From Bdellovibrionia bacterium (GTDB lineage Bacteria; Bdellovibrionota; Bdellovibrionia; Bdellovibrionales; JAGQZY01): a DNA stretch of 64,000 nucleotides. Shown here piece after piece: positions 1 through 64,000 of the stretch. Numbering within the stretch: the first letter of the stretch is position 1; the number at the start of each line of letters is the position of its first letter. The stretch spans positions 868,001 to 932,000 of the forward strand of contig JAUHWH010000001.1 of NCBI GenBank assembly GCA_030424715.1. The letters are read 5' to 3'. Both the position numbers and the translations under genes were made by a program. Below the pieces are notes generated by a model. The model saw nothing but the letters and a program-made list of their open reading frames with translations, was not told the origin of the DNA and did no database searches.

Positions 1-746
1 TCGATGCCAATAGTGAGATCCTTAAAAGCAATACCACCAATTTTCGGTGTATAGAATTTGTAAACCAATGAGTCCCAGTGCGAGGGCAATGCTAAGAACT
101 TCAAACCCATTTTTGCTAGTACGGCTTCGGACCGCAAAAACTCGATAAAAGCTGCGGCAAAGGCGCCTCCGCCAAGAAGCTTGGCTTTTAAAAGACCGTC
201 TTTGCCATCGGACTCATGCAAGTTGTCGAGCACGACACCGGCGGCATAGCCTTCTGGAAAGGGCAGTTGTTCATCATTGATGTAACGTTTTTTTAACGGG
301 AACGCGAACAGCATACCCATCAGACCGAGAACCACGATCCAACAATAGGCTTGCCATTGCGGAATGACTCGGCCAGTGACCATCATATAGGCGGGCAGTG
401 AGGCGATCAGGGGTGCTGTCATATAACCGGCACTTGTTGCCACTGATTGCATGGCATTGTTCTCAAGGACCGTCATTTCATCACCAATCTTGAAGTTCGA
501 TAAAATTTTAAAAATGGCGAAGGACAAGATAACCGAAGTTATGCCGACTCCGAGGGTCCAGCCGGTTTTGATACCGATATAAAGGTTGGTCACACTCAAA
601 ATACTTCCGAGAAAAGCACCGGTGACTGCGGAGCGAACCGTAAGCTGGCGCATATTGCCGCGATAGACATTATCCAACCACCACTGATCTTTTTGCTCCA
701 GTGTCCACTCGCGAATTTGCTGTTCGGTCAGTTGTTTGATGGCCAT
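1..746 (-). CDS. OPT-family oligopeptide/metal-chelate transporter, N-terminal part (runs off left edge)
   Basis: An open frame reads from ATG at 746 to the left edge (about 248 codons, no stop). A GAGGGAG ribosome-binding site lies about 9 nt upstream of the ATG. The peptide has a short charged N-terminus and then strongly hydrophobic segments. Motifs such as TNLYIGIKTGWTLGVGI and EQLPFPEGYAAG (roughly residues 45-60 and 165-180) are typical of the OPT family, inner-membrane proton-coupled importers of oligopeptides or metal chelates. Only the first third of a typical 550-700-residue OPT protein is present, so substrate cannot be judged. It is on the same strand as the fibre genes but 218 bp away, so probably a separate unit. 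Confidence 0.82.
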   Translation of the reverse strand, partial: MAIKQLTEQQIREWTLEQKDQWWLDNVYRGNMRQLTVRSAVTGAFLGSILSVTNLYIGIKTGWTLGVGITSVILSFAIFKILSNFKIGDEMTVLENNAMQSVATSAGYMTAPLIASLPAYMMVTGRVIPQWQAYCWIVVLGLMGMLFAFPLKKRYINDEQLPFPEGYAAGVVLDNLHESDGKDGLLKAKLLGGGAFAAAFIEFLRSEAVLAKMGLKFLALPSHWDSLVYKFYTPKIGGIAFKDLTIGI

Positions 747-964
747 AGATCGCACTCCCTCTCATTTGGTGAAAGCGAATAAACTAGGCAAAATAAGGCG
801 CCAAGGCAAGCGTGAAATAATTTTCTAAATATATGAAATCACAGTGACAAGCTCCAGTGGTGTCATTTACCAATGGCTTTTAAGATGAATCGTGACCGGT
901 CTCCACTAACCAGGTGATCAGCCTGAGTGGTGTTGAAGGCTAGAGCGTTCGCAATGATAATTGT

Positions 965-1657
965 TTAGGAGCCACAGTCACTTGCCGAAGAAGAAGCCGT
1001 CGCACGTGCACCATCATAAACAAAGCAATCGTCTCCAATCCTCTCTACACAGCGAGCCCCGGTGCCATATTCCTGGGCCCAGTCAATACAGCCACCTATA
1101 AGGTGGTGGTTTGGCCCCCCGCCAAAAAAAGATTGAATGATACTGCCGGTGCAGGTTCTTGGGCTCGTTAAATTTGTACAGTTGTTAGCTCCGTAATCTT
1201 TCGTACTGGCGGTCCAGGAATATTGACTGCCACAAATATCCGCTTCAACCTCAACACTGGTGCCCCCGGCGACATTGGTAACACCAGCCAACTGGATAAC
1301 ATCACCGTTGGTTACTGTGACTTCGGCCACCCAGTTACTTCCGTTGTAAGTCCCTGATGTGTGACTGCCGTTGACTCTCACTCCGGTGTTGGCACCTGCT
1401 GGAACCTTGTAAACTCTCAAGGTTTGACTGCCTCCTGTGAGCCCCGTGATGGTCACAGAATTTGAGTAACGCCAACCCTGTCCGCGATTGTTTATGGAAT
1501 CAACGAAGGCTGCAGAAAATACCGAGCCCCCTGGGCAGTTGGCAAATTGGTCTTCTTGGTTCCAAAAAGCGATGTTACTACGAAAGCCAAACAGAAAAGA
1601 TGATAAAATAATCATTAGAAAAAGGAGCTTTCTAAAAGTCAGAAATCCATGAAACAT
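965..1657 (-). CDS. Small secreted protein following the fibre gene (unknown function)
   Basis: A 230-residue protein. I chose ATG 1657 because GGGAG lies about 8 nt upstream; a TTG at 1672 would add five residues. The start overlaps the end of the giant fibre gene by 26 nt, suggesting translational coupling. Residues 1-30 form a signal peptide (two Lys/Arg, then a LLFLMIILSSFLFGF core). The mature part is rich in Gly, Thr, Asn and Ser with eight or so cysteines, mostly paired near the C-terminus (NNCTNL, RTCTG, GGCIDW, ARCVE, DDCF), suggesting disulfides and an extracytoplasmic fold. The middle looks like a beta-sandwich module (TVTNGDVIQLAGVTN). Not a family I can name; its position suggests a fibre partner. 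Confidence 0.7.
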   Translation of the reverse strand: MFHGFLTFRKLLFLMIILSSFLFGFRSNIAFWNQEDQFANCPGGSVFSAAFVDSINNRGQGWRYSNSVTITGLTGGSQTLRVYKVPAGANTGVRVNGSHTSGTYNGSNWVAEVTVTNGDVIQLAGVTNVAGGTSVEVEADICGSQYSWTASTKDYGANNCTNLTSPRTCTGSIIQSFFGGGPNHHLIGGCIDWAQEYGTGARCVERIGDDCFVYDGARATASSSASDCGS

Positions 1658-4600
1658 AAACTGTGCTCCCAACCCTTAGAAGTGAATAGACTGTGTGGCT
1701 GCTGGCAGTTCGAGTTCCATTGGCGGGCTTAAAGCGGTAGGAGACAGTCGCGGCGTCATTGCCTGTCACTGTTGTACTGAAATTACATTGACTGGTTCCT
1801 GTCCCGGTCACGACCAGTGTGTACGAGGCGCCATCCAACATATTGGCAAAAGTGATGTTCGAGCCACAGTTGAATGAGGTGGTGATAGCGTTACCGTTGT
1901 CCCAATCGATAGCGGCGGTACTTTGCGAGTGTGACTTCGATCGAATCTGACCTTGCACATCGAGCTTTGCCTCCGGAGCCGTCGATCCAATACCAACATT
2001 TCCGGACCCTTTGATTACAACCTTTGTGGTTGAACTATTCATGGTAGTACCAGTGGATCCTGCACTTGCTGTCTGGATATGAACCTCTGAGGTTCCAGTT
2101 CCATTAGATTCACCTCCTTTTAGATATAGGGTTCCACCAGGGCGATCTGCTACACCACCCGCTGTGTCGCCAGCAGCGAGGGTGAGGGTATTAGCCGTGG
2201 ATCCGGTCGACCTTGGACCTATGGTTGCGTTTCCAAATAGTTCAAGATCGTATTGTGGATTGGCGTAGCCGCCAATTGAAATCGAACGGTTAAGCATGTC
2301 AAAACGAAAAGAAGGGGAATAACTACCACAGGTTGCACTGCTACAGCGACTGAATTGAACGACACCTTGGCTCTGACTCCCTGATAATCGTACAGCATTA
2401 TTTAAGTCCGAAATACCTTGATTCATGTAAAGTACGCCACCTGGTAAAGCAGGAATACCAGACGATGTAAGTTCAATGCCGCTGCCTGCGCCGCCATTTG
2501 TAATTTTGTTGGCGCCGATATCTAAATTGCCCGTCATAGCTAGAGATCCGTCTCTTAAAAAGTCTCCGGTACCACCACCGCCTGATGTGTCAACCCAACT
2601 AGATCCGTTGTAAAACTTTAGCTTGTTAGAATCACCGCTGTCGATCGCCATATCTCCTGCTATCGGAGAGCTCGGAAGCGCCGAAGCTGTCATCCGCATT
2701 GGCCCGTCAACATGAAGCAGACGTGCTGGACTATTAGTTCCGATACCCATGTTTCCAGAGGAGTCAATCCGGACTGTCTCTGTTCCGTCACTTGATAAAC
2801 CAATCTCGTCCGCTGCGGGGAAGAACAGACCGGTGTTTCGTTGGGCGAAGCTAGCCACCACTGGAGCTACCGCTGAGTTGCCATGATTAAAATACGCTCC
2901 GCTACCGGCACCAATGTATGTTCCGGTGCTGGTCAAAACAATATTGTCTCCGGCACCTTGTTGAAGAGTTACGCTGGAACCATTGAAAGATAGAAACTGG
3001 GTAGAGCTCGACGGAGATTCAATGCCTGGTGTTTTAAGGTTCGCCGTCATATCAACAGATCCATCCGAAAGGATATCTCCACCACTAGCCAGAAGATTCG
3101 TCACAGTTCCTGATTCATCACGAAACTTCAAATCATTATCAGCACTATCCACGTAGAGTTTATGATAAGTTGCTACATCAGTTGTCGGCGCAGTCATTTC
3201 TTTAAATGACATTCCTCCTTCAAGAGTTAGTTTTTCGTTTGGAGTTGTTGTCCCGACACCTACGTTACCAGACGCATCGATTCGAAGTTTTTCCGTCGCG
3301 TTTGTGACAAGCCCAAGTTGGTCGGCTGCAGGCCGATAGAGACCGGTGTTTTCATCTCCGGTGAAAGCAAAGGTGGGTGATGTTTCAGTGGTCGTTCTTT
3401 GGATTGTTGCCACGCCAGTGACTCCTGAGTCCCATCGACCAGCAGATCCCAAAGACCACTTTCGTGACCCGGCGGTTGAAAAGCCGATACTGTTCGGCCC
3501 ATCGTTGTATAGACCCGTGCTTGTGGACGTTGAAAAGTTGATCGAAGGATTGGCCTGAGAGCCCATCCCAGCGGGTAGTCCGCTTGGGGCGGCCACCCAC
3601 GATAGGACTCCAGAGCCATCTGTGCTCAACAAATGTCCTGACGAGCCATCAGCCACTGGTAGAGTCCAAATTTGATTACCGGCAAGTGTTGCTGGGGCTT
3701 TGAAGCCTACATAGTTGGCGCCGCTACCATCGGCCTCGGAAAACTGCATTTCCTGTGCATTGTCTATATTAAGATTACCGGTCATAGTGTCACCGGCGCG
3801 GTTTACCTTATCGGCATCGAAGGCGTAGCCGTTGTCCGCGACAAAATCATCAACTTCGGTTTCGCTTAAAACTAGCTGCGTTCTAGTCACCTCTCGCAGC
3901 ACCGTTGCCGTAGCATCGTAGATTAGAAGAGTGTCGGCGCCGTCGGCCGCGGTCCCCAGATCAGTGGTCCCTGGTATATTAACTGATAAGTTTCTTGTAG
4001 AGGTAAGATCGCCACCACCACTCAAACCACTATCGGCGGCAGTCGTGATGTTCACGCTAGAGTGGTCGACGTGTTCATTGGCCACGAAGCCACTTAAGCT
4101 ATCGTGGTCTATGTTTGCCTCAGTCACATCCAAAGTCACATCATTGGCATTGTTGGTGACGGAAAGGCGGGTACTGCCTGCGGCGATGGTCTTGAGGTTA
4201 ATCGTTGTACCTGTTTTATCTCTGTAAATCTGCCCAGCTCCAGCGCCTACATTGGCACCGTCATTGGTCTCGCCTACAGCGGATAAGGTGCGCCACTGCA
4301 AAACGCCTGAGCCATTAGTTTCGAGAACCTGACCGTTAGATCCATCGGCAGTTGGCAGGGTCCATATGACATTCGGTCCCACTGCCGGCGCTTGAAACCC
4401 GGCATACCCAGAGGTAGCTCCAAGCATCCGAACATCACCATCAACATCTAATTTTCCACTCGGTGCAGTGGTTCCAATGCCTAAACTGCCATCGACTGTA
4501 AGGTCTCCGCCTGTGCGAATGGAGCCTGCAGCCTGCCGGTATAGAGATGTGTCTGCCGCGCCTATTCGGGTCGTTCCGTAAAGTGTGTTGCCAGATGTGC

Positions 4601-7334
4601 CAACAAGAAGTTGGGCCGATCCTCCGGCTGAAATTGAGAGATTGTTTGCAGCATTTCTAAACAGTCCTGTATCGGTGTCTGAGCTAAATGCGACTGAAGG
4701 TGCTCCAGAAGTTCCGTCCGGCAAAAGTATTTGCCCGCTGCCAATCTCAAGCGCACCTGCTGGGGTCGTTGTACCGATTCCAACATTTCCTGAGGGAATG
4801 GTTGTTTGTGTGGTCGCACCGTTCCCAATTCGTATTCCTGTTGTTCCACCACCATCGCCAAGGATCAAGGTGGCTCCTGCGTCCGCACTATTGAGAACGT
4901 GGTTGCCACTGAACATCAGAGTGTGAGAAATCATATTGATGGGCTTTTGAGTTTGAACATAGGCCGCCGAATCCAGAATGAGATAGTTGTCGCTGGCGAC
5001 GATAGAGAAGTTTCCTGCCGTGTCGACACTCAAGCGACCATACTGAGAGGCTGTCGCTCCGCTGTCATAACCAAAAAGAGAGAATGTAGGGTTGCCACTA
5101 GTCATGCTGGCTTCGCCCACCTGAAGGTTGCCACCTGAGACATGCAATTGTGAAGCCGGAGTCGTTGTTCCAACGCCTAGGAGGCCAGATGTGTCGAGAG
5201 TCATGCCGATCGAATTGTTAGTTTTAAAATTGAGGATATTGTTATCATTGGTTCCAATCGTCATGGCACTGGTAAAAGAATTTCCGTTCTGTTCAATGAA
5301 GTTGTTGTCACTCACATAATTGTCGACTTCAGTTTCTGAGAGAACAAGTTCAGCTCTTGTGGCTTCTCGTAGAGCGGTGCCGCTAGCGTCGTATATAATC
5401 AGACTATCAGCATTGTCTACGGCGGCGCCGAGGTCCGTTGTCCCTGTGATATCAAGTGCGAGGTTTCTTGTGGAAGTTAGATCTCCTCCACCACTCAAGC
5501 CACTGTCAGCAGCCGTTGCGATACTAACGCTGGAGTGATCCACATGTTCATTGGCAGCAAAGTTATTAAGAGCATCGTGATCGATGTTCGCATCAACGAC
5601 GTTTAGAGTGATGTCATCGGCGTTATTGGTCACCGAGAGTTTCGTGCTACCAGCGTTTATTGTTTTAAGATTGATTGTGGTCGAAGTTTTGTCTCTAAAG
5701 ATTTGGCCCGCGCCAGAGCCCACGTTGGCGGCCGTATTGGTTTCACCAACGGCTGCAAGAGTCGACCAGCTGAGCACGCCGCTACCGTTCGTTTGTAGCA
5801 CCTGTCCTGATGTTCCATCGTCAGTGGGGAGCTCCCAGACGAAGGACGCTCCTGCGGAGATGGCATTTGGCGCTTTAAAGCCGACGTAGTGAGAGTTGTC
5901 AGAATCAGCGAAACGGACTTCATTTGTGGCGTTCATAGTCAGCGCGCCAGTCATTAGGTCTCCGGCTTTTGCCACCTTGTCGGCATCGAGTTCATTGATT
6001 GCGGCTTGTACGTTTGTGGCGGCAATATTACCTGCCGCGGTGTTGTCGATTTGTATCGCATCGTAGTCACTGGTGTCTGCAGTTACCGGTCCCGTGCGAC
6101 CAAAGACACTGGCGACAGGCGCGTTGTCGTTGGCCCAAACCAGTTGACCAGACCCATCGGTGGTAAGTACTTGATTGGCGGAGCCATCAGCAGCCGGTAA
6201 GGTCCATATTAAGTCGGCACTGCCTGGGGGAGTTTGAAAGCCCATGTAGGAATTGTCAGCGTTGTAAATACCAAGAGTACCAGTGGTGGAAACACCGTTC
6301 GCACTTATGGTGCCAGTCACCGCGACATTGCCGGTCACGTCAGCGTTTCGGGTTACCGTCAAATCACGGCCGATGGTTACGTCATTACCGGCAGCAATGT
6401 CATTGGCATTGGTAATATTCTGGTTACCCATGTTGATAGCACCACTCATAGTTCCGCCAGCCAGTGCCAACTTTGTTGAATCTCCTGCTGGAGCTCCGGC
6501 CGTCCACTGGGTTCCGTCCCAGTACATCACATGCCCGGATTGGCCGGCAGCAAGCCCCGTAATGGTGGTGTTATCGGCGGCGGCTCCACCAATGGAGTTG
6601 TCTACATAATTTTTGTTAGCGGCGTCGTTTGCTGCCGTCGGAGTGGCCACGTTCGTGATTTTATTTGAGTTCATTGAAAAGTCACCGCTAGGGCTACTTT
6701 GTAAGTACTGTGAACTGCTCCCAGCAATCAATGCTAAAAGCTCAGTGTGGTTGGCTCCATCAAAAACGTTTTGTAAATTGGCTTGGGTCAATACATAGGA
6801 GCCCGTCGTGTTGATATTCAGCAGATCAGACGGTGTCAAACCACCGATACTCGCAGCGTTGGAGGCATAGGGAACACTCACAATATTGTGATTTTCCGTT
6901 AAGGTTTGCGGGCCGGTCCCGTCATCAAATGTGACACGAAGCTTTCGACCATGATCAGCCGTGGGAGTGTAACTGCCAACCGAAGCACAGGTTGTGGGTG
7001 TAATGACTCCGGTGCTGTTGCTCAATGCTTTAGCGAGATCGTTGGGGCCCAAGTCTTCATAGTCGGCACCACTTCGTGAGCCTTCACCAACCGTCAGCGC
7101 AAAAACGCCGTTGGAGTTAGTCATATTAAGAACGTGGGATTCTTCATAGAGTAAGCACTCTTCGACGCCGGGAGAGAGAACTTCGATGGTGAACGTAACG
7201 TTATTGCCCTCAAGAGCTTGTCCCGTCGGCTTGATGATTTGACCTTGATAGGTAAACTTCGCCGGGGCTGCTTGTCCAGCAGGGGACCACAGCGCTGCGG
7301 TGATTAGAATGATAAACAACCTTGAAACGTGCAC
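1632..7334 (-). CDS. Giant chimeric fibre/adhesin resembling Bdellovibrio mosaic adhesive trimer proteins
   Basis: A 1900-residue protein from GTG 7334. Residues 1-22 look like a signal peptide ending near AGQA. Next comes a beta-rich N-terminal domain (about 25-160; starts KFTYQGQI and contains a GVFALTVGEG strand), and then a very long Gly/Thr/Asn/Asp-rich stalk. The stalk has four copies of a roughly 40-residue unit (VGFKAP, then WTLP, then DGSGVLSW), six GNVGIGTTTP-type turns, and two copies of a 151-residue module. A distinct domain of about 100 residues (SFNCGSNITF to VSWISDF) ends it. This is the phage-tail-fibre-like layout described for Bdellovibrio trimeric prey-recognition fibres. 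No S74 chaperone domain was seen. The start lacks a Shine-Dalgarno and sits 6 nt below a sigma-28-like -10 element. Confidence 0.8.
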   Translation of the reverse strand: MHVSRLFIILITAALWSPAGQAAPAKFTYQGQIIKPTGQALEGNNVTFTIEVLSPGVEECLLYEESHVLNMTNSNGVFALTVGEGSRSGADYEDLGPNDLAKALSNSTGVITPTTCASVGSYTPTADHGRKLRVTFDDGTGPQTLTENHNIVSVPYASNAASIGGLTPSDLLNINTTGSYVLTQANLQNVFDGANHTELLALIAGSSSQYLQSSPSGDFSMNSNKITNVATPTAANDAANKNYVDNSIGGAAADNTTITGLAAGQSGHVMYWDGTQWTAGAPAGDSTKLALAGGTMSGAINMGNQNITNANDIAAGNDVTIGRDLTVTRNADVTGNVAVTGTISANGVSTTGTLGIYNADNSYMGFQTPPGSADLIWTLPAADGSANQVLTTDGSGQLVWANDNAPVASVFGRTGPVTADTSDYDAIQIDNTAAGNIAATNVQAAINELDADKVAKAGDLMTGALTMNATNEVRFADSDNSHYVGFKAPNAISAGASFVWELPTDDGTSGQVLQTNGSGVLSWSTLAAVGETNTAANVGSGAGQIFRDKTSTTINLKTINAGSTKLSVTNNADDITLNVVDANIDHDALNNFAANEHVDHSSVSIATAADSGLSGGGDLTSTRNLALDITGTTDLGAAVDNADSLIIYDASGTALREATRAELVLSETEVDNYVSDNNFIEQNGNSFTSAMTIGTNDNNILNFKTNNSIGMTLDTSGLLGVGTTTPASQLHVSGGNLQVGEASMTSGNPTFSLFGYDSGATASQYGRLSVDTAGNFSIVASDNYLILDSAAYVQTQKPINMISHTLMFSGNHVLNSADAGATLILGDGGGTTGIRIGNGATTQTTIPSGNVGIGTTTPAGALEIGSGQILLPDGTSGAPSVAFSSDTDTGLFRNAANNLSISAGGSAQLLVGTSGNTLYGTTRIGAADTSLYRQAAGSIRTGGDLTVDGSLGIGTTAPSGKLDVDGDVRMLGATSGYAGFQAPAVGPNVIWTLPTADGSNGQVLETNGSGVLQWRTLSAVGETNDGANVGAGAGQIYRDKTGTTINLKTIAAGSTRLSVTNNANDVTLDVTEANIDHDSLSGFVANEHVDHSSVNITTAADSGLSGGGDLTSTRNLSVNIPGTTDLGTAADGADTLLIYDATATVLREVTRTQLVLSETEVDDFVADNGYAFDADKVNRAGDTMTGNLNIDNAQEMQFSEADGSGANYVGFKAPATLAGNQIWTLPVADGSSGHLLSTDGSGVLSWVAAPSGLPAGMGSQANPSINFSTSTSTGLYNDGPNSIGFSTAGSRKWSLGSAGRWDSGVTGVATIQRTTTETSPTFAFTGDENTGLYRPAADQLGLVTNATEKLRIDASGNVGVGTTTPNEKLTLEGGMSFKEMTAPTTDVATYHKLYVDSADNDLKFRDESGTVTNLLASGGDILSDGSVDMTANLKTPGIESPSSSTQFLSFNGSSVTLQQGAGDNIVLTSTGTYIGAGSGAYFNHGNSAVAPVVASFAQRNTGLFFPAADEIGLSSDGTETVRIDSSGNMGIGTNSPARLLHVDGPMRMTASALPSSPIAGDMAIDSGDSNKLKFYNGSSWVDTSGGGGTGDFLRDGSLAMTGNLDIGANKITNGGAGSGIELTSSGIPALPGGVLYMNQGISDLNNAVRLSGSQSQGVVQFSRCSSATCGSYSPSFRFDMLNRSISIGGYANPQYDLELFGNATIGPRSTGSTANTLTLAAGDTAGGVADRPGGTLYLKGGESNGTGTSEVHIQTASAGSTGTTMNSSTTKVVIKGSGNVGIGSTAPEAKLDVQGQIRSKSHSQSTAAIDWDNGNAITTSFNCGSNITFANMLDGASYTLVVTGTGTSQCNFSTTVTGNDAATVSYRFKPANGTRTASSHTVYSLLRVGSTVYVSWISDF
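3825..4277 (-). repeat. Fibre gene internal module, copy 2 (151 codons)
   Basis: Residues about 1020-1170 of the fibre. It begins VGETNDGANVGAG, includes ANEHVDHSSV and SGLSGGGDLTSTRNL, and ends VDDFVADNGY. It matches copy 1 at 5298-5750 over its full length, with scattered substitutions and no length change. Confidence 0.88.
5298..5750 (-). repeat. Fibre gene internal module, copy 1 (151 codons)
   Basis: Residues about 529-679 of the fibre. It begins VGETNTAANVGSG, shares ANEHVDHSSV and SGLSGGGDLTSTRNL with copy 2, and ends VDNYVSDNNF. It is exactly the same length as copy 2 (453 nt). The two are separated by about 1 kb of other stalk sequence. Confidence 0.88.
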
Positions 7335-7340
7335 ACAAAC

Positions 7341-7367
7341 TTATCGGCGGATAGGGGGATTCCTTAA
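7341..7367 (-). promoter_or_regulatory. Sigma-28 (FliA)-like promoter of the fibre gene
   Basis: On the minus strand, GCCGATAA at 7348-7341 is identical to the consensus -10 of flagellar sigma-28. TTAA (consensus TAAA) lies exactly 15 nt upstream at 7367-7364. Only 6 nt separate the -10 from the GTG start, so a transcript from here would be nearly leaderless. Confidence 0.55.
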
Positions 7368-7697
7368 GTGGAACTAGTGATTTAGAACGATTTTTTGGGA
7401 TTTCAAGCGACTCAATATGGGTCGAATTTTGTAACCATTTACAATGCCTAGACTTTTGTCTGGAGCAAAATGATTCACTGTAGATCATGATTTTTTTTAG
7501 CGTCCCAAGCTGAGACATTAGCAAGTGCTTGATGAAAGCGACAGCGGCCAAATGCGGGGGCGAGGCTACTCCATTGTTACCTTTTTGTTGAACCAAAGTT
7601 TGCTGGGTCGAAACATAGGTGTGGCTTTTGGCAAAACTGAAATTTGTGTTTTTCGGTGATTTTCCGATAAGGGAAAGAAGATATGGGACTTTAAAAT
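7368..7697. other. Divergent intergenic region between fibre and response-regulator genes
   Basis: About 330 bp beyond the fibre promoter. CCGATAA occurs again at 7664-7670 on the plus strand, 27 nt before the regulator's ATG, without a TAAA at the right distance. I see no convincing gene; the open frame reading leftward across it looks like chance. No obvious terminator. Confidence 0.5.
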
Positions 7698-9143
7698 ATG
7701 AATTCATTGGTAGAAAAATATCCTCAAGTTCAGGACACTCGCGTCATTTTGGTCGACAACGATCCAACGGTTCGTAAGCGCATGGTTGAGCACTTGCGGC
7801 AGCAAGGCTTTCAAGTTTTTACCTGCGCGGACACTGACACAGCCAAGAAAAAAATCAAGCAAGAAGACTTCGATCTGCTGGTGACAGAAATGCATCTGCC
7901 CAATGAGTCGGGTATTGAGTTGATTCGCTGGGTCCGTCGTATTTTCGATACTTCCTATCGACGCTTTATGCCCTTGCCCTGTGTAATGATAACAGGCTTT
8001 GCCCATATTTTTGAAACACAAGATCTGTCTGATCTACACTTGGCCGAGTGCCTTATTAAACCTCTCGATGAATCCGAACTCACCGAGGCGATACTGGTGG
8101 CTCTCGGTATAAAAGAGCCGGAGTCTGACGAGCGCGACAAGGTCGAGGACCTCAAGCAAAACTTTAAGCCTCACACACGAGAATACTGCAAAATCCTACT
8201 CTCCGACATGCACAATCAGCCCAATCTGGTATTGGACATCTACGTGCAACTTTCCTCTGAAAAGTTTGTGAGAATTGCCAAGCGAGGAGACAAGCTCAAT
8301 GAAATTCAGTTTCACCGATTTATGGACAAAGGAATTCAATTTCTTTACGTCAAAAAAGACGATTTCCGTGACATTTTAGCTCTTAACATGAGGCTGAGTA
8401 AAGCAGTGACTTCAGCCAGTAATATCGAATTGATCAAGAAGCAAAAATTCTTAGCCAAGACGGGCGAACTTATTTTGGAGAACGCTTTCGTAAACGGCAT
8501 CAATCAAGAGACCTTCGACAATGCCAAAGAGTATCTCTGCAACAGCATCGCAACCCTTATGCAACAGGACGATACCTTTGATTTGCTACAGGTGCTCAAC
8601 GATCATAACAACAGCCTGTATGCCCACAGCCTTGGGGTGAGTATTTACTCGGTTATGATCGCTCAAAAAATGGGTTGGAGCTCGGGCACTAATCTCTTTA
8701 AATTGAGCTTTGGAGCTCTTATGCACGACATTGGCAAAAAAGATTTTGATCCTGAGCTTATAGAAAAGCCAAAGTCCAACTTAACTTTCGCTGAAAAAGA
8801 ACTCTTGGAGACGCACCCGGAGCGCGGGCGAGAAGTGCTCTCTTCTCTTAAGGCGGTACCCAGTGAGGTTTTAGCCATTGCCCACGAGCACCATGAAAAC
8901 CACATCGGTCAGGGATATCCGCGCCGCTTAAAATCAAGCCGCATCAGTCCCATGGCTCGCATCGTCAATGTGGCTGACGAATTCTGCTATTTTGCCATTA
9001 AGAATCCTGATTATCCAGACGCCGATGCCGGTAAAGCCATCTATATGTTGAATCAGTACAAAGAGAATCTGTTAGACCCCGATGCTCTCGCGGCTCTACG
9101 CATGATTGTCGAAGAATCCAAAAAAATGAAAAAAGGGGCTTAG
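7698..9143 (+). CDS. Response regulator fused to HD-GYP domain (c-di-GMP phosphodiesterase type)
   Basis: 481 residues. Residues about 14-140 are a receiver domain with D20/D22 near the acidic pocket, a switch Thr in VMITG and the conserved Lys in CLIKP. The phospho-acceptor position is Glu64 (TEMHLP) rather than Asp, and the second acidic-pair residue is Asn21. A middle region of about 80 residues (160-245) precedes a C-terminal HD-GYP domain with MHDIGK at 342-347 and HHENHIGQGYP near 397-407, the signature of enzymes hydrolysing cyclic di-GMP. The HD and GYP residues are intact, so catalysis is plausible. The Glu suggests phosphorylation-independent behaviour. It is divergent from the fibre gene and followed by a strong terminator, so probably monocistronic. 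Confidence 0.9.
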   Translation: MNSLVEKYPQVQDTRVILVDNDPTVRKRMVEHLRQQGFQVFTCADTDTAKKKIKQEDFDLLVTEMHLPNESGIELIRWVRRIFDTSYRRFMPLPCVMITGFAHIFETQDLSDLHLAECLIKPLDESELTEAILVALGIKEPESDERDKVEDLKQNFKPHTREYCKILLSDMHNQPNLVLDIYVQLSSEKFVRIAKRGDKLNEIQFHRFMDKGIQFLYVKKDDFRDILALNMRLSKAVTSASNIELIKKQKFLAKTGELILENAFVNGINQETFDNAKEYLCNSIATLMQQDDTFDLLQVLNDHNNSLYAHSLGVSIYSVMIAQKMGWSSGTNLFKLSFGALMHDIGKKDFDPELIEKPKSNLTFAEKELLETHPERGREVLSSLKAVPSEVLAIAHEHHENHIGQGYPRRLKSSRISPMARIVNVADEFCYFAIKNPDYPDADAGKAIYMLNQYKENLLDPDALAALRMIVEESKKMKKGA

Positions 9144-9245
9144 TCCCATTGGCCGAATTGCCCACAACCCGCAGGTCGAGGGTTCTGAGATCCCTGTTGC
9201 TTAATTGGGCCCATCGGCGGCGTCAGCATGTTGCGTGGTCAAAGA

Positions 9246-9272
9246 AAGCAGCGAGAGCTGCTTATTTTTTTT
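9246..9272 (+). terminator. Rho-independent terminator after the HD-GYP gene
   Basis: A perfect 7-bp stem (AAGCAGC / GCTGCTT) with a GAGA tetraloop is followed by A and eight T residues. Confidence 0.9.
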
Positions 9273-9285
9273 GGCGATGGCTTTA

Positions 9286-10146
9286 CTAAAAAGAATCCCA
9301 TATATGCTTCAGCACAGGTCCAAAAGCTTTGTCTTTCTTTTTGCATAGAAAGAAGTCCACCTGATGGTCGTAGTTGAGTTTTTTTAGGTGAACAATTTTT
9401 TTTTGTTTCAGTTCTTTTTCAATAAAATGGGAGGGGAGTCGCCCCCAACCGAGGTTGTTAAGAATAAGCTCTTTTTTCGATTCAATATCGGAGACCGTCC
9501 AGCGGATAGACTCATCGGGTATGCCCATGGTGTTGTCATCTTTTAAGGTGCTTCTTTGAATGATGTGAGGAAACTGGGTAAGACTTTGCATGGTCTGTTG
9601 TTTCTTCGGGAGCTTGAGAAAAGGGTGGTCCGCGCATATGACCAACTTGAGGCTTACACCATCTAATTGTTTAAACTCAAGATCCAGTTTGTTTTGTAAA
9701 TTTTCAAATATAGCTATATCGACAAGATCATCCAAGAGCATCTTCTCGCCACTGAGAATCTCGCGATGAAAAGTGAACTCCGTGGATGGAAAGTCTTGCA
9801 TAATTTTGTACAGCACCTTGTGTAACGTATCGTTTGGAAAAATAGCCGAGGCACTCATGGCCATCTTGGTCTCGACGCCCGAGGCAATTTTCTGCACCTC
9901 TTCTTTTAATTGGGCAAGCTCCTTGAGCAAGGGCTTGGCTTTGCCCAAAAAGGCTTCCCCTTTTAGAGTCAAAGCGATCCGATAGTGATCTCGGTTTAAG
10001 GTCGCAAAGCCCAGTTGTTCATCAAGGCGCTTGATACTGTAGCTAACGGCTGATTTGGCCTTATTGAGAGATTGAGAAGCGCCATTGATGCTGCCAAAAT
10101 CTTTAACTGCCTGTAAACACTGGATTTGTTCGATTGTTATCCACAT
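9286..10146 (-). CDS. LysR-family transcriptional regulator
   Basis: 286 residues, a usual LysR length. Residues 1-60 form the winged helix-turn-helix (ITIEQIQCLQAV, then GASQSLNKAKSAVSYSIKRL), followed by a linker helix (about 68-90). The effector-binding half is periplasmic-binding-protein-like (residues 90-286). It is transcribed away from the yceI-like gene with a 105-bp gap, the classic arrangement for a LysR regulator and its target. Control of the yceI/pirin genes is therefore likely, but the inducer is unknown. Confidence 0.88.
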   Translation of the reverse strand: MWITIEQIQCLQAVKDFGSINGASQSLNKAKSAVSYSIKRLDEQLGFATLNRDHYRIALTLKGEAFLGKAKPLLKELAQLKEEVQKIASGVETKMAMSASAIFPNDTLHKVLYKIMQDFPSTEFTFHREILSGEKMLLDDLVDIAIFENLQNKLDLEFKQLDGVSLKLVICADHPFLKLPKKQQTMQSLTQFPHIIQRSTLKDDNTMGIPDESIRWTVSDIESKKELILNNLGWGRLPSHFIEKELKQKKIVHLKKLNYDHQVDFFLCKKKDKAFGPVLKHIWDSF

Positions 10147-10212
10147 AAAAATGACCTAATTTTAGTTCTTCTTGGCGCATATTATGTTCTTTTTTTAGCA
10201 CTAAGACAAGCC

Positions 10213-10218
10213 TATACT
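10213..10218 (+). promoter_or_regulatory. Possible -10 element (TATACT) for the yceI-like gene
   Basis: TATACT lies 34 nt before the yceI-like ATG in the LysR-divergent gap. No good -35 is present, as expected for an activator-dependent promoter. Weak evidence. Confidence 0.3.
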
Positions 10219-10251
10219 GGTCTCAATTCATTCAGATAAAAGGAGATCATA

Positions 10252-10794
10252 ATGAAATTCATTCTAACTATACTTTCTGTACTTAGTTTCACATTTTTAG
10301 CCTCGGCAGCGGAGGTGGATACGGCGGCGAGTTCTTTTAAGTGGACGGGCAAGAAAGTGACCGGCCAACACTATGGAACACTGCCTGTAAAGATGGCGAG
10401 CGTGAAAGAAGACAAAGGGAAGATTGTCGGTGGCGAGATCGTGCTCGACATCACTAAGATGACGGTGGATGACCTCAGCGGTGATTACGAAAAAAAGTTT
10501 CTTACCCACATGAAAAGTGGCGACTTTTTCGACGTTGAAAAATGGCCCACTGCAAAGCTGGTGATAGAGAAAGTTCAGGGCAATCAGGCCTCCGGAAAGC
10601 TAACCATCAAAGACAAGACCAACCCGATAAAGTTTAAATACAGCAAAAAAGGCGATGTCTATTCGGGAACACTCAAGTTCGACCGCACGAAATTTGGCAT
10701 GATCTACGGATCCGGTGATTTTGTAAAAGGACTGGGTGACAAGATGATTTACAATGATGTGACTCTTGATTTTAAAGTAAAAATAAAGAAATAA
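10252..10794 (+). CDS. YceI-family periplasmic protein
   Basis: 180 residues. Residues 1-19 are a signal peptide ending FLASA. The mature protein has the YceI lipocalin-like pattern: SSFKWTGKKVTGQHYGTL near the start, IVLDITKMTVDDL, HMKSGDFFDVEKWPTAKL, and a final strand NDVTLDFKVKIK. YceI proteins bind polyisoprenoid or similar amphiphilic ligands in the periplasm and are often stress- or pH-induced. AAAAGGAG lies 7 nt before the ATG. The pirin gene follows after 36 bp on the same strand, probably co-transcribed. Confidence 0.93.
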   Translation: MKFILTILSVLSFTFLASAAEVDTAASSFKWTGKKVTGQHYGTLPVKMASVKEDKGKIVGGEIVLDITKMTVDDLSGDYEKKFLTHMKSGDFFDVEKWPTAKLVIEKVQGNQASGKLTIKDKTNPIKFKYSKKGDVYSGTLKFDRTKFGMIYGSGDFVKGLGDKMIYNDVTLDFKVKIKK

Positions 10795-10830
10795 GAATTC
10801 GTTTATCAAATCCAATGAAAGGAGGACAAG

Positions 10831-11550
10831 ATGAAGTACGAAATCACCAAGCACAATGAAGTTGGTACGGCCGAACACGGTTGGTTGCATGCGAAGCACT
10901 ACTTTAGTTTTGCAAACTATTACAACCCAAGTCGAATGGGCTTTGGAAAACTAAGGGTTATCAACGATGATCTTGTCGAGCCTGGCAGAGGGTTTGGAAC
11001 CCATCCCCATCGTGACATGGAGATCATCACGATCCCTTTGCAAGGGGCCGTTAGCCACGAGGACAGCCATGGCAACAAGGGCACCATTCGAAAAGGTGAG
11101 GTGCAAGTGATGTCCGCGGGAACGGGCATCTTGCATTCCGAATTCAATCACTCTAAAGATGAGCGATTGGGGCTTTATCAAATTTGGATCGAGCCAAACA
11201 AAGAAGGTGTCGAGCCTCGCTATGGGCAAGAACAGTTCTTGTTTCAAAACCATCGCAATCAATGGACCCAGCTGGTATCTCCAATCTCGGAGTCTGAAGA
11301 ACAGGGTTTAAAGATTCATCAAAGTGCTTTTATCAATGCGACGGTGCTCGAGGCGGATCACTCGCTTGACTACACCCTAAAGCATCCGGGCCAGGGCATT
11401 TACATGCTGGTTAGCTCGGGCGAGGTGCTCTTTGATGATCAAACATTGGTGGGGCGCGATGCCGTGGCGATCACCGACGCTGAATCGATTACTGTTAAAG
11501 CGACCAAAGCCAGTGAGATCATTTTGATCGAAGTTCCTTTGACCCATTGA
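10831..11550 (+). CDS. Pirin-family protein (bicupin)
   Basis: 239 residues, typical for pirin/YhaK. The N-terminal cupin carries the metal-binding set H58 and H60 (FGTHPHRDME), H102 and E104 (GILHSEFNHS). The C-terminal cupin (about 150-235) is less conserved, as usual. Some pirins have quercetin dioxygenase activity and others act as redox-sensing cofactors. Nothing here decides which. AAAGGAGG lies upstream of the ATG. Confidence 0.93.
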   Translation: MKYEITKHNEVGTAEHGWLHAKHYFSFANYYNPSRMGFGKLRVINDDLVEPGRGFGTHPHRDMEIITIPLQGAVSHEDSHGNKGTIRKGEVQVMSAGTGILHSEFNHSKDERLGLYQIWIEPNKEGVEPRYGQEQFLFQNHRNQWTQLVSPISESEEQGLKIHQSAFINATVLEADHSLDYTLKHPGQGIYMLVSSGEVLFDDQTLVGRDAVAITDAESITVKATKASEIILIEVPLTH

Positions 11551-11573
11551 GTGTTTCTAGTTAGAAATCAGTC

Positions 11574-12314
11574 ATGGAAAAAGTGGATTATTTGATTCTA
11601 GGCAAGGGGTTTACAGCCCGCTCATTAATCCGATGGATCGAACAACACGAGCCAGGCGCTCGTGTTGTTGTAACCTCTCGTAAAGGGGCCCCCTCCCTAG
11701 AATTTGATTTGGATCGCCCCGACACATGGCAGGCTTTGCCGGCGGCGACACACACTTTGTGGACCTTTCCGGCGGCCCCCTTAAATCAAGTGAAGAGTTT
11801 CTACGAGTCCAAGGGAGACTCTCTTGGTCGCTTGGTTGTCATTGGCTCCACTAGCGCCTTTCAAATTGAAGCGGAAGACGCTTGGGTTAATGAACAATCG
11901 CCACTGGATTTGTCAATTGAGCGTGTCCAGGGTGAAGACTACCTGCGCTCCCAAGGGGCTCGGGTTGTTTTTTCTTCTGGGATTTACGGCTATGACCGTG
12001 ACCCCTTAGAATGGGTCAAAAGTGGCCGCGTGGGCAAAAGTCAGAAATACGTCAATATGATTCATGTCGATGATCTTGCTCAGGTTCTAATAAAGGCCGC
12101 ACTGGTTGGTGGGTCTGGGCAGGTTTATATAGCATCGAATAGTCATCCTCAAACGTGGCAAGACATCATCGATCAATGGGAAGACAGAAACCTTGTGAAA
12201 GATGTTCCCTTTCAAGATTCAAAACGCCCTTCGAAACGGGTGGACGCCTCGTCGACTCTAAAGGCTCTTAACGTTCGGCTAAAATTTCAAAATTTTGCGA
12301 ATTCAATCTCTTGA
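11574..12314 (+). CDS. NAD(P)-dependent epimerase/reductase-like Rossmann protein
   Basis: 246 residues. The N-terminal DYLILGKGFTARSLI resembles a Rossmann GxGxxxR/A nucleotide loop with one variant Gly. VVIGSTSAF (about residues 87-95) corresponds to the strand leading to the catalytic Ser/Thr of extended SDR enzymes. SSGIYGYDRDPLEW and MIHVDDLAQVLIKA (about 157-168) are typical of YeeZ-like NAD-dependent epimerases. A canonical YxxxK is not obvious, so it may be a reductase-like or binding-only relative. It starts 24 nt after pirin and may belong to that operon. Its 3' end overlaps the convergent YheU-like gene by 47 nt. Confidence 0.75.
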   Translation: MEKVDYLILGKGFTARSLIRWIEQHEPGARVVVTSRKGAPSLEFDLDRPDTWQALPAATHTLWTFPAAPLNQVKSFYESKGDSLGRLVVIGSTSAFQIEAEDAWVNEQSPLDLSIERVQGEDYLRSQGARVVFSSGIYGYDRDPLEWVKSGRVGKSQKYVNMIHVDDLAQVLIKAALVGGSGQVYIASNSHPQTWQDIIDQWEDRNLVKDVPFQDSKRPSKRVDASSTLKALNVRLKFQNFANSIS

Positions 12315-12552
12315 ACTGCTCTGTCGTTAATAAAGTGGTTGTTTCAAGGGCCGGGTCAAAGAGAATCACAATCTGTTGTCTTTCGATTTGCCGGGCCACT
12401 TGTTCTCTTTTTGTTTGTAGATCAATCTCGCGCACCCCGTAATCGGTGCCCTCTCGAAGAATAAATTCATCGATTAAGGCTTCAAGGGCTTGTGAAGACA
12501 AGCGATTGGGAGCAATCACAATTCCGGTCTTTTTTCCCTTATCCTGAGTCAT
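12268..12552 (-). CDS. YheU/UPF0270-family small protein
   Basis: 94 residues from ATG 12552, chosen because GAGGGG lies 6 nt upstream; an upstream ATG at 12576 lacks a site. The core (LSSQALEALIDEFILREGTD, then YG) and the later ILFDPALETTTLLTTEQF match the short UPF0270/YheU pattern. Function in the family is unknown. The C-terminus is about 20 residues longer than in enterobacterial YheU and overlaps the convergent epimerase gene. Confidence 0.75.
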   Translation of the reverse strand: MTQDKGKKTGIVIAPNRLSSQALEALIDEFILREGTDYGVREIDLQTKREQVARQIERQQIVILFDPALETTTLLTTEQFKRLNSQNFEILAER

Positions 12553-12619
12553 TAGCGGCCCCTCTCGTGCATGCATTTAGTCATATCACAGCGCGAACCT
12601 TTTATGCTAACCTGGGTTG

Positions 12620-13096
12620 ATGACACGTTTTGATAAAAGTGAAATTTTAGATAAGGTTCTACAAGTGGTTGAGGGCAACCTGGGTGTCCTGGTTGATTCT
12701 GCCATTGCAGCCAAAGAGTTTTCCACAAACGAAGAGTCGAAGGCCGAAAACAAATACGACACTCGAGGATTAGAAGCCTCTTACCTGGCTTCGGGTCAGG
12801 CCCAACGGGCTCAAAAGTTACAAGAGCAAATCTATCTCTTAAAAAAGGTCAATCTACAGAGCTATAGCAAAGAAGCGTCCGTCGGTATTGGCTCGGTCAT
12901 CGAGTTGCATGTGAATGAAAGTCTAAAGAAACACCTTTTTGTGCTTCCCTCAGGTGGGGTCGAGGTGCATTTTGGGGATATCATGATTCAAACGATCACT
13001 ATCGAATCACCCATCGGTATGAACATCCATCAACAGGTGGTGGGGCATGAGTTTGAGCTCAACGGCAAGATCTATGAAGTGGTGGACCACTACTGA
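12620..13096 (+). CDS. GreA/GreB-family transcription factor-like protein
   Basis: 158 residues from ATG 12620 (a TTG directly upstream is the other possibility). The C-terminal half (SVGIGSVIELHVNESLKKHL to ESPIGMNIHQQVVG, then YEVVDHY) matches the FKBP-like C-terminal domain of GreA/GreB, which docks in the RNA polymerase secondary channel. The N-terminal half is helical but shorter than the Gre coiled coil, so acidic tip chemistry is uncertain. It overlaps the next gene by one nucleotide. Confidence 0.72.
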   Translation: MTRFDKSEILDKVLQVVEGNLGVLVDSAIAAKEFSTNEESKAENKYDTRGLEASYLASGQAQRAQKLQEQIYLLKKVNLQSYSKEASVGIGSVIELHVNESLKKHLFVLPSGGVEVHFGDIMIQTITIESPIGMNIHQQVVGHEFELNGKIYEVVDHY

Positions 13097-13665
13097 TGAT
13101 GTTATCCATTCAACCCTTTCGGCGCGATGATGTGCCCGCGGTGAAAAAGTTTACCGACGAAGAGATCGGGACCAATTACTACCGGTCTGAGGAGCTGGTG
13201 GATTTTGTGAAGAAGTCCCAAAAGAATGGCGAAACCTCCTCTTTTGTATTGTACCAAGGCGATGACGTGAAGGGCGTTCGTTTGAGTTTCCCCCAAGGGC
13301 AATGGTCCCAGGGAAAGGGCGGGGCATTGATGGCGGACCGGTGGCCCCATGCCCTGTCAGAAACAGCTTATTTTCAAAGCCTCTTCATTGCCAAAGATTT
13401 TCAGAGACAGGGGTGGGGGAGGCAGTTGTCGAATCAGGCCTTGGCTGTATTAAAAAAGATGGGGGCCAAGGGAGTGGTCTGTCACTCTTGGGTGGAGTCG
13501 CCTGGGGAATCTTCCTTAAAAGCTTTGCGCTCTTTGGGTTTTGTGTCCATCGCTCGTCATCCCTTTTATTGGAGAGAGGTTGATTATCAATGTCCCCGAT
13601 GTGGTTCCCCTTGCCTCTGCACTGCAGAAGAAATGTACTATGACCTCAAGGAGGGTGAGCAATGA
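13096..13665 (+). CDS. GNAT-family acetyltransferase with Cys-rich C-terminal tail
   Basis: 189 residues. The GNAT core has YFQSLFIAKDFQRQGWGRQL (about residues 94-113), the acetyl-CoA-binding R/Q-x-x-G-x-G/A loop. Helix and strand KALRSLGFVSIARHPFYW follow, typical of N-acetyltransferases. A short tail YQCPRCGSPCLC carries four cysteines in a zinc-ribbon-like spacing, an unusual addition. The start overlaps the upstream stop by one nucleotide and its stop overlaps the next start (ATGA), indicating an operon. Substrate unknown. Confidence 0.85.
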   Translation: MMLSIQPFRRDDVPAVKKFTDEEIGTNYYRSEELVDFVKKSQKNGETSSFVLYQGDDVKGVRLSFPQGQWSQGKGGALMADRWPHALSETAYFQSLFIAKDFQRQGWGRQLSNQALAVLKKMGAKGVVCHSWVESPGESSLKALRSLGFVSIARHPFYWREVDYQCPRCGSPCLCTAEEMYYDLKEGEQ

Positions 13666-14828
13666 GTGTTTCCTACTGGCTACAGAACAGTTCGGCCGAT
13701 CGACGAGTCACTGCGGATGTTTGTATTGTTGGAGCTGGAATTATGGGGCTGTCGACAGCCTACTGGCTCAACCAAGAAGACCCCAATTTAAAAGTTGTGG
13801 TGCTTGAAAAAGGTCAAATGGGGACTGGCGCCACCGGACGCAACGCGGGTTTTATAACCTGTGGCTCGGTTGAGCATTTCAACCGAATGGTCACTAAGCA
13901 CGGAGAGAAAACAGCTCTGGAAATCTGGCAATTCGCCGAACACAACATGGCCCTCTTGAAGTCCGAGATCCTATCAAAAAATGTTCCCGTGACGTCTTTT
14001 CAGCAAAGGGGCGCTTTTTCCCTCGCCGCCTCGCAGTCAGAGTATGACGAATTAAAGCAGGTCTCTCGTCTTATGGCTTCCCATAGCATTCCGGTCGAGG
14101 AGCTTGATGAGGCCGCGGTGAGAGCACGCCTGGGGGCCGAAGGTTTTGTTGGCGGTATCAAATATCTGCGAGATGGTGAAGCCAACCCCATCGAGCTTTT
14201 GCGGAGTATTGGTAGTCAGTCGTCTTTTCAGCTTTATGAGAACTGTGAAGTTCAAGGCGTTGACGTCGAGGGAGGCGATCGGATCGTGCGCACCAACGAC
14301 GTTGAGGTGACTTGCACTCTAGTGATTTATTGCTGCAATGGCTACTCGGCGGCGGTTGACAATTACTTTGAGGACAAGGTCTATCCGACCAGGGGTCAGG
14401 TGATGGTGTTAGAACCCGTAGCACCCTTTATGGAAGGGCCTTGTTACGCGAACTTTTATTTGGACTACTTTCGGCAGCTGCAAGACGGTTCGTTACTTAT
14501 TGGTGGTTTTCGGCAACTGGAGTCGGATACTGAAAAAGGTTTTTCTGATCACACCACCGAGAAGATTCAAGAGGCCCTGCACAGTTTTGTGCGGCAGCAT
14601 TTACCGCAATATCAGAAGGCCAAGGTCTCCCACCGTTGGGCCGGCGTCATGGGTTTTTCCAGTGATGGTGAGCCTATGATTGGTTCATTACCCACCGACA
14701 GCCAAATCTATTTTGGAGCGGGGTTTACCGGTCATGGTATTGGAATGGCTTTTCATACAGCGAAAACTTTAGTGGATCTTATTTTTGATCGCCCTATTCC
14801 GGATTGGTTATCGGCCAAGCGCTTTTAG
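13662..14828 (+). CDS. FAD-dependent amino-acid oxidase/oxidoreductase (DAO family)
   Basis: 388 residues. The N-terminal Rossmann motif CIVGAGIMGLSTAYWL (GAGIMG at 24-29) binds FAD. TGATGRNAGFITCG follows, as in glycine/D-amino-acid oxidase-like enzymes (compare PuuB and related gamma-glutamylputrescine oxidases). The C-terminal HRWAGVMGFSSDGEPMIG and FGAGFTGHGIGMA are also typical of this family. It probably oxidises a secondary or primary amine. RBS GAGGGTGAG; overlaps the GNAT gene by 4 nt. Confidence 0.88.
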   Translation: MSVSYWLQNSSADRRVTADVCIVGAGIMGLSTAYWLNQEDPNLKVVVLEKGQMGTGATGRNAGFITCGSVEHFNRMVTKHGEKTALEIWQFAEHNMALLKSEILSKNVPVTSFQQRGAFSLAASQSEYDELKQVSRLMASHSIPVEELDEAAVRARLGAEGFVGGIKYLRDGEANPIELLRSIGSQSSFQLYENCEVQGVDVEGGDRIVRTNDVEVTCTLVIYCCNGYSAAVDNYFEDKVYPTRGQVMVLEPVAPFMEGPCYANFYLDYFRQLQDGSLLIGGFRQLESDTEKGFSDHTTEKIQEALHSFVRQHLPQYQKAKVSHRWAGVMGFSSDGEPMIGSLPTDSQIYFGAGFTGHGIGMAFHTAKTLVDLIFDRPIPDWLSAKRF

Positions 14829-14889
14829 TAATGTTTTTGACATCAAATGAGTGGAGAAATACACTTATTTCTTCTTAGACGGGGGAACT

Positions 14890-15675
14890 ATGACAATTAT
14901 CACTAAAATGCCCATCGAATTTTTCGGTGAGATTTCGATTTACATCGGTATTGGTGTGCAAGTGCTGATGGCTTTGTTTTTGGGCGGCCTCGTTGGTTAT
15001 GATCGGGAGAAAAAACTAAAGTCGGCCGGAATAAAAACAAACATTCTGATTTGCCTGGGGGCCACTCTGTACACTTCCATTGGTCTTTTAATCTCTGTGG
15101 GAGCCACGGGAATGGCCGATCCCAATCGGGTGGCCGCACAAATCGTGAGTGGGATCGGTTTTTTGGGTGCGGGCGCCATTATTCAAAGTCAGGGTAGTGT
15201 GATCGGTATGACTACGGCTGCCACAATATGGGTTGTGGCGGCTATTGGGTTCACCATTGGTGCGGGTTATCCCTTCACAGCGGCTTTTTTTACTATTACG
15301 GTTCTTATTGTCCTCAAGTTGATCAATCCTATTTACAAGTACATGGAAAATGAAAAAGACTACGACTATTTCCAACTGGATGTTTTATCTCGGGGCTCGG
15401 TAAAGCGCACGGTCAAGGGTATTATTGATAACGGCGAGTTCGAGATCGACGACCTCACCGAAGAGCCCTTTCCCGGCAAAAAAGGCACCCGCATTCTTAG
15501 TGTCTATATGTTAGCTCATCGCCGACATATGGAGAGAATCTCTTTTGAAATCAAACAGGCGCTGAAAGTGCAAGACGTGGCTTACTATTCTGTTTCTCAG
15601 TCCATCCACGAGAATGGGTTCTACGATAAAAAGTCCCCGAGAAGTCATGGGAAAGACAAGGAAAAGGAAAAATGA
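14890..15675 (+). CDS. MgtC/SapB-family membrane protein
   Basis: 261 residues from ATG 14890 (GGGGGA just upstream; a GTG at 14851 would add 13 residues). Four or five hydrophobic segments occupy about residues 15-145, with the MgtC signature LGGLVGYDREKKLKSAGIKT and RVAAQIVSGIGFLGAGAI. A soluble C-terminal domain (about 165-245) resembles the MgtC ACT-like region, ending in a Lys-rich tail. MgtC proteins modulate membrane energetics and low-magnesium adaptation. It overlaps the aspartoacylase start by 4 nt (ATGA). Confidence 0.9.
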   Translation: MTIITKMPIEFFGEISIYIGIGVQVLMALFLGGLVGYDREKKLKSAGIKTNILICLGATLYTSIGLLISVGATGMADPNRVAAQIVSGIGFLGAGAIIQSQGSVIGMTTAATIWVVAAIGFTIGAGYPFTAAFFTITVLIVLKLINPIYKYMENEKDYDYFQLDVLSRGSVKRTVKGIIDNGEFEIDDLTEEPFPGKKGTRILSVYMLAHRRHMERISFEIKQALKVQDVAYYSVSQSIHENGFYDKKSPRSHGKDKEKEK

Positions 15676-16493
15676 AAATAGCCCTGATTGGCGGAACTCA
15701 CGGCAATGAGCCAGTGGGTATCGAGGTGATGAGACTCTTTGAACGGTCGAACCAAAACTATGAAAACACGTACCAGTGTTTTCTTGGAAACCCGAAAGCT
15801 CTGGAATTAGGAAAGAGATACGTTGACAGTGATCTCAACCGTTGCGTTGGATCGACAGGCATTCGAAAAGGTTATGAGAAAGAGAGGGTTCACGAACTGC
15901 AATCTCAAATATCGGGATCTTTTGACTTTGCCATTGATTTACATACAACGACATCAAACATGGGTTTAACAGTGGTTCTAACAAACACCCATGAGAACTC
16001 ACAAAAGGCGGCGGTATTTTTAAAAAGCATGTTTCCAGAAATCAAAATCATTGAAGAAGATCGTTTGGATGACGACAGTCCTCACATCAATCGGCTTTGC
16101 CCTTCGGGTGTGATCATCGAGGTGGGGCCGGTGGCGAACAATGTGTTAAAGGCCGACTTGGTTCTTAAAACCTATTGGATGGTAGAGAGTCTTTTAAATT
16201 TTGACTTTTCAGAAGGCAAACCGGCCGAACCCACAGAAATCTACAAGCAGTACAAGACGGTGGGGTACCCAGAGGGGGAAGGGTGGTACGTGCACCCAGA
16301 GATCGAGGGACGCGACTTCGTCGAGGTCTCCCAAGGTCACCCTTGTTTCATTAATATCCATGGTGATGAGATCTTGCTCGAAGAAGATGAGCCTTGTTAT
16401 CCATTTTTTATCAACGAGGCTGCCTACCTAGAAAAAGATTGTGCTTTTATTCTCGCACGCAAGGTGAAAGTTTTCTCTAGAGTTAAGAGTTAA
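15672..16493 (+). CDS. Aspartoacylase / succinylglutamate desuccinylase-family zinc hydrolase
   Basis: 273 residues. Zinc ligands of the family are visible: H10 and E13 (GGTHGNEPVG) and H91 (DLHTTTSN). The substrate-binding VDSDLNR is at 51-57 and the likely catalytic Glu is in VIIEVGP. Family members cleave N-acyl groups from aspartate or glutamate derivatives, or act as related M14-type carboxypeptidases. The order resembles eukaryotic-type aspartoacylase. Its last codons and stop (16491-16493) lie inside a heptanucleotide repeat (AGTTAAG x3). Confidence 0.9.
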   Translation: MKIALIGGTHGNEPVGIEVMRLFERSNQNYENTYQCFLGNPKALELGKRYVDSDLNRCVGSTGIRKGYEKERVHELQSQISGSFDFAIDLHTTTSNMGLTVVLTNTHENSQKAAVFLKSMFPEIKIIEEDRLDDDSPHINRLCPSGVIIEVGPVANNVLKADLVLKTYWMVESLLNFDFSEGKPAEPTEIYKQYKTVGYPEGEGWYVHPEIEGRDFVEVSQGHPCFINIHGDEILLEEDEPCYPFFINEAAYLEKDCAFILARKVKVFSRVKS

Positions 16494-16501
16494 GAGTTAA
16501 G
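16481..16501 (+). repeat. Three copies of AGTTAAG spanning the aspartoacylase stop codon
   Basis: A perfect 7-bp unit repeated three times. The TAA stop at 16491-16493 falls in the second unit. Confidence 0.95.
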
Positions 16502-16503
16502 AA

Positions 16504-16580
16504 CTTCAGGCTTCAGGCTTCAGGCTTCAGGCTTCAGGCTTCAGGCTTCAGGCTTCAGGCTTCAGGCTTCAGGCTTCAGG
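16504..16580 (+). repeat. Eleven perfect copies of CTTCAGG (heptanucleotide microsatellite)
   Basis: 77 bp with no mismatches, 3 nt after the AGTTAAG array and 5 nt before the convergent GNAT stop. No plus-strand frame through it contains a stop codon. Confidence 0.97.
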
Positions 16581-16585
16581 CTTTG

Positions 16586-17077
16586 TTATGATTTGGCGAA
16601 AGTCGTTAGCGGCTCGCCATCCAGCCGATAGGGAAGCCAGCCTTCTTTGTGTGTGGCTCCGATTTTATGGTAAAAGTCTCGGGCGACTTGGTTCCAGTCC
16701 AAGACTTCCCATTCAAAGCGTTTACAGTTATTCTCGACAGCCACTTTTGCCAGTTCTTTTAGAAGCGCCATCCCCATACCTTTGCCTCTCTGGGAGTCTC
16801 GCACATATAGATCTTCGAGAAACAAAGAGGGGCGTCCCTCCCAGGTTGACCACCGAAAGAAAAACAAGGCCAGACCCTCAACACCAGTGTCGGTTTCTGC
16901 GACTAGACATTGAAAATAGGGGTTTTCTGAAAAGCCGTCTCGAAGCAAATCGGCTTCCGTGGTTTTGACCGCATCCGGCTCGTTCTCATAAACGGCTAAT
17001 TCTGTAATAAGTTTGAGGATTTCGGGAACATCAGAGGGGCTGGCTTTTCGTATCAACATGACCCCTGTATGCCACAT
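16586..17077 (-). CDS. Diamine (SSAT-like) N-acetyltransferase, GNAT family
   Basis: 163 residues. GGAG lies 4 nt before ATG 17077; an in-frame ATG at 17059 is an alternative. The sequence PYFQCLVAETD and FFRWSTWEGRPSLFLEDLYV, then RGKGMGMALLKELA, follows spermidine/spermine or thialysine acetyltransferases closely, including the acetyl-CoA loop RGKGMG. DWNQVARDFYHKIGA provides the conserved late Tyr. Likely substrate is a polyamine or small amine. It converges on the aspartoacylase operon across the repeat arrays. Confidence 0.9.
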   Translation of the reverse strand: MWHTGVMLIRKASPSDVPEILKLITELAVYENEPDAVKTTEADLLRDGFSENPYFQCLVAETDTGVEGLALFFFRWSTWEGRPSLFLEDLYVRDSQRGKGMGMALLKELAKVAVENNCKRFEWEVLDWNQVARDFYHKIGATHKEGWLPYRLDGEPLTTFAKS

Positions 17078-17144
17078 TGGTCTCCAGAATCAACCTCGCC
17101 AGTAGGGAATGGACAAAAAATGGGACCTTTGCTAAACTAAACGG

Positions 17145-17567
17145 GTGAAATACTTAGTCGTGTTCTTAGTGCTAATTTCATTTTTGCCTCTGCAGAGTGG
17201 CCTGAGCTGTTCTATGAGCGAGACTTCCTCTGTCCCGTCCTCTTCTTGCCACGACGCTGAAAAAACTGCCGTTAGTGCTCATGGTGCCGCCGAAGGTCAT
17301 GGCATGAAACAGCCGAGTGACCATTCAGACTGCTATTTCTGCCAGTCAGGATTATGTCGCGAACTGGCGGTCTTCAAGAAGGCTCTTTTGTTTGGGGATG
17401 TGCGCGACATAGCTGACGTTCAGTGTCCTGCGCCCGATCGTGTGTTACTTCCCTTCGATTTGTTTTTAATGCCACTGGAAAAAAAGGAACCAGAGCGACC
17501 TCAAAAAACTCCTCATTTTCTGTCTTTTCACTCATGGCAGTCCTACTACTCCATTTATAGAATCTAG
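17145..17567 (+). CDS. Small secreted Cys/His-rich protein of a putative metal-handling cluster
   Basis: 140 residues from GTG 17145. Residues 1-20 form a signal peptide (KYLVVFLVLISFLPLQSG). The mature N-terminal part is rich in Ser, His and Cys (LSCSMSE, SSSCHDAEK, AEGHGMK, HSDCYFCQSGLC), including a CYFC pair that could bind a soft metal. The C-terminal half is plain. It resembles the small Cys/His proteins near copper or mercury genes but I cannot assign a named family. First gene of four same-strand genes. Confidence 0.7.
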   Translation: MKYLVVFLVLISFLPLQSGLSCSMSETSSVPSSSCHDAEKTAVSAHGAAEGHGMKQPSDHSDCYFCQSGLCRELAVFKKALLFGDVRDIADVQCPAPDRVLLPFDLFLMPLEKKEPERPQKTPHFLSFHSWQSYYSIYRI

Positions 17568-17628
17568 CGCTTACCCATAAAGTCACATTTTAATTTGATT
17601 TGTTACTTTCAAGGGTAAGGAGATCCCG

Positions 17629-18261
17629 TTGTATAAATTCATATTTATTATATCGCTGTGTGCTGCTGGCTCGGGTTGGGCACACCCAGTCTCGTTTGAA
17701 GACTCCAAAGGTGTCATGGGGTATCACTCTCCAGTGCTAAGCCATTTTCAGTTGAACTACTCTTTTCGACATTGGTTTGCGGTGGGGGTCCATCACTTTG
17801 ATATCCCTGACACCCGAGCCAATCGCTTCTCGAACTTTGTGTCGACCAACTTTCTATTAAAGCGTTGGAACGGCCCGAGCTATCAAGGCAATATCTATGC
17901 TGTCCTAGGCGTTGGACAATCAAAGTTTGGTGATACCTCTTTGGGGGCAACGCTGACGAAGTTGCAGTTTGATATTGAAGATCGGCAATATTATTTTTTG
18001 ACCTCGTATTCACAAATTAATAGCGTTCGTGAAGTGGAATTGCAGGATTTGGTGGTGAGGGCCGGCGTCGCTCCCTATGTGGCGTCTTACAAAGACATTC
18101 ATTCGTGGTTGATTCTAGAATGGCGTTCGAACAATGTGCAACAACAGGGCGCGTTTGAAGACGTCACGCCTTTTTTAAGAATCTTCTACAAAAATTTACT
18201 TTTCGAAATTGGCCAGTCTTTTAATGGATTGACTCGCTTTAACTACATCGCTCACTTTTAA
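17629..18261 (+). CDS. Putative outer-membrane beta-barrel protein in the metal cluster
   Basis: 210 residues from TTG 17629, supported by AAGGAG 7 nt upstream. Signal peptide 1-18 ends GWA and the mature start is HPVSFEDSKG. Alternating hydrophobic/polar segments (FQLNYSFRHWFAVGVHHF, YFLTSYSQI, FLRIFYKNLLFEIG) and a terminal Phe suit an outer-membrane beta-barrel. The size would fit 8-10 strands. It lies between two metal-related genes; transport or binding of the same metal is an inference. Confidence 0.65.
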   Translation: MYKFIFIISLCAAGSGWAHPVSFEDSKGVMGYHSPVLSHFQLNYSFRHWFAVGVHHFDIPDTRANRFSNFVSTNFLLKRWNGPSYQGNIYAVLGVGQSKFGDTSLGATLTKLQFDIEDRQYYFLTSYSQINSVREVELQDLVVRAGVAPYVASYKDIHSWLILEWRSNNVQQQGAFEDVTPFLRIFYKNLLFEIGQSFNGLTRFNYIAHF

Positions 18262-18275
18262 ACCAAGGAAACTTT

Positions 18276-18701
18276 ATGAAAATGTTATTCACCTTAATAT
18301 TTGTATTGAACTGGTCACTTCTTGCCAAAGAATCAGACTCGCACCAAAAAGCAGAGCTTGGGATAACCGAAAAGCCACAGATGTCTCATCAGGGGCATGG
18401 GGAGCACAAAGGTCACAAGGGCCACAAACATAAAGAGGGCCACAAGATGAAAGCCGGACTGGAGAAAATGACACCCTCCCAGGCTGTGGTCAAAGTACAA
18501 GGAATGGTTTGTGCCTTTTGTGCCCAGGGCATTGAGAAAAACTTTAAAAAGAAAAATGAGGTGAGTGCTGTCGAAGTGGACCTCGACAAGATGCAAGTTC
18601 TTATCAAGTTTAAAAAAGGTCAGTCTCTAACTGAAGCCAGCATTAAAGAAGTGGTTACAGGCGCCGGTTTTCAATACAAGGGGCTCAAAGATGCCCAATA
18701 A
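18276..18701 (+). CDS. His-rich secreted HMA-domain (MerP-like) metal-binding protein
   Basis: 141 residues. Residues 1-17 are a signal peptide. Residues about 37-60 are a His/Lys/Gly-rich stretch (SHQGHGEHKGHKGHKHK). From residue 70 onward is a heavy-metal-associated domain with the GMVCAFC motif (C79, C82) and the betaalphabeta pattern ending GAGFQYKGL. This is MerP/CopZ-like with an added His-rich arm, likely a periplasmic carrier of a soft metal ion. RBS AAGGAA. It overlaps the next gene by 11 nt. Confidence 0.88.
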   Translation: MKMLFTLIFVLNWSLLAKESDSHQKAELGITEKPQMSHQGHGEHKGHKGHKHKEGHKMKAGLEKMTPSQAVVKVQGMVCAFCAQGIEKNFKKKNEVSAVEVDLDKMQVLIKFKKGQSLTEASIKEVVTGAGFQYKGLKDAQ

Positions 18702-19059
18702 GCTCAGTGCCTGGTTGTCCCTCTTCGCATCCACCGGTACTATTTTTTGTTGTGCGCTTCCGAGCCTTTTTGTGGCTCTCGGTATGGGCGCGACGATGGC
18801 TGGTTTTATAGGAGTCTTTCCCCAGGTGATTTGGCTCTCTCAGCATAAAATTTTGATCTTTGCGGTCAGCGGAGTGCTGATTGCCTTGTCAGCATGGCTA
18901 CAGTATGCAGCGAGAAATGCACCTTGCCCTGTGGATCCCAAACTGGCGGCGGCTTGTCGAACCACTCGTCGCAACTCACTCCTTGTCCTCAGTGGGGCTT
19001 TCGTGTTGTGGGTTGTTGGTGCCTTTTTTGCCTTCGTGGCTCCAGTGATTTTCAATTAA
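18691..19059 (+). CDS. MerT-like metal-ion membrane transporter
   Basis: 122 residues, three hydrophobic helices (about 8-45, 53-72 and 96-120). A vicinal cysteine pair C20-C21 sits in the first helix and C79 and C89 in the loop between helices 2 and 3. This arrangement matches MerT, in which the helix-1 pair takes mercuric ion from MerP and loop cysteines pass it on. The upstream overlapping gene is MerP-like, strengthening the call. No mercuric reductase was seen in the window, so the real substrate could be another thiophilic metal. Confidence 0.82.
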   Translation: MPNKLSAWLSLFASTGTIFCCALPSLFVALGMGATMAGFIGVFPQVIWLSQHKILIFAVSGVLIALSAWLQYAARNAPCPVDPKLAAACRTTRRNSLLVLSGAFVLWVVGAFFAFVAPVIFN

Positions 19060-19134
19060 AATCATTTTTGCGGTCTGAGATTCACGGTCTCGCCGGGCCC
19101 CTTGAGCCAAGCATGTCTGTATTCCTAACTAAGT

Positions 19135-19159
19135 GATCCTGCTCCAGGATCTGGTCTTT
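19135..19159 (+). terminator. Possible terminator after the metal cluster
   Basis: A 7-bp perfect stem GATCCTG / CAGGATC with loop CTC, then TGGTCTTTT. The T tract is short and interrupted. Confidence 0.4.
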
Positions 19160-19216
19160 TGGGGCGGTTGACTCGGTGGTAATCTTTAAGAGTCCATTAT
19201 TTAATCAAAGGGTTGT

Positions 19217-19939
19217 ATGCGAATTATCGATCGTCCACCTGTAAAAAAACGTTCAAACTATCAATCATGGATTGGCGGCGATGCTGTAACTGTAAAAAGC
19301 AGAAAAATTTTTGTGGTTCCATATCTTCTATTCGCACCCCTTTTTTTGGGGATCATTGTAGAAGTCGGTGATGGCAGACTCGTTTTTTTAGGGCTTCTTT
19401 TTATCCCATTATTGATGGACATGCTGTTCGTTAGCTATAGACTCAGTATTTCAGAGGAGCAAGTCAAGTGGGTGAAGAGTTCGATCCTGGGACAAAAAGA
19501 AAGAGTTTGCTCGCTTAATGATATGTCAAAGATTTCAGTCGGCTTTAAGCGATGTATTCATCTGGTAAATAGAAACTCCCAGCCTTATTCTGTGCGCCGG
19601 TTAGACTCGGAATCACTTTTGAAAGTCATAGATTTTCTAGAAAAAAAGAAAGTGCGCATTGGTGAGACAGAAGTCAGTGGGAAAAGTAAAGGTGTGGATT
19701 ATTCTGTAGAGCGCGCTCTCATCAAAAGATATTACCAGATTCACTGTGTTGAGGTTTTGATGATGATCTACTTCATATTTGGGATTGTCTCTGGCCTATT
19801 GATGATAGTCTTTAATACTTCGACTGTTGCTTTATGGATGGGTTCAATGACGGTGGCCACATCTTTAGCCTTGGGGAAATACTTTTTCAATCAATATCGA
19901 CGTCTATTCGGAAGTAGTGAGCAGAGGTCTGGCCACTGA
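19217..19939 (+). CDS. Membrane protein with PH-like cytoplasmic segment (unknown function)
   Basis: 240 residues. Two helices near residues 30-72 (FVVPYLLFAPLFLGIIV, LVFLGLLFIPLLMDMLF) and two near 180-225 flank a soluble segment. The middle part (YRLSISEEQVKWVKSSILGQ, then SVRRLDSESLLKVIDFLEKK) resembles the bacterial PH-like (bPH) fold that starts with a beta-hairpin. No enzyme motif. Ends in SSEQRSGH. It stands alone between the metal cluster and the convergent lipoprotein gene. Confidence 0.6.
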   Translation: MRIIDRPPVKKRSNYQSWIGGDAVTVKSRKIFVVPYLLFAPLFLGIIVEVGDGRLVFLGLLFIPLLMDMLFVSYRLSISEEQVKWVKSSILGQKERVCSLNDMSKISVGFKRCIHLVNRNSQPYSVRRLDSESLLKVIDFLEKKKVRIGETEVSGKSKGVDYSVERALIKRYYQIHCVEVLMMIYFIFGIVSGLLMIVFNTSTVALWMGSMTVATSLALGKYFFNQYRRLFGSSEQRSGH

Positions 19940-19954
19940 AATTATTAAACAACG

Positions 19955-20503
19955 TCATTTTTGAGCGTTCAGGCGCATGGACCGGTTGTACCGGCATTGA
20001 TTGGTGTCAAAGAACACATGATCGCCGATCTCTTCGTTCCGGCATTGTCGCTTTTCGTAGGTCGTCGCCCAAGCCGGTTTTCTTCGGTTGAGTTTTTTTT
20101 GCGTTTTTGGAGCCCAAAAGTGAGTCCAACCGATTTCTTTCGTTGCCATGATTTTTTTTGTGACAGCCCAGACTTTTTTAGAAATCTTTTTTCGTCCACG
20201 CTTTCGCATACCTTCAAATTGACCACGGGCCTTGGTCGTCGCACAGATATTTTGGGCGCGGCCGCGGGCTCTGGTCATGATGGTCACACCCACGGCGTAA
20301 ACCCCGGGGCCGGGCTGGTTGGCTGCTTCTCCCTGTAAAGCACAGGCCATGCAATCCATCGGTCGCTGACTTCCACAATCAATTTGTTTTGCGGCCTGCA
20401 GACCATCCAGGTAACTGAAACGGAGTGCTGAGGTCACCTTTTTGGGGCTGGCGCAAGCGGATAAAAACAACAGGAGAAATGGTAAATAGAGAATCACTTT
20501 CAT
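19955..20503 (-). CDS. Lipoprotein with SleB-type cell-wall hydrolase domain
   Basis: 182 residues from ATG 20503; an in-frame ATG at 20524 adds seven residues. Lipobox LSAC (Cys17) follows a hydrophobic core, so outer-membrane lipoprotein. Residues about 50-170 match the Hydrolase_2/SleB pattern: CALQGEA (Glu59 as likely catalytic acid), GQFEG at 94-98, THFWAP at 127-132, PAWA and IGDHVFF at 159-165. SleB enzymes are lytic transglycosylase-like peptidoglycan hydrolases known best from spore germination. Here a role in self or prey wall turnover is inferred. Four or more extra Cys in the mature part may form disulfides. Confidence 0.8.
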   Translation of the reverse strand: MKVILYLPFLLLFLSACASPKKVTSALRFSYLDGLQAAKQIDCGSQRPMDCMACALQGEAANQPGPGVYAVGVTIMTRARGRAQNICATTKARGQFEGMRKRGRKKISKKVWAVTKKIMATKEIGWTHFWAPKTQKKLNRRKPAWATTYEKRQCRNEEIGDHVFFDTNQCRYNRSMRLNAQK

Positions 20504-20782
20504 AAACAAATAAGACTGCAACATTCACACCCACTGCAAACGTCCCACGGCGGGGCGCAGCCGGTTTTTCTTAATAAACTGGCTGGTTTAGAAGGGTGCT
20601 TTTCTGTATCAAAATTGAAAAGAAGGGAAAATCGTCATGCTCGTGGGCACGTCAAAAATTTGAGCAAGCCATGTCTCAAGATGACCATTCTGAAACGCAC
20701 CAAGAAAAAGATTCAGGATCGTCATCGCTCCAGATTCTGCAAAAATAAACTTGTTTACTTTGTCGAATGAATCCACAAAAAT

Positions 20783-22603
20783 GTGGAGATGCAAGACACA
20801 TCAGAATCCTCGAGACAGAACCATTGGCGCACACTTCAAACCATGGGTAAGCATTTGTGGCCGGACGGACGAGGTGACCTCAAGACTCGCGTTATCGGTG
20901 CTTTGTTTTTCTTGGGCCTTGCGAAAATATTAAATGTTTATGTTCCTTACCTTCTGAAGTTGGCGACAGATCGCTTGTCGACCACAGAGCAGGCGTTGGT
21001 CCTCCCCCTGGGATTAATAGTCGCATACGGTGGGGCGCGGGTTCTTGTGGCTTTTTTTGGTGAAGTCAGAGACCTGATCTTTGTGAAAGTGGCCCAACAT
21101 GCCCAGCGGACCATTGCTTTAAACACGTTTAAACATTTGCATAACCTATCCCTCGACTTTCATCTGTCGAGACAGACTGGGGGATTGTCGCGTGTGATTG
21201 AGCGCGGGACTCGCGGCATCCAATTTGTTCTCAATTTTATGACTTTTAATATTGTGCCGACTCTTTTTGAAATTGCTCTGGTGACAGGTGTTCTGATCTA
21301 TCATTTCAATATCCTGTATGCGGGTATCATCTTTTTTACGATTGTCTTGTATATCTTTTTAACTTTGGTGGTGACCGAGTGGAGATTGAAATACCGACGT
21401 TCCATGAATCAATCAGAGAGCAAGGCCAATACCAAAGCCATTGATAGTCTCATCAACTACGAGACGGTAAAATATTTCGGTAACGAAGATCATGAATACC
21501 AACGTTTTGATTCATCCCTTGCCAAGTATGAAGCTGCGGCGATTAAAAGCCAAAAAAGTCTGTCGATCCTCAATGTATTGCAGGCGGCTGTAATCGGGGT
21601 CGGGCTAATTTCCATTATGTTGATGGCAGGTGGCGGAGTGGTTGATGGTGAGCTCACCATTGGTGATTTTGTGTTGGTCAACATGTACCTTATTCAATTA
21701 TACATGCCGCTGAATTTTCTGGGTTTTGTTTACCGTGAGATAAAAAACAGCTTGGTTGATATGGACAAGATGTTTGAGTTAATATACGTCAATGCCAGTG
21801 TGGCCGACTCGCCCGATGCGGTTGAATTCAAGGCCAAACATGGAGTGGTTGAGTTTAAAAATGTTTCGTTTTTCTATAATCCAGACCGAGGAATTTTGAA
21901 AAACGTCAGTTTTAAGATTGGTGAAGGTAAGACCCTTGCCGTGGTGGGCCCCAGTGGCTCTGGAAAGTCCACGCTGGCTCGTCTTCTCTTTCGTTTTTAT
22001 GACGCTCAAGAAGGCCAAATCTTAATTGACGGTGTGGATATAAAAGAAATGAAGCAACAGTCCTTGCGAAAATGTATCGGAGTGGTGCCACAAGATACCG
22101 TGCTGTTCAACGATACGGTGGGGTACAATATTGGTTATGGTCGTCCTGGAGCTGATGTGGCAGACATTGAGCGAGCGGCTAATTTGGCTAAAATCCATGA
22201 TTTTATAAAAGAGCTGCCTCAGGGATACGACACACCGGTCGGGGAGAGGGGCCTCAAACTTTCCGGTGGTGAGAAGCAACGGGTGGCCATCGCCAGGACC
22301 ATACTGAAGAACCCCCATATTTTGGTTTTTGACGAGGCCACATCGGCCCTCGACTCCCACAAAGAAAAAGAGATTCAGGCTTCATTGCAAGAAATTTCGG
22401 AAAATCGATCGACCCTGGTCATTGCCCACCGACTTTCCACGGTGATTGATGCCGATGAGATAATTGTTCTAAAAGAGGGGCAAGTTGTTGAAAGAGGCGT
22501 TCACTCAGATCTTCTAGCCTTAGATGGTGAATATGCTTCTCTTTGGAAAAAGCAGCAAGAGGCTCAGGAATACAAAAGAAAGCTCGAAGAGATTCAGGAT
22601 TGA
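20783..22603 (+). CDS. ABC transporter, Atm1/HMT1-type half transporter
   Basis: 606 residues, full length for this type. Residues about 30-330 carry six membrane helices. An Atm1-like QTGGLSRVIERGTRGI and NYETVKYFGNE follow in the coupling region. The nucleotide-binding domain has GPSGSGKST (about 388-396), LSGGEKQRVAIAR (about 493-505), Walker B ILVFDEATSALD and the H-loop IAHRLST. Bacterial Atm1 exports glutathione-linked thiols and metals. Start is GTG 20783 or ATG 20789; both lack a well-spaced ribosome site. C-terminal 20 residues are a charged helix. Confidence 0.93.
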   Translation: MEMQDTSESSRQNHWRTLQTMGKHLWPDGRGDLKTRVIGALFFLGLAKILNVYVPYLLKLATDRLSTTEQALVLPLGLIVAYGGARVLVAFFGEVRDLIFVKVAQHAQRTIALNTFKHLHNLSLDFHLSRQTGGLSRVIERGTRGIQFVLNFMTFNIVPTLFEIALVTGVLIYHFNILYAGIIFFTIVLYIFLTLVVTEWRLKYRRSMNQSESKANTKAIDSLINYETVKYFGNEDHEYQRFDSSLAKYEAAAIKSQKSLSILNVLQAAVIGVGLISIMLMAGGGVVDGELTIGDFVLVNMYLIQLYMPLNFLGFVYREIKNSLVDMDKMFELIYVNASVADSPDAVEFKAKHGVVEFKNVSFFYNPDRGILKNVSFKIGEGKTLAVVGPSGSGKSTLARLLFRFYDAQEGQILIDGVDIKEMKQQSLRKCIGVVPQDTVLFNDTVGYNIGYGRPGADVADIERAANLAKIHDFIKELPQGYDTPVGERGLKLSGGEKQRVAIARTILKNPHILVFDEATSALDSHKEKEIQASLQEISENRSTLVIAHRLSTVIDADEIIVLKEGQVVERGVHSDLLALDGEYASLWKKQQEAQEYKRKLEEIQD

Positions 22604-22719
22604 GGTCGTGGTTTCATTCTGGCCCGACTTTGGTCATTCAGACCCTATACTAGCAAACTTTTGAGTCTTTCTGCGAGAAGCGATATCATGGTGTGAGAAG
22701 ATAAAGGACAAGAACATCT

Positions 22720-23595
22720 ATGAAATTGATCGATAAGATTGGGATTGCAGCAAACAGTTTAGATCGCCGACTTTTAAATTTGTTAAAAGATGTTGAGGTT
22801 CTTAATTTTGAAGACTGTTATCTCGCAGAGCGTGACCTGAGTAAAACTATCGTGGTTGGTGATGAGGTTCCTCTTTCGGTCATCTTTCGGTTTATGCAAG
22901 AAAATGGCTTGAGTTTTATCATTCAAAAAAAGCATGAGTACTATCTCTACAACCTGATTATGAGCGCCATGATTTGTCGATATCCCGATGTTTTTCTCAA
23001 AAGCCCAATCACTGTCATAACTCGCAATGCTAATAAAGATGAGCGCACTATTAGAATTCCCTTTACGGGGAGTGATGATAAGCCTCGCATCATGTTTGAA
23101 TGTGAAGAGTTTGTAAGTCAAAACAGTAGTAACTCAAGCATTCGTCAGAATTTAAAAGTTATCATCAGTGAGATGTTTTCAAATGCCATCTACTCAGCAC
23201 CCACCGACGATAGTGGCAATTATTTGTATGCCAATCACCCGCGCAACGAGAGTGTCAAGTATACCAACGGGCTGACTGGCGAAATCAGTCTGTCATTCAA
23301 TAACGAAATTTTTGCAGTCACCTGTAAGGACCCCTACGGTTCGGTGAACAAGCTTAGGGTTCAAAAGCGATTGCATCAGGTTTTCCACGATAGCAAGCTG
23401 GCAACCGTCGAGCATCGGAACAACGACAATTTAGGAAGTGGCTTGGGACTAAAGATGATTATTGAAAACTCCATTGGCTTTGGGATGGTCGTCCGTCATG
23501 GTTTTGAAACCCTAGTCTATGCCACGCTCCCAGTGGGGTCTGGTAACCGCAAGGTTCACCGTATTGCAAAAAATATCAGTTTCAACTTCTACTAA
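22720..23595 (+). CDS. Histidine-kinase-type ATPase-fold regulatory protein
   Basis: 291 residues. Residues about 138-270 have the GHKL ATPase fold. The N-box is VIISEMFSNAIYSAP (Glu and Asn of the E-x-x-x-N pattern), followed by a DPYG element in place of a DxGxG, and the G-box GSGLGLKMIIENS. No phospho-accepting His region precedes it, so it resembles anti-sigma-factor kinases (RsbW/SpoIIAB style) more than sensor kinases. The N-terminal 135 residues are of unknown type. Partner unknown; no sigma factor is adjacent. Confidence 0.78.
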   Translation: MKLIDKIGIAANSLDRRLLNLLKDVEVLNFEDCYLAERDLSKTIVVGDEVPLSVIFRFMQENGLSFIIQKKHEYYLYNLIMSAMICRYPDVFLKSPITVITRNANKDERTIRIPFTGSDDKPRIMFECEEFVSQNSSNSSIRQNLKVIISEMFSNAIYSAPTDDSGNYLYANHPRNESVKYTNGLTGEISLSFNNEIFAVTCKDPYGSVNKLRVQKRLHQVFHDSKLATVEHRNNDNLGSGLGLKMIIENSIGFGMVVRHGFETLVYATLPVGSGNRKVHRIAKNISFNFY

Positions 23596-23649
23596 AACGC
23601 AGCAGGCCTATTGAGGCTGTAATGACTGACCGGGTGCAAGGGCCGTTTG

Positions 23650-24918
23650 CTACTGTCCTGTGGAATGGATGCTTTTCGAACGCACGCTCTCGCAACAGAT
23701 TTTTTTTGAACGAGCGGGGCGATCAATGGAGGCAATATTGCGGTTAATGCTGGCGACATGGCTTTTAAAATGGGCAAGGGCTGTTTCTGGAACAGGGCTC
23801 GAGGCTGGCAAATTAACTTTTAGCGGATCCATTAAGCGTCGATGTTTCGACATTTCAAAATGCAGGTGAGGGCCCGTGGCGTATCCAGTGGCTCCCACGT
23901 ACCCGATGATCTCACCTTGAAGAACTTTCGAACCTCGGCGCATCCCTTTCTTAAATCGACTCATATGAAGGTATTTGGTGCGGTAGCCGGCAACGTGATC
24001 GAGGACGATCATCTTGCCACTCCCACCGTAACGTCCAATCTTTATGATTCGACCGTCTCCCACAGCCCGGATGGGGGTGCCGCGGGGGGCGCCGTAATCC
24101 ACTCCATTGTGTGCTTTGAAGCGGCGATGGATGGGGTGAAAGCGCCTTCGAGAGAAGCGAGAGGTGATGCGACCAAACTTGATTGGGCTTTTAAGAAATA
24201 CTTTGCGCAATGAGGCACCCGTTTCATCAAAGTAGCCTTGCGTACCGGTCGCTTTATTTTTGTAAAAATAGGCTTTATAAAATTCGGGACCATTCTGATA
24301 TTGAGCGTAGACAATGTTGCCCCATCCAACCGAGCGGCCTTCAGCGAAGAGCTTTTCAACAGTGAACTTCCATGTGTCGCCTTTGCGAACTTCTCGGTTA
24401 AAATCAAGTTGCCAGCCAAAAACCTCGGCAAAGTCAGTGATGACCTCAGGGGATAGCTTTTGGACAATGGCCGAATTCCAAAGACTATCAGTGATTGTCC
24501 CCGAGTAATGAACCAGTTGTTTTGTGGTCTCTATTTCAACAATTTCGCTGGTCCATTCTTTATGAGAATAGTTAACCTCAAGTCGAGTCAAAGGGCTGAT
24601 ATCGAATGAAATGCGGCGCAGGCTGCCGTCATGCTCCTTCGCAATGACGAACCTTGTACCTGGTTGAATATGGCGAAGATCAAATTTGGGGCGCGCTGTT
24701 TTGACAATTTGATAGATGATTCGAGAGTCCACACCGGCTTCTATGAGGGCCTCGTGGACAGAAGAGTTCTTTTTGATCGAATACACATCGTGGGTCAGAG
24801 GGAGGGGAGCTAAGATCACCATCTCATCAAAAACGGGCAATTGTTCTTGCGCACTAGAGCCGTAAGGCATTGAAATGGCGAAGAAAATAATAACAGCTAC
24901 GGCTCGCAAACGAATCAT
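23650..24918 (-). CDS. Periplasmic M23-family peptidoglycan endopeptidase
   Basis: 422 residues. Signal peptide 1-23 (IRLRAVAVIIFFAISMPYGSSA). Residues about 45-230 contain an OapA/LysM-like substrate-recognition region (SVHEALIEAGVDSRIIYQIV, then RHIQPGTRFVIA), as in Gram-negative MepM/NlpD-type enzymes. The lysostaphin-type domain has HNGVDYGAPRGTPI (zinc ligands near 269 and 273) and GPHLHFE (near 348-354), so it should be an active zinc endopeptidase. An unusual basic, Ser-rich tail of about 50 residues with two Cys (KKICCESVRSKS) follows the domain. Confidence 0.93.
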   Translation of the reverse strand: MIRLRAVAVIIFFAISMPYGSSAQEQLPVFDEMVILAPLPLTHDVYSIKKNSSVHEALIEAGVDSRIIYQIVKTARPKFDLRHIQPGTRFVIAKEHDGSLRRISFDISPLTRLEVNYSHKEWTSEIVEIETTKQLVHYSGTITDSLWNSAIVQKLSPEVITDFAEVFGWQLDFNREVRKGDTWKFTVEKLFAEGRSVGWGNIVYAQYQNGPEFYKAYFYKNKATGTQGYFDETGASLRKVFLKSPIKFGRITSRFSRRRFHPIHRRFKAHNGVDYGAPRGTPIRAVGDGRIIKIGRYGGSGKMIVLDHVAGYRTKYLHMSRFKKGMRRGSKVLQGEIIGYVGATGYATGPHLHFEMSKHRRLMDPLKVNLPASSPVPETALAHFKSHVASINRNIASIDRPARSKKICCESVRSKSIHSTGQ

Positions 24919-25033
24919 TCTTTATTGGTAACATAAAATCGGAAAAGTGTAGACCAATTTTACGAACATAAATTGATTTCAAGTCAGGCGAATTCCCTTG
25001 GGAGGTGCTTATTTATTAGGTAAAAGACGCCCT

Positions 25034-25933
25034 ATGTTAAGCGGGCTTGGAATTCAAATTACCATAGATTGGGAGGGGCTCTCCTTGCAGTCTCAGAGCC
25101 TGGAGCGATTGCAGTCTTTTCGGCAGCGCTGGCAGGTGCCGATCACCCACTTTATGAATCCTGCCTATTTCACCCACCCTCTTCTCCAGGGCCGTGCGAA
25201 AGAGATTCGCTTTCGCGATGTGATTGTACCGGGTGACCAGTGGGGGCTGCACCTTCATGGCACTAAACACTTTGTTGATGCCGCCGGCGTCTCTTTTCAG
25301 TCCTCTCCCAGTTTCTCAGGGCGCGGCGATGGTAACCCTGGCTTTGACCGGGGGCATGAGGTGATGTTGCACACCTATGACGATCGGGGCCTGCATCGCC
25401 TCCTTGCTTTTGCCTTGCGCATTTTTAGGGAGCAGGGGTTCCCGAGGCCTCTGGCTTTCCGTGCCGGTGGATGGATGATGAACCCCCAGCAATTTTCGGT
25501 CCTTGAGGCTCTGGGGTTTCAGATAGACAGTTCGGCGGCGCCGGCTGGATCACTTGACGGCAGTTGCTGGGAGCGCGATCAACTGCAGCGCCTACTCTCT
25601 ATACTCTGGCCTCAAGTCACGGAATTTTCTCAGCCCTACACCACAGAGGGGTCATCGGTTTTAGAAGTCCCCAATAATTTGGGAGCCATTGACTATTGGA
25701 CCGACGAGGGGGTGTTGCTGCATGCAAAGCGAGCTCTTGCTGTGGCGCACACCCAGCCCCATCTTATTGTGATCACGGGGCATCAAGAAACAGCGATAGA
25801 GCATTTAGACAAATTGGATCGATTTTTAGAGCTAGTCCTCAGTCAGACCGATGTCGCCGTTGAGTTTCTTACCAGTGGGGAGTCTCAAAAGTATACTGTT
25901 ACCGAAGAATCTTCAGTGCGCCTCAGTTCTTAA
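25034..25933 (+). CDS. Polysaccharide deacetylase-family protein
   Basis: 299 residues from ATG 25034; a TTG at 24998 would add 12 residues. The N-terminal strand GIQITIDWEG carries the NodB-type Asp12/Glu14 pair. GLHLHGTKH provides metal-binding His residues, AFRAGGWMM is the subfamily's RxGGW motif, and IVITGHQET near the end gives the late His. No signal peptide, so it acts in the cytoplasm or is exported another way. Likely removes acetyl groups from a sugar polymer or precursor. Its 3' end overlaps the PP2C gene's 3' end by 11 nt. Confidence 0.82.
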   Translation: MLSGLGIQITIDWEGLSLQSQSLERLQSFRQRWQVPITHFMNPAYFTHPLLQGRAKEIRFRDVIVPGDQWGLHLHGTKHFVDAAGVSFQSSPSFSGRGDGNPGFDRGHEVMLHTYDDRGLHRLLAFALRIFREQGFPRPLAFRAGGWMMNPQQFSVLEALGFQIDSSAAPAGSLDGSCWERDQLQRLLSILWPQVTEFSQPYTTEGSSVLEVPNNLGAIDYWTDEGVLLHAKRALAVAHTQPHLIVITGHQETAIEHLDKLDRFLELVLSQTDVAVEFLTSGESQKYTVTEESSVRLSS

Positions 25934-26705
25934 ACAGAATAAAACTGATGTCATCTTTTTTGGTATCGTCTTTGTCGTAGATTTTGGTGTTAATAAGATT
26001 CATGAGGGCCGAAGAAATTTCCGAGATGGAGCCTTTGCGAACCAGCTCGATGATTTCGTCGGGTTGAAAGTTGTCAAAAATACCATCGGATGACAAGAAC
26101 AGAGAATCATTTGAGCTCAGTTCAATCTCTGGTCCGATCTCAATTTTCATATTCGCTTCACCCACCAAATTTGAGATATAATGCAAGTCGGGGTGGGTGA
26201 GGGCTTCTTTTTCGTCAATGAGTCCGGCTTCGATACCGTAGCCCACGGGAGAGTGGGACGTGGACCGATACTTAAGCTTTCCCTTTTGTCCGCAGATCAC
26301 AAGGGTTGAGTCACCCACTTGATAGCCCCGAGCCGTTTTGCCGATCACTTCGCAAACGGTAACAGTGGTGCGCGCACCAACCCCATTGGCGATCAGTTCT
26401 TTGTTAGTGGCTTCGATCGCATCGACGATGATGCTTCGTACACCGTTGCTTTTGTCGGTCGGAGCACTTAAGGCATCCCGGAGTTTGTGAAGCACCAAGG
26501 CTGCTGCGTCTTCTCCCTTTGGATGGCCACCCGCTCCGTCGGCAACGGCAAAAACGTATCCATTGTCGAGGGCAAATATTCCCACCGCGTCTTCGTTACA
26601 AGTGTCTTTAAAGGGCGATTTTTTAGAGAAAAAAAGAATATTTTCATTCTCTAAAAAATATTGGGGCGTATCGAAATCAGATTCTAAAGCGAGAGTATGG
26701 TCCAT
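25923..26705 (-). CDS. PP2C-type Ser/Thr protein phosphatase
   Basis: 260 residues from ATG 26705, one nucleotide after the kinase stop, so the two are translationally coupled. A TTG at 26735 would overlap the kinase gene. Motifs: NEDA (Asp39), VADGAGGHPKGE with metal-binding D56, GARTTV, VGDSTLVI, SSDGIFDN, and KKDDIS near the C-terminus. These are the metal-ligand acidic residues of PPM phosphatases, so it should be catalytically active. Probably reverses the phosphorylation made by its neighbouring kinase. Confidence 0.92.
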   Translation of the reverse strand: MDHTLALESDFDTPQYFLENENILFFSKKSPFKDTCNEDAVGIFALDNGYVFAVADGAGGHPKGEDAAALVLHKLRDALSAPTDKSNGVRSIIVDAIEATNKELIANGVGARTTVTVCEVIGKTARGYQVGDSTLVICGQKGKLKYRSTSHSPVGYGIEAGLIDEKEALTHPDLHYISNLVGEANMKIEIGPEIELSSNDSLFLSSDGIFDNFQPDEIIELVRKGSISEISSALMNLINTKIYDKDDTKKDDISFILFKN

Positions 26706-26706
26706 G

Positions 26707-27447
26707 TTACAAACGTGTCTCACTTTGCCATTCAATATTTTCGATGTGCTGTCGTAACATGCTCGCGGTTCTGAACTTTTTTAGAATAAGGTTAGAGCGT
26801 AGACCCATGCAGATTTCTTTCACCTCTTTGGGGTGCTTAGCGTAGTGTTTTTTACCACCGATGGCTTCGTAAAAAAGCCTTATCAAGTTTAAAATATCTT
26901 CCGCCTTGTTAAGCCTTTTAGCATCACCCCAATTGTACATATCGAGCAACTTAAATTCAAAGCTCAATCCCTTTCTCTTAATGATAATATTATCGGAGTG
27001 CAGGTCTCCATGGTATTCGTTGAGAAAATGGACTCCTTCAATACCTTTGGCTAGCGAATGTAATAAAAGCAACCCCTGCATGATCCCCAAGCGACCACCC
27101 GGCTGCCGTTTTAAAAAGTGAGACAGGATCGCTCCGTCGGCATATTCGTAAACAAAGCAGGTGATATTATGACCATTCACTTCAATAAGCTCTTGGGTAT
27201 AGTAGTTAATGGAGACGGGGCTTTCTGAGAGTTTGTGCAAACGGCGGGCGTATTGGTTGGCCACTTTGTTCTTAGGGTTGCGTTTGGGATAAAAAAACTT
27301 GAGAGCCAAGGAGATTCGGCTGGAGGTCTCTTCCGCCTTATAAACCTCTCCTTCCCATCCACTGCCCAGTTTTTTGATTATAATATATTTGTCGGCAATT
27401 TTTTGTCCCGGCTCAAAATTGAATTTCTTAGGTACTTTCGATTTCAT
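26707..27447 (-). CDS. Soluble Ser/Thr protein kinase (Hanks-type)
   Basis: 246 residues, a minimal kinase. Gly-rich loop LGSGWEGEVY (27-36), Lys50 in LALKFF, catalytic HGDLHSDN (146-153, with D148 and N153) and the metal-binding Asp169 in LLDM, where DFG is replaced by DMY. HGDLHSDN resembles the motif in RIO/aminoglycoside-kinase-like enzymes as well as Hanks kinases. No transmembrane segment or sensor domain, so cytoplasmic. The PP2C gene follows with one nucleotide between stop and start. GAGGAA lies upstream of the ATG. Confidence 0.88.
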   Translation of the reverse strand: MKSKVPKKFNFEPGQKIADKYIIIKKLGSGWEGEVYKAEETSSRISLALKFFYPKRNPKNKVANQYARRLHKLSESPVSINYYTQELIEVNGHNITCFVYEYADGAILSHFLKRQPGGRLGIMQGLLLLHSLAKGIEGVHFLNEYHGDLHSDNIIIKRKGLSFEFKLLDMYNWGDAKRLNKAEDILNLIRLFYEAIGGKKHYAKHPKEVKEICMGLRSNLILKKFRTASMLRQHIENIEWQSETRL

Positions 27448-27476
27448 GGTTCCTCGATCATTGTAAATAGAGTTTT

Positions 27477-28577
27477 CTATGGGGTTGTTAGTTCGAATCG
27501 TTTTTTTGGTAATGTTTTGCCATTGACCTGAAGCTGTAATGCATGTTGGCCCGAGTAATACTTGCGAGTGCTGATCTCTTTAAAATGGTGTCTTTTGTTA
27601 ATATGCAAGGTTTCTCCGGGACTGAGCTTTACCTTTTTCAACTTGAAGACTTTTGGGGTTTGCTCACCATTTTTTTTTCGATGATGAACGATATAATCAA
27701 TCATCAAGTTTTGGGTCTTGGTACTGTTGTTTGCTACTGAGAACTGAAATCCGAGTTTGTCGCCGAGAGTGACCGATTGACTAGACAGCCTCACCGAGCC
27801 GATCTTCAGCTGTTTCGGTTCAGAATAGCCCACGATCGCTAAGGCTTGGGGATGCCCCGCCTTCACAAGGCTGCGTAAACCATGGTTGATGATCCACATT
27901 GTCTCCTTGGTGGGTTTATTCTTCGCCCAGTTTTTCGCAAGGCGCAGGGTTATTTCGGGATTGTCTTTGGCGATATCGTTCAAGTTATTAGCGACTGAGC
28001 GCTGAACGTAGAGCTCAGGATCATTCTTTAATTTTTCTAGGATTGGCAAGATCGGTCCGGGATCATTTTTAAATTCTGGCAAGGCCGGCGCCCAGGGAAG
28101 CCGAGGACGGCAGCCTTCACTCGCTAAACGGCGGACATGATAGTTTTTGTGGTTCGAGAGCTTAAGCATCCACTGCATAGTGGATTGAGGACTTCCCATT
28201 ATAAATGGTCGAACCGCAAACTCCGCGCTTGAATACTGGGTGAGCTCAACGAGCGCCTGTCGAGAGATTTTGACGTGCTTTTTATCGAGGCCGTAGGTGG
28301 CAACGAATTCTGGGAAAAACAGGGCTTCAAAACCAGAAAAATCGGGAGCGGCTTTGAGGACGGCCTCTAGCGCCTTGGGGTATTCGCTGGGAAGGTGCTG
28401 AGCCATAACCCGACAAATGTGACTGAGCCGTTGTTTTAGTTCCAGGTCCTTCCACTCCTTATTCAATACATTTCTTAGAAACGAGGCCGCGGAGAAGCCT
28501 TCGTAAGATTTATCGAGAGCTCTCGACAAACGGAGGATAAAAGACTTGTCGAGTTTGTTTTTTAAAGGTTCCGCCAT
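27477..28577 (-). CDS. AlkC/AlkD-like DNA alkylation repair glycosylase with C-terminal Ig-like domain
   Basis: 366 residues from ATG 28577 (AAAGG about 6 nt upstream; a TTG at 28604 adds nine residues). The N-terminal 250 residues are HEAT-like helical repeats with NYHVRRLASEGCRPRLPW (about residues 146-163), typical of AlkC/AlkD-type glycosylases that remove N-alkylated purines. A beta-rich C-terminal domain (about 260-366; LKIGSVRLSSQSVTLGDKLG, YIVHHRKKNGEQT, YYSGQHALQLQVNGK) matches the Ig-like domain of AlkC-alpha proteins. Confidence 0.87.
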   Translation of the reverse strand: MAEPLKNKLDKSFILRLSRALDKSYEGFSAASFLRNVLNKEWKDLELKQRLSHICRVMAQHLPSEYPKALEAVLKAAPDFSGFEALFFPEFVATYGLDKKHVKISRQALVELTQYSSAEFAVRPFIMGSPQSTMQWMLKLSNHKNYHVRRLASEGCRPRLPWAPALPEFKNDPGPILPILEKLKNDPELYVQRSVANNLNDIAKDNPEITLRLAKNWAKNKPTKETMWIINHGLRSLVKAGHPQALAIVGYSEPKQLKIGSVRLSSQSVTLGDKLGFQFSVANNSTKTQNLMIDYIVHHRKKNGEQTPKVFKLKKVKLSPGETLHINKRHHFKEISTRKYYSGQHALQLQVNGKTLPKKRFELTTP

Positions 28578-28616
28578 ATTGCCTTTGGGTTGGTCTGAGT
28601 TCAATTATTCTGAGAA

Positions 28617-29453
28617 TCACTTAAATACAACTTTAAAAGCCTTCATAGTTTCAGCCCAAGATACCTTGTCGGCGCGGGGGTTGTAAGCAAGAGGCAAATT
28701 AAACTTTTCGCCATTGGCCGTGGCAGCCGGGTTTGTAAAGCCATGCTTTGCATTTTTAAAGTTGAAAAGTTTATAGCGCACTTTGGCTGCTTTTAATTTT
28801 TGTCGAGTTGTGGCGAGGGCCTCGTCCGTTACCATTGGATCGTCGGCCCCATTGAATATCAACATTCGTGTTTTCAAAGGCGAAACAGGGTTTTGTACAA
28901 GAGGGGTTAGGTCTCCGTGATAGCTGGCCACCAGCTGCATGTCGACTCCACGTCGGGCCATCTCTAGGACAACGGCGCCTCCGAAGCAGTACCCCAGGGC
29001 GGCGATTTTTTTAGGGGCTACTTTTTCCTGAGTTTGCAAGGTCTTGAGTGCCGCTCGGAACAGTGTTTCAGCGTTGGCCATGTCTTTCATCACTTTAGAG
29101 GCAAAAGCCTTCGCATCTTTTGGGTGTTCCACGGTTTTACCATCACCGTACATGTCCACAGCGAAGGCCATATAGCCCTGTCGTGCGAGCTGCCGCGCTC
29201 TTTCTCTGGGGTACTCGGTTTGGCCCCACCACTCGTGAACGACTAAAACTCCCGGGAAGGGTCCCTCGCCCTCTGGGACAGCGAGGTAACCCTTCATCAC
29301 CTTGTCGCCAACAGAGTAGGGAACCTCTTTGGTCATCACCGTCATAGCGGGTTTGGCCATAAAGTCCGGCTTTTGTTTTTCATTGGCGCTGGTGCAACTC
29401 AAAAAAAGAGGGAATGACAAGCTCAATAGTGGAATGATGAACAGAATCCTCAT
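28617..29453 (-). CDS. Dienelactone hydrolase-family secreted protein
   Basis: 278 residues from ATG 29453, with GGAGG 5 nt upstream; an ORF extension to 29534 has no site. Residues 1-20 are a lipoprotein-like signal (PLFLSC). The alpha/beta-hydrolase core has VVHEWWGQTEY, catalytic Cys in ALGYCFGGAV, Asp in FNGADDPMV and His in NAKHGFTNP, the dienelactone-hydrolase triad. Substrate unknown; family members cleave lactones and esters. It shares a 211-bp divergent region with putA. Confidence 0.88.
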   Translation of the reverse strand: MRILFIIPLLSLSFPLFLSCTSANEKQKPDFMAKPAMTVMTKEVPYSVGDKVMKGYLAVPEGEGPFPGVLVVHEWWGQTEYPRERARQLARQGYMAFAVDMYGDGKTVEHPKDAKAFASKVMKDMANAETLFRAALKTLQTQEKVAPKKIAALGYCFGGAVVLEMARRGVDMQLVASYHGDLTPLVQNPVSPLKTRMLIFNGADDPMVTDEALATTRQKLKAAKVRYKLFNFKNAKHGFTNPAATANGEKFNLPLAYNPRADKVSWAETMKAFKVVFK

Positions 29454-29664
29454 AGAGGCCTCCGGAGGTTTATGATTGGCCGACAGTTTATCAACTGCCA
29501 AAGCAACTGCAAATAAATAGGAGCGGAAATCCACGCAATGGTGATTTTAGACACAGGTTGTCTAGGGGCGTTGGGGTGAGTGGGTTTGGAGAAGATGGAG
29601 GGGGAATCCCTTGCTTGTTTTCAACTGCGGCAGTACAAAATCCAGGTATTCGAAGAGGTGACTT

Positions 29665-32600
29665 ATGAATGGTGAAGTGATGAACCGTGCCGTCGAACTT
29701 GCGACGAAATGGCAACAAGTGGCGACCCTTAAGCTTTCTGATTTTGAAAATACTTTTCATAGCAAAATGCAAAAGCTTTTGAACAACCCAATTGACAAAA
29801 TCTTTTTGATCGAGCTGATGGATCAAAGTTTTCGCAGTCACGATGTGTCGCGGGTCGAAGATCAGATTGACTACTTGTTCTCGAAGTACGGCATGGCCAC
29901 TTTCTTTACGAGCTCTGAGCGTTTTTTGGTTTTTTTATTTCGCCATGCGGGAACATACATTCCTCAAATTTCTATTCCCTTATTTGTTGAGAACATCCGG
30001 CAAGATACCAATCGGGTGGTTTTGCCCGCTGATGATAAGCAGTTGAACAAGCATTTGAAGCAACGGCGCTCCAATAACACGCGAGTGAATGTGAATCTTA
30101 TCGGCGAGGTTGTTCTGGGTGAGGCAGAGGCTCAGGGGCGCATCGATAAATACATGAAGGCTCTTGAGAATCCGAACATAGACTATCTCTCAATTAAAAT
30201 TTCTACGGTCTACTCACAGATCAACCCGTTGGCCTTTGACCAAACCGTTGAAGACATTGTCCCCCGTATTCAAAAAATCTACAAGCAAGCCAAAAAACAC
30301 AAGTTTAAAAATCGCGACGGTGTTGAGTCTGAGAAATTCGTAAATCTCGATATGGAGGAATATCGAGACCTTTCAATCACTGTAGAGGCCTTTAAAAAAG
30401 CGCTCGAGGATCCAGAGTTGTTCGACTACCATGCCGGTATCGTTTTGCAGGCCTATCTTCCGGACGCCCATCTTTGGCAACAAAATCTAACCGAGTGGGC
30501 CAAAAAAAGAGTCGCGGCGGGGGGGGCTCCCATTAAAGTGCGTTTGGTCAAGGGAGCGAACCATGAAATGGAAAAAACAGAGGCCTCTCACCGCGGGTGG
30601 AGGCTTGCCACCTACACTGATAAAATTGACACCGACAGTAACTACAAAATCATGGCTACTTACGGGCTCCTTCCTGAAAACGTCAAAGCGGTGCATCTCG
30701 GTGCTGCTTCTCACAATTTGTTTGAACTCGCCTACGCCTTAGAGTTGGCGACGGAAAACCAGGTGTTGCCATACTTTTCCATCGAAATGTTGGAGGGGAT
30801 GAGCGAGGCGGCCCGTGCGGCCATTGCTGATGTGTCCGGCCAAAATGTGATTCTCTACGCCCCCATCGCGGGCAAGGAGCAGTTCACCAATGCCATTGCC
30901 TACCTTGTGCGTCGTCTCGATGAGAACACCAGCGAAGACAACTTCATCCGTTACTCTTTTGGACTCACTGTCGATAGCCCGGAGTGGTCAATGTTGCGTG
31001 AGAAGTTTATTCAGTCTTTCGACAACTGTGAGGGACTTTTCGTTGGGCAAAAGAGAAAGCAAAATCGCTTGGATGAAAATTGGGACAATTTCCAGGGTGG
31101 CACCTTTCATACTTATCGTTTTGAAAACGAACCCGACACTGACTTTATCCTCGAGGCCAATCGAAAATGGGCCCACAAAATTTGCGAGCGATGGAAGAAA
31201 GCCCCAGGGGATGATTTGCCCACAGTCCCTGTTGTGGTCGGTGGCAAAGACCTTACTGGTGATCGAGAGGTCGTTCGACGCATAGATAAGTCCCAGCTCA
31301 AAGAAGAAGTCTATTGCGGCCAATATGCTCGTGCCACCGCCGAGGATTTAAAAACAGCGGTTGATGTCGCTAGCGAAGACCCGGATCGATGGAGAAGTCT
31401 ATCTCGTCGCCAACGCCATGAGATTTTGTCAAACGTGGCCAACGAGGTGCGGAGTCGTCGGGGAGACTTGATCGGTGTTGCTGCAGCAGAGGTTGGTAAA
31501 GTTTTTACAGAAACCGATGTGGAAGTGAGTGAAGCTGTGGACTTTGTGGAGTATTACTCCGAGAGCACACGCTATTTTGAATCTCTAAAAAACATCCGGT
31601 TTCGGGGGAAGGGCGTTGGTTTAGTGACCCCCCCTTGGAACTTCCCCATTGCCATCCCTCTTGGGGGAGTGGCAGCCTCTCTTGCGGCCGGCAACACGGT
31701 GATTATTAAACCAGCTTCAGATGCCGTTCTCTGTGCCTATCAAATGTGCCTTTGCTTTTGGAATGCGGGCGTCAGTAAAAACACTCTCCAGTTCGTGCCT
31801 TGCCCGGGCTCCATGGCTGAAGAGTATCTCATCAAAAATGACAAAATTGATTTTGTGATATTAACAGGGGGCGAATCGACTGCCCAAAAAATGTTGAAAG
31901 CACGGCCCAGTCTTTTTCTGTCGGCAGAGACCGGGGGTAAAGATGCAACTATCGTCACGGCGATGGCCGATCGAGAACAGGCTATAAAAAATGTGGTTCA
32001 TTCTGCGTTTTCCAATAGTGGTCAAAAGTGCTCAGCCACGTCATTATTGGTGCTGGAGAATGAGGTGTATTTCGATCGTAAGTTCCAAGAAGCTTTGGTC
32101 GATGCGGCCCAGAGTTTATCTGTGGGTTCAGTGTGGGACTTAAAAAATAAGATCGGTACACTGGCTGGTCCTGTTTCTGGAGAGCTCAAGCACGCTCTAG
32201 AGAATTTGGAAGGTGGCGAAAGTTGGGTATTGAAGCCAGACTATGCCGACGAGAATGAATACATGCTTAAGCCGAGTATCAAATGGGGAGTCAGGGAGGG
32301 GAGCTTTTGCCATATGACAGAGCTCTTTGGCCCTTGTTTGTCGGTCATGCGAGCTGATGACCTAGAGCATGCGGTGCGGATCGTGAACAGCACGGGGTAC
32401 GGCCTAACCTCTGGTATCGAATCTTTGGATGAGCGTGAGGTCGACTACTGGAGAAAAAATATTCGTGCTGGCAATTTGTACATCAACAGAGGAACCACTG
32501 GCGCGATTGTCTTGCGGCAGCCCTTTGGTGGCCTAGGTAAGTCAGCGATTGGTTCTGGCCGTAAAGCGGGGATCCACAATTACATCACCCAATTTATGGA

Positions 32601-33252
32601 GTTCGAAGAGGTCCGTCGCCCCAATAATGATGAGCAAAGATCCAGTAAATTGGCCAAGCTGGCCAGCCGTTGGGACACGGACAGTCGCTTCGCCTCCTAT
32701 TCTGATGATATTGCGAAGTTGCAGGCGGCTTTGCAGAGTTATATGCAAAACAAAGAAAAAGAGTTCTCAGTTGAACGTGACTTTTTTAAGTTGCGAGGTG
32801 AAGACAATATTTTTCGATATCTAAAGCTTAACAGCGTCGCCATTCGAGTGTGTGAGGGGGATGGTCTGTTTGACTCCATGGCCCGGATTTTGGCGGCAAA
32901 AGTCTGTGGGGTTCAAGTGCGCGTGAGTTTAGAGAGCGAGATGATGGACACGGTGTCGCAGTTTCTGTTTCGCTATTCCCCGAAAATTCTTGGCGATGGT
33001 GACATTATTAAGCGTGAATCAGAGAGTGACTTTTGTCGTTGCTTTGCCCAGGTGGACCGCATCATGTATTCCGACGCCAGCAAGATTTCTGACACTATTT
33101 ATGAGAGCGCAGCTCAAGAGCTAAAATTTATCGTTCGGAACCCACCCTTGATGGAAGGGCGACTGGAGCTGCTCAATTTCCATGAGGAGCAGTCGATTTC
33201 TCACAGTTATCATAGGTATGGGAACTTAGGGGCTCGAGGTATACAGAGCTAA
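29665..33252 (+). CDS. putA: Bifunctional proline dehydrogenase / P5C dehydrogenase PutA
   Basis: 1195 residues. An N-terminal region without ribbon-helix-helix DNA-binding domain is followed by the FAD proline dehydrogenase barrel (about 150-470; VLQAYLPDA, RLVKGANHEMEK). The aldehyde dehydrogenase domain (about 530-980) has TPPWNFPIAIP, catalytic Glu755 (SAETGGKD) and Cys789 (NSGQKCSAT). The last 200 residues are a further region of unknown type. Such enzymes oxidise proline to glutamate with P5C channelled internally. Lacking the DNA-binding domain, it should not autoregulate its gene. It converges with the histone-fold gene by 4 nt. Confidence 0.96.
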   Translation: MNGEVMNRAVELATKWQQVATLKLSDFENTFHSKMQKLLNNPIDKIFLIELMDQSFRSHDVSRVEDQIDYLFSKYGMATFFTSSERFLVFLFRHAGTYIPQISIPLFVENIRQDTNRVVLPADDKQLNKHLKQRRSNNTRVNVNLIGEVVLGEAEAQGRIDKYMKALENPNIDYLSIKISTVYSQINPLAFDQTVEDIVPRIQKIYKQAKKHKFKNRDGVESEKFVNLDMEEYRDLSITVEAFKKALEDPELFDYHAGIVLQAYLPDAHLWQQNLTEWAKKRVAAGGAPIKVRLVKGANHEMEKTEASHRGWRLATYTDKIDTDSNYKIMATYGLLPENVKAVHLGAASHNLFELAYALELATENQVLPYFSIEMLEGMSEAARAAIADVSGQNVILYAPIAGKEQFTNAIAYLVRRLDENTSEDNFIRYSFGLTVDSPEWSMLREKFIQSFDNCEGLFVGQKRKQNRLDENWDNFQGGTFHTYRFENEPDTDFILEANRKWAHKICERWKKAPGDDLPTVPVVVGGKDLTGDREVVRRIDKSQLKEEVYCGQYARATAEDLKTAVDVASEDPDRWRSLSRRQRHEILSNVANEVRSRRGDLIGVAAAEVGKVFTETDVEVSEAVDFVEYYSESTRYFESLKNIRFRGKGVGLVTPPWNFPIAIPLGGVAASLAAGNTVIIKPASDAVLCAYQMCLCFWNAGVSKNTLQFVPCPGSMAEEYLIKNDKIDFVILTGGESTAQKMLKARPSLFLSAETGGKDATIVTAMADREQAIKNVVHSAFSNSGQKCSATSLLVLENEVYFDRKFQEALVDAAQSLSVGSVWDLKNKIGTLAGPVSGELKHALENLEGGESWVLKPDYADENEYMLKPSIKWGVREGSFCHMTELFGPCLSVMRADDLEHAVRIVNSTGYGLTSGIESLDEREVDYWRKNIRAGNLYINRGTTGAIVLRQPFGGLGKSAIGSGRKAGIHNYITQFMEFEEVRRPNNDEQRSSKLAKLASRWDTDSRFASYSDDIAKLQAALQSYMQNKEKEFSVERDFFKLRGEDNIFRYLKLNSVAIRVCEGDGLFDSMARILAAKVCGVQVRVSLESEMMDTVSQFLFRYSPKILGDGDIIKRESESDFCRCFAQVDRIMYSDASKISDTIYESAAQELKFIVRNPPLMEGRLELLNFHEEQSISHSYHRYGNLGARGIQS

Positions 33253-33755
33253 ATATTAAGATTGAGTTTGTCGAGAAACTTCAAGTCACTTTCCATGACG
33301 GTCCGGCGGCCGTCTTCTCGTGCATTGTCGATGGCTTGCATGGCGACATGGCGCAGGTGATCAGACAACGCAGACATCACAGATGCGGAAGTATTGAATT
33401 CAGACTGCTCGCTAACAAAATCTTTAAAACGAGAGGCGATCACTAGAATATCGCCACCTTTTGAAACTTGTTTGTTTGAAGGTTTTGAATACATTTGCGG
33501 AATGATCTTTTTTCGTCGTGGTGGTTCGGTCTTACCATCTTTAACATCACTTTTCTCCGGCGCTTGTTCGCGAATGGCTCCCGCACTTTTGTGTCGCGCG
33601 GCCGGTATATGCTGATCAAAACAGGGGACGCTGCAAAAGGTGTATCCTGTGCGCTTCGTGTTGCATGTCGAAACACTGCAAACATAATAGTCTTCAGTAA
33701 AGTTAATGCTTTTTTTACAGGTACTACACTTTTTCCACTCTTGATCCGCTGACAT
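33249..33755 (-). CDS. Zinc-finger plus histone-fold protein
   Basis: 168 residues from ATG 33755, with GAGG 5 nt upstream; ATG 33785 gives a longer form. Residues 10-55 have C10-x2-C13, C26-x4-C31, C41-x3-C45 and H49/H55, a HIT/MYND-like zinc-finger spacing. Residues 60-100 are charged linker. Residues about 103-163 match a histone fold: VIASRFKDFV (helix 1), ASVMSALSDHLRHVAMQAID (helix 2) and EDGRRTVMESDLKFL (L2 loop plus helix 3), parallel to archaeal HMfB. Likely a small DNA-binding or nucleoid protein; zinc could mediate dimer or partner contacts. Confidence 0.82.
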   Translation of the reverse strand: MSADQEWKKCSTCKKSINFTEDYYVCSVSTCNTKRTGYTFCSVPCFDQHIPAARHKSAGAIREQAPEKSDVKDGKTEPPRRKKIIPQMYSKPSNKQVSKGGDILVIASRFKDFVSEQSEFNTSASVMSALSDHLRHVAMQAIDNAREDGRRTVMESDLKFLDKLNLNI

Positions 33756-33942
33756 CATCACCTCGATGGGTTCGAAAGTAACCATTATTCAGCAAAATGT
33801 CCAGCCTGGGGTGTTAACTCAAATCAGCTGGGAACTTTTTACCTGACGACACAGGTATTGGGGGTGTCACGGGTCGACTCACAAGGGCCTTCCTTGGGCC
33901 GGCGAAGCCCATTGCTGAGCCCGTTAGATAGAGAAGTGTCTA

Positions 33943-34290
33943 GTGATTAGTTCGATGGCTTTCGCTGAACCCGGAGCCGCGAAAAAGTGTAGCAACAACG
34001 TTCCAGGTGGTGATGACAGAGCCATTGCGGTGACTATGGGTGAGGACGGATCCATGACGATTGACCTGCATGAAAGTACCATTCCGCTTTCTTCGAAACA
34101 GATCCTTTCTTCAGGGAATACGAAAGTAGTAATCAATCAACCTGTTAAGATGTCTGGCGAAGGTGAAGAGTGGACTGTTGAAGCAAACGTTATGGCTGTC
34201 TATAACCCCGAGCGCAACGAGTTGAGTTTAGCTTATTCGACTGATGGTTCGAGCATGCGTGGCGCCACTGAGCCACTGTCTTGCGACTGA
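33943..34290 (+). CDS. Small secreted protein, possibly 5'-truncated (unknown)
   Basis: 115 residues from GTG 33943, with AGAGAAG about 6 nt upstream. An in-frame stop at 33925-33927 limits the start. The peptide begins ISSMAFAEP, which looks like the end of a signal peptide missing its charged and hydrophobic parts. The mature part is a beta-rich domain with no recognised family, and ends with a lone Cys. Either a start codon or part of the signal region has been lost, or it is a cytoplasmic protein. Followed by a strong terminator. Confidence 0.5.
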   Translation: MISSMAFAEPGAAKKCSNNVPGGDDRAIAVTMGEDGSMTIDLHESTIPLSSKQILSSGNTKVVINQPVKMSGEGEEWTVEANVMAVYNPERNELSLAYSTDGSSMRGATEPLSCD

Positions 34291-34314
34291 TTGTATTGCT
34301 CTCAGTTTTGGAAA

Positions 34315-34355
34315 AACAAAAGGCACCTTCTTTGAAGAGTGCCTTTTTTATTTTT
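34315..34355. terminator. Bidirectional Rho-independent terminator
   Basis: A stem AGGCACCTTC / GAAG-A-GTGCCT (one bulged A) has an A-rich left flank and T tracts on its right (TTTTTTATTTTT). It serves the small gene on the plus strand and the convergent rhodanese gene on the minus strand. Confidence 0.9.
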
Positions 34356-34367
34356 AGTTGCTGAAAT

Positions 34368-34763
34368 TCACATTTTCTTAGTCATTTTATTCCAGCCCTT
34401 GATGCCGGCACTGAAGTGGCGAACGTTTGTGTAGCCCATCTCACAAGCGGCCTTCGCTGCTTTTTGCCAAGCGGTACAAAGCTTGCCCCCGCAGTAGGCA
34501 ACCACTAGAGCATTTTTATCTTTCGGTAGCACTTCCGACATTTTTTCAGCATTTGATGCATAGTGAATTGAGCCTGGTATAGCGCTCTTTTGGAAAGACT
34601 CTTTGGTGTTCACATCGATGATTGTGGCCGACTTGGTCTTTACCAGCTTTGCCATTTCTTGTGGTGGAACATCGCTGAATTTTTCATAATCACTGCAATC
34701 GGTGGCTTTTGCAAACAAACCTTGTGCAGCCAATAGAATCGTAACAAGCGCAATTGTTTTCAT
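34368..34763 (-). CDS. Periplasmic rhodanese-domain protein
   Basis: 131 residues from ATG 34763, with AAAGGAG 7 nt upstream. Signal peptide 1-18 (KTIALVTILLAAQGLFA). The rhodanese domain has ATIIDVNTKESFQKSAIPGS and the active Cys91 (VAYCGGKLC) before HFSAGIKGW. Single-domain periplasmic rhodaneses move sulfane sulfur. Cysteine pairs C91/C96 may form a disulfide. The ribosome-binding site is inside a 9-bp hairpin (34770-34799), suggesting translational control. Confidence 0.92.
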   Translation of the reverse strand: MKTIALVTILLAAQGLFAKATDCSDYEKFSDVPPQEMAKLVKTKSATIIDVNTKESFQKSAIPGSIHYASNAEKMSEVLPKDKNALVVAYCGGKLCTAWQKAAKAACEMGYTNVRHFSAGIKGWNKMTKKM

Positions 34764-34769
34764 TGAAAA

Positions 34770-34799
34770 CTCCTTTAGTTTTTCCATAGTCTAAAGGAG
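34770..34799 (-). promoter_or_regulatory. Hairpin sequestering the rhodanese ribosome-binding site
   Basis: In the mRNA, CTCCTTTAG (arm) and CTAAAGGAG (arm with the Shine-Dalgarno AAAGGAG) form a perfect 9-bp stem with a 12-nt loop. The start codon follows 6 nt downstream. There is no T tract, so it is not a terminator. Confidence 0.6.
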
Positions 34800-34847
34800 G
34801 TTTGGCTGTCTGCAAACAAAGTCTTGCTGACGTCCTGGTGCAATGAG

Positions 34848-37067
34848 CTAAATTTGAGACACAATACCGTTGAAGGTCTGGGAGGGCCGCATCAGTTGAC
34901 TGACCTTCTCAGTGTCAGGAAAGTAGTAGCCCCCCATGGTCACGGGGTCGCCTTGGATGTCATTGAGCTCATCAACAATCTTTGCCTCGTTCTCACTGAG
35001 CTGAGAGTGTACCTTCTTAAAATGCCGCTGGAGTTCAGCATCTTGCTCTTGTTCAGCCAGCGCTTGGGTCCAGTAAAGGGTGAGGTAAAAATGCGAACCG
35101 CGGTTATCGATCTCTTTGACCTTTCGAGATGGTGAGCGGTTGTTCTTCAAAAACCTTTCATTGGCTTCATGTAAACACTCAGCCAAGACTTTGGCCTTTT
35201 TATTATTATTTTTCTCGGCCAAATCTTCGATGGAAACGGCGAGCGCTAGAAACTCACCCAAAGAGTCCCAGCGGAGGTGATTTTCTTCGACAAACTGTTG
35301 CACGTGCTTGGGCGCGGATCCCCCCGCACCGGTCTCAAACAGTCCTCCCCCCGCCAGCAAGGGAACGATGGATAGCATTTTCGCACTGGTCCCAAGTTCG
35401 AGAATGGGGAACAAATCAGTCAGATAGTCTCTTAAAACGTTACCCGTCACCGATATGGTATCGAGCCCTTGTTTGACACGCTCTAAGGTTTTTTGGGTGG
35501 CCTGCTCCGGACTCATGATTTCAATATCGAGGCCACTGGTGTCGTGATCCTTGAGATAGGTTTCTACTTGAGAAATCAAGTTTGCGTCGTGGGCGCGGTC
35601 AGCACTGAGCCAAAAGTAGGCGGGTGTTTGGGTGGCCGCGGCGCGGGTCACAGCCAGTTTGACCCAATCTTTTATGGCCTCATCTTTGGTTTGGCACATT
35701 CGCCAGATGTCGCCTTTCTCAACCTTGTGCTCCATGATCGTCTCGCCACTGTCCGAGATCACTTTCACTGTTCCAGCGTCTTCGAGCCAAAAGGTCTTGT
35801 CGTGGGATCCATACTCCTCAGCTTTCTTAGCCATCAATCCCACATTAGCCACACTGCCCATGGTGGTCGGGTCGAAGGCGCCATTGGCTTTGCAAAAGTC
35901 TATGGTCACTTGATAGATTGAAGCATAGCAACGATCGGGAATGACCGCTTTCATGTCCTGTTGTTTGCCGTCTTTGTTCCACATCTGTCCACTGGCTCGG
36001 ATAGCCGCAGGCATAGAGGCATCAATGATAACATCACTGGACACATGCAAGTTGGTGATCCCCTTGTCGGAGTCGACCATGGCTAGGTCGGGTCCGGATT
36101 CATAGCAGTCTTCAATGGATTGTAAGATTTTATCACGGGTCGCAGTCGGTAGAGTCTCGATTTTACCAAGTAGATCACCGAGGCCGTAGCGGGAGTCAAC
36201 GCCGGCAGCATCGAGGTCTTTTGCAAACTCTCTAAAAACGGGAGCAAAGTAGGCCTCTACGGCTTGGCCAAAGATGATCGGGTCTGAAACCTTCATCATT
36301 GTTGCTTTGAGGTGAACTGAAAACAACACGCCTTGCTTTTTAGCGTCGGCCACTTGTTCAACAAGAAAAGACTTAAGATCTTTTTGGCTCATCACAGAGG
36401 CATCAATGATTTCCTTGGGCATGAGAGCCAGCCCCGTCTTGAGTTTCTCAGTTGCGCCGTCGTCTTTGAGCAATACGATGTCAACCGTCGTCGCCTTATC
36501 CATAATTGCCGACTTTTCACTGCCGAAAAAATCACCTTGGTTCATACTGGCCACATGGGTTTTCGAAGAGGAACTCCATTCCCCCATGCTGTGAGGATTG
36601 TCTTTGGCAAAAGTCTTTACCGCTTTGGCGACTCGGCGGTCGGAGTTGCCTTCCCGAAGAACGGGATTGACGGCACTTCCTAAAACTTTGGCATACTTGT
36701 CTTTCACCAATTGGTCTTGGTCGGTTTGGGGGTCTTCGGGGTAGCCGGGGACAGCGAACCCTTTGCCTTGAAGCTCAGCAATGGTTTTTTTCAGTTGAGG
36801 AACCGAGGCGCTGATGTTCGGCAGTTTCACGATGTTGGCTTGTGGAGTTTTCGCGAGCTCCCCCAGCTCCGCAAGAGCATCAGGTTTTTGTTGTTCCGGG
36901 GGGAGTGAGTCAGAGAACTGAGCCAAGATTCGAGCGGCCAAAGATATGTCTTTGAGCTCCATCGTGATCCCGGCGTGTTGGGTGAATTTTTCAACAATAG
37001 GCAGTAGGGAGTGGGTGGCTAAGGCCGGGGCTTCATCCGTTTTGGTATAAACAATTTTTCCAGACAT
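34848..37067 (-). CDS. icd: Monomeric NADP-dependent isocitrate dehydrogenase
   Basis: 739 residues, the size of monomeric IDH and far larger than the homodimeric type. Recognisable pieces: [20 protein letters not shown] at the start, [37 protein letters not shown] (about 350), [16 protein letters not shown] (about 485), and the tail [24 protein letters not shown]. It makes 2-oxoglutarate and NADPH in the TCA cycle. GGAG upstream of the ATG. The apaG gene lies upstream on the same strand, 96 bp away, and the rhodanese gene 84 bp downstream. Confidence 0.97.
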
Positions 37068-37163
37068 CAGGTCTCCAATTTGAAGACTGTAATATAGCGG
37101 ACCGACCAGCTAAGAGAAAGCAACCGTGTTCCAATTTTCGCGGAGAGGCGCCTTGCCAACGGC

Positions 37164-37556
37164 TTATTGAAGAATGGCGTCTTGGCGGAGGAAAAACAGC
37201 GGAACTTTCACTTCAAATTCATTGTTCTCTGCATCGACAAAGGTGAAAGCTCCTCGCATATTTCCGGTGGGGGTACTGAGGGGGCAAAAGCTCGAGTACT
37301 GAAAGTTTTCAGAAGGAGCCAGGGAGGGCTGTTCGCCAATCACACCGTCGCCTTGAACCTCTTCTTTGTTGCCGTTGCCATCCATGATGATCCAGTGCCG
37401 TCTCAAAAGTTGGCAGGTGGAACTGGAGTGGTTAGTGATCGAAACATTATAGGTATAAAGATGTTTGTCGTTAAACTGAGTTTGATCCGGTACAAAAATA
37501 GGGACGACTTCCACCTCGATATTATGGGTGGTTTGTCTGTAAGTATTTTCCATCAT
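37164..37556 (-). CDS. apaG: ApaG domain protein
   Basis: 130 residues from ATG 37556, preceded by AAAGGTGA; the extra 47 residues in the longer frame are not ApaG-like. The fibronectin/Ig-like ApaG fold is seen in YNVSITNHSSSTCQLLRRHW, DGVIGEQPSLAPSENFQY and TGNMRGAFTF, matching ApaG and the FBXO3 C-terminal domain. ApaG is a small beta-sandwich of unknown biochemical role, sometimes linked to metal resistance or ApaH. Confidence 0.93.
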   Translation of the reverse strand: MMENTYRQTTHNIEVEVVPIFVPDQTQFNDKHLYTYNVSITNHSSSTCQLLRRHWIIMDGNGNKEEVQGDGVIGEQPSLAPSENFQYSSFCPLSTPTGNMRGAFTFVDAENNEFEVKVPLFFLRQDAILQ

Positions 37557-37696
37557 TGCTTCACCTTTGGGCAAAGTTATCAATCCCGAGTTTGAAAGTA
37601 AAGAAAAGATAAAGGGGTGGGGGCGAATAGATGTTGGGTGGGGACCGGCTTCTGTCGTAAGTGGACGGGCCAGGTTCACCAGTCGGGCTTTGGGCA

Positions 37697-37727
37697 AAAA
37701 AAAACCTGGCTCATTGAACCAGGCTTT
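37697..37727 (-). terminator. Rho-independent terminator of the cold-shock gene
   Basis: On the minus strand CCTGG / CCAGG form a stem with a 9-nt loop, followed by a run of nine T residues, 26 nt past the cold-shock stop. Confidence 0.88.
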
Positions 37728-37752
37728 CGTATCTCAATTAAGAGAGTGATTT

Positions 37753-37950
37753 TTAGTTATCAGTAACTGAGACTTTAAGAGCACAGGGGCCTTTGTTCCC
37801 TTCACCAACTTCAAACTCAACGCTGTCGCCATCTTTTGGCTCCATACCTTGAACTTCAGAGATGTGGAAGAAAATGTCATTGCCATTATCTTGTGTAATA
37901 AAACCGAAACCTTTTGTGCTGTTAAAAAACTTAACTTTACCTGTACTCAT
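37753..37950 (-). CDS. Cold-shock protein (CspA family)
   Basis: 65 residues, the standard size. GKVKFFNSTKGFGFI (RNP1-type) and DIFFHISEVQG (RNP2-type) are the nucleic-acid-binding strands of the cold-shock beta-barrel. It binds single-stranded RNA/DNA and unwinds mRNA structure. AAAGGAAT lies upstream of the ATG, and a strong terminator downstream indicates a monocistronic transcript. Its 5' region is 216 bp long and A/T-rich, allowing a long leader as in other csp genes. Confidence 0.97.
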   Translation of the reverse strand: MSTGKVKFFNSTKGFGFITQDNGNDIFFHISEVQGMEPKDGDSVEFEVGEGNKGPCALKVSVTDN

Positions 37951-38166
37951 TTGTATTCCTTTATTCTTAAAAAAAATTCGTTACATCCCGCTAAAAAAAC
38001 AACTTTTAGAGCAGAATATTGAAAGGTTTATCGCTTGTGTGCTCGAAAGGCAAGTTTGCAGTGAGCCGGGGGGCTTTTTTTGGGGAAAAGTCTAGAATCC
38101 CCTGGATTTTCGACTCAGATCCAACCTGTTCCTCTTGGGGCTGTTTAGCTTTGTAATTGTACCAAC

Positions 38167-39084
38167 TTACAACTGTTTTACCTTCTGCCTGGATTCGAAG
38201 AAGGTCCAAACCAGGCCAGTGATGAAGGTGAAATTATCCTCTGTTTCCACTAGCGGGCTATGGCGATTGGCGGCCCAGGCCAGATTTCTCCAAGAGGTGC
38301 CACCAAAGATAAAAAGTCGATTGTTGATCCGATGCCCCAGTCCAATGGACATGGAGCGTTCAACAAGTCCGGACCGAGCGTGAAACTGCGGGCGGGTTGC
38401 CGTCTGAAACTGTGGGCTAACATTGTAGAAGAACTGATTGTAGCGGGCCGAGCCAAATTCAAAACTTAAGGTCGAGAACAGGGTGAGCTGAGATCTTTGC
38501 CATTGGTACCAGTAGTTTAAGGTGGGCTCAAGAGAGTAGCCCTCGGCGCGAAATAAGTTGTTGAAGCTAAACTTCGAGGAGAAGACCGCTCGCGTAGCGA
38601 AGCTTAAATTCAATTTTTGATTGGGCTTGTCGGTCAGAAACCGAAACAACAAACGGGGACCAATGGCGACAATTCCGTCGAGATTGGGCATGCCCGCTCG
38701 AGCCGAATTGCCCTCCGAGTTGACCGGAAAGTTAAATCCAAAGCTGAGTCCAACTTCATGCCGCTTCGACGAGATCAGGCGGGCTCGGGTCCCTTCGTCG
38801 TCGGCCCTTAGGTACTCCCCTCGGTAGATATAATAAGGAAACGGCACCACTCGAATCCGCGTGTTTTTAGAACCAGAGTAGTCGGGCACATTAAGCGCGA
38901 TTAGTCCGGCGCCGATTTCGTATTGTGGTGGTGCTTCAGAAAGCAAATTTTGGCTGACTTGCGCTGCCGCAAAGGAACTTTGTAAAACACAGGCAAACAA
39001 CATTACCCAGGCGCTGAACAGGGGCCTGTGAACAGATTCGTTGTTGGGTGGAGCAGTCCCCGGCGTTGGTTTACATTTGAACAT
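38167..39084 (-). CDS. MipA/OmpV-family outer-membrane protein
   Basis: 305 residues from ATG 39084, which overlaps the upstream bestrophin-like gene by 14 nt; ATG 39003 would give a shorter N-terminus with the hydrophobic core MLFACVLQSSFAAA. The signal ends at FAAAQ. PPQYEIGAGLIALNVPDYSGS is the family hallmark, followed by alternating strands (VVPFPYYIYRGEYLRA, GLSFGFNFP, FIFGGTSWRNL). A beta-barrel of about 12 strands is likely. MipA proteins scaffold murein enzymes or form porins; which applies is unknown. Confidence 0.85.
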   Translation of the reverse strand: MFKCKPTPGTAPPNNESVHRPLFSAWVMLFACVLQSSFAAAQVSQNLLSEAPPQYEIGAGLIALNVPDYSGSKNTRIRVVPFPYYIYRGEYLRADDEGTRARLISSKRHEVGLSFGFNFPVNSEGNSARAGMPNLDGIVAIGPRLLFRFLTDKPNQKLNLSFATRAVFSSKFSFNNLFRAEGYSLEPTLNYWYQWQRSQLTLFSTLSFEFGSARYNQFFYNVSPQFQTATRPQFHARSGLVERSMSIGLGHRINNRLFIFGGTSWRNLAWAANRHSPLVETEDNFTFITGLVWTFFESRQKVKQL

Positions 39085-40117
39085 CGTGGGTCTGAGCGAG
39101 AGGGGCGGGGATCTCGGACGCATTGAACTGCTGGAGAAGGTCAATTTCAATACCGCGAGCAATCGTCGAGATGGGGACATCGTTGGGCGAACCTTCAAAG
39201 GGGTTTTCACCGGCGCGCCCAATGCGCTCCATAGTATGAAAGACCCAGGAGACAATGGCTACAAAGGGGATCGCCGCCCAAACCATGAAGGACGCACTAC
39301 CAGGGACAACCTCGTTGAGTCGTTTCGCGATCTCCCCGAATTCGGGAACGATCCCAAAGGGTACTAGCGCTAAAAACATCCAAATGAAAAGATGGCTGAT
39401 GGTGGCGTATTGCCGAGGGTAGGGAAAGTTTTTTATTCGCTCGGACTTTCCCTGTAAGGTAAACATTTCCTCGATGATTCTCTCGAGTTCAAGAAACGAA
39501 AACTCCCACAGCAGGCCCTGTTCTTTCAATTTGCGAAGATGTCTTGATTGTAAAAACAGAAGAGTGGTCGCTTTATTGTCTTTCGAGAGAACATATTCCA
39601 GCTCTTTTGTGGAAAGATGATCCGTAAGCTCTTGTTGCAATGTCAAGCGAACCTCTTGCACGTTCACTTTGTCTTTCCATTCTCGGTCGGGTTTTTGAAC
39701 GGCGACGTTCTCCCAAGAGCGGGGCTGCCTCATGCTATGGCGAAGAGCGGTGAGCCAGGCAATATGACGATGCACTAAGGTGAGATGAGTCTCTTTGATA
39801 GCCCCTTTGTCGTTTTCTTTTTCAGAACGCACCATATCTTGGACTTTTACGGCCCAAGTGCGAGAGGCGTTGACGATGCCCCCCCAAATTTTGCGAGCCT
39901 CCCAAATGCGCCCGTAGGCCGCGTTGTTTTGAAAGCCGATTAAGAAGGCGACGGCGGTACCGATCAAAGCAAGGGGTGTCCAGGGTACATGGAGAGCGTG
40001 AAACCCCAGGCCTTCGTAGATAAAAGTCACCAGTGCGGCGTAGGCAAAAAACAGCAGCAGTTCTCGGCGGGTCCAAAGTAAAACTTCACGGATGGAGTAT
40101 CGTTTTTTTACGAGCAT
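39071..40117 (-). CDS. Bestrophin-family (YneE/UPF0187) chloride channel-like protein
   Basis: 348 residues from ATG 40117, AAAGGA upstream. N-terminal RYSIREVLLWTRREL and GTAVAFLIGFQNNAAYGRIWEARKIWGGIVNASRTW are the bestrophin signature. The C-terminal part repeats helices (ISHLFIWMFLALVPFGIVP, then IPFVAIVSWVFHTMERIG), and NPFEGSPNDVPI is the conserved bestrophin NPFG/E segment. Forms pentameric anion (or cation) channels in bacteria. The downstream MipA-like gene overlaps it. Confidence 0.92.
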   Translation of the reverse strand: MLVKKRYSIREVLLWTRRELLLFFAYAALVTFIYEGLGFHALHVPWTPLALIGTAVAFLIGFQNNAAYGRIWEARKIWGGIVNASRTWAVKVQDMVRSEKENDKGAIKETHLTLVHRHIAWLTALRHSMRQPRSWENVAVQKPDREWKDKVNVQEVRLTLQQELTDHLSTKELEYVLSKDNKATTLLFLQSRHLRKLKEQGLLWEFSFLELERIIEEMFTLQGKSERIKNFPYPRQYATISHLFIWMFLALVPFGIVPEFGEIAKRLNEVVPGSASFMVWAAIPFVAIVSWVFHTMERIGRAGENPFEGSPNDVPISTIARGIEIDLLQQFNASEIPAPLAQTHDVQM

Positions 40118-40129
40118 CAATGGGTCCTT

Positions 40130-40145
40130 TTGTATTTTAATACAA
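40130..40145. promoter_or_regulatory. Inverted repeat upstream of the bestrophin-like gene
   Basis: TTGTATT-TT-AATACAA, a 7+2+7 perfect inverted repeat, ends 13 nt before the ATG. Its size suits a dimeric repressor site. No regulator is next to it. Confidence 0.35.
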
Positions 40146-40399
40146 TTGTAAGAAACAATCTCTGCCTCTGTCTAGGCTAGGAATAAAAAGCAGGGTGAGG
40201 CCATTGTTTGCCGTCATAGGGGGCAATTGGGAACCCCGGGGAGAAAAGATTTAACCTTGCGATGGCTTGAGGGGGTCTTAGAAAAGAGCGGGGACGATTA
40301 TGGCAACCACGCTGTGCTCTTTGAGGATAACGCGTCACGCACCCCTTTCTTGTTAGACTAAAAATAGATAAACAGCAGATTGTCTTGGGGGAGATTTTG

Positions 40400-41656
40400 G
40401 TGCGATGGCAATTGCTTTTATGTGTTTTCTTAATCGCCTCGGGGCGTGGCGCCAAGGCGCAAGGCTATCAGACCTCAGGTCTCTCTCCCATCGAGTCCAC
40501 TTTTAGTTACATTACCCTCAATGGCCCAAAAGGGAAAAAATACTACGCGGGCGAAAACCTGGGTTTGTCATTACCCGAAAGCTATCACGGAGAAAATCGC
40601 TATCGTTTTCGGCTGTATAAGCACAAGCGCCCCGCTCCGTTGGTATTCTTGAACGTGGGGTTGGGTGGCAAGCCGAACTCGCGAGCCAGTCGGTATTTGG
40701 CGAACCTTATGTATGGCTGGGGTTATCATGTTGTGGTGCTTGGCTCCACCTTTAGTGATGAGTTTGCTGCGCTGGCTGCTGAGTCTGCTTATGTCGGTCA
40801 AGCGTCTGTGGATGCTCACAGTCTATACACTAAGCTAGTCTCTCTAAAGTCGGGACTGCTTGGGCAGGGATTGCAGGTGACCCAGTGGGGGTTGGCAGGG
40901 TTCTCGTTTGGCGCTTTGGTTTCTGGGCATATGGCTCGTTTGGATAAGCGCTGGGGACATTTTAATTTCTCTAAAGTTGTTTTGATTAACCCACCAGTCG
41001 ATTTGTTAAAAGGCCTGCGGAAATTAGATGAATTTTATGGTGTTTTCGCAAAAAACAGCATGGCCCATAAGGTAAAAATTATTAGCCGGCTCAACACCTA
41101 CTACGGTTTGATGCAGCAGGCGAAATTTGATCCCCTGGTTCATGCCAAGGCGTTGAAGCAGTCAGGTCTTACCCAAAGTGACATTAGTGGGTTGGTTGGG
41201 CGTCTCTTTCGGGGTGCTCTTGGCGATGTGGTGTTTTTCTCCCAAGAGATTCATGATCTCGGTGTTTTGCCTAAACACCCCGTGCAAAGGCGCAAGGCTT
41301 CTAAAAGAATGGGATTTGAAGAATACGTGGGACAACTGATCAGTCGGTATTTACGAAATACGCCTGAGGGTATCAAGCTGTGGCGTCGGTTTTATGGTTC
41401 AGGTGGCTTTTCTATGGATAAGCTGAATAGTTTAAATGGTGCCCACGGGCTGGCTTCAATTTTTCGAAACGACCATCGGATTACTGTCTTGCACAACGCC
41501 GATGACTTTTTAATCGATCGAGCGGATATCCGTTTTTTGCGAGAAAACTTGGGCTCGCGATTGATTCTTTTTCCGGAAGGCGGCCACCTGGGCAACCTGT
41601 GGAATCCGAGTTTTCAGCAGAGGCTCGCCGAGCAGTGGCGCCTTGCTTTTCAATAA
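40400..41656 (+). CDS. Secreted alpha/beta-hydrolase-like protein
   Basis: 418 residues from GTG 40400 (GGGGGAG 6 nt upstream). Signal peptide 1-21 (RWQLLLCVFLIASGRGAKA). Core: strand PAPLVFLNVGLGG, nucleophile elbow GLAGFSFGALVSG (Ser near 170), Asp in VLHNADDFLI and His in PEGGHLGNLW. The long helical insertion (about 200-330) may form a lid. Substrate unknown. It stands next to a secreted S9 peptidase on the same strand, with a 69-bp gap. Confidence 0.8.
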   Translation: MRWQLLLCVFLIASGRGAKAQGYQTSGLSPIESTFSYITLNGPKGKKYYAGENLGLSLPESYHGENRYRFRLYKHKRPAPLVFLNVGLGGKPNSRASRYLANLMYGWGYHVVVLGSTFSDEFAALAAESAYVGQASVDAHSLYTKLVSLKSGLLGQGLQVTQWGLAGFSFGALVSGHMARLDKRWGHFNFSKVVLINPPVDLLKGLRKLDEFYGVFAKNSMAHKVKIISRLNTYYGLMQQAKFDPLVHAKALKQSGLTQSDISGLVGRLFRGALGDVVFFSQEIHDLGVLPKHPVQRRKASKRMGFEEYVGQLISRYLRNTPEGIKLWRRFYGSGGFSMDKLNSLNGAHGLASIFRNDHRITVLHNADDFLIDRADIRFLRENLGSRLILFPEGGHLGNLWNPSFQQRLAEQWRLAFQ

Positions 41657-41725
41657 AGAGTTGATACTTTGGGGCCTTGTTAAGAACCCGCGTCCCCTTG
41701 GGTCGTGTAAACAAAGGATCTCAAA

Positions 41726-43609
41726 ATGCTTAGAACGCTTTTTTTCGCGGGAGCTCTCGTGGCTCTACTTTCTGGATGTGCGTCGTCCAATAAATCAGAT
41801 TTAAAAGTCAGTTTTGACGAGTTTCAAAAAATACTGTCTCCACGCTCGACTGTTGTGATGGAGGGGCAGCAGGCTCTCTTGTTGGTGATGGCCCGACCCG
41901 GAGATGCCTACCCAAAGGTTTACCGCTACGACATTAAGGATAAAAAGTTTACCATGGTTTACGACCACGGTCAGAGCGTTGGATCTTTAGTGGAAAGTCG
42001 AACAGGGAAACGTCTTTTTCTCCACATCGATGAAAAGGGTGACGAGAACTACAAGATTTATGAGTTTGACCCGATCACTTATAAGGCCAAGCTTTTGTTC
42101 GGAAAAGACAAACGCCAAACTTACGTTGTGAACACCGATGAAACCGATAAAAACCTCTTTTTTGTTTCAAACTATGAAAACAAAGCGATCTATTCAGTTT
42201 ATAAAATGGATTTAAAATCTCAAAAAACCACGAGATTAAGTGACGGCAAGACCAATTTGATGGGTGCCCTCGTGTCTCCTGATGGCTCTTGGGTTGTGGC
42301 GTCTCGCTACCTTAGTAACAATGAGAATCAATTGTTTCTGATCAACCCGAATACTAAAAAAACAAAACTGTTTTTTAGAAAAAAGAATTCCACCTTCGAA
42401 CCGGCTTTTATCGACTTTAAAACCATGAGCCTTTACGGTAATACTGATTATAAAAGAGATCGTACCGGTTGTGCCAAAATTCCGTTCAACAAGCCGAATC
42501 AAGTTTATTATGTGAAAGAAGAGAAAAACAAAGACGTTCGTTGCGGCTACGGCGAGTGGTCGAAGTTGTATTATATCTCGAAGTCCTTCAATGGGAGAAG
42601 TGATTTAACCTTTTATAAAAAGATGTTCGCTGACCCGATCGAGGTGCCTCAGCTTCTGAACAATCAGACGGTGAGAGCGATTTTCTACGATAGAAAAACC
42701 GGAAAAATGTTGTTAAAGTATTCGGCCGCCAACAGCCCAGGGTCTTTGTATTGGTTTGATATTAAGAACAATCAAACCAGCCAAGTGCTTGATTACAACC
42801 GATCCAGTATTCCCCAATCGGCTCTAGCCACATCTTATGACTTTGAATATGAAAGTTTTGATGGCCTCAAGATCCATGGAATTCTATATGCTAAAGAGGA
42901 TTGGAAAAAGTCGGGTAAAAAATACCCCTTGGTCGTGTGGCCTCACGGTGGTCCCGATTTTTATGAGAGTCATAACTACCGCAAGTGGTTTCAGTATCTG
43001 GCGTTGAATGATTTTGTCGTGTTTGCTCCCAACTTTAGAGGTTCTGCCGGATACGGTAAGAAGTTCGAAACTCTAAACGACAAAGACTGGGGCGGCGGTC
43101 ATATTAGAGATCTTGTCGAAGGTCGAAAAGCTGTGGAAAAGCTGGATTGGATTGACGAGAACAATGTCTTTATTTTTGGCGGTAGTTTTGGTGGATACTC
43201 CACCTTAGCCACAACAACCTTTCAGCCGAAAGCCTTTAAAGCGGCCGTTGGGGTGGTTGCCATTGGAAACCTGTTTACCTTTATGAAGTCGATCCCGCCA
43301 GATGAGGCATGGCAAGCTGAGTTCACCAGAGAAATCGGTGACCCGGTGAAGGATAAGAAATTGTATGAGGCCCGCTCACCGTTTTTTCACGTGGATAAAA
43401 TCCAAATCCCTCTGCAAATCTATCAGGCCGAAAATGACGTTCGTACGGTGAAAGCCGAGATGGACGATTTTGTTGCTGAAATGAAAAAGCAGGGCAAGCC
43501 TGTGGCATACACAGTTCTCAAAGACGTGGGGCATGGCCTGGCGCGACCCGAGGCGCAAAAGCAGGTGGCCGAGGGAGCGGTTCGCTTTTTTAAGTCCCAG
43601 ATAAAATAG
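41726..43609 (+). CDS. Prolyl oligopeptidase-family (S9) lipoprotein peptidase
   Basis: 627 residues. Lipobox LSGC (Cys18). Residues about 30-370 look like a beta-propeller with RYDIKDKKFTMVYDHGQS-type strands and SPDGSWVVASRY. The catalytic domain has WPHGGPDFYES (oxyanion region), GGSFGGYSTLA (Ser near 487), Asp in AENDVRT (near 570) and His in VGHGLA (near 603), the S9 order Ser-Asp-His. Acts on oligopeptides outside the cytoplasmic membrane. RBS AAGGAT. Confidence 0.93.
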   Translation: MLRTLFFAGALVALLSGCASSNKSDLKVSFDEFQKILSPRSTVVMEGQQALLLVMARPGDAYPKVYRYDIKDKKFTMVYDHGQSVGSLVESRTGKRLFLHIDEKGDENYKIYEFDPITYKAKLLFGKDKRQTYVVNTDETDKNLFFVSNYENKAIYSVYKMDLKSQKTTRLSDGKTNLMGALVSPDGSWVVASRYLSNNENQLFLINPNTKKTKLFFRKKNSTFEPAFIDFKTMSLYGNTDYKRDRTGCAKIPFNKPNQVYYVKEEKNKDVRCGYGEWSKLYYISKSFNGRSDLTFYKKMFADPIEVPQLLNNQTVRAIFYDRKTGKMLLKYSAANSPGSLYWFDIKNNQTSQVLDYNRSSIPQSALATSYDFEYESFDGLKIHGILYAKEDWKKSGKKYPLVVWPHGGPDFYESHNYRKWFQYLALNDFVVFAPNFRGSAGYGKKFETLNDKDWGGGHIRDLVEGRKAVEKLDWIDENNVFIFGGSFGGYSTLATTTFQPKAFKAAVGVVAIGNLFTFMKSIPPDEAWQAEFTREIGDPVKDKKLYEARSPFFHVDKIQIPLQIYQAENDVRTVKAEMDDFVAEMKKQGKPVAYTVLKDVGHGLARPEAQKQVAEGAVRFFKSQIK

Positions 43610-43820
43610 AGGGCTTCTGAGCCTGTTTTTTGACCGATTGGGGTGAATCTGCGCGAGTATGAGGAGCCCCTTAAAATATCTGAATTATTAAGAAAAATAA
43701 AAACCCAAAGCGTTTGACATATAGCGTAAAGTCACGATACATCTGTGCGTTCTTAGAGGGAGCCAGATCAATGGCAGTACCTCTTTTCAAGCTCAATATA
43801 GAATTGAGAGAGGACGCTAT

Positions 43821-45512
43821 ATGAATACCTTTTCAGAAATGGAATTGCCCGAACAACTTCAACAAGCTCTCGACAAAATTGGTTTTGTCGAGCCCACCGA
43901 AATCCAACAAAAATCGGTCCCGCCATTGCTGGCCGGTAAAGATCTTATCGCTTGTGCCGAGACGGGCTCCGGAAAGACTGGCGCTTATCTGATCCCGATG
44001 GTCAAACAATTGATCGAAGACCCAGAAAGCCAAGGCATGGTCTTGGCGCCGACTCGAGAATTGGCGCAGCAGATTTCTGAGTTTCTTTCGTCTCTTATTC
44101 CCAACGAAAGGATGTTCCACACCACTCGACTCGTGGGTGGGCAAGACATCCGTAAACAGTTTAAGTCTTTACAGAGAAAGCCGCGTATCATTGTGGCAAC
44201 GCCGGGGCGGTTGATTGATCATTTGAAGCGCAACACTGTTCAATTAAACACGACCAATGTTCTTGTTCTCGACGAGGGCGATCGTATGATCGACATGGGC
44301 TTTGCTCCCCAGTTAGAGCAAATCTTAAAATTCTTACCAGCGAAACGACAAACCAGCTTTTTCACGGCCACCATTGATGAAAAAGTGAAGAAGCTAGCGG
44401 GCAAGTATTTAAACAATCCGGTTCGCCTGATGATCAACAGCTCGCGACCCGTGTCTAAAATTAAGCAGACCGTTGTGCAAGTGGAGCTTAAAGACAAAGA
44501 CGAGTGCATCGTTCACGAGCTAAATTCGCGACAGGGTTCAGTGATCGTCTTTTTAAAAACCAAACATCGCACGGATCGCTTAACTAAATATTTAGGGGAC
44601 TACGGTTTTGCAGTGGATGTGATCCACGGTGGGCGAACTCAAGGACAGCGCAACCGAGCCATTAGCAACTTCAAAAAAGGCAAATCGCGAATCCTTTGCG
44701 CCACTGATGTGGCGGCACGGGGCCTTGATGTGCCTCATGTTGAGCACGTGATCAATTTTGACCTTCCGATGCAAGACGAAGATTATGTTCATCGTGTGGG
44801 GCGCACGGCTCGCAACGGAGCCGAGGGCGAAGCGGTTAGCTTTGTCACCTCCCATGAAAACCGGGACTGGAACCGCTTGGTGAAGAAGTACGAAATCCCC
44901 GACGCCCTTCTTGAGGTCATTCGAGGAAAAGGCGGCGGCTCTGGTCGTCCCGATCGCAAGAGAGGGCCCCGTTCCGGTGGAGCTGGCGGACGCGATGGCG
45001 CTCGCGCCGGTGGCCGTAAACGGCGTGCCAATGAATCCGATGGTCCGCAAAGACGATCAAAGTCGGCGCGTCCTCGTAGTGAAGAGGGCGAATTCAAAAA
45101 AAGCTCTTTCAAAAGACGCAGTGATAGCGATTCAACGGGGTCGAAGGGCCGAGCTAAATCGGTTCGCTCCCGTGATGATGAAGGTGCTGGTTTCAAGAAA
45201 AGCTCATTCAAAAAGCGTAGCACCAAAGATGGCAACTCCGGCTGGGGAAGCCCAGCAGAACGATCCTCTTCTGGAGAACGGTCTTTTAAAAAGAGTGGCG
45301 GCAAGCGCTTCAGTCGATCCAGCGATGGGGATGGCGGTGAGTGGAGCCCGAAGAAAACCGGCGGTAAAAGCGGCTTCAAGAAGAAAGCTGGTTCGGGCCA
45401 GGGGAAAGGCTTTAAAAAAAGCGGTTCCTCCAAGAAGTCGGGAGGTTTTAAAAAGAGTTCTGGACCTCAAAAAGGCCGTGGATCAAAAATCAGAACTTCA
45501 GCCCGCGGCTAG
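43821..45512 (+). CDS. DEAD-box RNA helicase (RhlE-like) with disordered basic tail; DEGD motif II
   Basis: 563 residues. Q motif and FVEPTEIQQKSVPPLLAGKD, motif I AETGSGKT, PTRELAQ, motif II DEGD (151-154) instead of DEAD, TAT (motif III variant of SAT), and HRVGRTAR (motif VI). From about 375 to 563 the tail is low-complexity: Arg/Lys/Ser/Gly-rich with repeats such as KKSSFKRRS, typical RNA-binding disorder in RhlE-type helicases. RBS GAGAGGA. A role in ribosome assembly or RNA turnover is likely; the tail could aid condensates. Confidence 0.93.
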   Translation: MNTFSEMELPEQLQQALDKIGFVEPTEIQQKSVPPLLAGKDLIACAETGSGKTGAYLIPMVKQLIEDPESQGMVLAPTRELAQQISEFLSSLIPNERMFHTTRLVGGQDIRKQFKSLQRKPRIIVATPGRLIDHLKRNTVQLNTTNVLVLDEGDRMIDMGFAPQLEQILKFLPAKRQTSFFTATIDEKVKKLAGKYLNNPVRLMINSSRPVSKIKQTVVQVELKDKDECIVHELNSRQGSVIVFLKTKHRTDRLTKYLGDYGFAVDVIHGGRTQGQRNRAISNFKKGKSRILCATDVAARGLDVPHVEHVINFDLPMQDEDYVHRVGRTARNGAEGEAVSFVTSHENRDWNRLVKKYEIPDALLEVIRGKGGGSGRPDRKRGPRSGGAGGRDGARAGGRKRRANESDGPQRRSKSARPRSEEGEFKKSSFKRRSDSDSTGSKGRAKSVRSRDDEGAGFKKSSFKKRSTKDGNSGWGSPAERSSSGERSFKKSGGKRFSRSSDGDGGEWSPKKTGGKSGFKKKAGSGQGKGFKKSGSSKKSGGFKKSSGPQKGRGSKIRTSARG

Positions 45513-45523
45513 CTTAAAGGCAA

Positions 45524-46207
45524 TCAATCCACCCATTCATAGTGATCATGGGCGCGAATTTGTTTTCGCGTCCGAAAATAGTAGAACACTCCCATCAGGA
45601 GTCCTAAAACAATGCCAATAAAATGGGTGCGGTAGCTCGTTGTGGGCTCAAAAGTGGTCGGGAAAAACACCATCAAAGCCATCCCAAGGACGCGCAATAG
45701 TCTTTTTGAAACGGAGTGCTGTTTCTGAATAAGAAAATAAAGGCCCAGCCAAAATCCACCCAATAGGTAGACCAGGCCAGAGGCACCGATCAATCTCACC
45801 TCTCCGGGGTAGCTGTAAATAGAAATCAAGTTGACGATGCCAGCTCCAAAAAATGTAAATAGCGGAAAGGCTTTGAATCCAAAATAGCCAAAAACAAAAT
45901 AACTGAGAACTCCCAGCATATACATATTGGAGAGCAGATGTCCCATATCGCCGTGGACCAACACAGCCGTAAAGACTCGCCATAGCTCGCCCTGTTTAAA
46001 GATGTTGTTGTGAATGGCTGGTAGAAGGGGGCCCCAGCCATTGATGTTCTGCCAGTATATTTGTGTCACTAAGACAATCAGTAGAATCATCGACGCTGAT
46101 ACCAAAAAGCTTAAAGCGTGAGGTCGTTCCATAATTAAAGTTCGTACCAGCCGTTTCTCCGGAGGAACAATCAATTCTGAGGGGATCTCGTTCTCGTTGG
46201 GGTCCAT
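45524..46207 (-). CDS. Rhomboid-family intramembrane serine protease
   Basis: 227 residues, about six helices. The rhomboid catalytic dyad is visible: Ser143 in LIGASGLVY and His195 in RTHFIGIVLG. The VHGDMGHLLSNM motif (H85, H90) is also present. It cleaves transmembrane substrates near their outer face. The N-terminus is a hydrophilic 25 residues. It converges on the helicase gene with 11 nt between stops. Confidence 0.93.
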   Translation of the reverse strand: MDPNENEIPSELIVPPEKRLVRTLIMERPHALSFLVSASMILLIVLVTQIYWQNINGWGPLLPAIHNNIFKQGELWRVFTAVLVHGDMGHLLSNMYMLGVLSYFVFGYFGFKAFPLFTFFGAGIVNLISIYSYPGEVRLIGASGLVYLLGGFWLGLYFLIQKQHSVSKRLLRVLGMALMVFFPTTFEPTTSYRTHFIGIVLGLLMGVFYYFRTRKQIRAHDHYEWVD

Positions 46208-46257
46208 CTCTACACATTGGGTCTTAAAGCCCGAGAGTCAAGGGTGCCGCTGGACTC

Positions 46258-47400
46258 TTATTCTGGAAAAACAATGTCATCGTCTGTTTGTGGGCGACGG
46301 TCTCTGCCAGAGGAGAGAATCTTGAAGCTCTCTCTGTCACCAAGGATATAGAGGGGCTTGAGCCACTGATCTTGTGTGGCGATTTTCTCTGTCTCCAGCT
46401 GCTCAGAAAAAGCAAGGCCTAGGGTCTTGAGGTTTTTGAACTTTGGAACCGCAATAAGCTTCGGCATAACTCCTGTGGACCTCACATGTCCGAGAATTCT
46501 CTGGCGCAGGGCTTGGGCTCGCTTTTTTGTTTCAAAGGCCCGTGCAAGGGGTATCAGCCCCGAGTTGATTGAATTCAGGCAGTTCGGGGCGGTTTGCACC
46601 CCTAGTCGTACGAAGCTTTGGATATCTTTGATGCCTGCTTCTTCAAAAGTAGCAGTGGCTCGGGCCACGGATTGTTTTTTCTCTTCAATTTGAGGATTTT
46701 CATTAAGGGCGGTCTGAACTTCGTCAAGAAACTGGAGAATGTGTTTGGAGAATTTGATTTTTTTTTGTTGCACTGTCTTTTTGAGCAGAGGAAGGTAGGC
46801 TTGCATGTTGCCCTCTTCTTGCAGGACCTTAAGCATAATCAGGGCCGCCAACAAGCGGGTGTCTTGATAGTCGATGTTGTTTAATGTTAGCAGTTTTTGG
46901 TATTCCTCATTGGTGCACTTTTTGTTTTTTGAAAAAAAAGTTTTTGTGAGGGGGGCTAAAGAGTTTGGCGTGTCTTTTGTGATGAACTTGATGTCACTAG
47001 CAGTGAGCGAGGCTTCAAACTCTTCGATTCGCTGGGTGAGCCATCGGCAGTGGTTGGTGGCTTCTTCGATTGTCTTGCGTTGCTCTGGGGTCAGCGGAGG
47101 GATCTGTTTCTTTAGTTTTTTTCTCATCTGGTAGCTAACGTGGGCCGCCACAACCGGGGCGCAAGTGGCCGACTTTTCAAGTTTCGAGTTCGCCTCTTGA
47201 AAGGCGTTAACAACAGAAGAGAGGTGGTTCGCTCCACTGGGCTCCATTTTAACGAGTCGACCTTTAACCCGTGACACTTGGTCTTCAAGGGCTTTCTGGA
47301 CTTCGTCAGGGCGAGGCGTTGGCTCCGGAGCTTTGCTGCAAAAACAGGTCAAGGCCAGAACTGCTGTGCAAAGAATGAGATTTATTGTTGGTTTAAACAT
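46258..47400 (-). CDS. Putative helical lipoprotein with pseudopilin-like C-terminal motif
   Basis: 380 residues from ATG 47400 (an upstream TTG at 47418 is possible). The N-terminus (INLILCTAVLALTCFCSK) is a signal peptide, likely lipoprotein, with Cys at 19 or 21. The bulk (30-340) is helical, rich in Glu/Lys/Gln, with no family I recognise. The C-terminus FKILSSGRDRRPQTDDDIVF closely resembles the calcium-binding SGxDGxxxTxDDI end of type II pseudopilins such as GspG. That could be an outer-membrane-associated T2SS-like component, or convergence. Confidence 0.6.
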   Translation of the reverse strand: MFKPTINLILCTAVLALTCFCSKAPEPTPRPDEVQKALEDQVSRVKGRLVKMEPSGANHLSSVVNAFQEANSKLEKSATCAPVVAAHVSYQMRKKLKKQIPPLTPEQRKTIEEATNHCRWLTQRIEEFEASLTASDIKFITKDTPNSLAPLTKTFFSKNKKCTNEEYQKLLTLNNIDYQDTRLLAALIMLKVLQEEGNMQAYLPLLKKTVQQKKIKFSKHILQFLDEVQTALNENPQIEEKKQSVARATATFEEAGIKDIQSFVRLGVQTAPNCLNSINSGLIPLARAFETKKRAQALRQRILGHVRSTGVMPKLIAVPKFKNLKTLGLAFSEQLETEKIATQDQWLKPLYILGDRESFKILSSGRDRRPQTDDDIVFPE

Positions 47401-47464
47401 GCCGTTAATGTAGCACAATCGTCGATAGCAATGGAAGAGCTGGCCGCCGTCTCGTCAGAAAAAA

Positions 47465-49270
47465 CTAGCCTTGAGGGTTCAGTTTTTCTTCTATGTTCTG
47501 CCAAAATGAATAGAGCTCATCGACCACCTTCTGTTTTTTCTGTAGGTCATCGAGCAACACCTGAGTGGCCTGGTGATCTGAAAAGTCGGTCTGATTATCC
47601 ATCTGCTTTTGAGCCTCTTCCAGCTCTTTTTCGGCGGTGGCAATATCGCTCTCGATGGTCGCCATGCGGCGTTTTTCTTTATAGGATAATTTCACCTTCG
47701 ATTTCTTTTTAGGTGACGATGCTGATTTTTTAGAGGGCTCAGGCTCACTCTCTGTATTACGGTTTTGCAGCCACTGATAGACATCAGGGTATATTTGCCA
47801 GCCGGTTTTTCCGTCCAATGCGAGAAATTGGCTGCATAGGTTTTTCAAGAAATAGCGATCATGGGAGACCACAACCGTTAGGCCACCAAAAGCTGCCAGA
47901 CTTTGCTCGAGAATTTCTATACTTCCGATATCAAGATCGTTGGTGGGCTCATCCATCAAGAGCACATCGGCTGGTTGCAATAATAGCTTTGCAATAAGTA
48001 AGCGTGCTTGCTCGCCCCCCGAGAGTTTTGCAATGGGTAAATGCAATTTGTGGGAGTCGAATAAAAATTTGGCAGCGTAGGAGGCCACATGCACCGAGCC
48101 CCCTTTAAAAGTCACATGGTCGGAGCCATCCCCTAAATATTCAATGATATTTAAAGTTTGATCAAGACTCTCTCGTTTTTGATCAAAATAGACAATTTTT
48201 AAGCCCTCGGCGAATTTCACTTCACCTTCATAGTTGCTGGCTGCATTGGCGAGAACTTTCAGTAGGCTGGTTTTTCCACTGGCATTTTCACCAAGCAGGC
48301 CAATGCAGGTCTTGGGGCCAAGGACAAGGTCGAGATTCGACAACACCTTTTTGTCGCCATAGGCGATGGACAGCTTATTAAGTTCAATGAATTTTTTTGA
48401 TCGCTTGCCGGCGGCCTCAATTTGAATATTCACTCGTGCTTTGGCGGCAGAGTTACGAGACTTGACGTTGCTGAGGTCGTCCAAAAGCTGATGGGCTTCT
48501 TTGATCCGGCTTTGGCTTTTAGTCGTTCGCGCTTTGACCCCCGCCCGCAACCACTCTGTCTCGCGGCGTGCTTTGTTGGCCATGCTTTCTTGCAAGTTTA
48601 ACTGACTCTCGATGTACTCTTGCTTCTTTTCAATAAAACGTTCGTAGTCACACTTCAGAGAGAAATACCCGTTCTTGTATAGAGAATGGATCTCCATAAA
48701 CTCGTCACACTGGTTTTGTAAAAATTCACGGTCATGACTGACAACAAAAAATGCTTTTTCAAAGATCTTCAGCTGATCTTCAAGCCACATGATGCCATCC
48801 CAATCCAAATGGTTGGTGGGCTCATCAAGCAAAAGCAGGTCCGGTTCTTTCGCTAACGCAATGGCAATACTTAAACGCTTGCGCCATCCTCCCGAGAGTG
48901 TGTCGGTCATCACCTCAAGGTCTTCAAAGCCCGCCATGGATAGCTGTATAGAGGCTTGAATTTGCGCCATATTTTCATCAAGACCAACCCGGCGAAGTTG
49001 TGCTACGGCCTCGTCCAACACCGACCGTTTTTCTAAAAATCGGTCCTCTTGGGCGACATAAGCTAACTGTAGGTTCTTGCGAGCTGAGACCTCGCCCTCT
49101 TCGTAGGTTTCAATCCCAGCTAGGATTTTTAATAGTGTGGATTTGCCGGCCCCATTGGGACCCAAAAGAGCCATTTTTTGTTTTTCGTGCAGACCAAAGG
49201 ACAAGCCTTGAAACAGGGTTCGGTTCCCCATGGATTTTTCGAGATTGTGAACCGAGATGAGCAGAGACAC
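47465..49270 (-). CDS. uup: ABC-F family ATPase (Uup-like)
   Basis: 601 residues from GTG 49270, 3 nt after the YajQ stop. Two nucleotide-binding domains: first Walker A GPNGAGKST (about 38-46), signature LSGGWRKRLSIA and Walker B LLLLDEPTNHLD; second GENASGKTS with LSGGEQARLLIAK and LLMDEPTNDLD. A linker of about 80 residues separates them, as in ABC-F factors that act on ribosomes. The C-terminal coiled coil with an SPKKKSKVKLSYKEKRR segment is typical of Uup, which binds DNA/ribosomes. Confidence 0.92.
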   Translation of the reverse strand: MSLLISVHNLEKSMGNRTLFQGLSFGLHEKQKMALLGPNGAGKSTLLKILAGIETYEEGEVSARKNLQLAYVAQEDRFLEKRSVLDEAVAQLRRVGLDENMAQIQASIQLSMAGFEDLEVMTDTLSGGWRKRLSIAIALAKEPDLLLLDEPTNHLDWDGIMWLEDQLKIFEKAFFVVSHDREFLQNQCDEFMEIHSLYKNGYFSLKCDYERFIEKKQEYIESQLNLQESMANKARRETEWLRAGVKARTTKSQSRIKEAHQLLDDLSNVKSRNSAAKARVNIQIEAAGKRSKKFIELNKLSIAYGDKKVLSNLDLVLGPKTCIGLLGENASGKTSLLKVLANAASNYEGEVKFAEGLKIVYFDQKRESLDQTLNIIEYLGDGSDHVTFKGGSVHVASYAAKFLFDSHKLHLPIAKLSGGEQARLLIAKLLLQPADVLLMDEPTNDLDIGSIEILEQSLAAFGGLTVVVSHDRYFLKNLCSQFLALDGKTGWQIYPDVYQWLQNRNTESEPEPSKKSASSPKKKSKVKLSYKEKRRMATIESDIATAEKELEEAQKQMDNQTDFSDHQATQVLLDDLQKKQKVVDELYSFWQNIEEKLNPQG

Positions 49271-49273
49271 GAG

Positions 49274-49759
49274 CTACGAACGCATATTGATAAACTGGAC
49301 GGGCACATCCAGGGGAGAACTCTTAACGAGGGTCATGCACTCTTGCAAAAAATCGATTTTCTTAGAGCTCACTCGAATCTTATCGTCTTGCAGAGCCGGT
49401 TGAACTTTAAGTTTAGAGTCTTTAATGATCTTAATCATTTTCTTGGCAGTTTCTTTATCAATACCTTCAACAATCGAGACGGGTTGGCGCCACATATTGC
49501 CAGAAGCCTTAATCGGATCTTGAAATTTGAGCACCCGCATATCAATACCGCGATGGTGGACCTTTCCTTGTAAAATGTCTTTTATTGCATTGAGCTTATA
49601 GTCATCGTCGGCGAGGATCGTAATGGATTTGCGGTCCCACTGGATCTCACTCTTACTACCCTTAAAGTCGTAGCGTTGTTGGATCTGTTTGCGGGCTTGG
49701 TTGATGGCGTTGTCAATTTCTTGGGTGTCGACTTCGGACACAATATCAAATGAAGGCAT
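49274..49759 (-). CDS. yajQ: YajQ-family nucleotide-binding protein
   Basis: 161 residues, the normal length. SFDIVSEVD at the start, RYDFKGSKSEI and EGIDKETAKKMIKIIKDSKLKVQ are diagnostic. In Xanthomonas a YajQ-like protein binds c-di-GMP and affects transcription; other relatives bind nucleotides. The uup-like gene follows 3 nt downstream, so co-transcription is likely. Start site has only a weak ribosome site. Confidence 0.96.
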   Translation of the reverse strand: MPSFDIVSEVDTQEIDNAINQARKQIQQRYDFKGSKSEIQWDRKSITILADDDYKLNAIKDILQGKVHHRGIDMRVLKFQDPIKASGNMWRQPVSIVEGIDKETAKKMIKIIKDSKLKVQPALQDDKIRVSSKKIDFLQECMTLVKSSPLDVPVQFINMRS

Positions 49760-49813
49760 AGGTTCTTGTTATCATTTTATCCTGGGGAGTCAAGTTGTAG
49801 ACTCCGAGAGGCT

Positions 49814-50158
49814 TCAGTTGGACTTTTTTACGAACTGAGACTTCAGCTGCATGGCACCAATGCCTTTGATCTTACAATCGATATCGTGATCGCCATCGAC
49901 AAGACGAATTCCTTTCACCTTGGTCCCACCCTTGACGACGGCTGAAGACCCTTTCACTTTCAGGTCTTTGATTACGATAACAGTGTCACCGTCGCTAAGA
50001 ACATTACCATTGGCGTCTTTGACAAGATCGTCCTCAACAGCTTCTTGAGCGTTCTCTTGTTGGTTCCATTCGTGGGCGCACATGGGGCAAACCAGTAGGT
50101 CGCGGTCTGGATAACAGTGTTCGCAATCGCATTTTGGACAATTGGGGTGATCTCCCAT
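49814..50158 (-). CDS. PhnA/YjdM zinc-ribbon protein
   Basis: 114 residues. A zinc ribbon [21 protein letters not shown] (Cys pairs near 7/10 and 24/27) heads a beta-rich C-terminal domain [20 protein letters not shown], the full YjdM pattern. Family function is uncertain; the older phosphonate link is not supported. RBS AAGGAAG. Sits in a run of small minus-strand housekeeping genes. Confidence 0.93.
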
Positions 50159-50170
50159 AATAAATCTTCC

Positions 50171-50497
50171 TTATCCGCCGGTTTGTTTCCACTTTAAAGA
50201 GCGTCTGTCTAAAACGGCGGTGACCTCTTCAATTTTTTCGCCGTGAATCTCGATGTATTGATCTTTATAGGTTCCGCCGGCACCCAGGGCCTTTTTAAGG
50301 TCTTTTGCCAGCGCCTTGCACCAAACTTTATTATTGGGAAGACCGGTAATCTCAATAACCGTTCGGCCTTTCCCAGAGGTCAGTCGACGAACTTTTAATT
50401 CAAGCTGTTGCTCGTGGACGGCGACATCGCGGTTGCCTGTGGTTTTCTTCCGCTGATCCCCTTGATCATCACTCCATACCAATTTGTTGTTCGACAT
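50171..50497 (-). CDS. SUI1/eIF1-like translation factor (YciH family)
   Basis: 108 residues. LKVRRLTSGKGRTVIEITGLP and LAKDLKKALGAGGTYKDQYIEIHG match the SUI1 fold, with the GTYKDQYIEIHG loop that contacts the ribosomal decoding area in eIF1. YciH is thought to help start-codon fidelity. The upstream 35 residues are a polar tail. 12-nt gap to the PhnA-type gene. Confidence 0.93.
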   Translation of the reverse strand: MSNNKLVWSDDQGDQRKKTTGNRDVAVHEQQLELKVRRLTSGKGRTVIEITGLPNNKVWCKALAKDLKKALGAGGTYKDQYIEIHGEKIEEVTAVLDRRSLKWKQTGG

Positions 50498-50508
50498 AAC
50501 CTAGACCT

Positions 50509-51075
50509 TTATTTGCTAATGACCTTAATCGGCTCGTCCATAAAAGGAAACTCATTTTTTAAAACCGCCAGAAGCTGAGAGTCGCGGTATTCCCCGCGAA
50601 TAAACAAATCTGACCGAAGCATGCCTTCTTTTAACATTCCCGCCTTTTCTAGCACTCGAATGGATGCTGGGTTCTTGGTGGACGCCGTAGCCCAGACCCT
50701 GTTGAGATTTAGCTGGGTGAATCCAAACTTTAGAACCGCGCGGGTGGCTTCTGTCGCGAGCCCTTCTCCCCAGCGATCTTTGCAGATCCAGTATCCGATA
50801 TCGGCCTTTCGAGCCTTTTGATCTTGGATGCGGATACCAATGGCCCCAATGACCTCTCCGGTCGCAAGATCTTCCACCACATTTTCAAAGTGGGTGCGAG
50901 GAGAAGCCCGTTGATTGGTAATACATAGCTCGACAAACTGGGTCGTCGCGGCAAGAGAGTTCGGTCCCCAAATCTGGTGTCGATAGATCTCAGGCTCCTC
51001 AACCAGCTGATGAATCGTGGGAATGTCTTGCGTTTGGTAGCCTCGAATTCTCATTCGTCGCGTGGTGATTTCCAT
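50509..51075 (-). CDS. RimJ/RimL-type GNAT acetyltransferase
   Basis: 188 residues from ATG 51075 (TTG at 51081 possible). TTRRMRIRGYQTQDI is the usual RimL start; IGYWICKDRWGEGLATEATRAVLKFGF holds the acetyl-CoA loop and STKNPASIRVLEKAGM the late conserved helix. Modifies an amino terminus of a protein or a small substrate; not assignable further. 11-nt gap to the SUI1-like gene. Confidence 0.92.
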   Translation of the reverse strand: MEITTRRMRIRGYQTQDIPTIHQLVEEPEIYRHQIWGPNSLAATTQFVELCITNQRASPRTHFENVVEDLATGEVIGAIGIRIQDQKARKADIGYWICKDRWGEGLATEATRAVLKFGFTQLNLNRVWATASTKNPASIRVLEKAGMLKEGMLRSDLFIRGEYRDSQLLAVLKNEFPFMDEPIKVISK

Positions 51076-51266
51076 GCCCAAAAATAACCAAAGGCCAACG
51101 AGAAGGCCAGCCTTTTTTAGACCCAGAGTAGGCCTGTGTGCAATCTCAAGTTATCGAAAATGCATTGAGACTAAAACCCCATTGCCGTCTCGACCGAAGG
51201 GCGAGACCTAATCCCGCAACCACAGGTCGACCACTTTCTTGGAAGAGTGACCATTCTCCATACACC

Positions 51267-51333
51267 GTCATCCTGAGCGAAGCGAAGGATCTTGTCTCGA
51301 TCGCTACAGATTCTTCGCTTCGCTCAGCACGAC
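51267..51333. repeat. REP-like imperfect palindrome
   Basis: 25-bp arms (CATCCTGAGCGAAGCGAAGG and its complement) match at about 22 of 25 positions around a 17-nt spacer. Elements with this core are common in many bacterial genomes. Confidence 0.75.
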
Positions 51334-51398
51334 ATGACCTGAGTCCCACTATCCCGGTTTAAACACTGGCCGGTAGAATTACGTTCTTTCCGATAGCA

Positions 51399-51425
51399 GA
51401 TCCTTCGGCTTCGCCTCAGGACGAC
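51399..51425. repeat. REP-like half element with internal hairpin
   Basis: GATCCTTCGGCTTCGCCTC and following GGACGAC: the same repeat core as the neighbouring palindrome's right arm, carrying a small GGCTTCGCC hairpin. Confidence 0.6.
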
Positions 51426-51460
51426 CACGAAAGGGAGGTCCTTCCATATGAATGGTCAGG

Positions 51461-51502
51461 TTGAAAACAGCTTTCGTGCTTAGAGCATGAACTGATTGAT
51501 CA
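51461..51502. repeat. Duplicated copy of the azlD 3' end
   Basis: 42 bp matching 51505-51546 at 37 positions, 44-bp period. On the minus strand it even repeats the LINQF codons and a stop codon of azlD. Confidence 0.85.
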
Positions 51503-51523
51503 AATTGAAAACAGCTTTCTTTC

Positions 51524-51856
51524 TTAGGGTATAAACTGATTGATCAGAAAGAGAATGGAGAGGCCGAAGAAAATGGTGGTTATCATACTTCTTGAGTAAT
51601 AACACACCACCGCGGCGATAAAGAGAACTGTCAGACGTTCTTTCCCCATAAGCCATTGGGACGAGCCTTCGTGAAAGAAAACCAGGGGCATCACTAATGC
51701 TGGTAGGATCGCGGCGGGGATAAAGCTAAACAATTCACGAGTTCGATCGGAGATCTTGATCCAGCGAGACAGAAAAATAAAAGACCCTCGTATTGAAAAT
51801 GATCCAATGGCCATCCCTGCAACAATTGTCCAAAAGTAGGCGCTATCTATTGGCAT
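51524..51856 (-). CDS. azlD: AzlD-type branched-chain amino acid exporter subunit
   Basis: 110 residues from ATG 51856, overlapping the azlC stop by 14 nt with AAGGA upstream. Four hydrophobic helices, with GMAIGSFSIRGSFI and the conserved FIPAAILPALVMPLVF typical of AzlD. Works with AzlC as a pair exporting branched-chain (or other) amino acids. Its final codons are part of a tandem duplication. Confidence 0.9.
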   Translation of the reverse strand: MPIDSAYFWTIVAGMAIGSFSIRGSFIFLSRWIKISDRTRELFSFIPAAILPALVMPLVFFHEGSSQWLMGKERLTVLFIAAVVCYYSRSMITTIFFGLSILFLINQFIP

Positions 51857-52523
51857 TGTTGCGAGTCCTTGTGAGAAAGCCGCCAAGACAGATGGCGATA
51901 GCACCACTGAGGAGAAGGCCGGTGTTAAAAGGGAGTTCTTTTAGGACAACGGACAATACAGCAGAGGTTATGGCCACTGCATAGTAGGTCTTGTTTTTCA
52001 AAGCGGGGAGGGTCAAGGCCATAAAGCTCAAAGGAACGGCGTAGTCCAAGGCCAGAGATGAGGGGGCAAAGTTTCCGAACACAAAGCCCGCGACCACGGC
52101 AATCTGCCAGGCGGTGATCATGCAAAGAGCTGCTCCTGCGTAGAAGACAATTTTGTCTCGATCAGACTTTAAGTGCTCTTGATTTGCGACCAGGACAGCG
52201 TAGGTCTGATCTGTTATGGCGTAGGACAAAAGAGCTTTAACCATAAGATTTTGATTCTTGACTAGCCCCGAGAGCGCCGCACTGTAAAGCATCATGCGCA
52301 AATTGATGATAAACGCAGTAGCGACAACAACCAAGATGGAGACTTGTTGAGTCATCAAATCAACCGCGGCTAACTGTGAGGCTCCTGCAAAAACAAAAAA
52401 ATTCATGCCAAAAGATTGGAGCAGGCTGAGATCCGCATTCGCGGTGACAGTGCCCATGACCAAACCAAAGGGAATGACACCAGTAGTGATAGGGAGCATG
52501 GCTTTCACGCCTCGAACAAACAC
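51843..52523 (-). CDS. azlC: AzlC-type branched-chain amino acid exporter subunit
   Basis: 226 residues from GTG 52523, chosen for AGGAGA about 5 nt upstream; the longer frame to 52652 has no family similarity. ITTGVIPFGLVMGTV near the start and NFFVFAGASQLAAVDLM, then FIINLRMMLYSAAL are AzlC motifs. About seven helices. Transcribed with azlD. Confidence 0.92.
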   Translation of the reverse strand: MFVRGVKAMLPITTGVIPFGLVMGTVTANADLSLLQSFGMNFFVFAGASQLAAVDLMTQQVSILVVVATAFIINLRMMLYSAALSGLVKNQNLMVKALLSYAITDQTYAVLVANQEHLKSDRDKIVFYAGAALCMITAWQIAVVAGFVFGNFAPSSLALDYAVPLSFMALTLPALKNKTYYAVAITSAVLSVVLKELPFNTGLLLSGAIAICLGGFLTRTRNNANR

Positions 52524-52898
52524 AACATTCTCCTGTAAAACAAAAAAGGGTGTACCAAACTGTTGGTAAGCAAGCACTATGTAGGTTTTATAGGGCCCAG
52601 AAGGGAGCGATGGTGCCTCCTCCAGAACCCATACCCCTCGCCGGTGAACCATGAAAAAGTGATCCGGTTAGTGGAGTCGTGGCTTCCCTTTAAGTGGGGC
52701 CTCGCGATGTCATTCTTGGCAGCACAAGGGCCCTTCAAATGGCCGTGTTTTTTCAAACACTGGGTTTTGGGACGATCCCGAGCCCGCTTCAGCGTGTTTT
52801 CGTCAAATACCTAAATTTGCTGATGAAAGAGGCCTGTTTATCGTCTTTTTTGGGGTTTGTTCTTGCCTATCAAATGTAAGTTTCAGTACCATACGGGT
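52524..52898. other. Divergent gap between azlC and the PilZ-like gene
   Basis: About 375 bp. I see no clear promoter, terminator or RNA. The short open frames within it lack ribosome sites and family features. Confidence 0.4.
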
Positions 52899-53711
52899 AT
52901 GAGAAGACGCCCTTGGATACTTATCGTGTTAGCTGTGTTTCATATTCTAGCCCCGCTGGGTAATATCGCATTCAACGCGGTTATTTCGGGTCGACATATC
53001 ATGAATTATTTCACCATGGCGATGAGCCCGGCCTATCTTTCTAAAAACTGGGTGATGATCGTGGCTCCCATAGTGGCAGGCCTTGCCATTTATGCCTGTA
53101 AGAAGTGGAGCTTCTACGTTTACTTGGCCTCCATCACGGCCCTTTTTGCTTTTAGCTACCTTGGTTTTTTGAGCAAAGGGGGCACGATCAGTCTGGGTGC
53201 TCTTCTTTTGGTTTACTTCATTAATATCGCGGTTGTGGTTTACTTTTTGATACCCGCCGTTCGCAATATCTACTTTGATCGTCGCATGCGTTGGTGGGAG
53301 GCAAAGCCACGATATCAGTGTGACTTCCAAGCGCAGTGGCGCTTTGAGGAAGATAATGTTTTCCATCCCGGAGAGATCGGTAATATTTCGGTGAACGGTT
53401 TGTTTTTGAAATCCGACATTATGCCGAGAGATGAGGACATGGTTCTGATCAAGGTTCCCATGGATACAGGGGGAGAAGCCGAGTTTCGAGGGCAGGTGGT
53501 GTTTCACGGATCAGCAAAAAAGATTGGGTTTGGTGTTCAGTTTGCCCACGACACCGAATCTAAAAATAGGGCCACTGAGATCACCAGTTCTTTGGATAGA
53601 CAGGGGCGGCAAATTCGAAATATGGAGATCCGCCCTGAAGACTCTTTAAGTTACTGGGTTCGCACGTTGGTCACCACAGGCAAAGGGTTTATCCCAACTT
53701 CCAAGTCTTAA
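52899..53711 (+). CDS. Membrane protein with C-terminal PilZ-like domain
   Basis: 270 residues from ATG 52899 (extension from TTG 52857 is unlikely). Residues 1-130 hold four hydrophobic helices (PWILIVLAVFHILAPLG, MIVAPIVAGLAIY, and so on). A PilZ-like beta-barrel follows (135-235): RYQCD at 138-142 and NISVNG at 162-167. The c-di-GMP motif RxxxR is incomplete (Asp142 in place of the second Arg), while (D/N)xSxxG is kept. It could be a degenerate, non-binding or altered c-di-GMP sensor. Confidence 0.78.
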   Translation: MRRRPWILIVLAVFHILAPLGNIAFNAVISGRHIMNYFTMAMSPAYLSKNWVMIVAPIVAGLAIYACKKWSFYVYLASITALFAFSYLGFLSKGGTISLGALLLVYFINIAVVVYFLIPAVRNIYFDRRMRWWEAKPRYQCDFQAQWRFEEDNVFHPGEIGNISVNGLFLKSDIMPRDEDMVLIKVPMDTGGEAEFRGQVVFHGSAKKIGFGVQFAHDTESKNRATEITSSLDRQGRQIRNMEIRPEDSLSYWVRTLVTTGKGFIPTSKS

Positions 53712-53715
53712 AAGT

Positions 53716-54087
53716 CTAAAAGATTTTGTGTCCGTTGCCGACAAGCGCCTGTTTTGCGCTTTCGAGGCAATCCTCTTTTACTAAGATATAGTCCGTATCA
53801 AAGGTCGACACTGCAAAAATACTGATACGCTGTTCTGCTAAGGGTTGAGCCAGAGAGGCAAGCACACCGGTGAGAGCAAAGTCCAAAGGGCCTACGACCT
53901 GCAGAGCGCGCCAGTCGCCCTCTCGCTGACAGTCGTTTGGGGCCAAGTGGGATTCGCACACAATCGACAGTTCATCGTTTGATTGACTAATGCTGTAGAA
54001 GACACTTTCGAAAATAGCTTCAGGAATGGGGCTGGTGGGAGCGAGACGACAAATGGTATAAAGACCAGGGACAACTTGTAAATTCAT
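53716..54087 (-). CDS. ACT-domain small-molecule-binding protein
   Basis: 123 residues. Two ACT-type halves: DELSIVCESHLAPNDC (about 38-53) and LTGVLASLAQPLAEQRISIFAVSTFDTDYILV (about 72-103), the latter matching the CASTOR/ACT_7 motif. Such stand-alone proteins bind amino acids. It overlaps the HI0933 gene's stop by 4 nt, so likely co-translated. Confidence 0.88.
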   Translation of the reverse strand: MNLQVVPGLYTICRLAPTSPIPEAIFESVFYSISQSNDELSIVCESHLAPNDCQREGDWRALQVVGPLDFALTGVLASLAQPLAEQRISIFAVSTFDTDYILVKEDCLESAKQALVGNGHKIF

Positions 54088-55352
54088 AGGGCTTTGGCTC
54101 CGTCAATTATTCTGTCAATCATGGCCTGGGCGGCAATCCACGCCGTCGTCCAAGCATTCTGAAAGTTAAAGCCTCCCGTGATTCCATCCACGTCTAGAAC
54201 TTCTCCCGCAAAATACAGACCGGGGCAGATTTTGCTCTCCATTGAGCGAAAATCCACCTCCCGCAGTTGCACACCACCACATTCCACAAACTCATCTTTA
54301 AATCGATTCTGGCCTTCAATGGAAAACTCTGATGCGACCAAGGCTTGGACAATTTTGTTGAGTTCTTTCTTGTTGAGGTTGGCCCATTGTTTGTCCCCAG
54401 AGATCTGCAACTTGTTTAAGAGCTGACACCAAAATCGTTTTGGGAGAGGTGCGGGGTATGTGTTTTTCAATAGCTTTCTTGCTTCTCGCTCTTTAAGCTC
54501 TTGGAGTTCGGCTTCACATTGTTGGGGTGATGTTTCACCCAACCAATTGACCAACAACCGGGCTTGGTATTGGCTTTGCTTCATCTCACGAGCCGCCCAG
54601 GCCGAGAGTTTCAAAATAGCCGGACCGCTCAGTCCCCAATGGGTGATCAACACGGGGCCTCGTTCTTTAAAGACTTTTTTGCTTGGTAATGTCATTTTTA
54701 TGGTGGCTTCAAAGCTGAGTCCGGGGAGGTCCTCAATAAGTTCATCTCGAATTTTGAAACTAAATAAAGAGGGCGCACGCTCAGTGATGGTGTGCCCAAG
54801 ACGTTCCGCGAGCTGATAGCCACCATTGGAGCTTCCGGTGGCAATCATGACTTTATCAGCCAAGATAGGCTGAGAGTTCCTTGATTCAAGGTGGAAGCTC
54901 CCGTTCTCAAGTTTCTCTATGTGCTTCACCGGAAAGTGGGGAACAAGGTTGATTTTGTAGTCTTCAACCAGCCTCAAATAGGTTTCGATGATCGTGTCGG
55001 ACGTGTTGCTAACGGGGAACATGCGACCGTCGGCTTCAGGAACGATTTCAACCCCCTGTTTCTCAAACCACCGGATGGTGTCTTGCGCCTGAAAGCGTTG
55101 CATGGGCGAGAGAAGTTCTCGTTGCCCACGAGGGTAACTTTGTACAAAACGCTTTACATCAAATTGGTTGTGGGTGACGTTACAGCGCCCTCCTCCGGAA
55201 ATACGAACCTTTTTTAAGTATTGTCCTGAAGATTCGACAATAGAGACTTTGACGTTTTGTTTGTGTTTTTTAGCGTTTATTGCCACGTTGATAGCGCAAA
55301 AAAAGCCAGCGGCTCCGCCACCGACAATCGCAATATGTTGCTCTTTCGGCAT
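54084..55352 (-). CDS. HI0933/YhiN-family flavoprotein
   Basis: 422 residues. FAD-binding [15 protein letters not shown] (7-21) and the signature [15 protein letters not shown], then the family's C-terminal [27 protein letters not shown]-like ending (with ATG variant). About 400 residues is the usual length. Function in the family is uncertain; often annotated as aminoacetone oxidase. First gene upstream of the ACT protein gene. Confidence 0.95.
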   Translation of the reverse strand: [422 protein letters not shown]

Positions 55353-55360
55353 AAAGGTCT

Positions 55361-55558
55361 CTAGTAGTGGGGAGGAGGAACTTCGAGGCTGATGTCGACG
55401 ATGCCCTCGTCTTCGTCAGTCACCTCGGCAATCTTCTTTAATTGGAGCGTGAGCCTGTCAATTTGCTGTTGCTGCTCGATGATGAGCTGGTTTAGCTCTT
55501 CAAGAGTTTGCTCATGAAAACAAATTTTAGTTTCGAGATCTGTGATTCGGTCTTCCAT
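55361..55558 (-). CDS. slyX: SlyX-like coiled-coil protein
   Basis: 65 residues. RITDLETKICFHEQTLEELN and LIIEQQQQIDRLTLQLKK form a coiled coil, and the tail ends PPPHY as in SlyX. Function unknown. No Shine-Dalgarno is visible; a 40-nt inverted-repeat leader abuts the ATG. Confidence 0.9.
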   Translation of the reverse strand: MEDRITDLETKICFHEQTLEELNQLIIEQQQQIDRLTLQLKKIAEVTDEDEGIVDISLEVPPPHY

Positions 55559-55560
55559 GG

Positions 55561-55600
55561 GGCTAAACTAGCATGAGAGTCTTGGTTTTAGTATTTAGCC
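55561..55600 (-). promoter_or_regulatory. Inverted-repeat leader of slyX
   Basis: GGCTAAATACTA (5' arm) pairs with TAGTTTAGCC (3' arm) in the minus-strand transcript, with a 2-nt bulge and a loop of about 18 nt. The ATG follows 2 nt later and no ribosome site is seen. Confidence 0.35.
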
Positions 55601-55627
55601 GGTCTAAATTGAAATTATGACAGAGTT

Positions 55628-56125
55628 CTACTTGAAGGAGTCACTGATGACAGCCCCAAAAAGAGCTGGGAAGCCGATAATAATCACCCGTTTCAGGGCG
55701 ATGTAGGGCGTTGTTTGTATCGGAAACTTATCAATTAGGGCTAAAACCAAGACGATGCTGCTTGCAGTGATCAGGTAGGTGGCGAAGGTCCTTTTGGTGA
55801 ACTCCATGATGTGACCCTTAATTTTGTCTTTGTAGAAGTTAAAGTAGATATAAAGGGCAACGACGATATAGGAGACGGCTCCCAAAGCGTAGACATTTCT
55901 GTTTTGTAGACTGATGCTGAGGTTCCAGACCTCTTCGGTGAAGCAGAGGGGCGTTGCCACCAGAAAGGCTCCGACAAAAATTTGTAAAATATCTCGTGGT
56001 CTGAGTTCCACCATAAGGGGATTGATCACTTGTGAAATTGGCTTACCGGTCGCATCGAAAAACGTGACGACCTCTTTTAGGTAGCCATTGATTCTTTGGA
56101 TTTCGGTTTTTAAATTATCGCTCAC
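55628..56125 (-). CDS. DUF2391-type membrane protein
   Basis: 165 residues from GTG 56125, with GGAGG 5 nt upstream; the longer frame to 56164 lacks a site. Residues 60-160 have four or more helices (ILQIFVGAFLVATPLCFTEEVW is characteristic, then VYALGAVSYIVVALYIYF). The N-terminal 55 residues are soluble. Function unknown. Confidence 0.8.
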   Translation of the reverse strand: MSDNLKTEIQRINGYLKEVVTFFDATGKPISQVINPLMVELRPRDILQIFVGAFLVATPLCFTEEVWNLSISLQNRNVYALGAVSYIVVALYIYFNFYKDKIKGHIMEFTKRTFATYLITASSIVLVLALIDKFPIQTTPYIALKRVIIIGFPALFGAVISDSFK

Positions 56126-56271
56126 AAAGACCTCCGCGAAGAGTCCCAATATACCCCATTTCAAGGGGATTATACGACTAAAAATGAGAGTTTCAGCGTC
56201 GATGGGGGATCACCATTGTCACGCTATGATACATAATACTTAGTGAGATCAACGGGTTGCGAGGTAGAGAT

Positions 56272-56301
56272 CAAATTGTTCAAGCTTTCTTGAACAATTT
56301 G
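56272..56301. promoter_or_regulatory. Perfect 13-bp palindrome upstream of the DCC/GbsR operon
   Basis: CAAATTGTTCAAG and CTTGAACAATTTG flank a CTTT loop. No T tract, so a terminator is unlikely. It lies 49 nt before the first gene's ATG and could be the operator for the GbsR-type regulator encoded in the same operon. Confidence 0.5.
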
Positions 56302-56350
56302 GAAAGTCTTGGTAAGCTGAAACCTGGTAGCACAGAGAAGAGGAGCGACT

Positions 56351-56758
56351 ATGTCGGTAGCAACATCAACACAATCCGGAGATCACAATCTCACTGTTTT
56401 TTACGATGGTCACTGCCCACTGTGTTCTCGAGAGATTGAAGTGTACCGGGCCAAAAATGAGCGCGGGTCCATTGCCTTTGTCGATATCATGTCCCCCAAC
56501 TTCGACGCTAGCAAAGAGGGGCTGGACCCAGAGAAAGTTCACAAGGTTTTTCATGTCAAAGATTCTGAGTCTAATATTCTGACGGCCATCGATGGCTTCG
56601 TGGCGATCTGGGATGAGCTCAATATTTTTCGTCCCCTGTCTTTTTTTGCTAAACAGTCGATGACTCGCCCGCTGTTTGATCTTGGCTATAATATGTTCGC
56701 AAAGGTGCGTCCTCTTTTACCAAAGCGAGACTGCGAAGAGGGCACATGCCAGATCTAA
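56351..56758 (+). CDS. DCC-family (DUF393) thiol-disulfide oxidoreductase-like protein
   Basis: 135 residues. LTVFYDGHCPLCSREIEVYR has the DxxCxxC hallmark (C22, C25) of the DCC family, thioredoxin-fold relatives. No signal peptide. A strong ribosome site GAGGAG. Ends in CEEGTC, two more cysteines. Starts a four-gene operon in which genes overlap: the next starts 13 nt before its stop. Confidence 0.9.
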   Translation: MSVATSTQSGDHNLTVFYDGHCPLCSREIEVYRAKNERGSIAFVDIMSPNFDASKEGLDPEKVHKVFHVKDSESNILTAIDGFVAIWDELNIFRPLSFFAKQSMTRPLFDLGYNMFAKVRPLLPKRDCEEGTCQI

Positions 56759-57201
56759 GTGCGATGCTTGAGACAGTTTTTGTTATCCATCTTGCCACGA
56801 CTCTGATGATGTCCAGCCTGATCTGGGTCATTCAGCTCGTGCATTATCCGTCATTTCATTTTGTGGATAGAGCGCGGTTCCCGGAGTTTGCAAGGTTTCA
56901 TGCCTCGAGGATTTCATTAATCGTTGTGCCTTTGATGTTGATTGAGTTGACCTCGTCGATTGTTCTTTTTTTCTCACAAAACTTTAGATACCCCTTGTTA
57001 GCCACCTTGAATCTCCTGTTGCTTTTGGCGATCTGGGTGATCACTCTTTTGATAAGCTCCAGGCTGCACGGCAAGCTTCAGAAAGGTTACAGTGAGCCCA
57101 CTGTGCGTCGCCTCATCAGTACGAACTGGTTAAGAACTTGTTTATGGAGCCTGCGAGCGATAGTAATGGTATATGTTCTGCTAAATTATGGGGGAGTCTA
57201 A
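56746..57201 (+). CDS. Four-helix membrane protein of the DCC/GbsR operon
   Basis: 151 residues, four hydrophobic segments (about 5-30, 55-78, 80-105, 125-145). VHYPSFHFVDRARFPEFARFHASRI contains His residues of the kind seen in DUF1772-like membrane proteins, but the family is uncertain. GAGGGCAC precedes ATG 56746. Overlaps the neighbours on both sides. Confidence 0.75.
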   Translation: MPDLSAMLETVFVIHLATTLMMSSLIWVIQLVHYPSFHFVDRARFPEFARFHASRISLIVVPLMLIELTSSIVLFFSQNFRYPLLATLNLLLLLAIWVITLLISSRLHGKLQKGYSEPTVRRLISTNWLRTCLWSLRAIVMVYVLLNYGGV

Positions 57202-57724
57202 GGTGTCTTTAAACAGCAAAAAAAGTGAAATGAGCTCAAAGGCGGCCGCTCTCGTTGATGGCGTGGGCGATTTTATTGAGTACTGGGGATTCAAAAAAAT
57301 TCATGGCAAAATATGGACTCTTATATTCCTAGCGGAAAAACCCGTCGACGCCAATTACCTCATCAATCACCTTGGAGTTTCAAAGGCATTGGTTAGCATG
57401 TCGATCAAAGATCTTTTGCATTACAATGTCATTCTCGAGTCCCCAGAAAAGCGCTCAACTCTCCACTACGTCTCTAACCCCAAAATGGTGGATGTGATTT
57501 TTGAAGTGCTGATGGCCCGAGAGGCGAAGATGCTACTTAAAATAAAAAAAGCTTGTGAATCTTTGGCACGCGTTGATGGCAACAAACTATCCACAGAAGT
57601 CAGCCCGGAGCGGTTGAAAAAGCTAGGGCAGATGGTTGCGGTGGCTGACAAGACGCTCAAAACTTTCGTGACCCTCCGCCAACTCAGCTTCAAAGACATA
57701 GGTAAAACCTTCAACCTCAACTAA
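57188..57724 (+). CDS. GbsR/MarR-type transcriptional regulator
   Basis: 178 residues. KIHGKIWTLIFLAEKPVDAN (about 37-56) and LGVSKALVSMSIKDL (about 62-76) are a MarR-like winged helix-turn-helix of the GbsR kind, followed by a long C-terminal helical region. Usually represses its own operon. It overlaps the membrane-protein stop by 14 nt. The palindrome at 56272 could be its site. Confidence 0.85.
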   Translation: MGESKVSLNSKKSEMSSKAAALVDGVGDFIEYWGFKKIHGKIWTLIFLAEKPVDANYLINHLGVSKALVSMSIKDLLHYNVILESPEKRSTLHYVSNPKMVDVIFEVLMAREAKMLLKIKKACESLARVDGNKLSTEVSPERLKKLGQMVAVADKTLKTFVTLRQLSFKDIGKTFNLN

Positions 57725-57737
57725 AGGAGTTGGCTCG

Positions 57738-58778
57738 ATGCAACTAACTGAGTCACTGCAAAACAATTTAGTCCGCGCTCTCGGTTACGGCCGTTTGGGT
57801 TTGTTTACTCTTGAGTCATTGCCAATCATCGAAACCCGTCGTCGGATGGGCCTTGCGGTTTCTCAGAGCCCGACACCTCCCTTGGACCATCTGAAAATGC
57901 TTCGCCAAACAGTCTCTCTAATGATTGATCAAGATCGAAAAAATATTAAGGAGGGCGTTTATCCCCTTTCACTGATCTTGCCCGAGAGTCCCGTGCAACA
58001 CGCCCGCCGCTATCTCAAGATCCTAAAAGATAACTTTTATGTGTCTCGACGTTTTCAACAGCAAAAGCATCAAGAGTTTTCAGAAAGTTCCAAGGAGTAC
58101 ATGAAGGATCTACCTGAATACTACACCAGAAATTTTCACAATCAAACGGACGGTTATCTGAGTGAAGAATCGGCGGAATTATACACCCATCAGACTGAAA
58201 TTCTTTTTAAAGGGTCGATCGCTCTGATGCGGCGCTTGCTCCTGGCAGACGTTATTCGTTTCATCAATAGTCAAGAGGGCAAGGTCAAGGTTCTTGAGCT
58301 TGGTTGCGGGCATGGTGACTCGACTGAGATTTTACTAAAAAGTTGCCCGAACGTCGAGATGGTGGCCGTCGATTTGAGTGAACCCTATCTAAAAATCGCT
58401 AAAAAGCGCTTAAGAAATTTTAGCAATATTAAGTATGTCCACGACAAGGCGGAAACCCTAGATCTAGAGAGCTCCTTTGATTTAGTTCTGTCCTCCTTTC
58501 TTTTCCATGAGGTGCCTCGCACCGTACGAGAAGAGATTTTAGCCAGAGGAGTCCATCACCTAAAACGCGGCGGCCGCATGGTCCATATTGACTCTTTGCA
58601 AATGGGCGATCGCGAAGAGTTTGATTGGGCATTGGTGCAGTTTCCAAAAGATTTTCATGAACCCTTCTATAAAAACTACGTCAACACCCCCATGGAGGAC
58701 AACCTGCCTCCTGAGATGGTGCTACATTCTGTCGATAGCGCGTTGTTAGCCAAGTCGGTAACGTCCTTCAAAAAATAG
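57738..58778 (+). CDS. SAM-dependent class I methyltransferase with extra N-terminal region
   Basis: 346 residues; AAAGGAG upstream. SAM motif I VLELGCGHGDSTE (about 185-197), motif II MVAVDLSEPYL and motif IV region FDLVLSSFLFHEV, HHLKRGGRMVHIDS are normal for class I enzymes. The N-terminal 150 residues are helical and not family-typical (YYTRNFHNQTDGYLSEESAELY resembles a region in quinone/lipid methyltransferases). The lipid-type layout suggests a hydrophobic substrate, but this is weak. Confidence 0.87.
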   Translation: MQLTESLQNNLVRALGYGRLGLFTLESLPIIETRRRMGLAVSQSPTPPLDHLKMLRQTVSLMIDQDRKNIKEGVYPLSLILPESPVQHARRYLKILKDNFYVSRRFQQQKHQEFSESSKEYMKDLPEYYTRNFHNQTDGYLSEESAELYTHQTEILFKGSIALMRRLLLADVIRFINSQEGKVKVLELGCGHGDSTEILLKSCPNVEMVAVDLSEPYLKIAKKRLRNFSNIKYVHDKAETLDLESSFDLVLSSFLFHEVPRTVREEILARGVHHLKRGGRMVHIDSLQMGDREEFDWALVQFPKDFHEPFYKNYVNTPMEDNLPPEMVLHSVDSALLAKSVTSFKK

Positions 58779-58984
58779 AACCAAGGGGGACTGTTGAGAT
58801 AGGCAAGCGGCCCTCACGGGGCAGCCCCTTCGACGAAGAATTGGGTAGACCGCCACGGAATGAATGGTCGCTGGAGAAGTCAACCCTGATCCAGTGAACC
58901 GGACAAGAGAAATCCCTTGCGTGCGACGGAAAACCCCTCGGCAGAGATCGTCGGCTCAGAACCGCGGCTTTTAAAAAATAGGGG

Positions 58985-59668
58985 CTATTCTGGAGAATCG
59001 GCCTTCTGAGTCACTTCGATCAACATTTCGTTGCGACGAAAAAAAGGCAACGTCCAGGGTGGGTTGTAGCCGGCAAACATCGGGGCCGATATCGGTGTGA
59101 AATTTGTTGTGCCATTTAGCCAAGACAATAGCTCATCGGCTTTCCTTTTATTTTTCTCGAGTCCCCAGAACCCAGAGAAGGTGAGTGCTGCCACGTGGCG
59201 GGCTGGGACTTGTTCAAGAATCACTCGGTCGTCGTCAGGAGTCGGTAAGGTCTCCATAGTAAACTTTGATGGCATGCTGAATGTCATCACCCAAGAGTCA
59301 TTCGCTTGGTTTTCGTTTTGTGGACTCAATGTCACCGGAGCTGTCATCGCAATTTTTTGGCTACTGTCTTCTTGCTTTTGGACTACTGGTGCGGTCATGT
59401 CGATCTTTTGTTTCGACTTGTTTTTACCGAAGATATATCCAGCTAAAATGCGAAAGCCTTGGCTTTGTGCCTCATCGTAGGTCCCGACAACACTGGTTTT
59501 GGCAATAATATGAGGGGCGTACTTCCGTATCTCCTTATTTTCTTGTTTTTGAATAACCTGATAGTCGGGTTGCTCTTCATTGCGGATACCAAAGACGGAG
59601 CATCCCGTGCTGATAATTAGAACGACGGTGGCACTCAGTCGTTGGATGTTCTCTTTAAAGAATTTCAT
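58985..59668 (-). CDS. SOUL/HBP-family heme-binding-like lipoprotein
   Basis: 227 residues from ATG 59668 (GAGGAGA upstream). Lipobox STGC (Cys23). SOUL pattern: DYQVIQKQENKEIRKYAPHI, GFRILAGYIFGKNK, KIDMTAPVVQ and KIAMTAPVTL (two similar strands), FSMPSKFTMETLPTP, then RKADELLSWL. Eukaryotic relatives bind heme; bacterial function is unclear. It lies upstream of an outer-membrane protein gene on the same strand, with 28 nt between them. Confidence 0.92.
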   Translation of the reverse strand: MKFFKENIQRLSATVVLIISTGCSVFGIRNEEQPDYQVIQKQENKEIRKYAPHIIAKTSVVGTYDEAQSQGFRILAGYIFGKNKSKQKIDMTAPVVQKQEDSSQKIAMTAPVTLSPQNENQANDSWVMTFSMPSKFTMETLPTPDDDRVILEQVPARHVAALTFSGFWGLEKNKRKADELLSWLNGTTNFTPISAPMFAGYNPPWTLPFFRRNEMLIEVTQKADSPE

Positions 59669-59696
59669 TGTCTCTCCTCGTCGCTTTGCGCTGAAG

Positions 59697-60458
59697 TTAA
59701 AAGTGGGTCGCCCATTCAAGAACGGCATAGTTAAACCATGAGAAAGCAAACACCTTCTCGTTATCGGCGCCGCCCTCTAGACCGCGCCACCCCAGACCCA
59801 GGCTCGAAGACCGACCGAACTGTCGCCTCGCCTTTAGGGCCGCATCGATGGCTCGTCCTTGGGCTGCGACGGCGGCATCAATGGTCAAGTTTAGGCTCCA
59901 TTTTTGACCCATAGCCTTTTGGTATTCAAAGTAAAACAGGGGTACGAAGCCGACGTTGTCATAACTGCTAGAAATCCCTGGCTGACTAAACGTGGTCTCC
60001 GCGTCGCGCACTTTTGCGGTGAAGCCCAAGTTCAGTTGGTCTTTCCCAAAGCCCCAGAAACCATACAGGTACGACAGTCGATAGGAGTTGAATTTGTAGT
60101 TCACCGTAAGGTCCGCTGTGTTGGGAAAGTTTTGTCCATTAAATTGCACATTGCGATCGGCTCTACCGGTGACTTCCACCTGATAGGGGGCATAGACGGC
60201 GCGCAGAGCATGGTTTTCATTAAGTCGATAGTAGCCTTCAAGGCGGTAGTGTAAAAAAGGGCCCTTGTCGAACTGGTCAATCTGAAGACGGGTGCCACTG
60301 GCCGGTGGTATTTGAGTGTCGTTACGATTTTGCCAGGCGGCCCCGCCCTCCACGAAGACACTTAGATCTTCACTGGCGTTCGCTGGAATTCCAAGTCCAA
60401 TGACCGTCACGGAAACACAGAAGAGGAAATAAACTTTATGAAGACGAAATGGGCTCAA
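59697..60458 (-). CDS. Outer-membrane beta-barrel protein
   Basis: 253 residues from TTG 60458, with AGGAG 5 nt upstream. Signal peptide 1-28 (PFRLHKVYFLFCVSVTVIG, ending NA). The mature part alternates aromatic and polar residues in strands (YRLSYLYGFWGFG, FVPLFYFEYQKAMG, VFAFSWFNYAVLEW) and ends in Phe, the outer-membrane insertion signal. Size suits 10-12 strands. Not a family I can name. Confidence 0.75.
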   Translation of the reverse strand: MSPFRLHKVYFLFCVSVTVIGLGIPANASEDLSVFVEGGAAWQNRNDTQIPPASGTRLQIDQFDKGPFLHYRLEGYYRLNENHALRAVYAPYQVEVTGRADRNVQFNGQNFPNTADLTVNYKFNSYRLSYLYGFWGFGKDQLNLGFTAKVRDAETTFSQPGISSSYDNVGFVPLFYFEYQKAMGQKWSLNLTIDAAVAAQGRAIDAALKARRQFGRSSSLGLGWRGLEGGADNEKVFAFSWFNYAVLEWATHF

Positions 60459-60558
60459 GAGGACTCCTGGTCAATGATTCAAAGAAAGCTCTTCCACACT
60501 AAATCAAAGGAGAGGTAAGTCAATGAAGTCATTACGGGGCGGCGAAACAACAATGAGC

Positions 60559-62295
60559 CTAGAGTTCTTCGGCAAATATTTTTTCCGTGATCCGCCAAAA
60601 TTTATCTTGTTTGCGGGCAATGACGAATGAAGGCATTCGGAAGAGCCTTTGAAAGCGTAGAACCTCGTCGATGGTAGTAATGGGTAGCTCAAACTCCGGT
60701 CGTCCCATATGAGAGCGCAGAAAATTAATATGAAACTTCTTTATGCTGGTCTCGTTGTTGAGATAGTGCACCTCTGAGAGGTACTTGGCATCAAAGTCAT
60801 AGTATCGAACCTCCAAAAAAGGATTGCCTCTTTTATCTCTCCGCTCCTCTAACTCGATGGTGTCAGGTTTTAAGATGTGGGCATTTTTAGAGAGGCGCGC
60901 TTGCTTCAATTTGGCATCCGCATCTACCAAGGTGGCTCGGCATTCAATGCACTCGCGGGCCGTTACGTCATTTTGGGTTGAACAGCTTGGACATATTTTA
61001 AAACGAAAACGATACCCACAGGGTTTAAAGTCAAATGTGTCGGGGTCCTGCACACCCCCTCGGCATTTGCGACCATAGTGTTCGATGATATGTCCGTCGT
61101 CGTCGACTCGCCCCCAAAAGTGGTTCTCAAAATCACACTTGGGGCATGGAATTTGGACACTCACCGACTGGGGCGTTGGCTTTTTGTCGCTGATCACCGG
61201 AGAATAAATGTCGTGGGTGACGCCAGTGTAATCGAGAACAAAACAATCTTTTTTGCCAGTGTCCAAGCGAAGGCCTCGGCCGATAATCTGTTGGTATAGG
61301 CTCACGGAGTCGGTCGGACGAAGAATAGCAATGACATCGACGTGGGGGGCATCGAAACCCGTGGTCAAAACAGAGACGTTGACGAGATATTTTATTTTCT
61401 TTGCTTTGAACTCATCAATGATTCCATCGCGCTCCGACGCCTCGGTGTCTCCAAGAATGATCTTGGCTTCGCCTTCAGGCAAATAACTCAAAATCTCTTT
61501 GGCGTGTTTCACCGTGCTACTAAAAATCATCACACCCTTGCGATCGTAGGTCTCGGTGATGTTAACAATATTTTTTACGATCAAGGGTGTGAGACGCCGC
61601 TGTTTTTTTAAAATTTGTTCCACCTGATCAGTGGTGAATTTTCTACCCGATTCAGTGAGCTCTGAGAAATCATAGCTTGTCACCGGGATGTCAACTTTCA
61701 CGGGTGGTGTCAGGTAACCGTTGCGAATCATATATTCGAGGGGTAATTCAAAGACACTTTGTTTAAAGAAGCGAGCCTCTTTGGTTCTCTCAACTCCAAG
61801 ATGGCTGTAATTGAAAATCCAGCCCAAGCCCAAGCGATAAGGTGTCGCCGTAAGGCCAAGGATACAAAGGTCTTCGTTGTGAGAGCGCAACTTTTTAACA
61901 ACCTGGGCGTACTGCGTTTCTTGCTCAAGGCCCACGCGATGGCATTCGTCGATAATAACAATGGTGAAATTTTCAAAAAAGTCGTCCGAGGCATTGGCGA
62001 CCGATTGAATGCTTCCAAATATCACTTTGTCTTCGGTGTCTTTTTTGTTGAGTCCCGCCGAGTACACACCGGCTTTCAAGTCATAGCTTTCGTATTTTTC
62101 ATGATTTTGCTCCACCAGCTCTTTCACATGGGCTAGGACAAGAACACGGCCTTTGGCAATCCGAGCCAGTTCAGCAATCACCAAACTCTTTCCGGCACCG
62201 GTCGGAAGCACTATTACCGCCGGGTCTCTTTTTTGGCGAAAGTACTTAAGGGTGTTATCCACCGCTTTTTGCTGATAATCACGAAGCTTGTACAT
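60559..62295 (-). CDS. radD: SF2 helicase RadD/YejH-type
   Basis: 578 residues, close to E. coli RadD (586). The first 200 residues follow it closely: [31 protein letters not shown] (Walker A near 31-37), [22 protein letters not shown] and [14 protein letters not shown]. The second helicase domain has [14 protein letters not shown] and [10 protein letters not shown]. The C-terminal third holds several CxxC pairs ([29 protein letters not shown]), as in RadD zinc modules. RadD aids recombination and repair after DNA damage. Confidence 0.92.
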
Positions 62296-62495
62296 CCGTT
62301 CTTTTTAAATCAGAGGGCGCCCATATGCAACTTGAGAGGTTTTCGGCCGTCTCGCGCTTGGGTGCCTCTATGAAAATCATTTATTTTCTGTCAAGAAGCC
62401 GTTTTTCACTGGAAACCTCATGGAAAGGATGGGACATTCTGCCACGAAAAGCGGCACGCACTTGTGGCTGCCCCAAAGCTTAAAAAGGAGGGGTT

Positions 62496-64000
62496 TTGCA
62501 AATCAAAATCATATTTTTTTGGCTTCTTACATGCTCAGTGGCATTTGGCCAAGAGAGCATTCAAGAGGTACCTGAGCTCGACAATCCGAAGTCGTCTCTG
62601 CAAAAGGAATACAACAGTCTATACAGTCAGACTCTGATCGATAAGACGTTGTGGCCACAGCAGATTGAAGCTCAAAAGCAGTCTGTCGCCACGGCCAGCA
62701 GTGCTTTCGATGAAGCCAGTCAGGCTTTGACACAAACCGAGTCCAAAATTTTTGGCCAAGTGCAGGCTCTGGAAGCTCAAAAGCAGCATCTGGATTTTCT
62801 AAAACTCGTTGAGCCTCGTGCAAAACAAGAAAAACAAAGAATCCGTCAAAGGGTTGTGGCGGCGGGAGAATTCTCCGCGATAGCAGATGTGACCCAGTCC
62901 AGTCTTTCTCTGAAAGCCCAAGATCTCAATGGCCAGGCTAATTCTAAGCAAGCAGAAATTGATAGTAATAACGGGAAAATAGCAGAAAAAAAGGGGACGG
63001 CAGAATACCAAGGTTACCTAAACAGCAGGGCGAGACTTCGGAGAGATCTGAGCGATACGAAAAGTCAGCTTTCCCAAACTCAAAATTCTCTGAGTTTTGC
63101 GGAGTCCGATCTTCGATCCTTGGAGATAAGACTGAGACGGTCTGAGGACCGCGAAGAGCAAGCTCGCATTCGCCAGGTCCGTATCGAGCAAAATGAAATT
63201 CCGCAAGAGCAGCGCGAGATTCAACGACTAGAGAATGACGTGCGTAATCTGCGTCTCGAAATTCAAAGCAAGCGTCAGGCGCGATCTCAGGTTGAAGGGC
63301 GCAGAGACCAAACCAAAGCGAAACTGCAGAACAAAAAAAATCAGCTATCTGCTGAAGGCGCGGATGTCCCGGCTCTGCAGGCTGAAATTCGCGATCTCGA
63401 GGCCCGCTTGCGGCAACAGAATCAAAGAATTGGACGGTTGACTAGCCAGATTCAAAATCATCGCTCGGATATCGATAGAAAGCAGGCCCGCATCTCTCGT
63501 AAAGAGAACAACATCAGAAATTTGCGTAACGAAGCTCGCAATCAGCAAACCATTGCATCTAATGAGTCGATCAATCAGATCAGGATCGAAGGCGACATTC
63601 GTGACAAGGAAAGAGAGATCAATGGTCTTCAGTCTGACATCGTGAGCTTACGCAGAGACATTCGCAGTCTTGAAGATCAGGTGGCGCGAGTCCAGTCCCA
63701 GATCAATCAGTACATTGCCACCCATGTTCGCCCCATCGAAGCTGTTATCGATGGTTTGCAAGCAGAAAAAAGTCAGCTGTTGGCTCGCGCCGGTCAGCTC
63801 GATCAAGCCCGGCAAGATCTTATCACGCAAGATCAGACGGTCGCTCAAGCCCAGGCAAAAATCCCTGAGCAAGAGACGGCGGTAAAACAGGGGCAAGCTT
63901 TTGTAGAGGCCCAAAAAGCCTCAGTCGCTCAACTGAAATCTGAAGTCACGACGACACAAGCAGCACAAGCTGCTGAAATTCAAACCTTCAACGCGCTGAT
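62496..64000 (+). CDS. Secreted coiled-coil protein (runs off right edge)
   Basis: Open frame of about 501 codons from TTG 62496 (AAGGAGG upstream) with no stop before the window end. Residues 1-17 are a signal peptide (IKIIFFWLLTCSVAFG). The rest is Gln-, Arg- and Glu-rich, almost without Pro or Gly, with heptad-like SLEDQVARVQSQINQYI stretches, so a long coiled coil. No recognised domain in the visible part. A periplasmic rod, scaffold or fibre component is likely; the C-terminus outside the window is needed to say which. Confidence 0.78.
   Translation, partial: MQIKIIFFWLLTCSVAFGQESIQEVPELDNPKSSLQKEYNSLYSQTLIDKTLWPQQIEAQKQSVATASSAFDEASQALTQTESKIFGQVQALEAQKQHLDFLKLVEPRAKQEKQRIRQRVVAAGEFSAIADVTQSSLSLKAQDLNGQANSKQAEIDSNNGKIAEKKGTAEYQGYLNSRARLRRDLSDTKSQLSQTQNSLSFAESDLRSLEIRLRRSEDREEQARIRQVRIEQNEIPQEQREIQRLENDVRNLRLEIQSKRQARSQVEGRRDQTKAKLQNKKNQLSAEGADVPALQAEIRDLEARLRQQNQRIGRLTSQIQNHRSDIDRKQARISRKENNIRNLRNEARNQQTIASNESINQIRIEGDIRDKEREINGLQSDIVSLRRDIRSLEDQVARVQSQINQYIATHVRPIEAVIDGLQAEKSQLLARAGQLDQARQDLITQDQTVAQAQAKIPEQETAVKQGQAFVEAQKASVAQLKSEVTTTQAAQAAEIQTFNAL

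Follow-up and report, generated by a model that had tools for sequence, protein, structure and literature searches.

The window, a stretch of 64,000 nucleotides from a Bdellovibrionia genome, carries on its reverse strand a gene whose product fits the published ZZ-histone class, and so is of a kind already known. The features of the gene are listed below, together with one further histone gene of the same genome.

33249-33755, reverse strand: ZZ-histone gene, 168 amino acids (open frame and translation)
33759-33764, reverse strand: ribosome-binding site GAGGTG, read from the sequence, with its GAGG 5 nt before the ATG at 33755
33558-33737, reverse strand: N-terminal zinc finger, probably ZZ-type, residues 7-66 (ligand conservation and fold match)
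33453-33557, reverse strand: disordered linker, residues 67-101 (low pLDDT, variable among relatives)
33501-33518, reverse strand: linker motif RRKKII, residues 80-85, the window form of the family motif R-R-[IV]-[IV]
33267-33452, reverse strand: C-terminal alpha3-type histone fold, residues 102-163 (sequence search, family profile, model and superposition)
G000:C13:268163-268354, reverse strand: L003, third histone of the window genome (nearest match the face-to-face histone HLp)

The gene and its two domains

Translation probably begins at the ATG at 33755 (MSADQ) and not at an in-frame upstream ATG at 33785, since the former follows the GAGGTG site and the starts of the relatives lie at about the same place. 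An internal start at Met88 of the window gene was considered and rejected, as this codon has no ribosome site. The stop of the gene overlaps that of a convergent gene at 29665-33252 (1195 residues), which by eye we take to be a proline/P5C dehydrogenase of the PutA type; the overlap showed no notable structure, and a promoter and terminator scan around the ZZ-histone gene found nothing. Purifying selection is strong on the finger and the histone fold, with dN/dS of about 0.01-0.05 for both domains in most scorable pairs of close relatives, and weaker on the linker, where the value was about 0.13-0.24 in most pairs.

The closest solved relative of the histone half is the Bdellovibrio histone HBb and not the archaeal histone HMfB. 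When we searched the window protein against solved structures using phmmer, HBb was matched at E 2.1e-8 and HMfB only at E 1, and the family profile built from 76 sequences gave 4.1e-19 and 0.02, respectively. The AlphaFold model of the full protein (mean pLDDT 84) has helices at residues 107-117 and 124-147 and a short one at 155-158 (block pLDDT about 91-98), and superposes on HBb with an rmsd of 1.1-1.5 over 58-63 residues (Z 7.9-8.7). The third helix is broken in the model, where 155-158 is followed by 160-163; in nucleosomal histones of the archaeal HMf type this helix is long, at about 10 residues. The sequence-only reading had placed a histone fold at the C-terminus, aligned with HMfB along all three helices, and had called for a fold prediction of the monomer and a search against histones. 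Both were carried out and bear out the fold; the RRTV L2 loop (R150-V153) is present as described, while HBb, not HMfB, is the closest template, and to speak of all three helices of HMfB was generous, given that members of the alpha3 family, this protein included, have a short third helix. The score of the window protein with the Pfam archaeal histone model lies under the cut-off, so automatic annotation may miss the ZZ-histone gene. In a tree of the histone half, based on a short alignment, the window falls in a 19-row set of ZZ-histone folds with support 97.

The DNA-contact residues of HBb are N22, R57, S9, T53, T8, S24, K10, K12, K52 and K16 (PMC11317129). In our alignment they correspond to N121, S156, S108, T152, A107, S123, R109, K111, R151 and S115 of the window protein, respectively; the side chain is identical or K/R-equivalent at 7 of the 10 positions, the exceptions being A107, S115 and S156. 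Position 156 is Arg in 40 of the 43 aligned sequences of the order and Ser in the window protein. Since the equivalents of HBb R57 and K16 are lost, the grip on DNA may be weaker.

The finger contains all eight ligands, C10, C13, C26, C31, C41, C45, H49 and H55, spaced C-x2-C-x12-C-x4-C-x9-C-x3-C-x3-H-x5-H, and the cross-brace-type spacing proposed earlier from eight Cys/His is conserved in the aligned relatives. In the alignment of the order, which has 43 full-length sequences when that of the window is counted, seven ligands never vary and C41 is kept in 41 and replaced by Asp in two; L050 and L076 carry Asp instead of this ligand. Across finger domains of any architecture, 83 of 83 distinct ones retain all eight when Asp is accepted at C41. 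The assignment of the ligands to C4 and C2H2 sites follows the published ZZ-histone class. In a tree of the finger half, again from a short alignment, the window lies in a 21-row set that includes 20 ZZ histones (support 95).

Sequence searches with Pfam and with a profile against solved structures named no family for the finger, and its label comes from a model of residues 1-68 (pLDDT 89). In Foldseek, the best match of this model was the p62 ZZ domain 5yph, with a probability of 0.96 but an E value of 0.086, followed by MYND domains at 0.28-0.51. VIA gave Z 4.4-4.9 to chains of RSC, Nbr1 and p62, a span that widens to about 4-4.9 with CBP, and only Z 3.6 to the HIT finger of yeast Bcd1. MYND and HIT fingers probably share with this finger a cross-brace pattern ending in C-x3-C-x3-H, but they gave lower fold scores than ZZ domains and no Pfam match among the families listed, and the earlier description of a HIT/MYND-like finger gained less support than the ZZ label. 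ZZ-type appears to be the best label, although the match scores are modest and fall short of proof.

In the linker, the block mean pLDDT is 47-67 over residues 71-110, and residues 85-98 are under 50. The conserved spot of ZZ-histone linkers is the basic-hydrophobic motif, whose pattern was found in 53 of 76 of them versus 6.2 expected by shuffling.

Fused and separate forms among relatives

The window genome, which belongs to family f1 of the same order as the Bdellovibrio relatives, contains three histone-fold genes: the ZZ histone, a separate HBb-type counterpart (L002), and L003, which has the lysine-rich N-terminal tail MAKKKKKKVATKKRATAKKK. To call the ZZ histone a second, regulated histone was thus an undercount, and nothing observed here speaks for the regulation. 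With the window genome counted, 45 of 120 genomes of the order have the finger gene (44 of 119 relatives), and in 43 of the 45 it has a histone part, G012 and G070 being without it; the same-genus genome G001 and many f8 genomes have no ZZ histone. Across the phylum, a finger-only profile matches 174 of 369 genomes, in single copy in all but one. No gene neighbourhood is common to the whole order including the window, neighbours being shared only within small clades, and no relatives were found in the plasmid or phage records searched. The viral contig L157 (IMGVR_UViG_3300009111_000005) encodes only a distant histone fold, with 26% identity to residues 86-158.

The 36 loci that we read fall into three builds: the ZZ histone; a ZZ-only protein of about 70-80 residues that stops at the domain (G012, G070, G271, and genera g124 and g125); and a ZZ-tail protein of about 100-135 residues without histone fold (L198-L209, L217, L218 and L220). 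The finger is therefore a separable module. All 15 usable ZZ-tail proteins carry a C-terminal [IVL][IVL]R[RK] motif 2-7 residues from the stop (0.3 in shuffles), and because of this conservation sequencing errors are unlikely to be the cause of these forms. This motif is similar to that of the ZZ-histone linker, and one may guess that the two do the same job. At L214 (G202:C104), the ZZ-histone frame becomes methyltransferase-like where the histone fold would begin, through a contig error or a fusion.

In 13 ZZ-tail genomes the separate histone was read (L233-L245); each has one, and most are of the ZZ-histone type. The separate histones of f26 end in VMDRDF or VMERDF and are mixed among the ZZ-histone folds in the tree, in which the HBb-type L002 of the window genome lies apart from them. 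Genus g168 contains the fused form in G352, where no further histone is present, as well as the split form in G353. That free histones arose solely by strict fission of ZZ histones was considered, but the 60-column trees are too poorly resolved to show it.

Eleven genomes, comprising all eight f22 genomes examined together with G346, G352 and G357, show an internal ATG in the fused gene. It lies 9-22 codons ahead of the histone fold and is preceded, at a distance of 4-16 nt, by a word resembling a ribosome site (background 8.6%).

L215, L253-L259, L264, L219/L128, L272/L149 and L103: loci with the internal ATG and the ribosome-site-like word

The residues after the internal ATG resemble the N-terminus of free histones, and judging from these sequence features the ZZ-histone gene could possibly yield a free histone as a second product. 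A separate histone was found in 0 of the 11 genomes with the internal start versus 10 of the 14 without it (Fisher p 5e-4, rising to 0.02 if f22 is taken as a single case), a correlation over few lineages in which f22 is one genus and some genomes are incomplete.

Six genomes of genus g125 have a ZZ-only protein and no detectable histone. This genus refutes the proposition that a histone is retained wherever a ZZ-only protein occurs; the job of the finger does not always need a histone, and in g125 the finger must do something by itself. The ZZ-only genes of g125 adjoin a conserved run of membrane-protein genes. At L188-L196 (family f14, g124/g125) these presumably encode, judged by eye, a large polytopic membrane protein with ExbB/ExbD-like proteins downstream.

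In six related genomes (L071, L109, L116, L124, L127 and L144), the start of the ZZ-histone gene lies 8-48 nt beyond flgD. The operon at this place is fliK-flgD-Flagellar_put-flgE, with Flagellar_put and flgE further downstream of the ZZ gene; the contigs of L116 and L127 end after the ZZ gene. In three f8 relatives flgD and Flagellar_put are 0-2 nt apart, and in the window genome flgD is followed by flgE. Since the six belong to a single clade, the position represents one event kept over several species.

A proposed adaptor role and its alternatives

Based on these observations, we suggest, with a probability of roughly 60%, that the ZZ histone is an adaptor whose finger recruits a putative partner to DNA, and not a bulk packager. 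The HBb-like alpha3 histone fold would dimerise and touch the DNA backbone without sequence specificity, and a flexible linker would join it to a ZZ-type finger that probably binds two zinc ions. Through its histone half the protein would settle on DNA coated with histones, either by itself or paired with a free histone in a mixed dimer; the finger together with the basic-hydrophobic linker motif would bind a protein partner and bring it to the nucleoid. The adaptor role is supported by the free-standing ZZ-only and ZZ-tail fingers, the separate histone kept by split forms, its absence where the internal start is found, and the recurrent linker and C-terminal motifs. It also agrees with the match to HBb in fold and sequence, the retained DNA contacts, the complete ligand sets, and the low abundance or expression of the ZZ histone in B. 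bacteriovorus (PMC11390915). Against it stand the patchy distribution of the gene, unlike that of a core chromatin factor, the finger of g125 without a histone, and the replacement of HBb DNA contacts by S156 and S115.

The main rival account, to which we give a distinctly smaller but real chance, regards the ZZ histone as a plain minor nucleoid protein, a low-abundance DNA bender with no partner in which the finger only makes the fold more stable or provides further contacts with DNA. K14 and R35 of the finger are conserved in the alignment and the linker is basic, so these parts could touch DNA, and the histone half retains most of its DNA-contact residues; however, a free-standing finger of 70 amino acids and ZZ-tail proteins without histone fold would be unexpected of a mere extension. 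The finger might otherwise read histone tails or protein N-termini, as eukaryotic ZZ domains do (p62, HERC2, PRT1), with the basic tail of a further histone in the cell as its target. The best fold matches are indeed ZZ domains, several of them solved with N-terminal or H3-tail peptides, and the same genome encodes the tailed L003; but the binding-pocket residues of eukaryotic ZZ domains are not conserved in ZZ histones and a second histone occurs in only half of ZZ-histone proteomes (Schwab 2024, PMC11390915), while a third histone-fold match, possibly tailed, is found in few other genomes of the order, and we consider such a reader improbable. We think it more improbable still that the protein is a flagellar or motility regulator sitting on DNA by its histone fold: the position after flgD in the flagellar operon of six genomes speaks for it, whereas that position is limited to one clade and no neighbourhood is shared over the order, window included.

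The adaptor role can be extended, tentatively and with some doubt, to the proposal that the finger works as a chromatin adaptor in its own right, joined to a histone in any of three interchangeable ways: by fusion, as a separate protein with the hydrophobic-basic C-terminal motif beside a free histone, or through an internal start by which one gene yields both the fused protein and the free histone. If so, bacterial chromatin would have a dedicated, titratable recruiting subunit. Bacterial histones have been recognised as chromatin proteins only recently, and what the present analysis adds is that relatives show the finger and the histone fold as separate proteins too, a hint that the finger acts as an adaptor and tethers something to DNA covered with histones. 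With the finger a separable module under strong constraint, occurring in fused, split and internally started forms, its purpose becomes a testable question.

Comparison with known systems

The name ZZ histone, used in the sequence-only reading, is that of a published class (PMC11390915), described as an N-terminal C4 + C2H2 finger, a linker and a C-terminal histone with ligands C10, C13, C26, C31, C41, C43, H49 and H55 (Schwab 2024, PMC11390915). Seven of the eight ligand positions of the window protein are identical to the published numbering (C10, C13, C26, C31, C41, H49 and H55), and C45 stands against the published C43/C53, which is probably a misprint because all aligned relatives have C-x3-C. 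The window protein shares the bacterial-dimer-like alpha3 fold of the class with its short third helix, but it has S156 where the class has a conserved Arg adjoining the final Asp of R-x-T-x4-D. The ZZ histone of B. bacteriovorus is probably Bd3044. Hocher 2023 describes two histones in B. bacteriovorus, of which Bd3044 is longer than Bd0055, and places Bd3044 in 37% of Bdellovibrionota genomes. Deletion of Bd3044 is given as lethal in a review (PMC11318664), while the available part of the primary paper mentions failed deletions for bd0055 only; the patchy distribution of the gene argues against general essentiality.

Eukaryotic ZZ domains (p62, HERC2, CBP/p300 and Nbr1) appear alike in predicted fold and in the paired-ligand two-zinc arrangement, although Pfam and profile searches detected no sequence homology to the window finger. 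With HBb, or Bd0055 (bacterial dimer histone; 8cmp, 8fvx, 9ezz, 9f0e), the window protein shares the histone fold at about 33% identity, the R-[KR]-T-x4-D motif and most DNA-contact residues. Unlike HBb-type bacterial dimer histones it is not a single-domain protein: HBb is abundant and has no finger or linker, whereas the window protein carries both.
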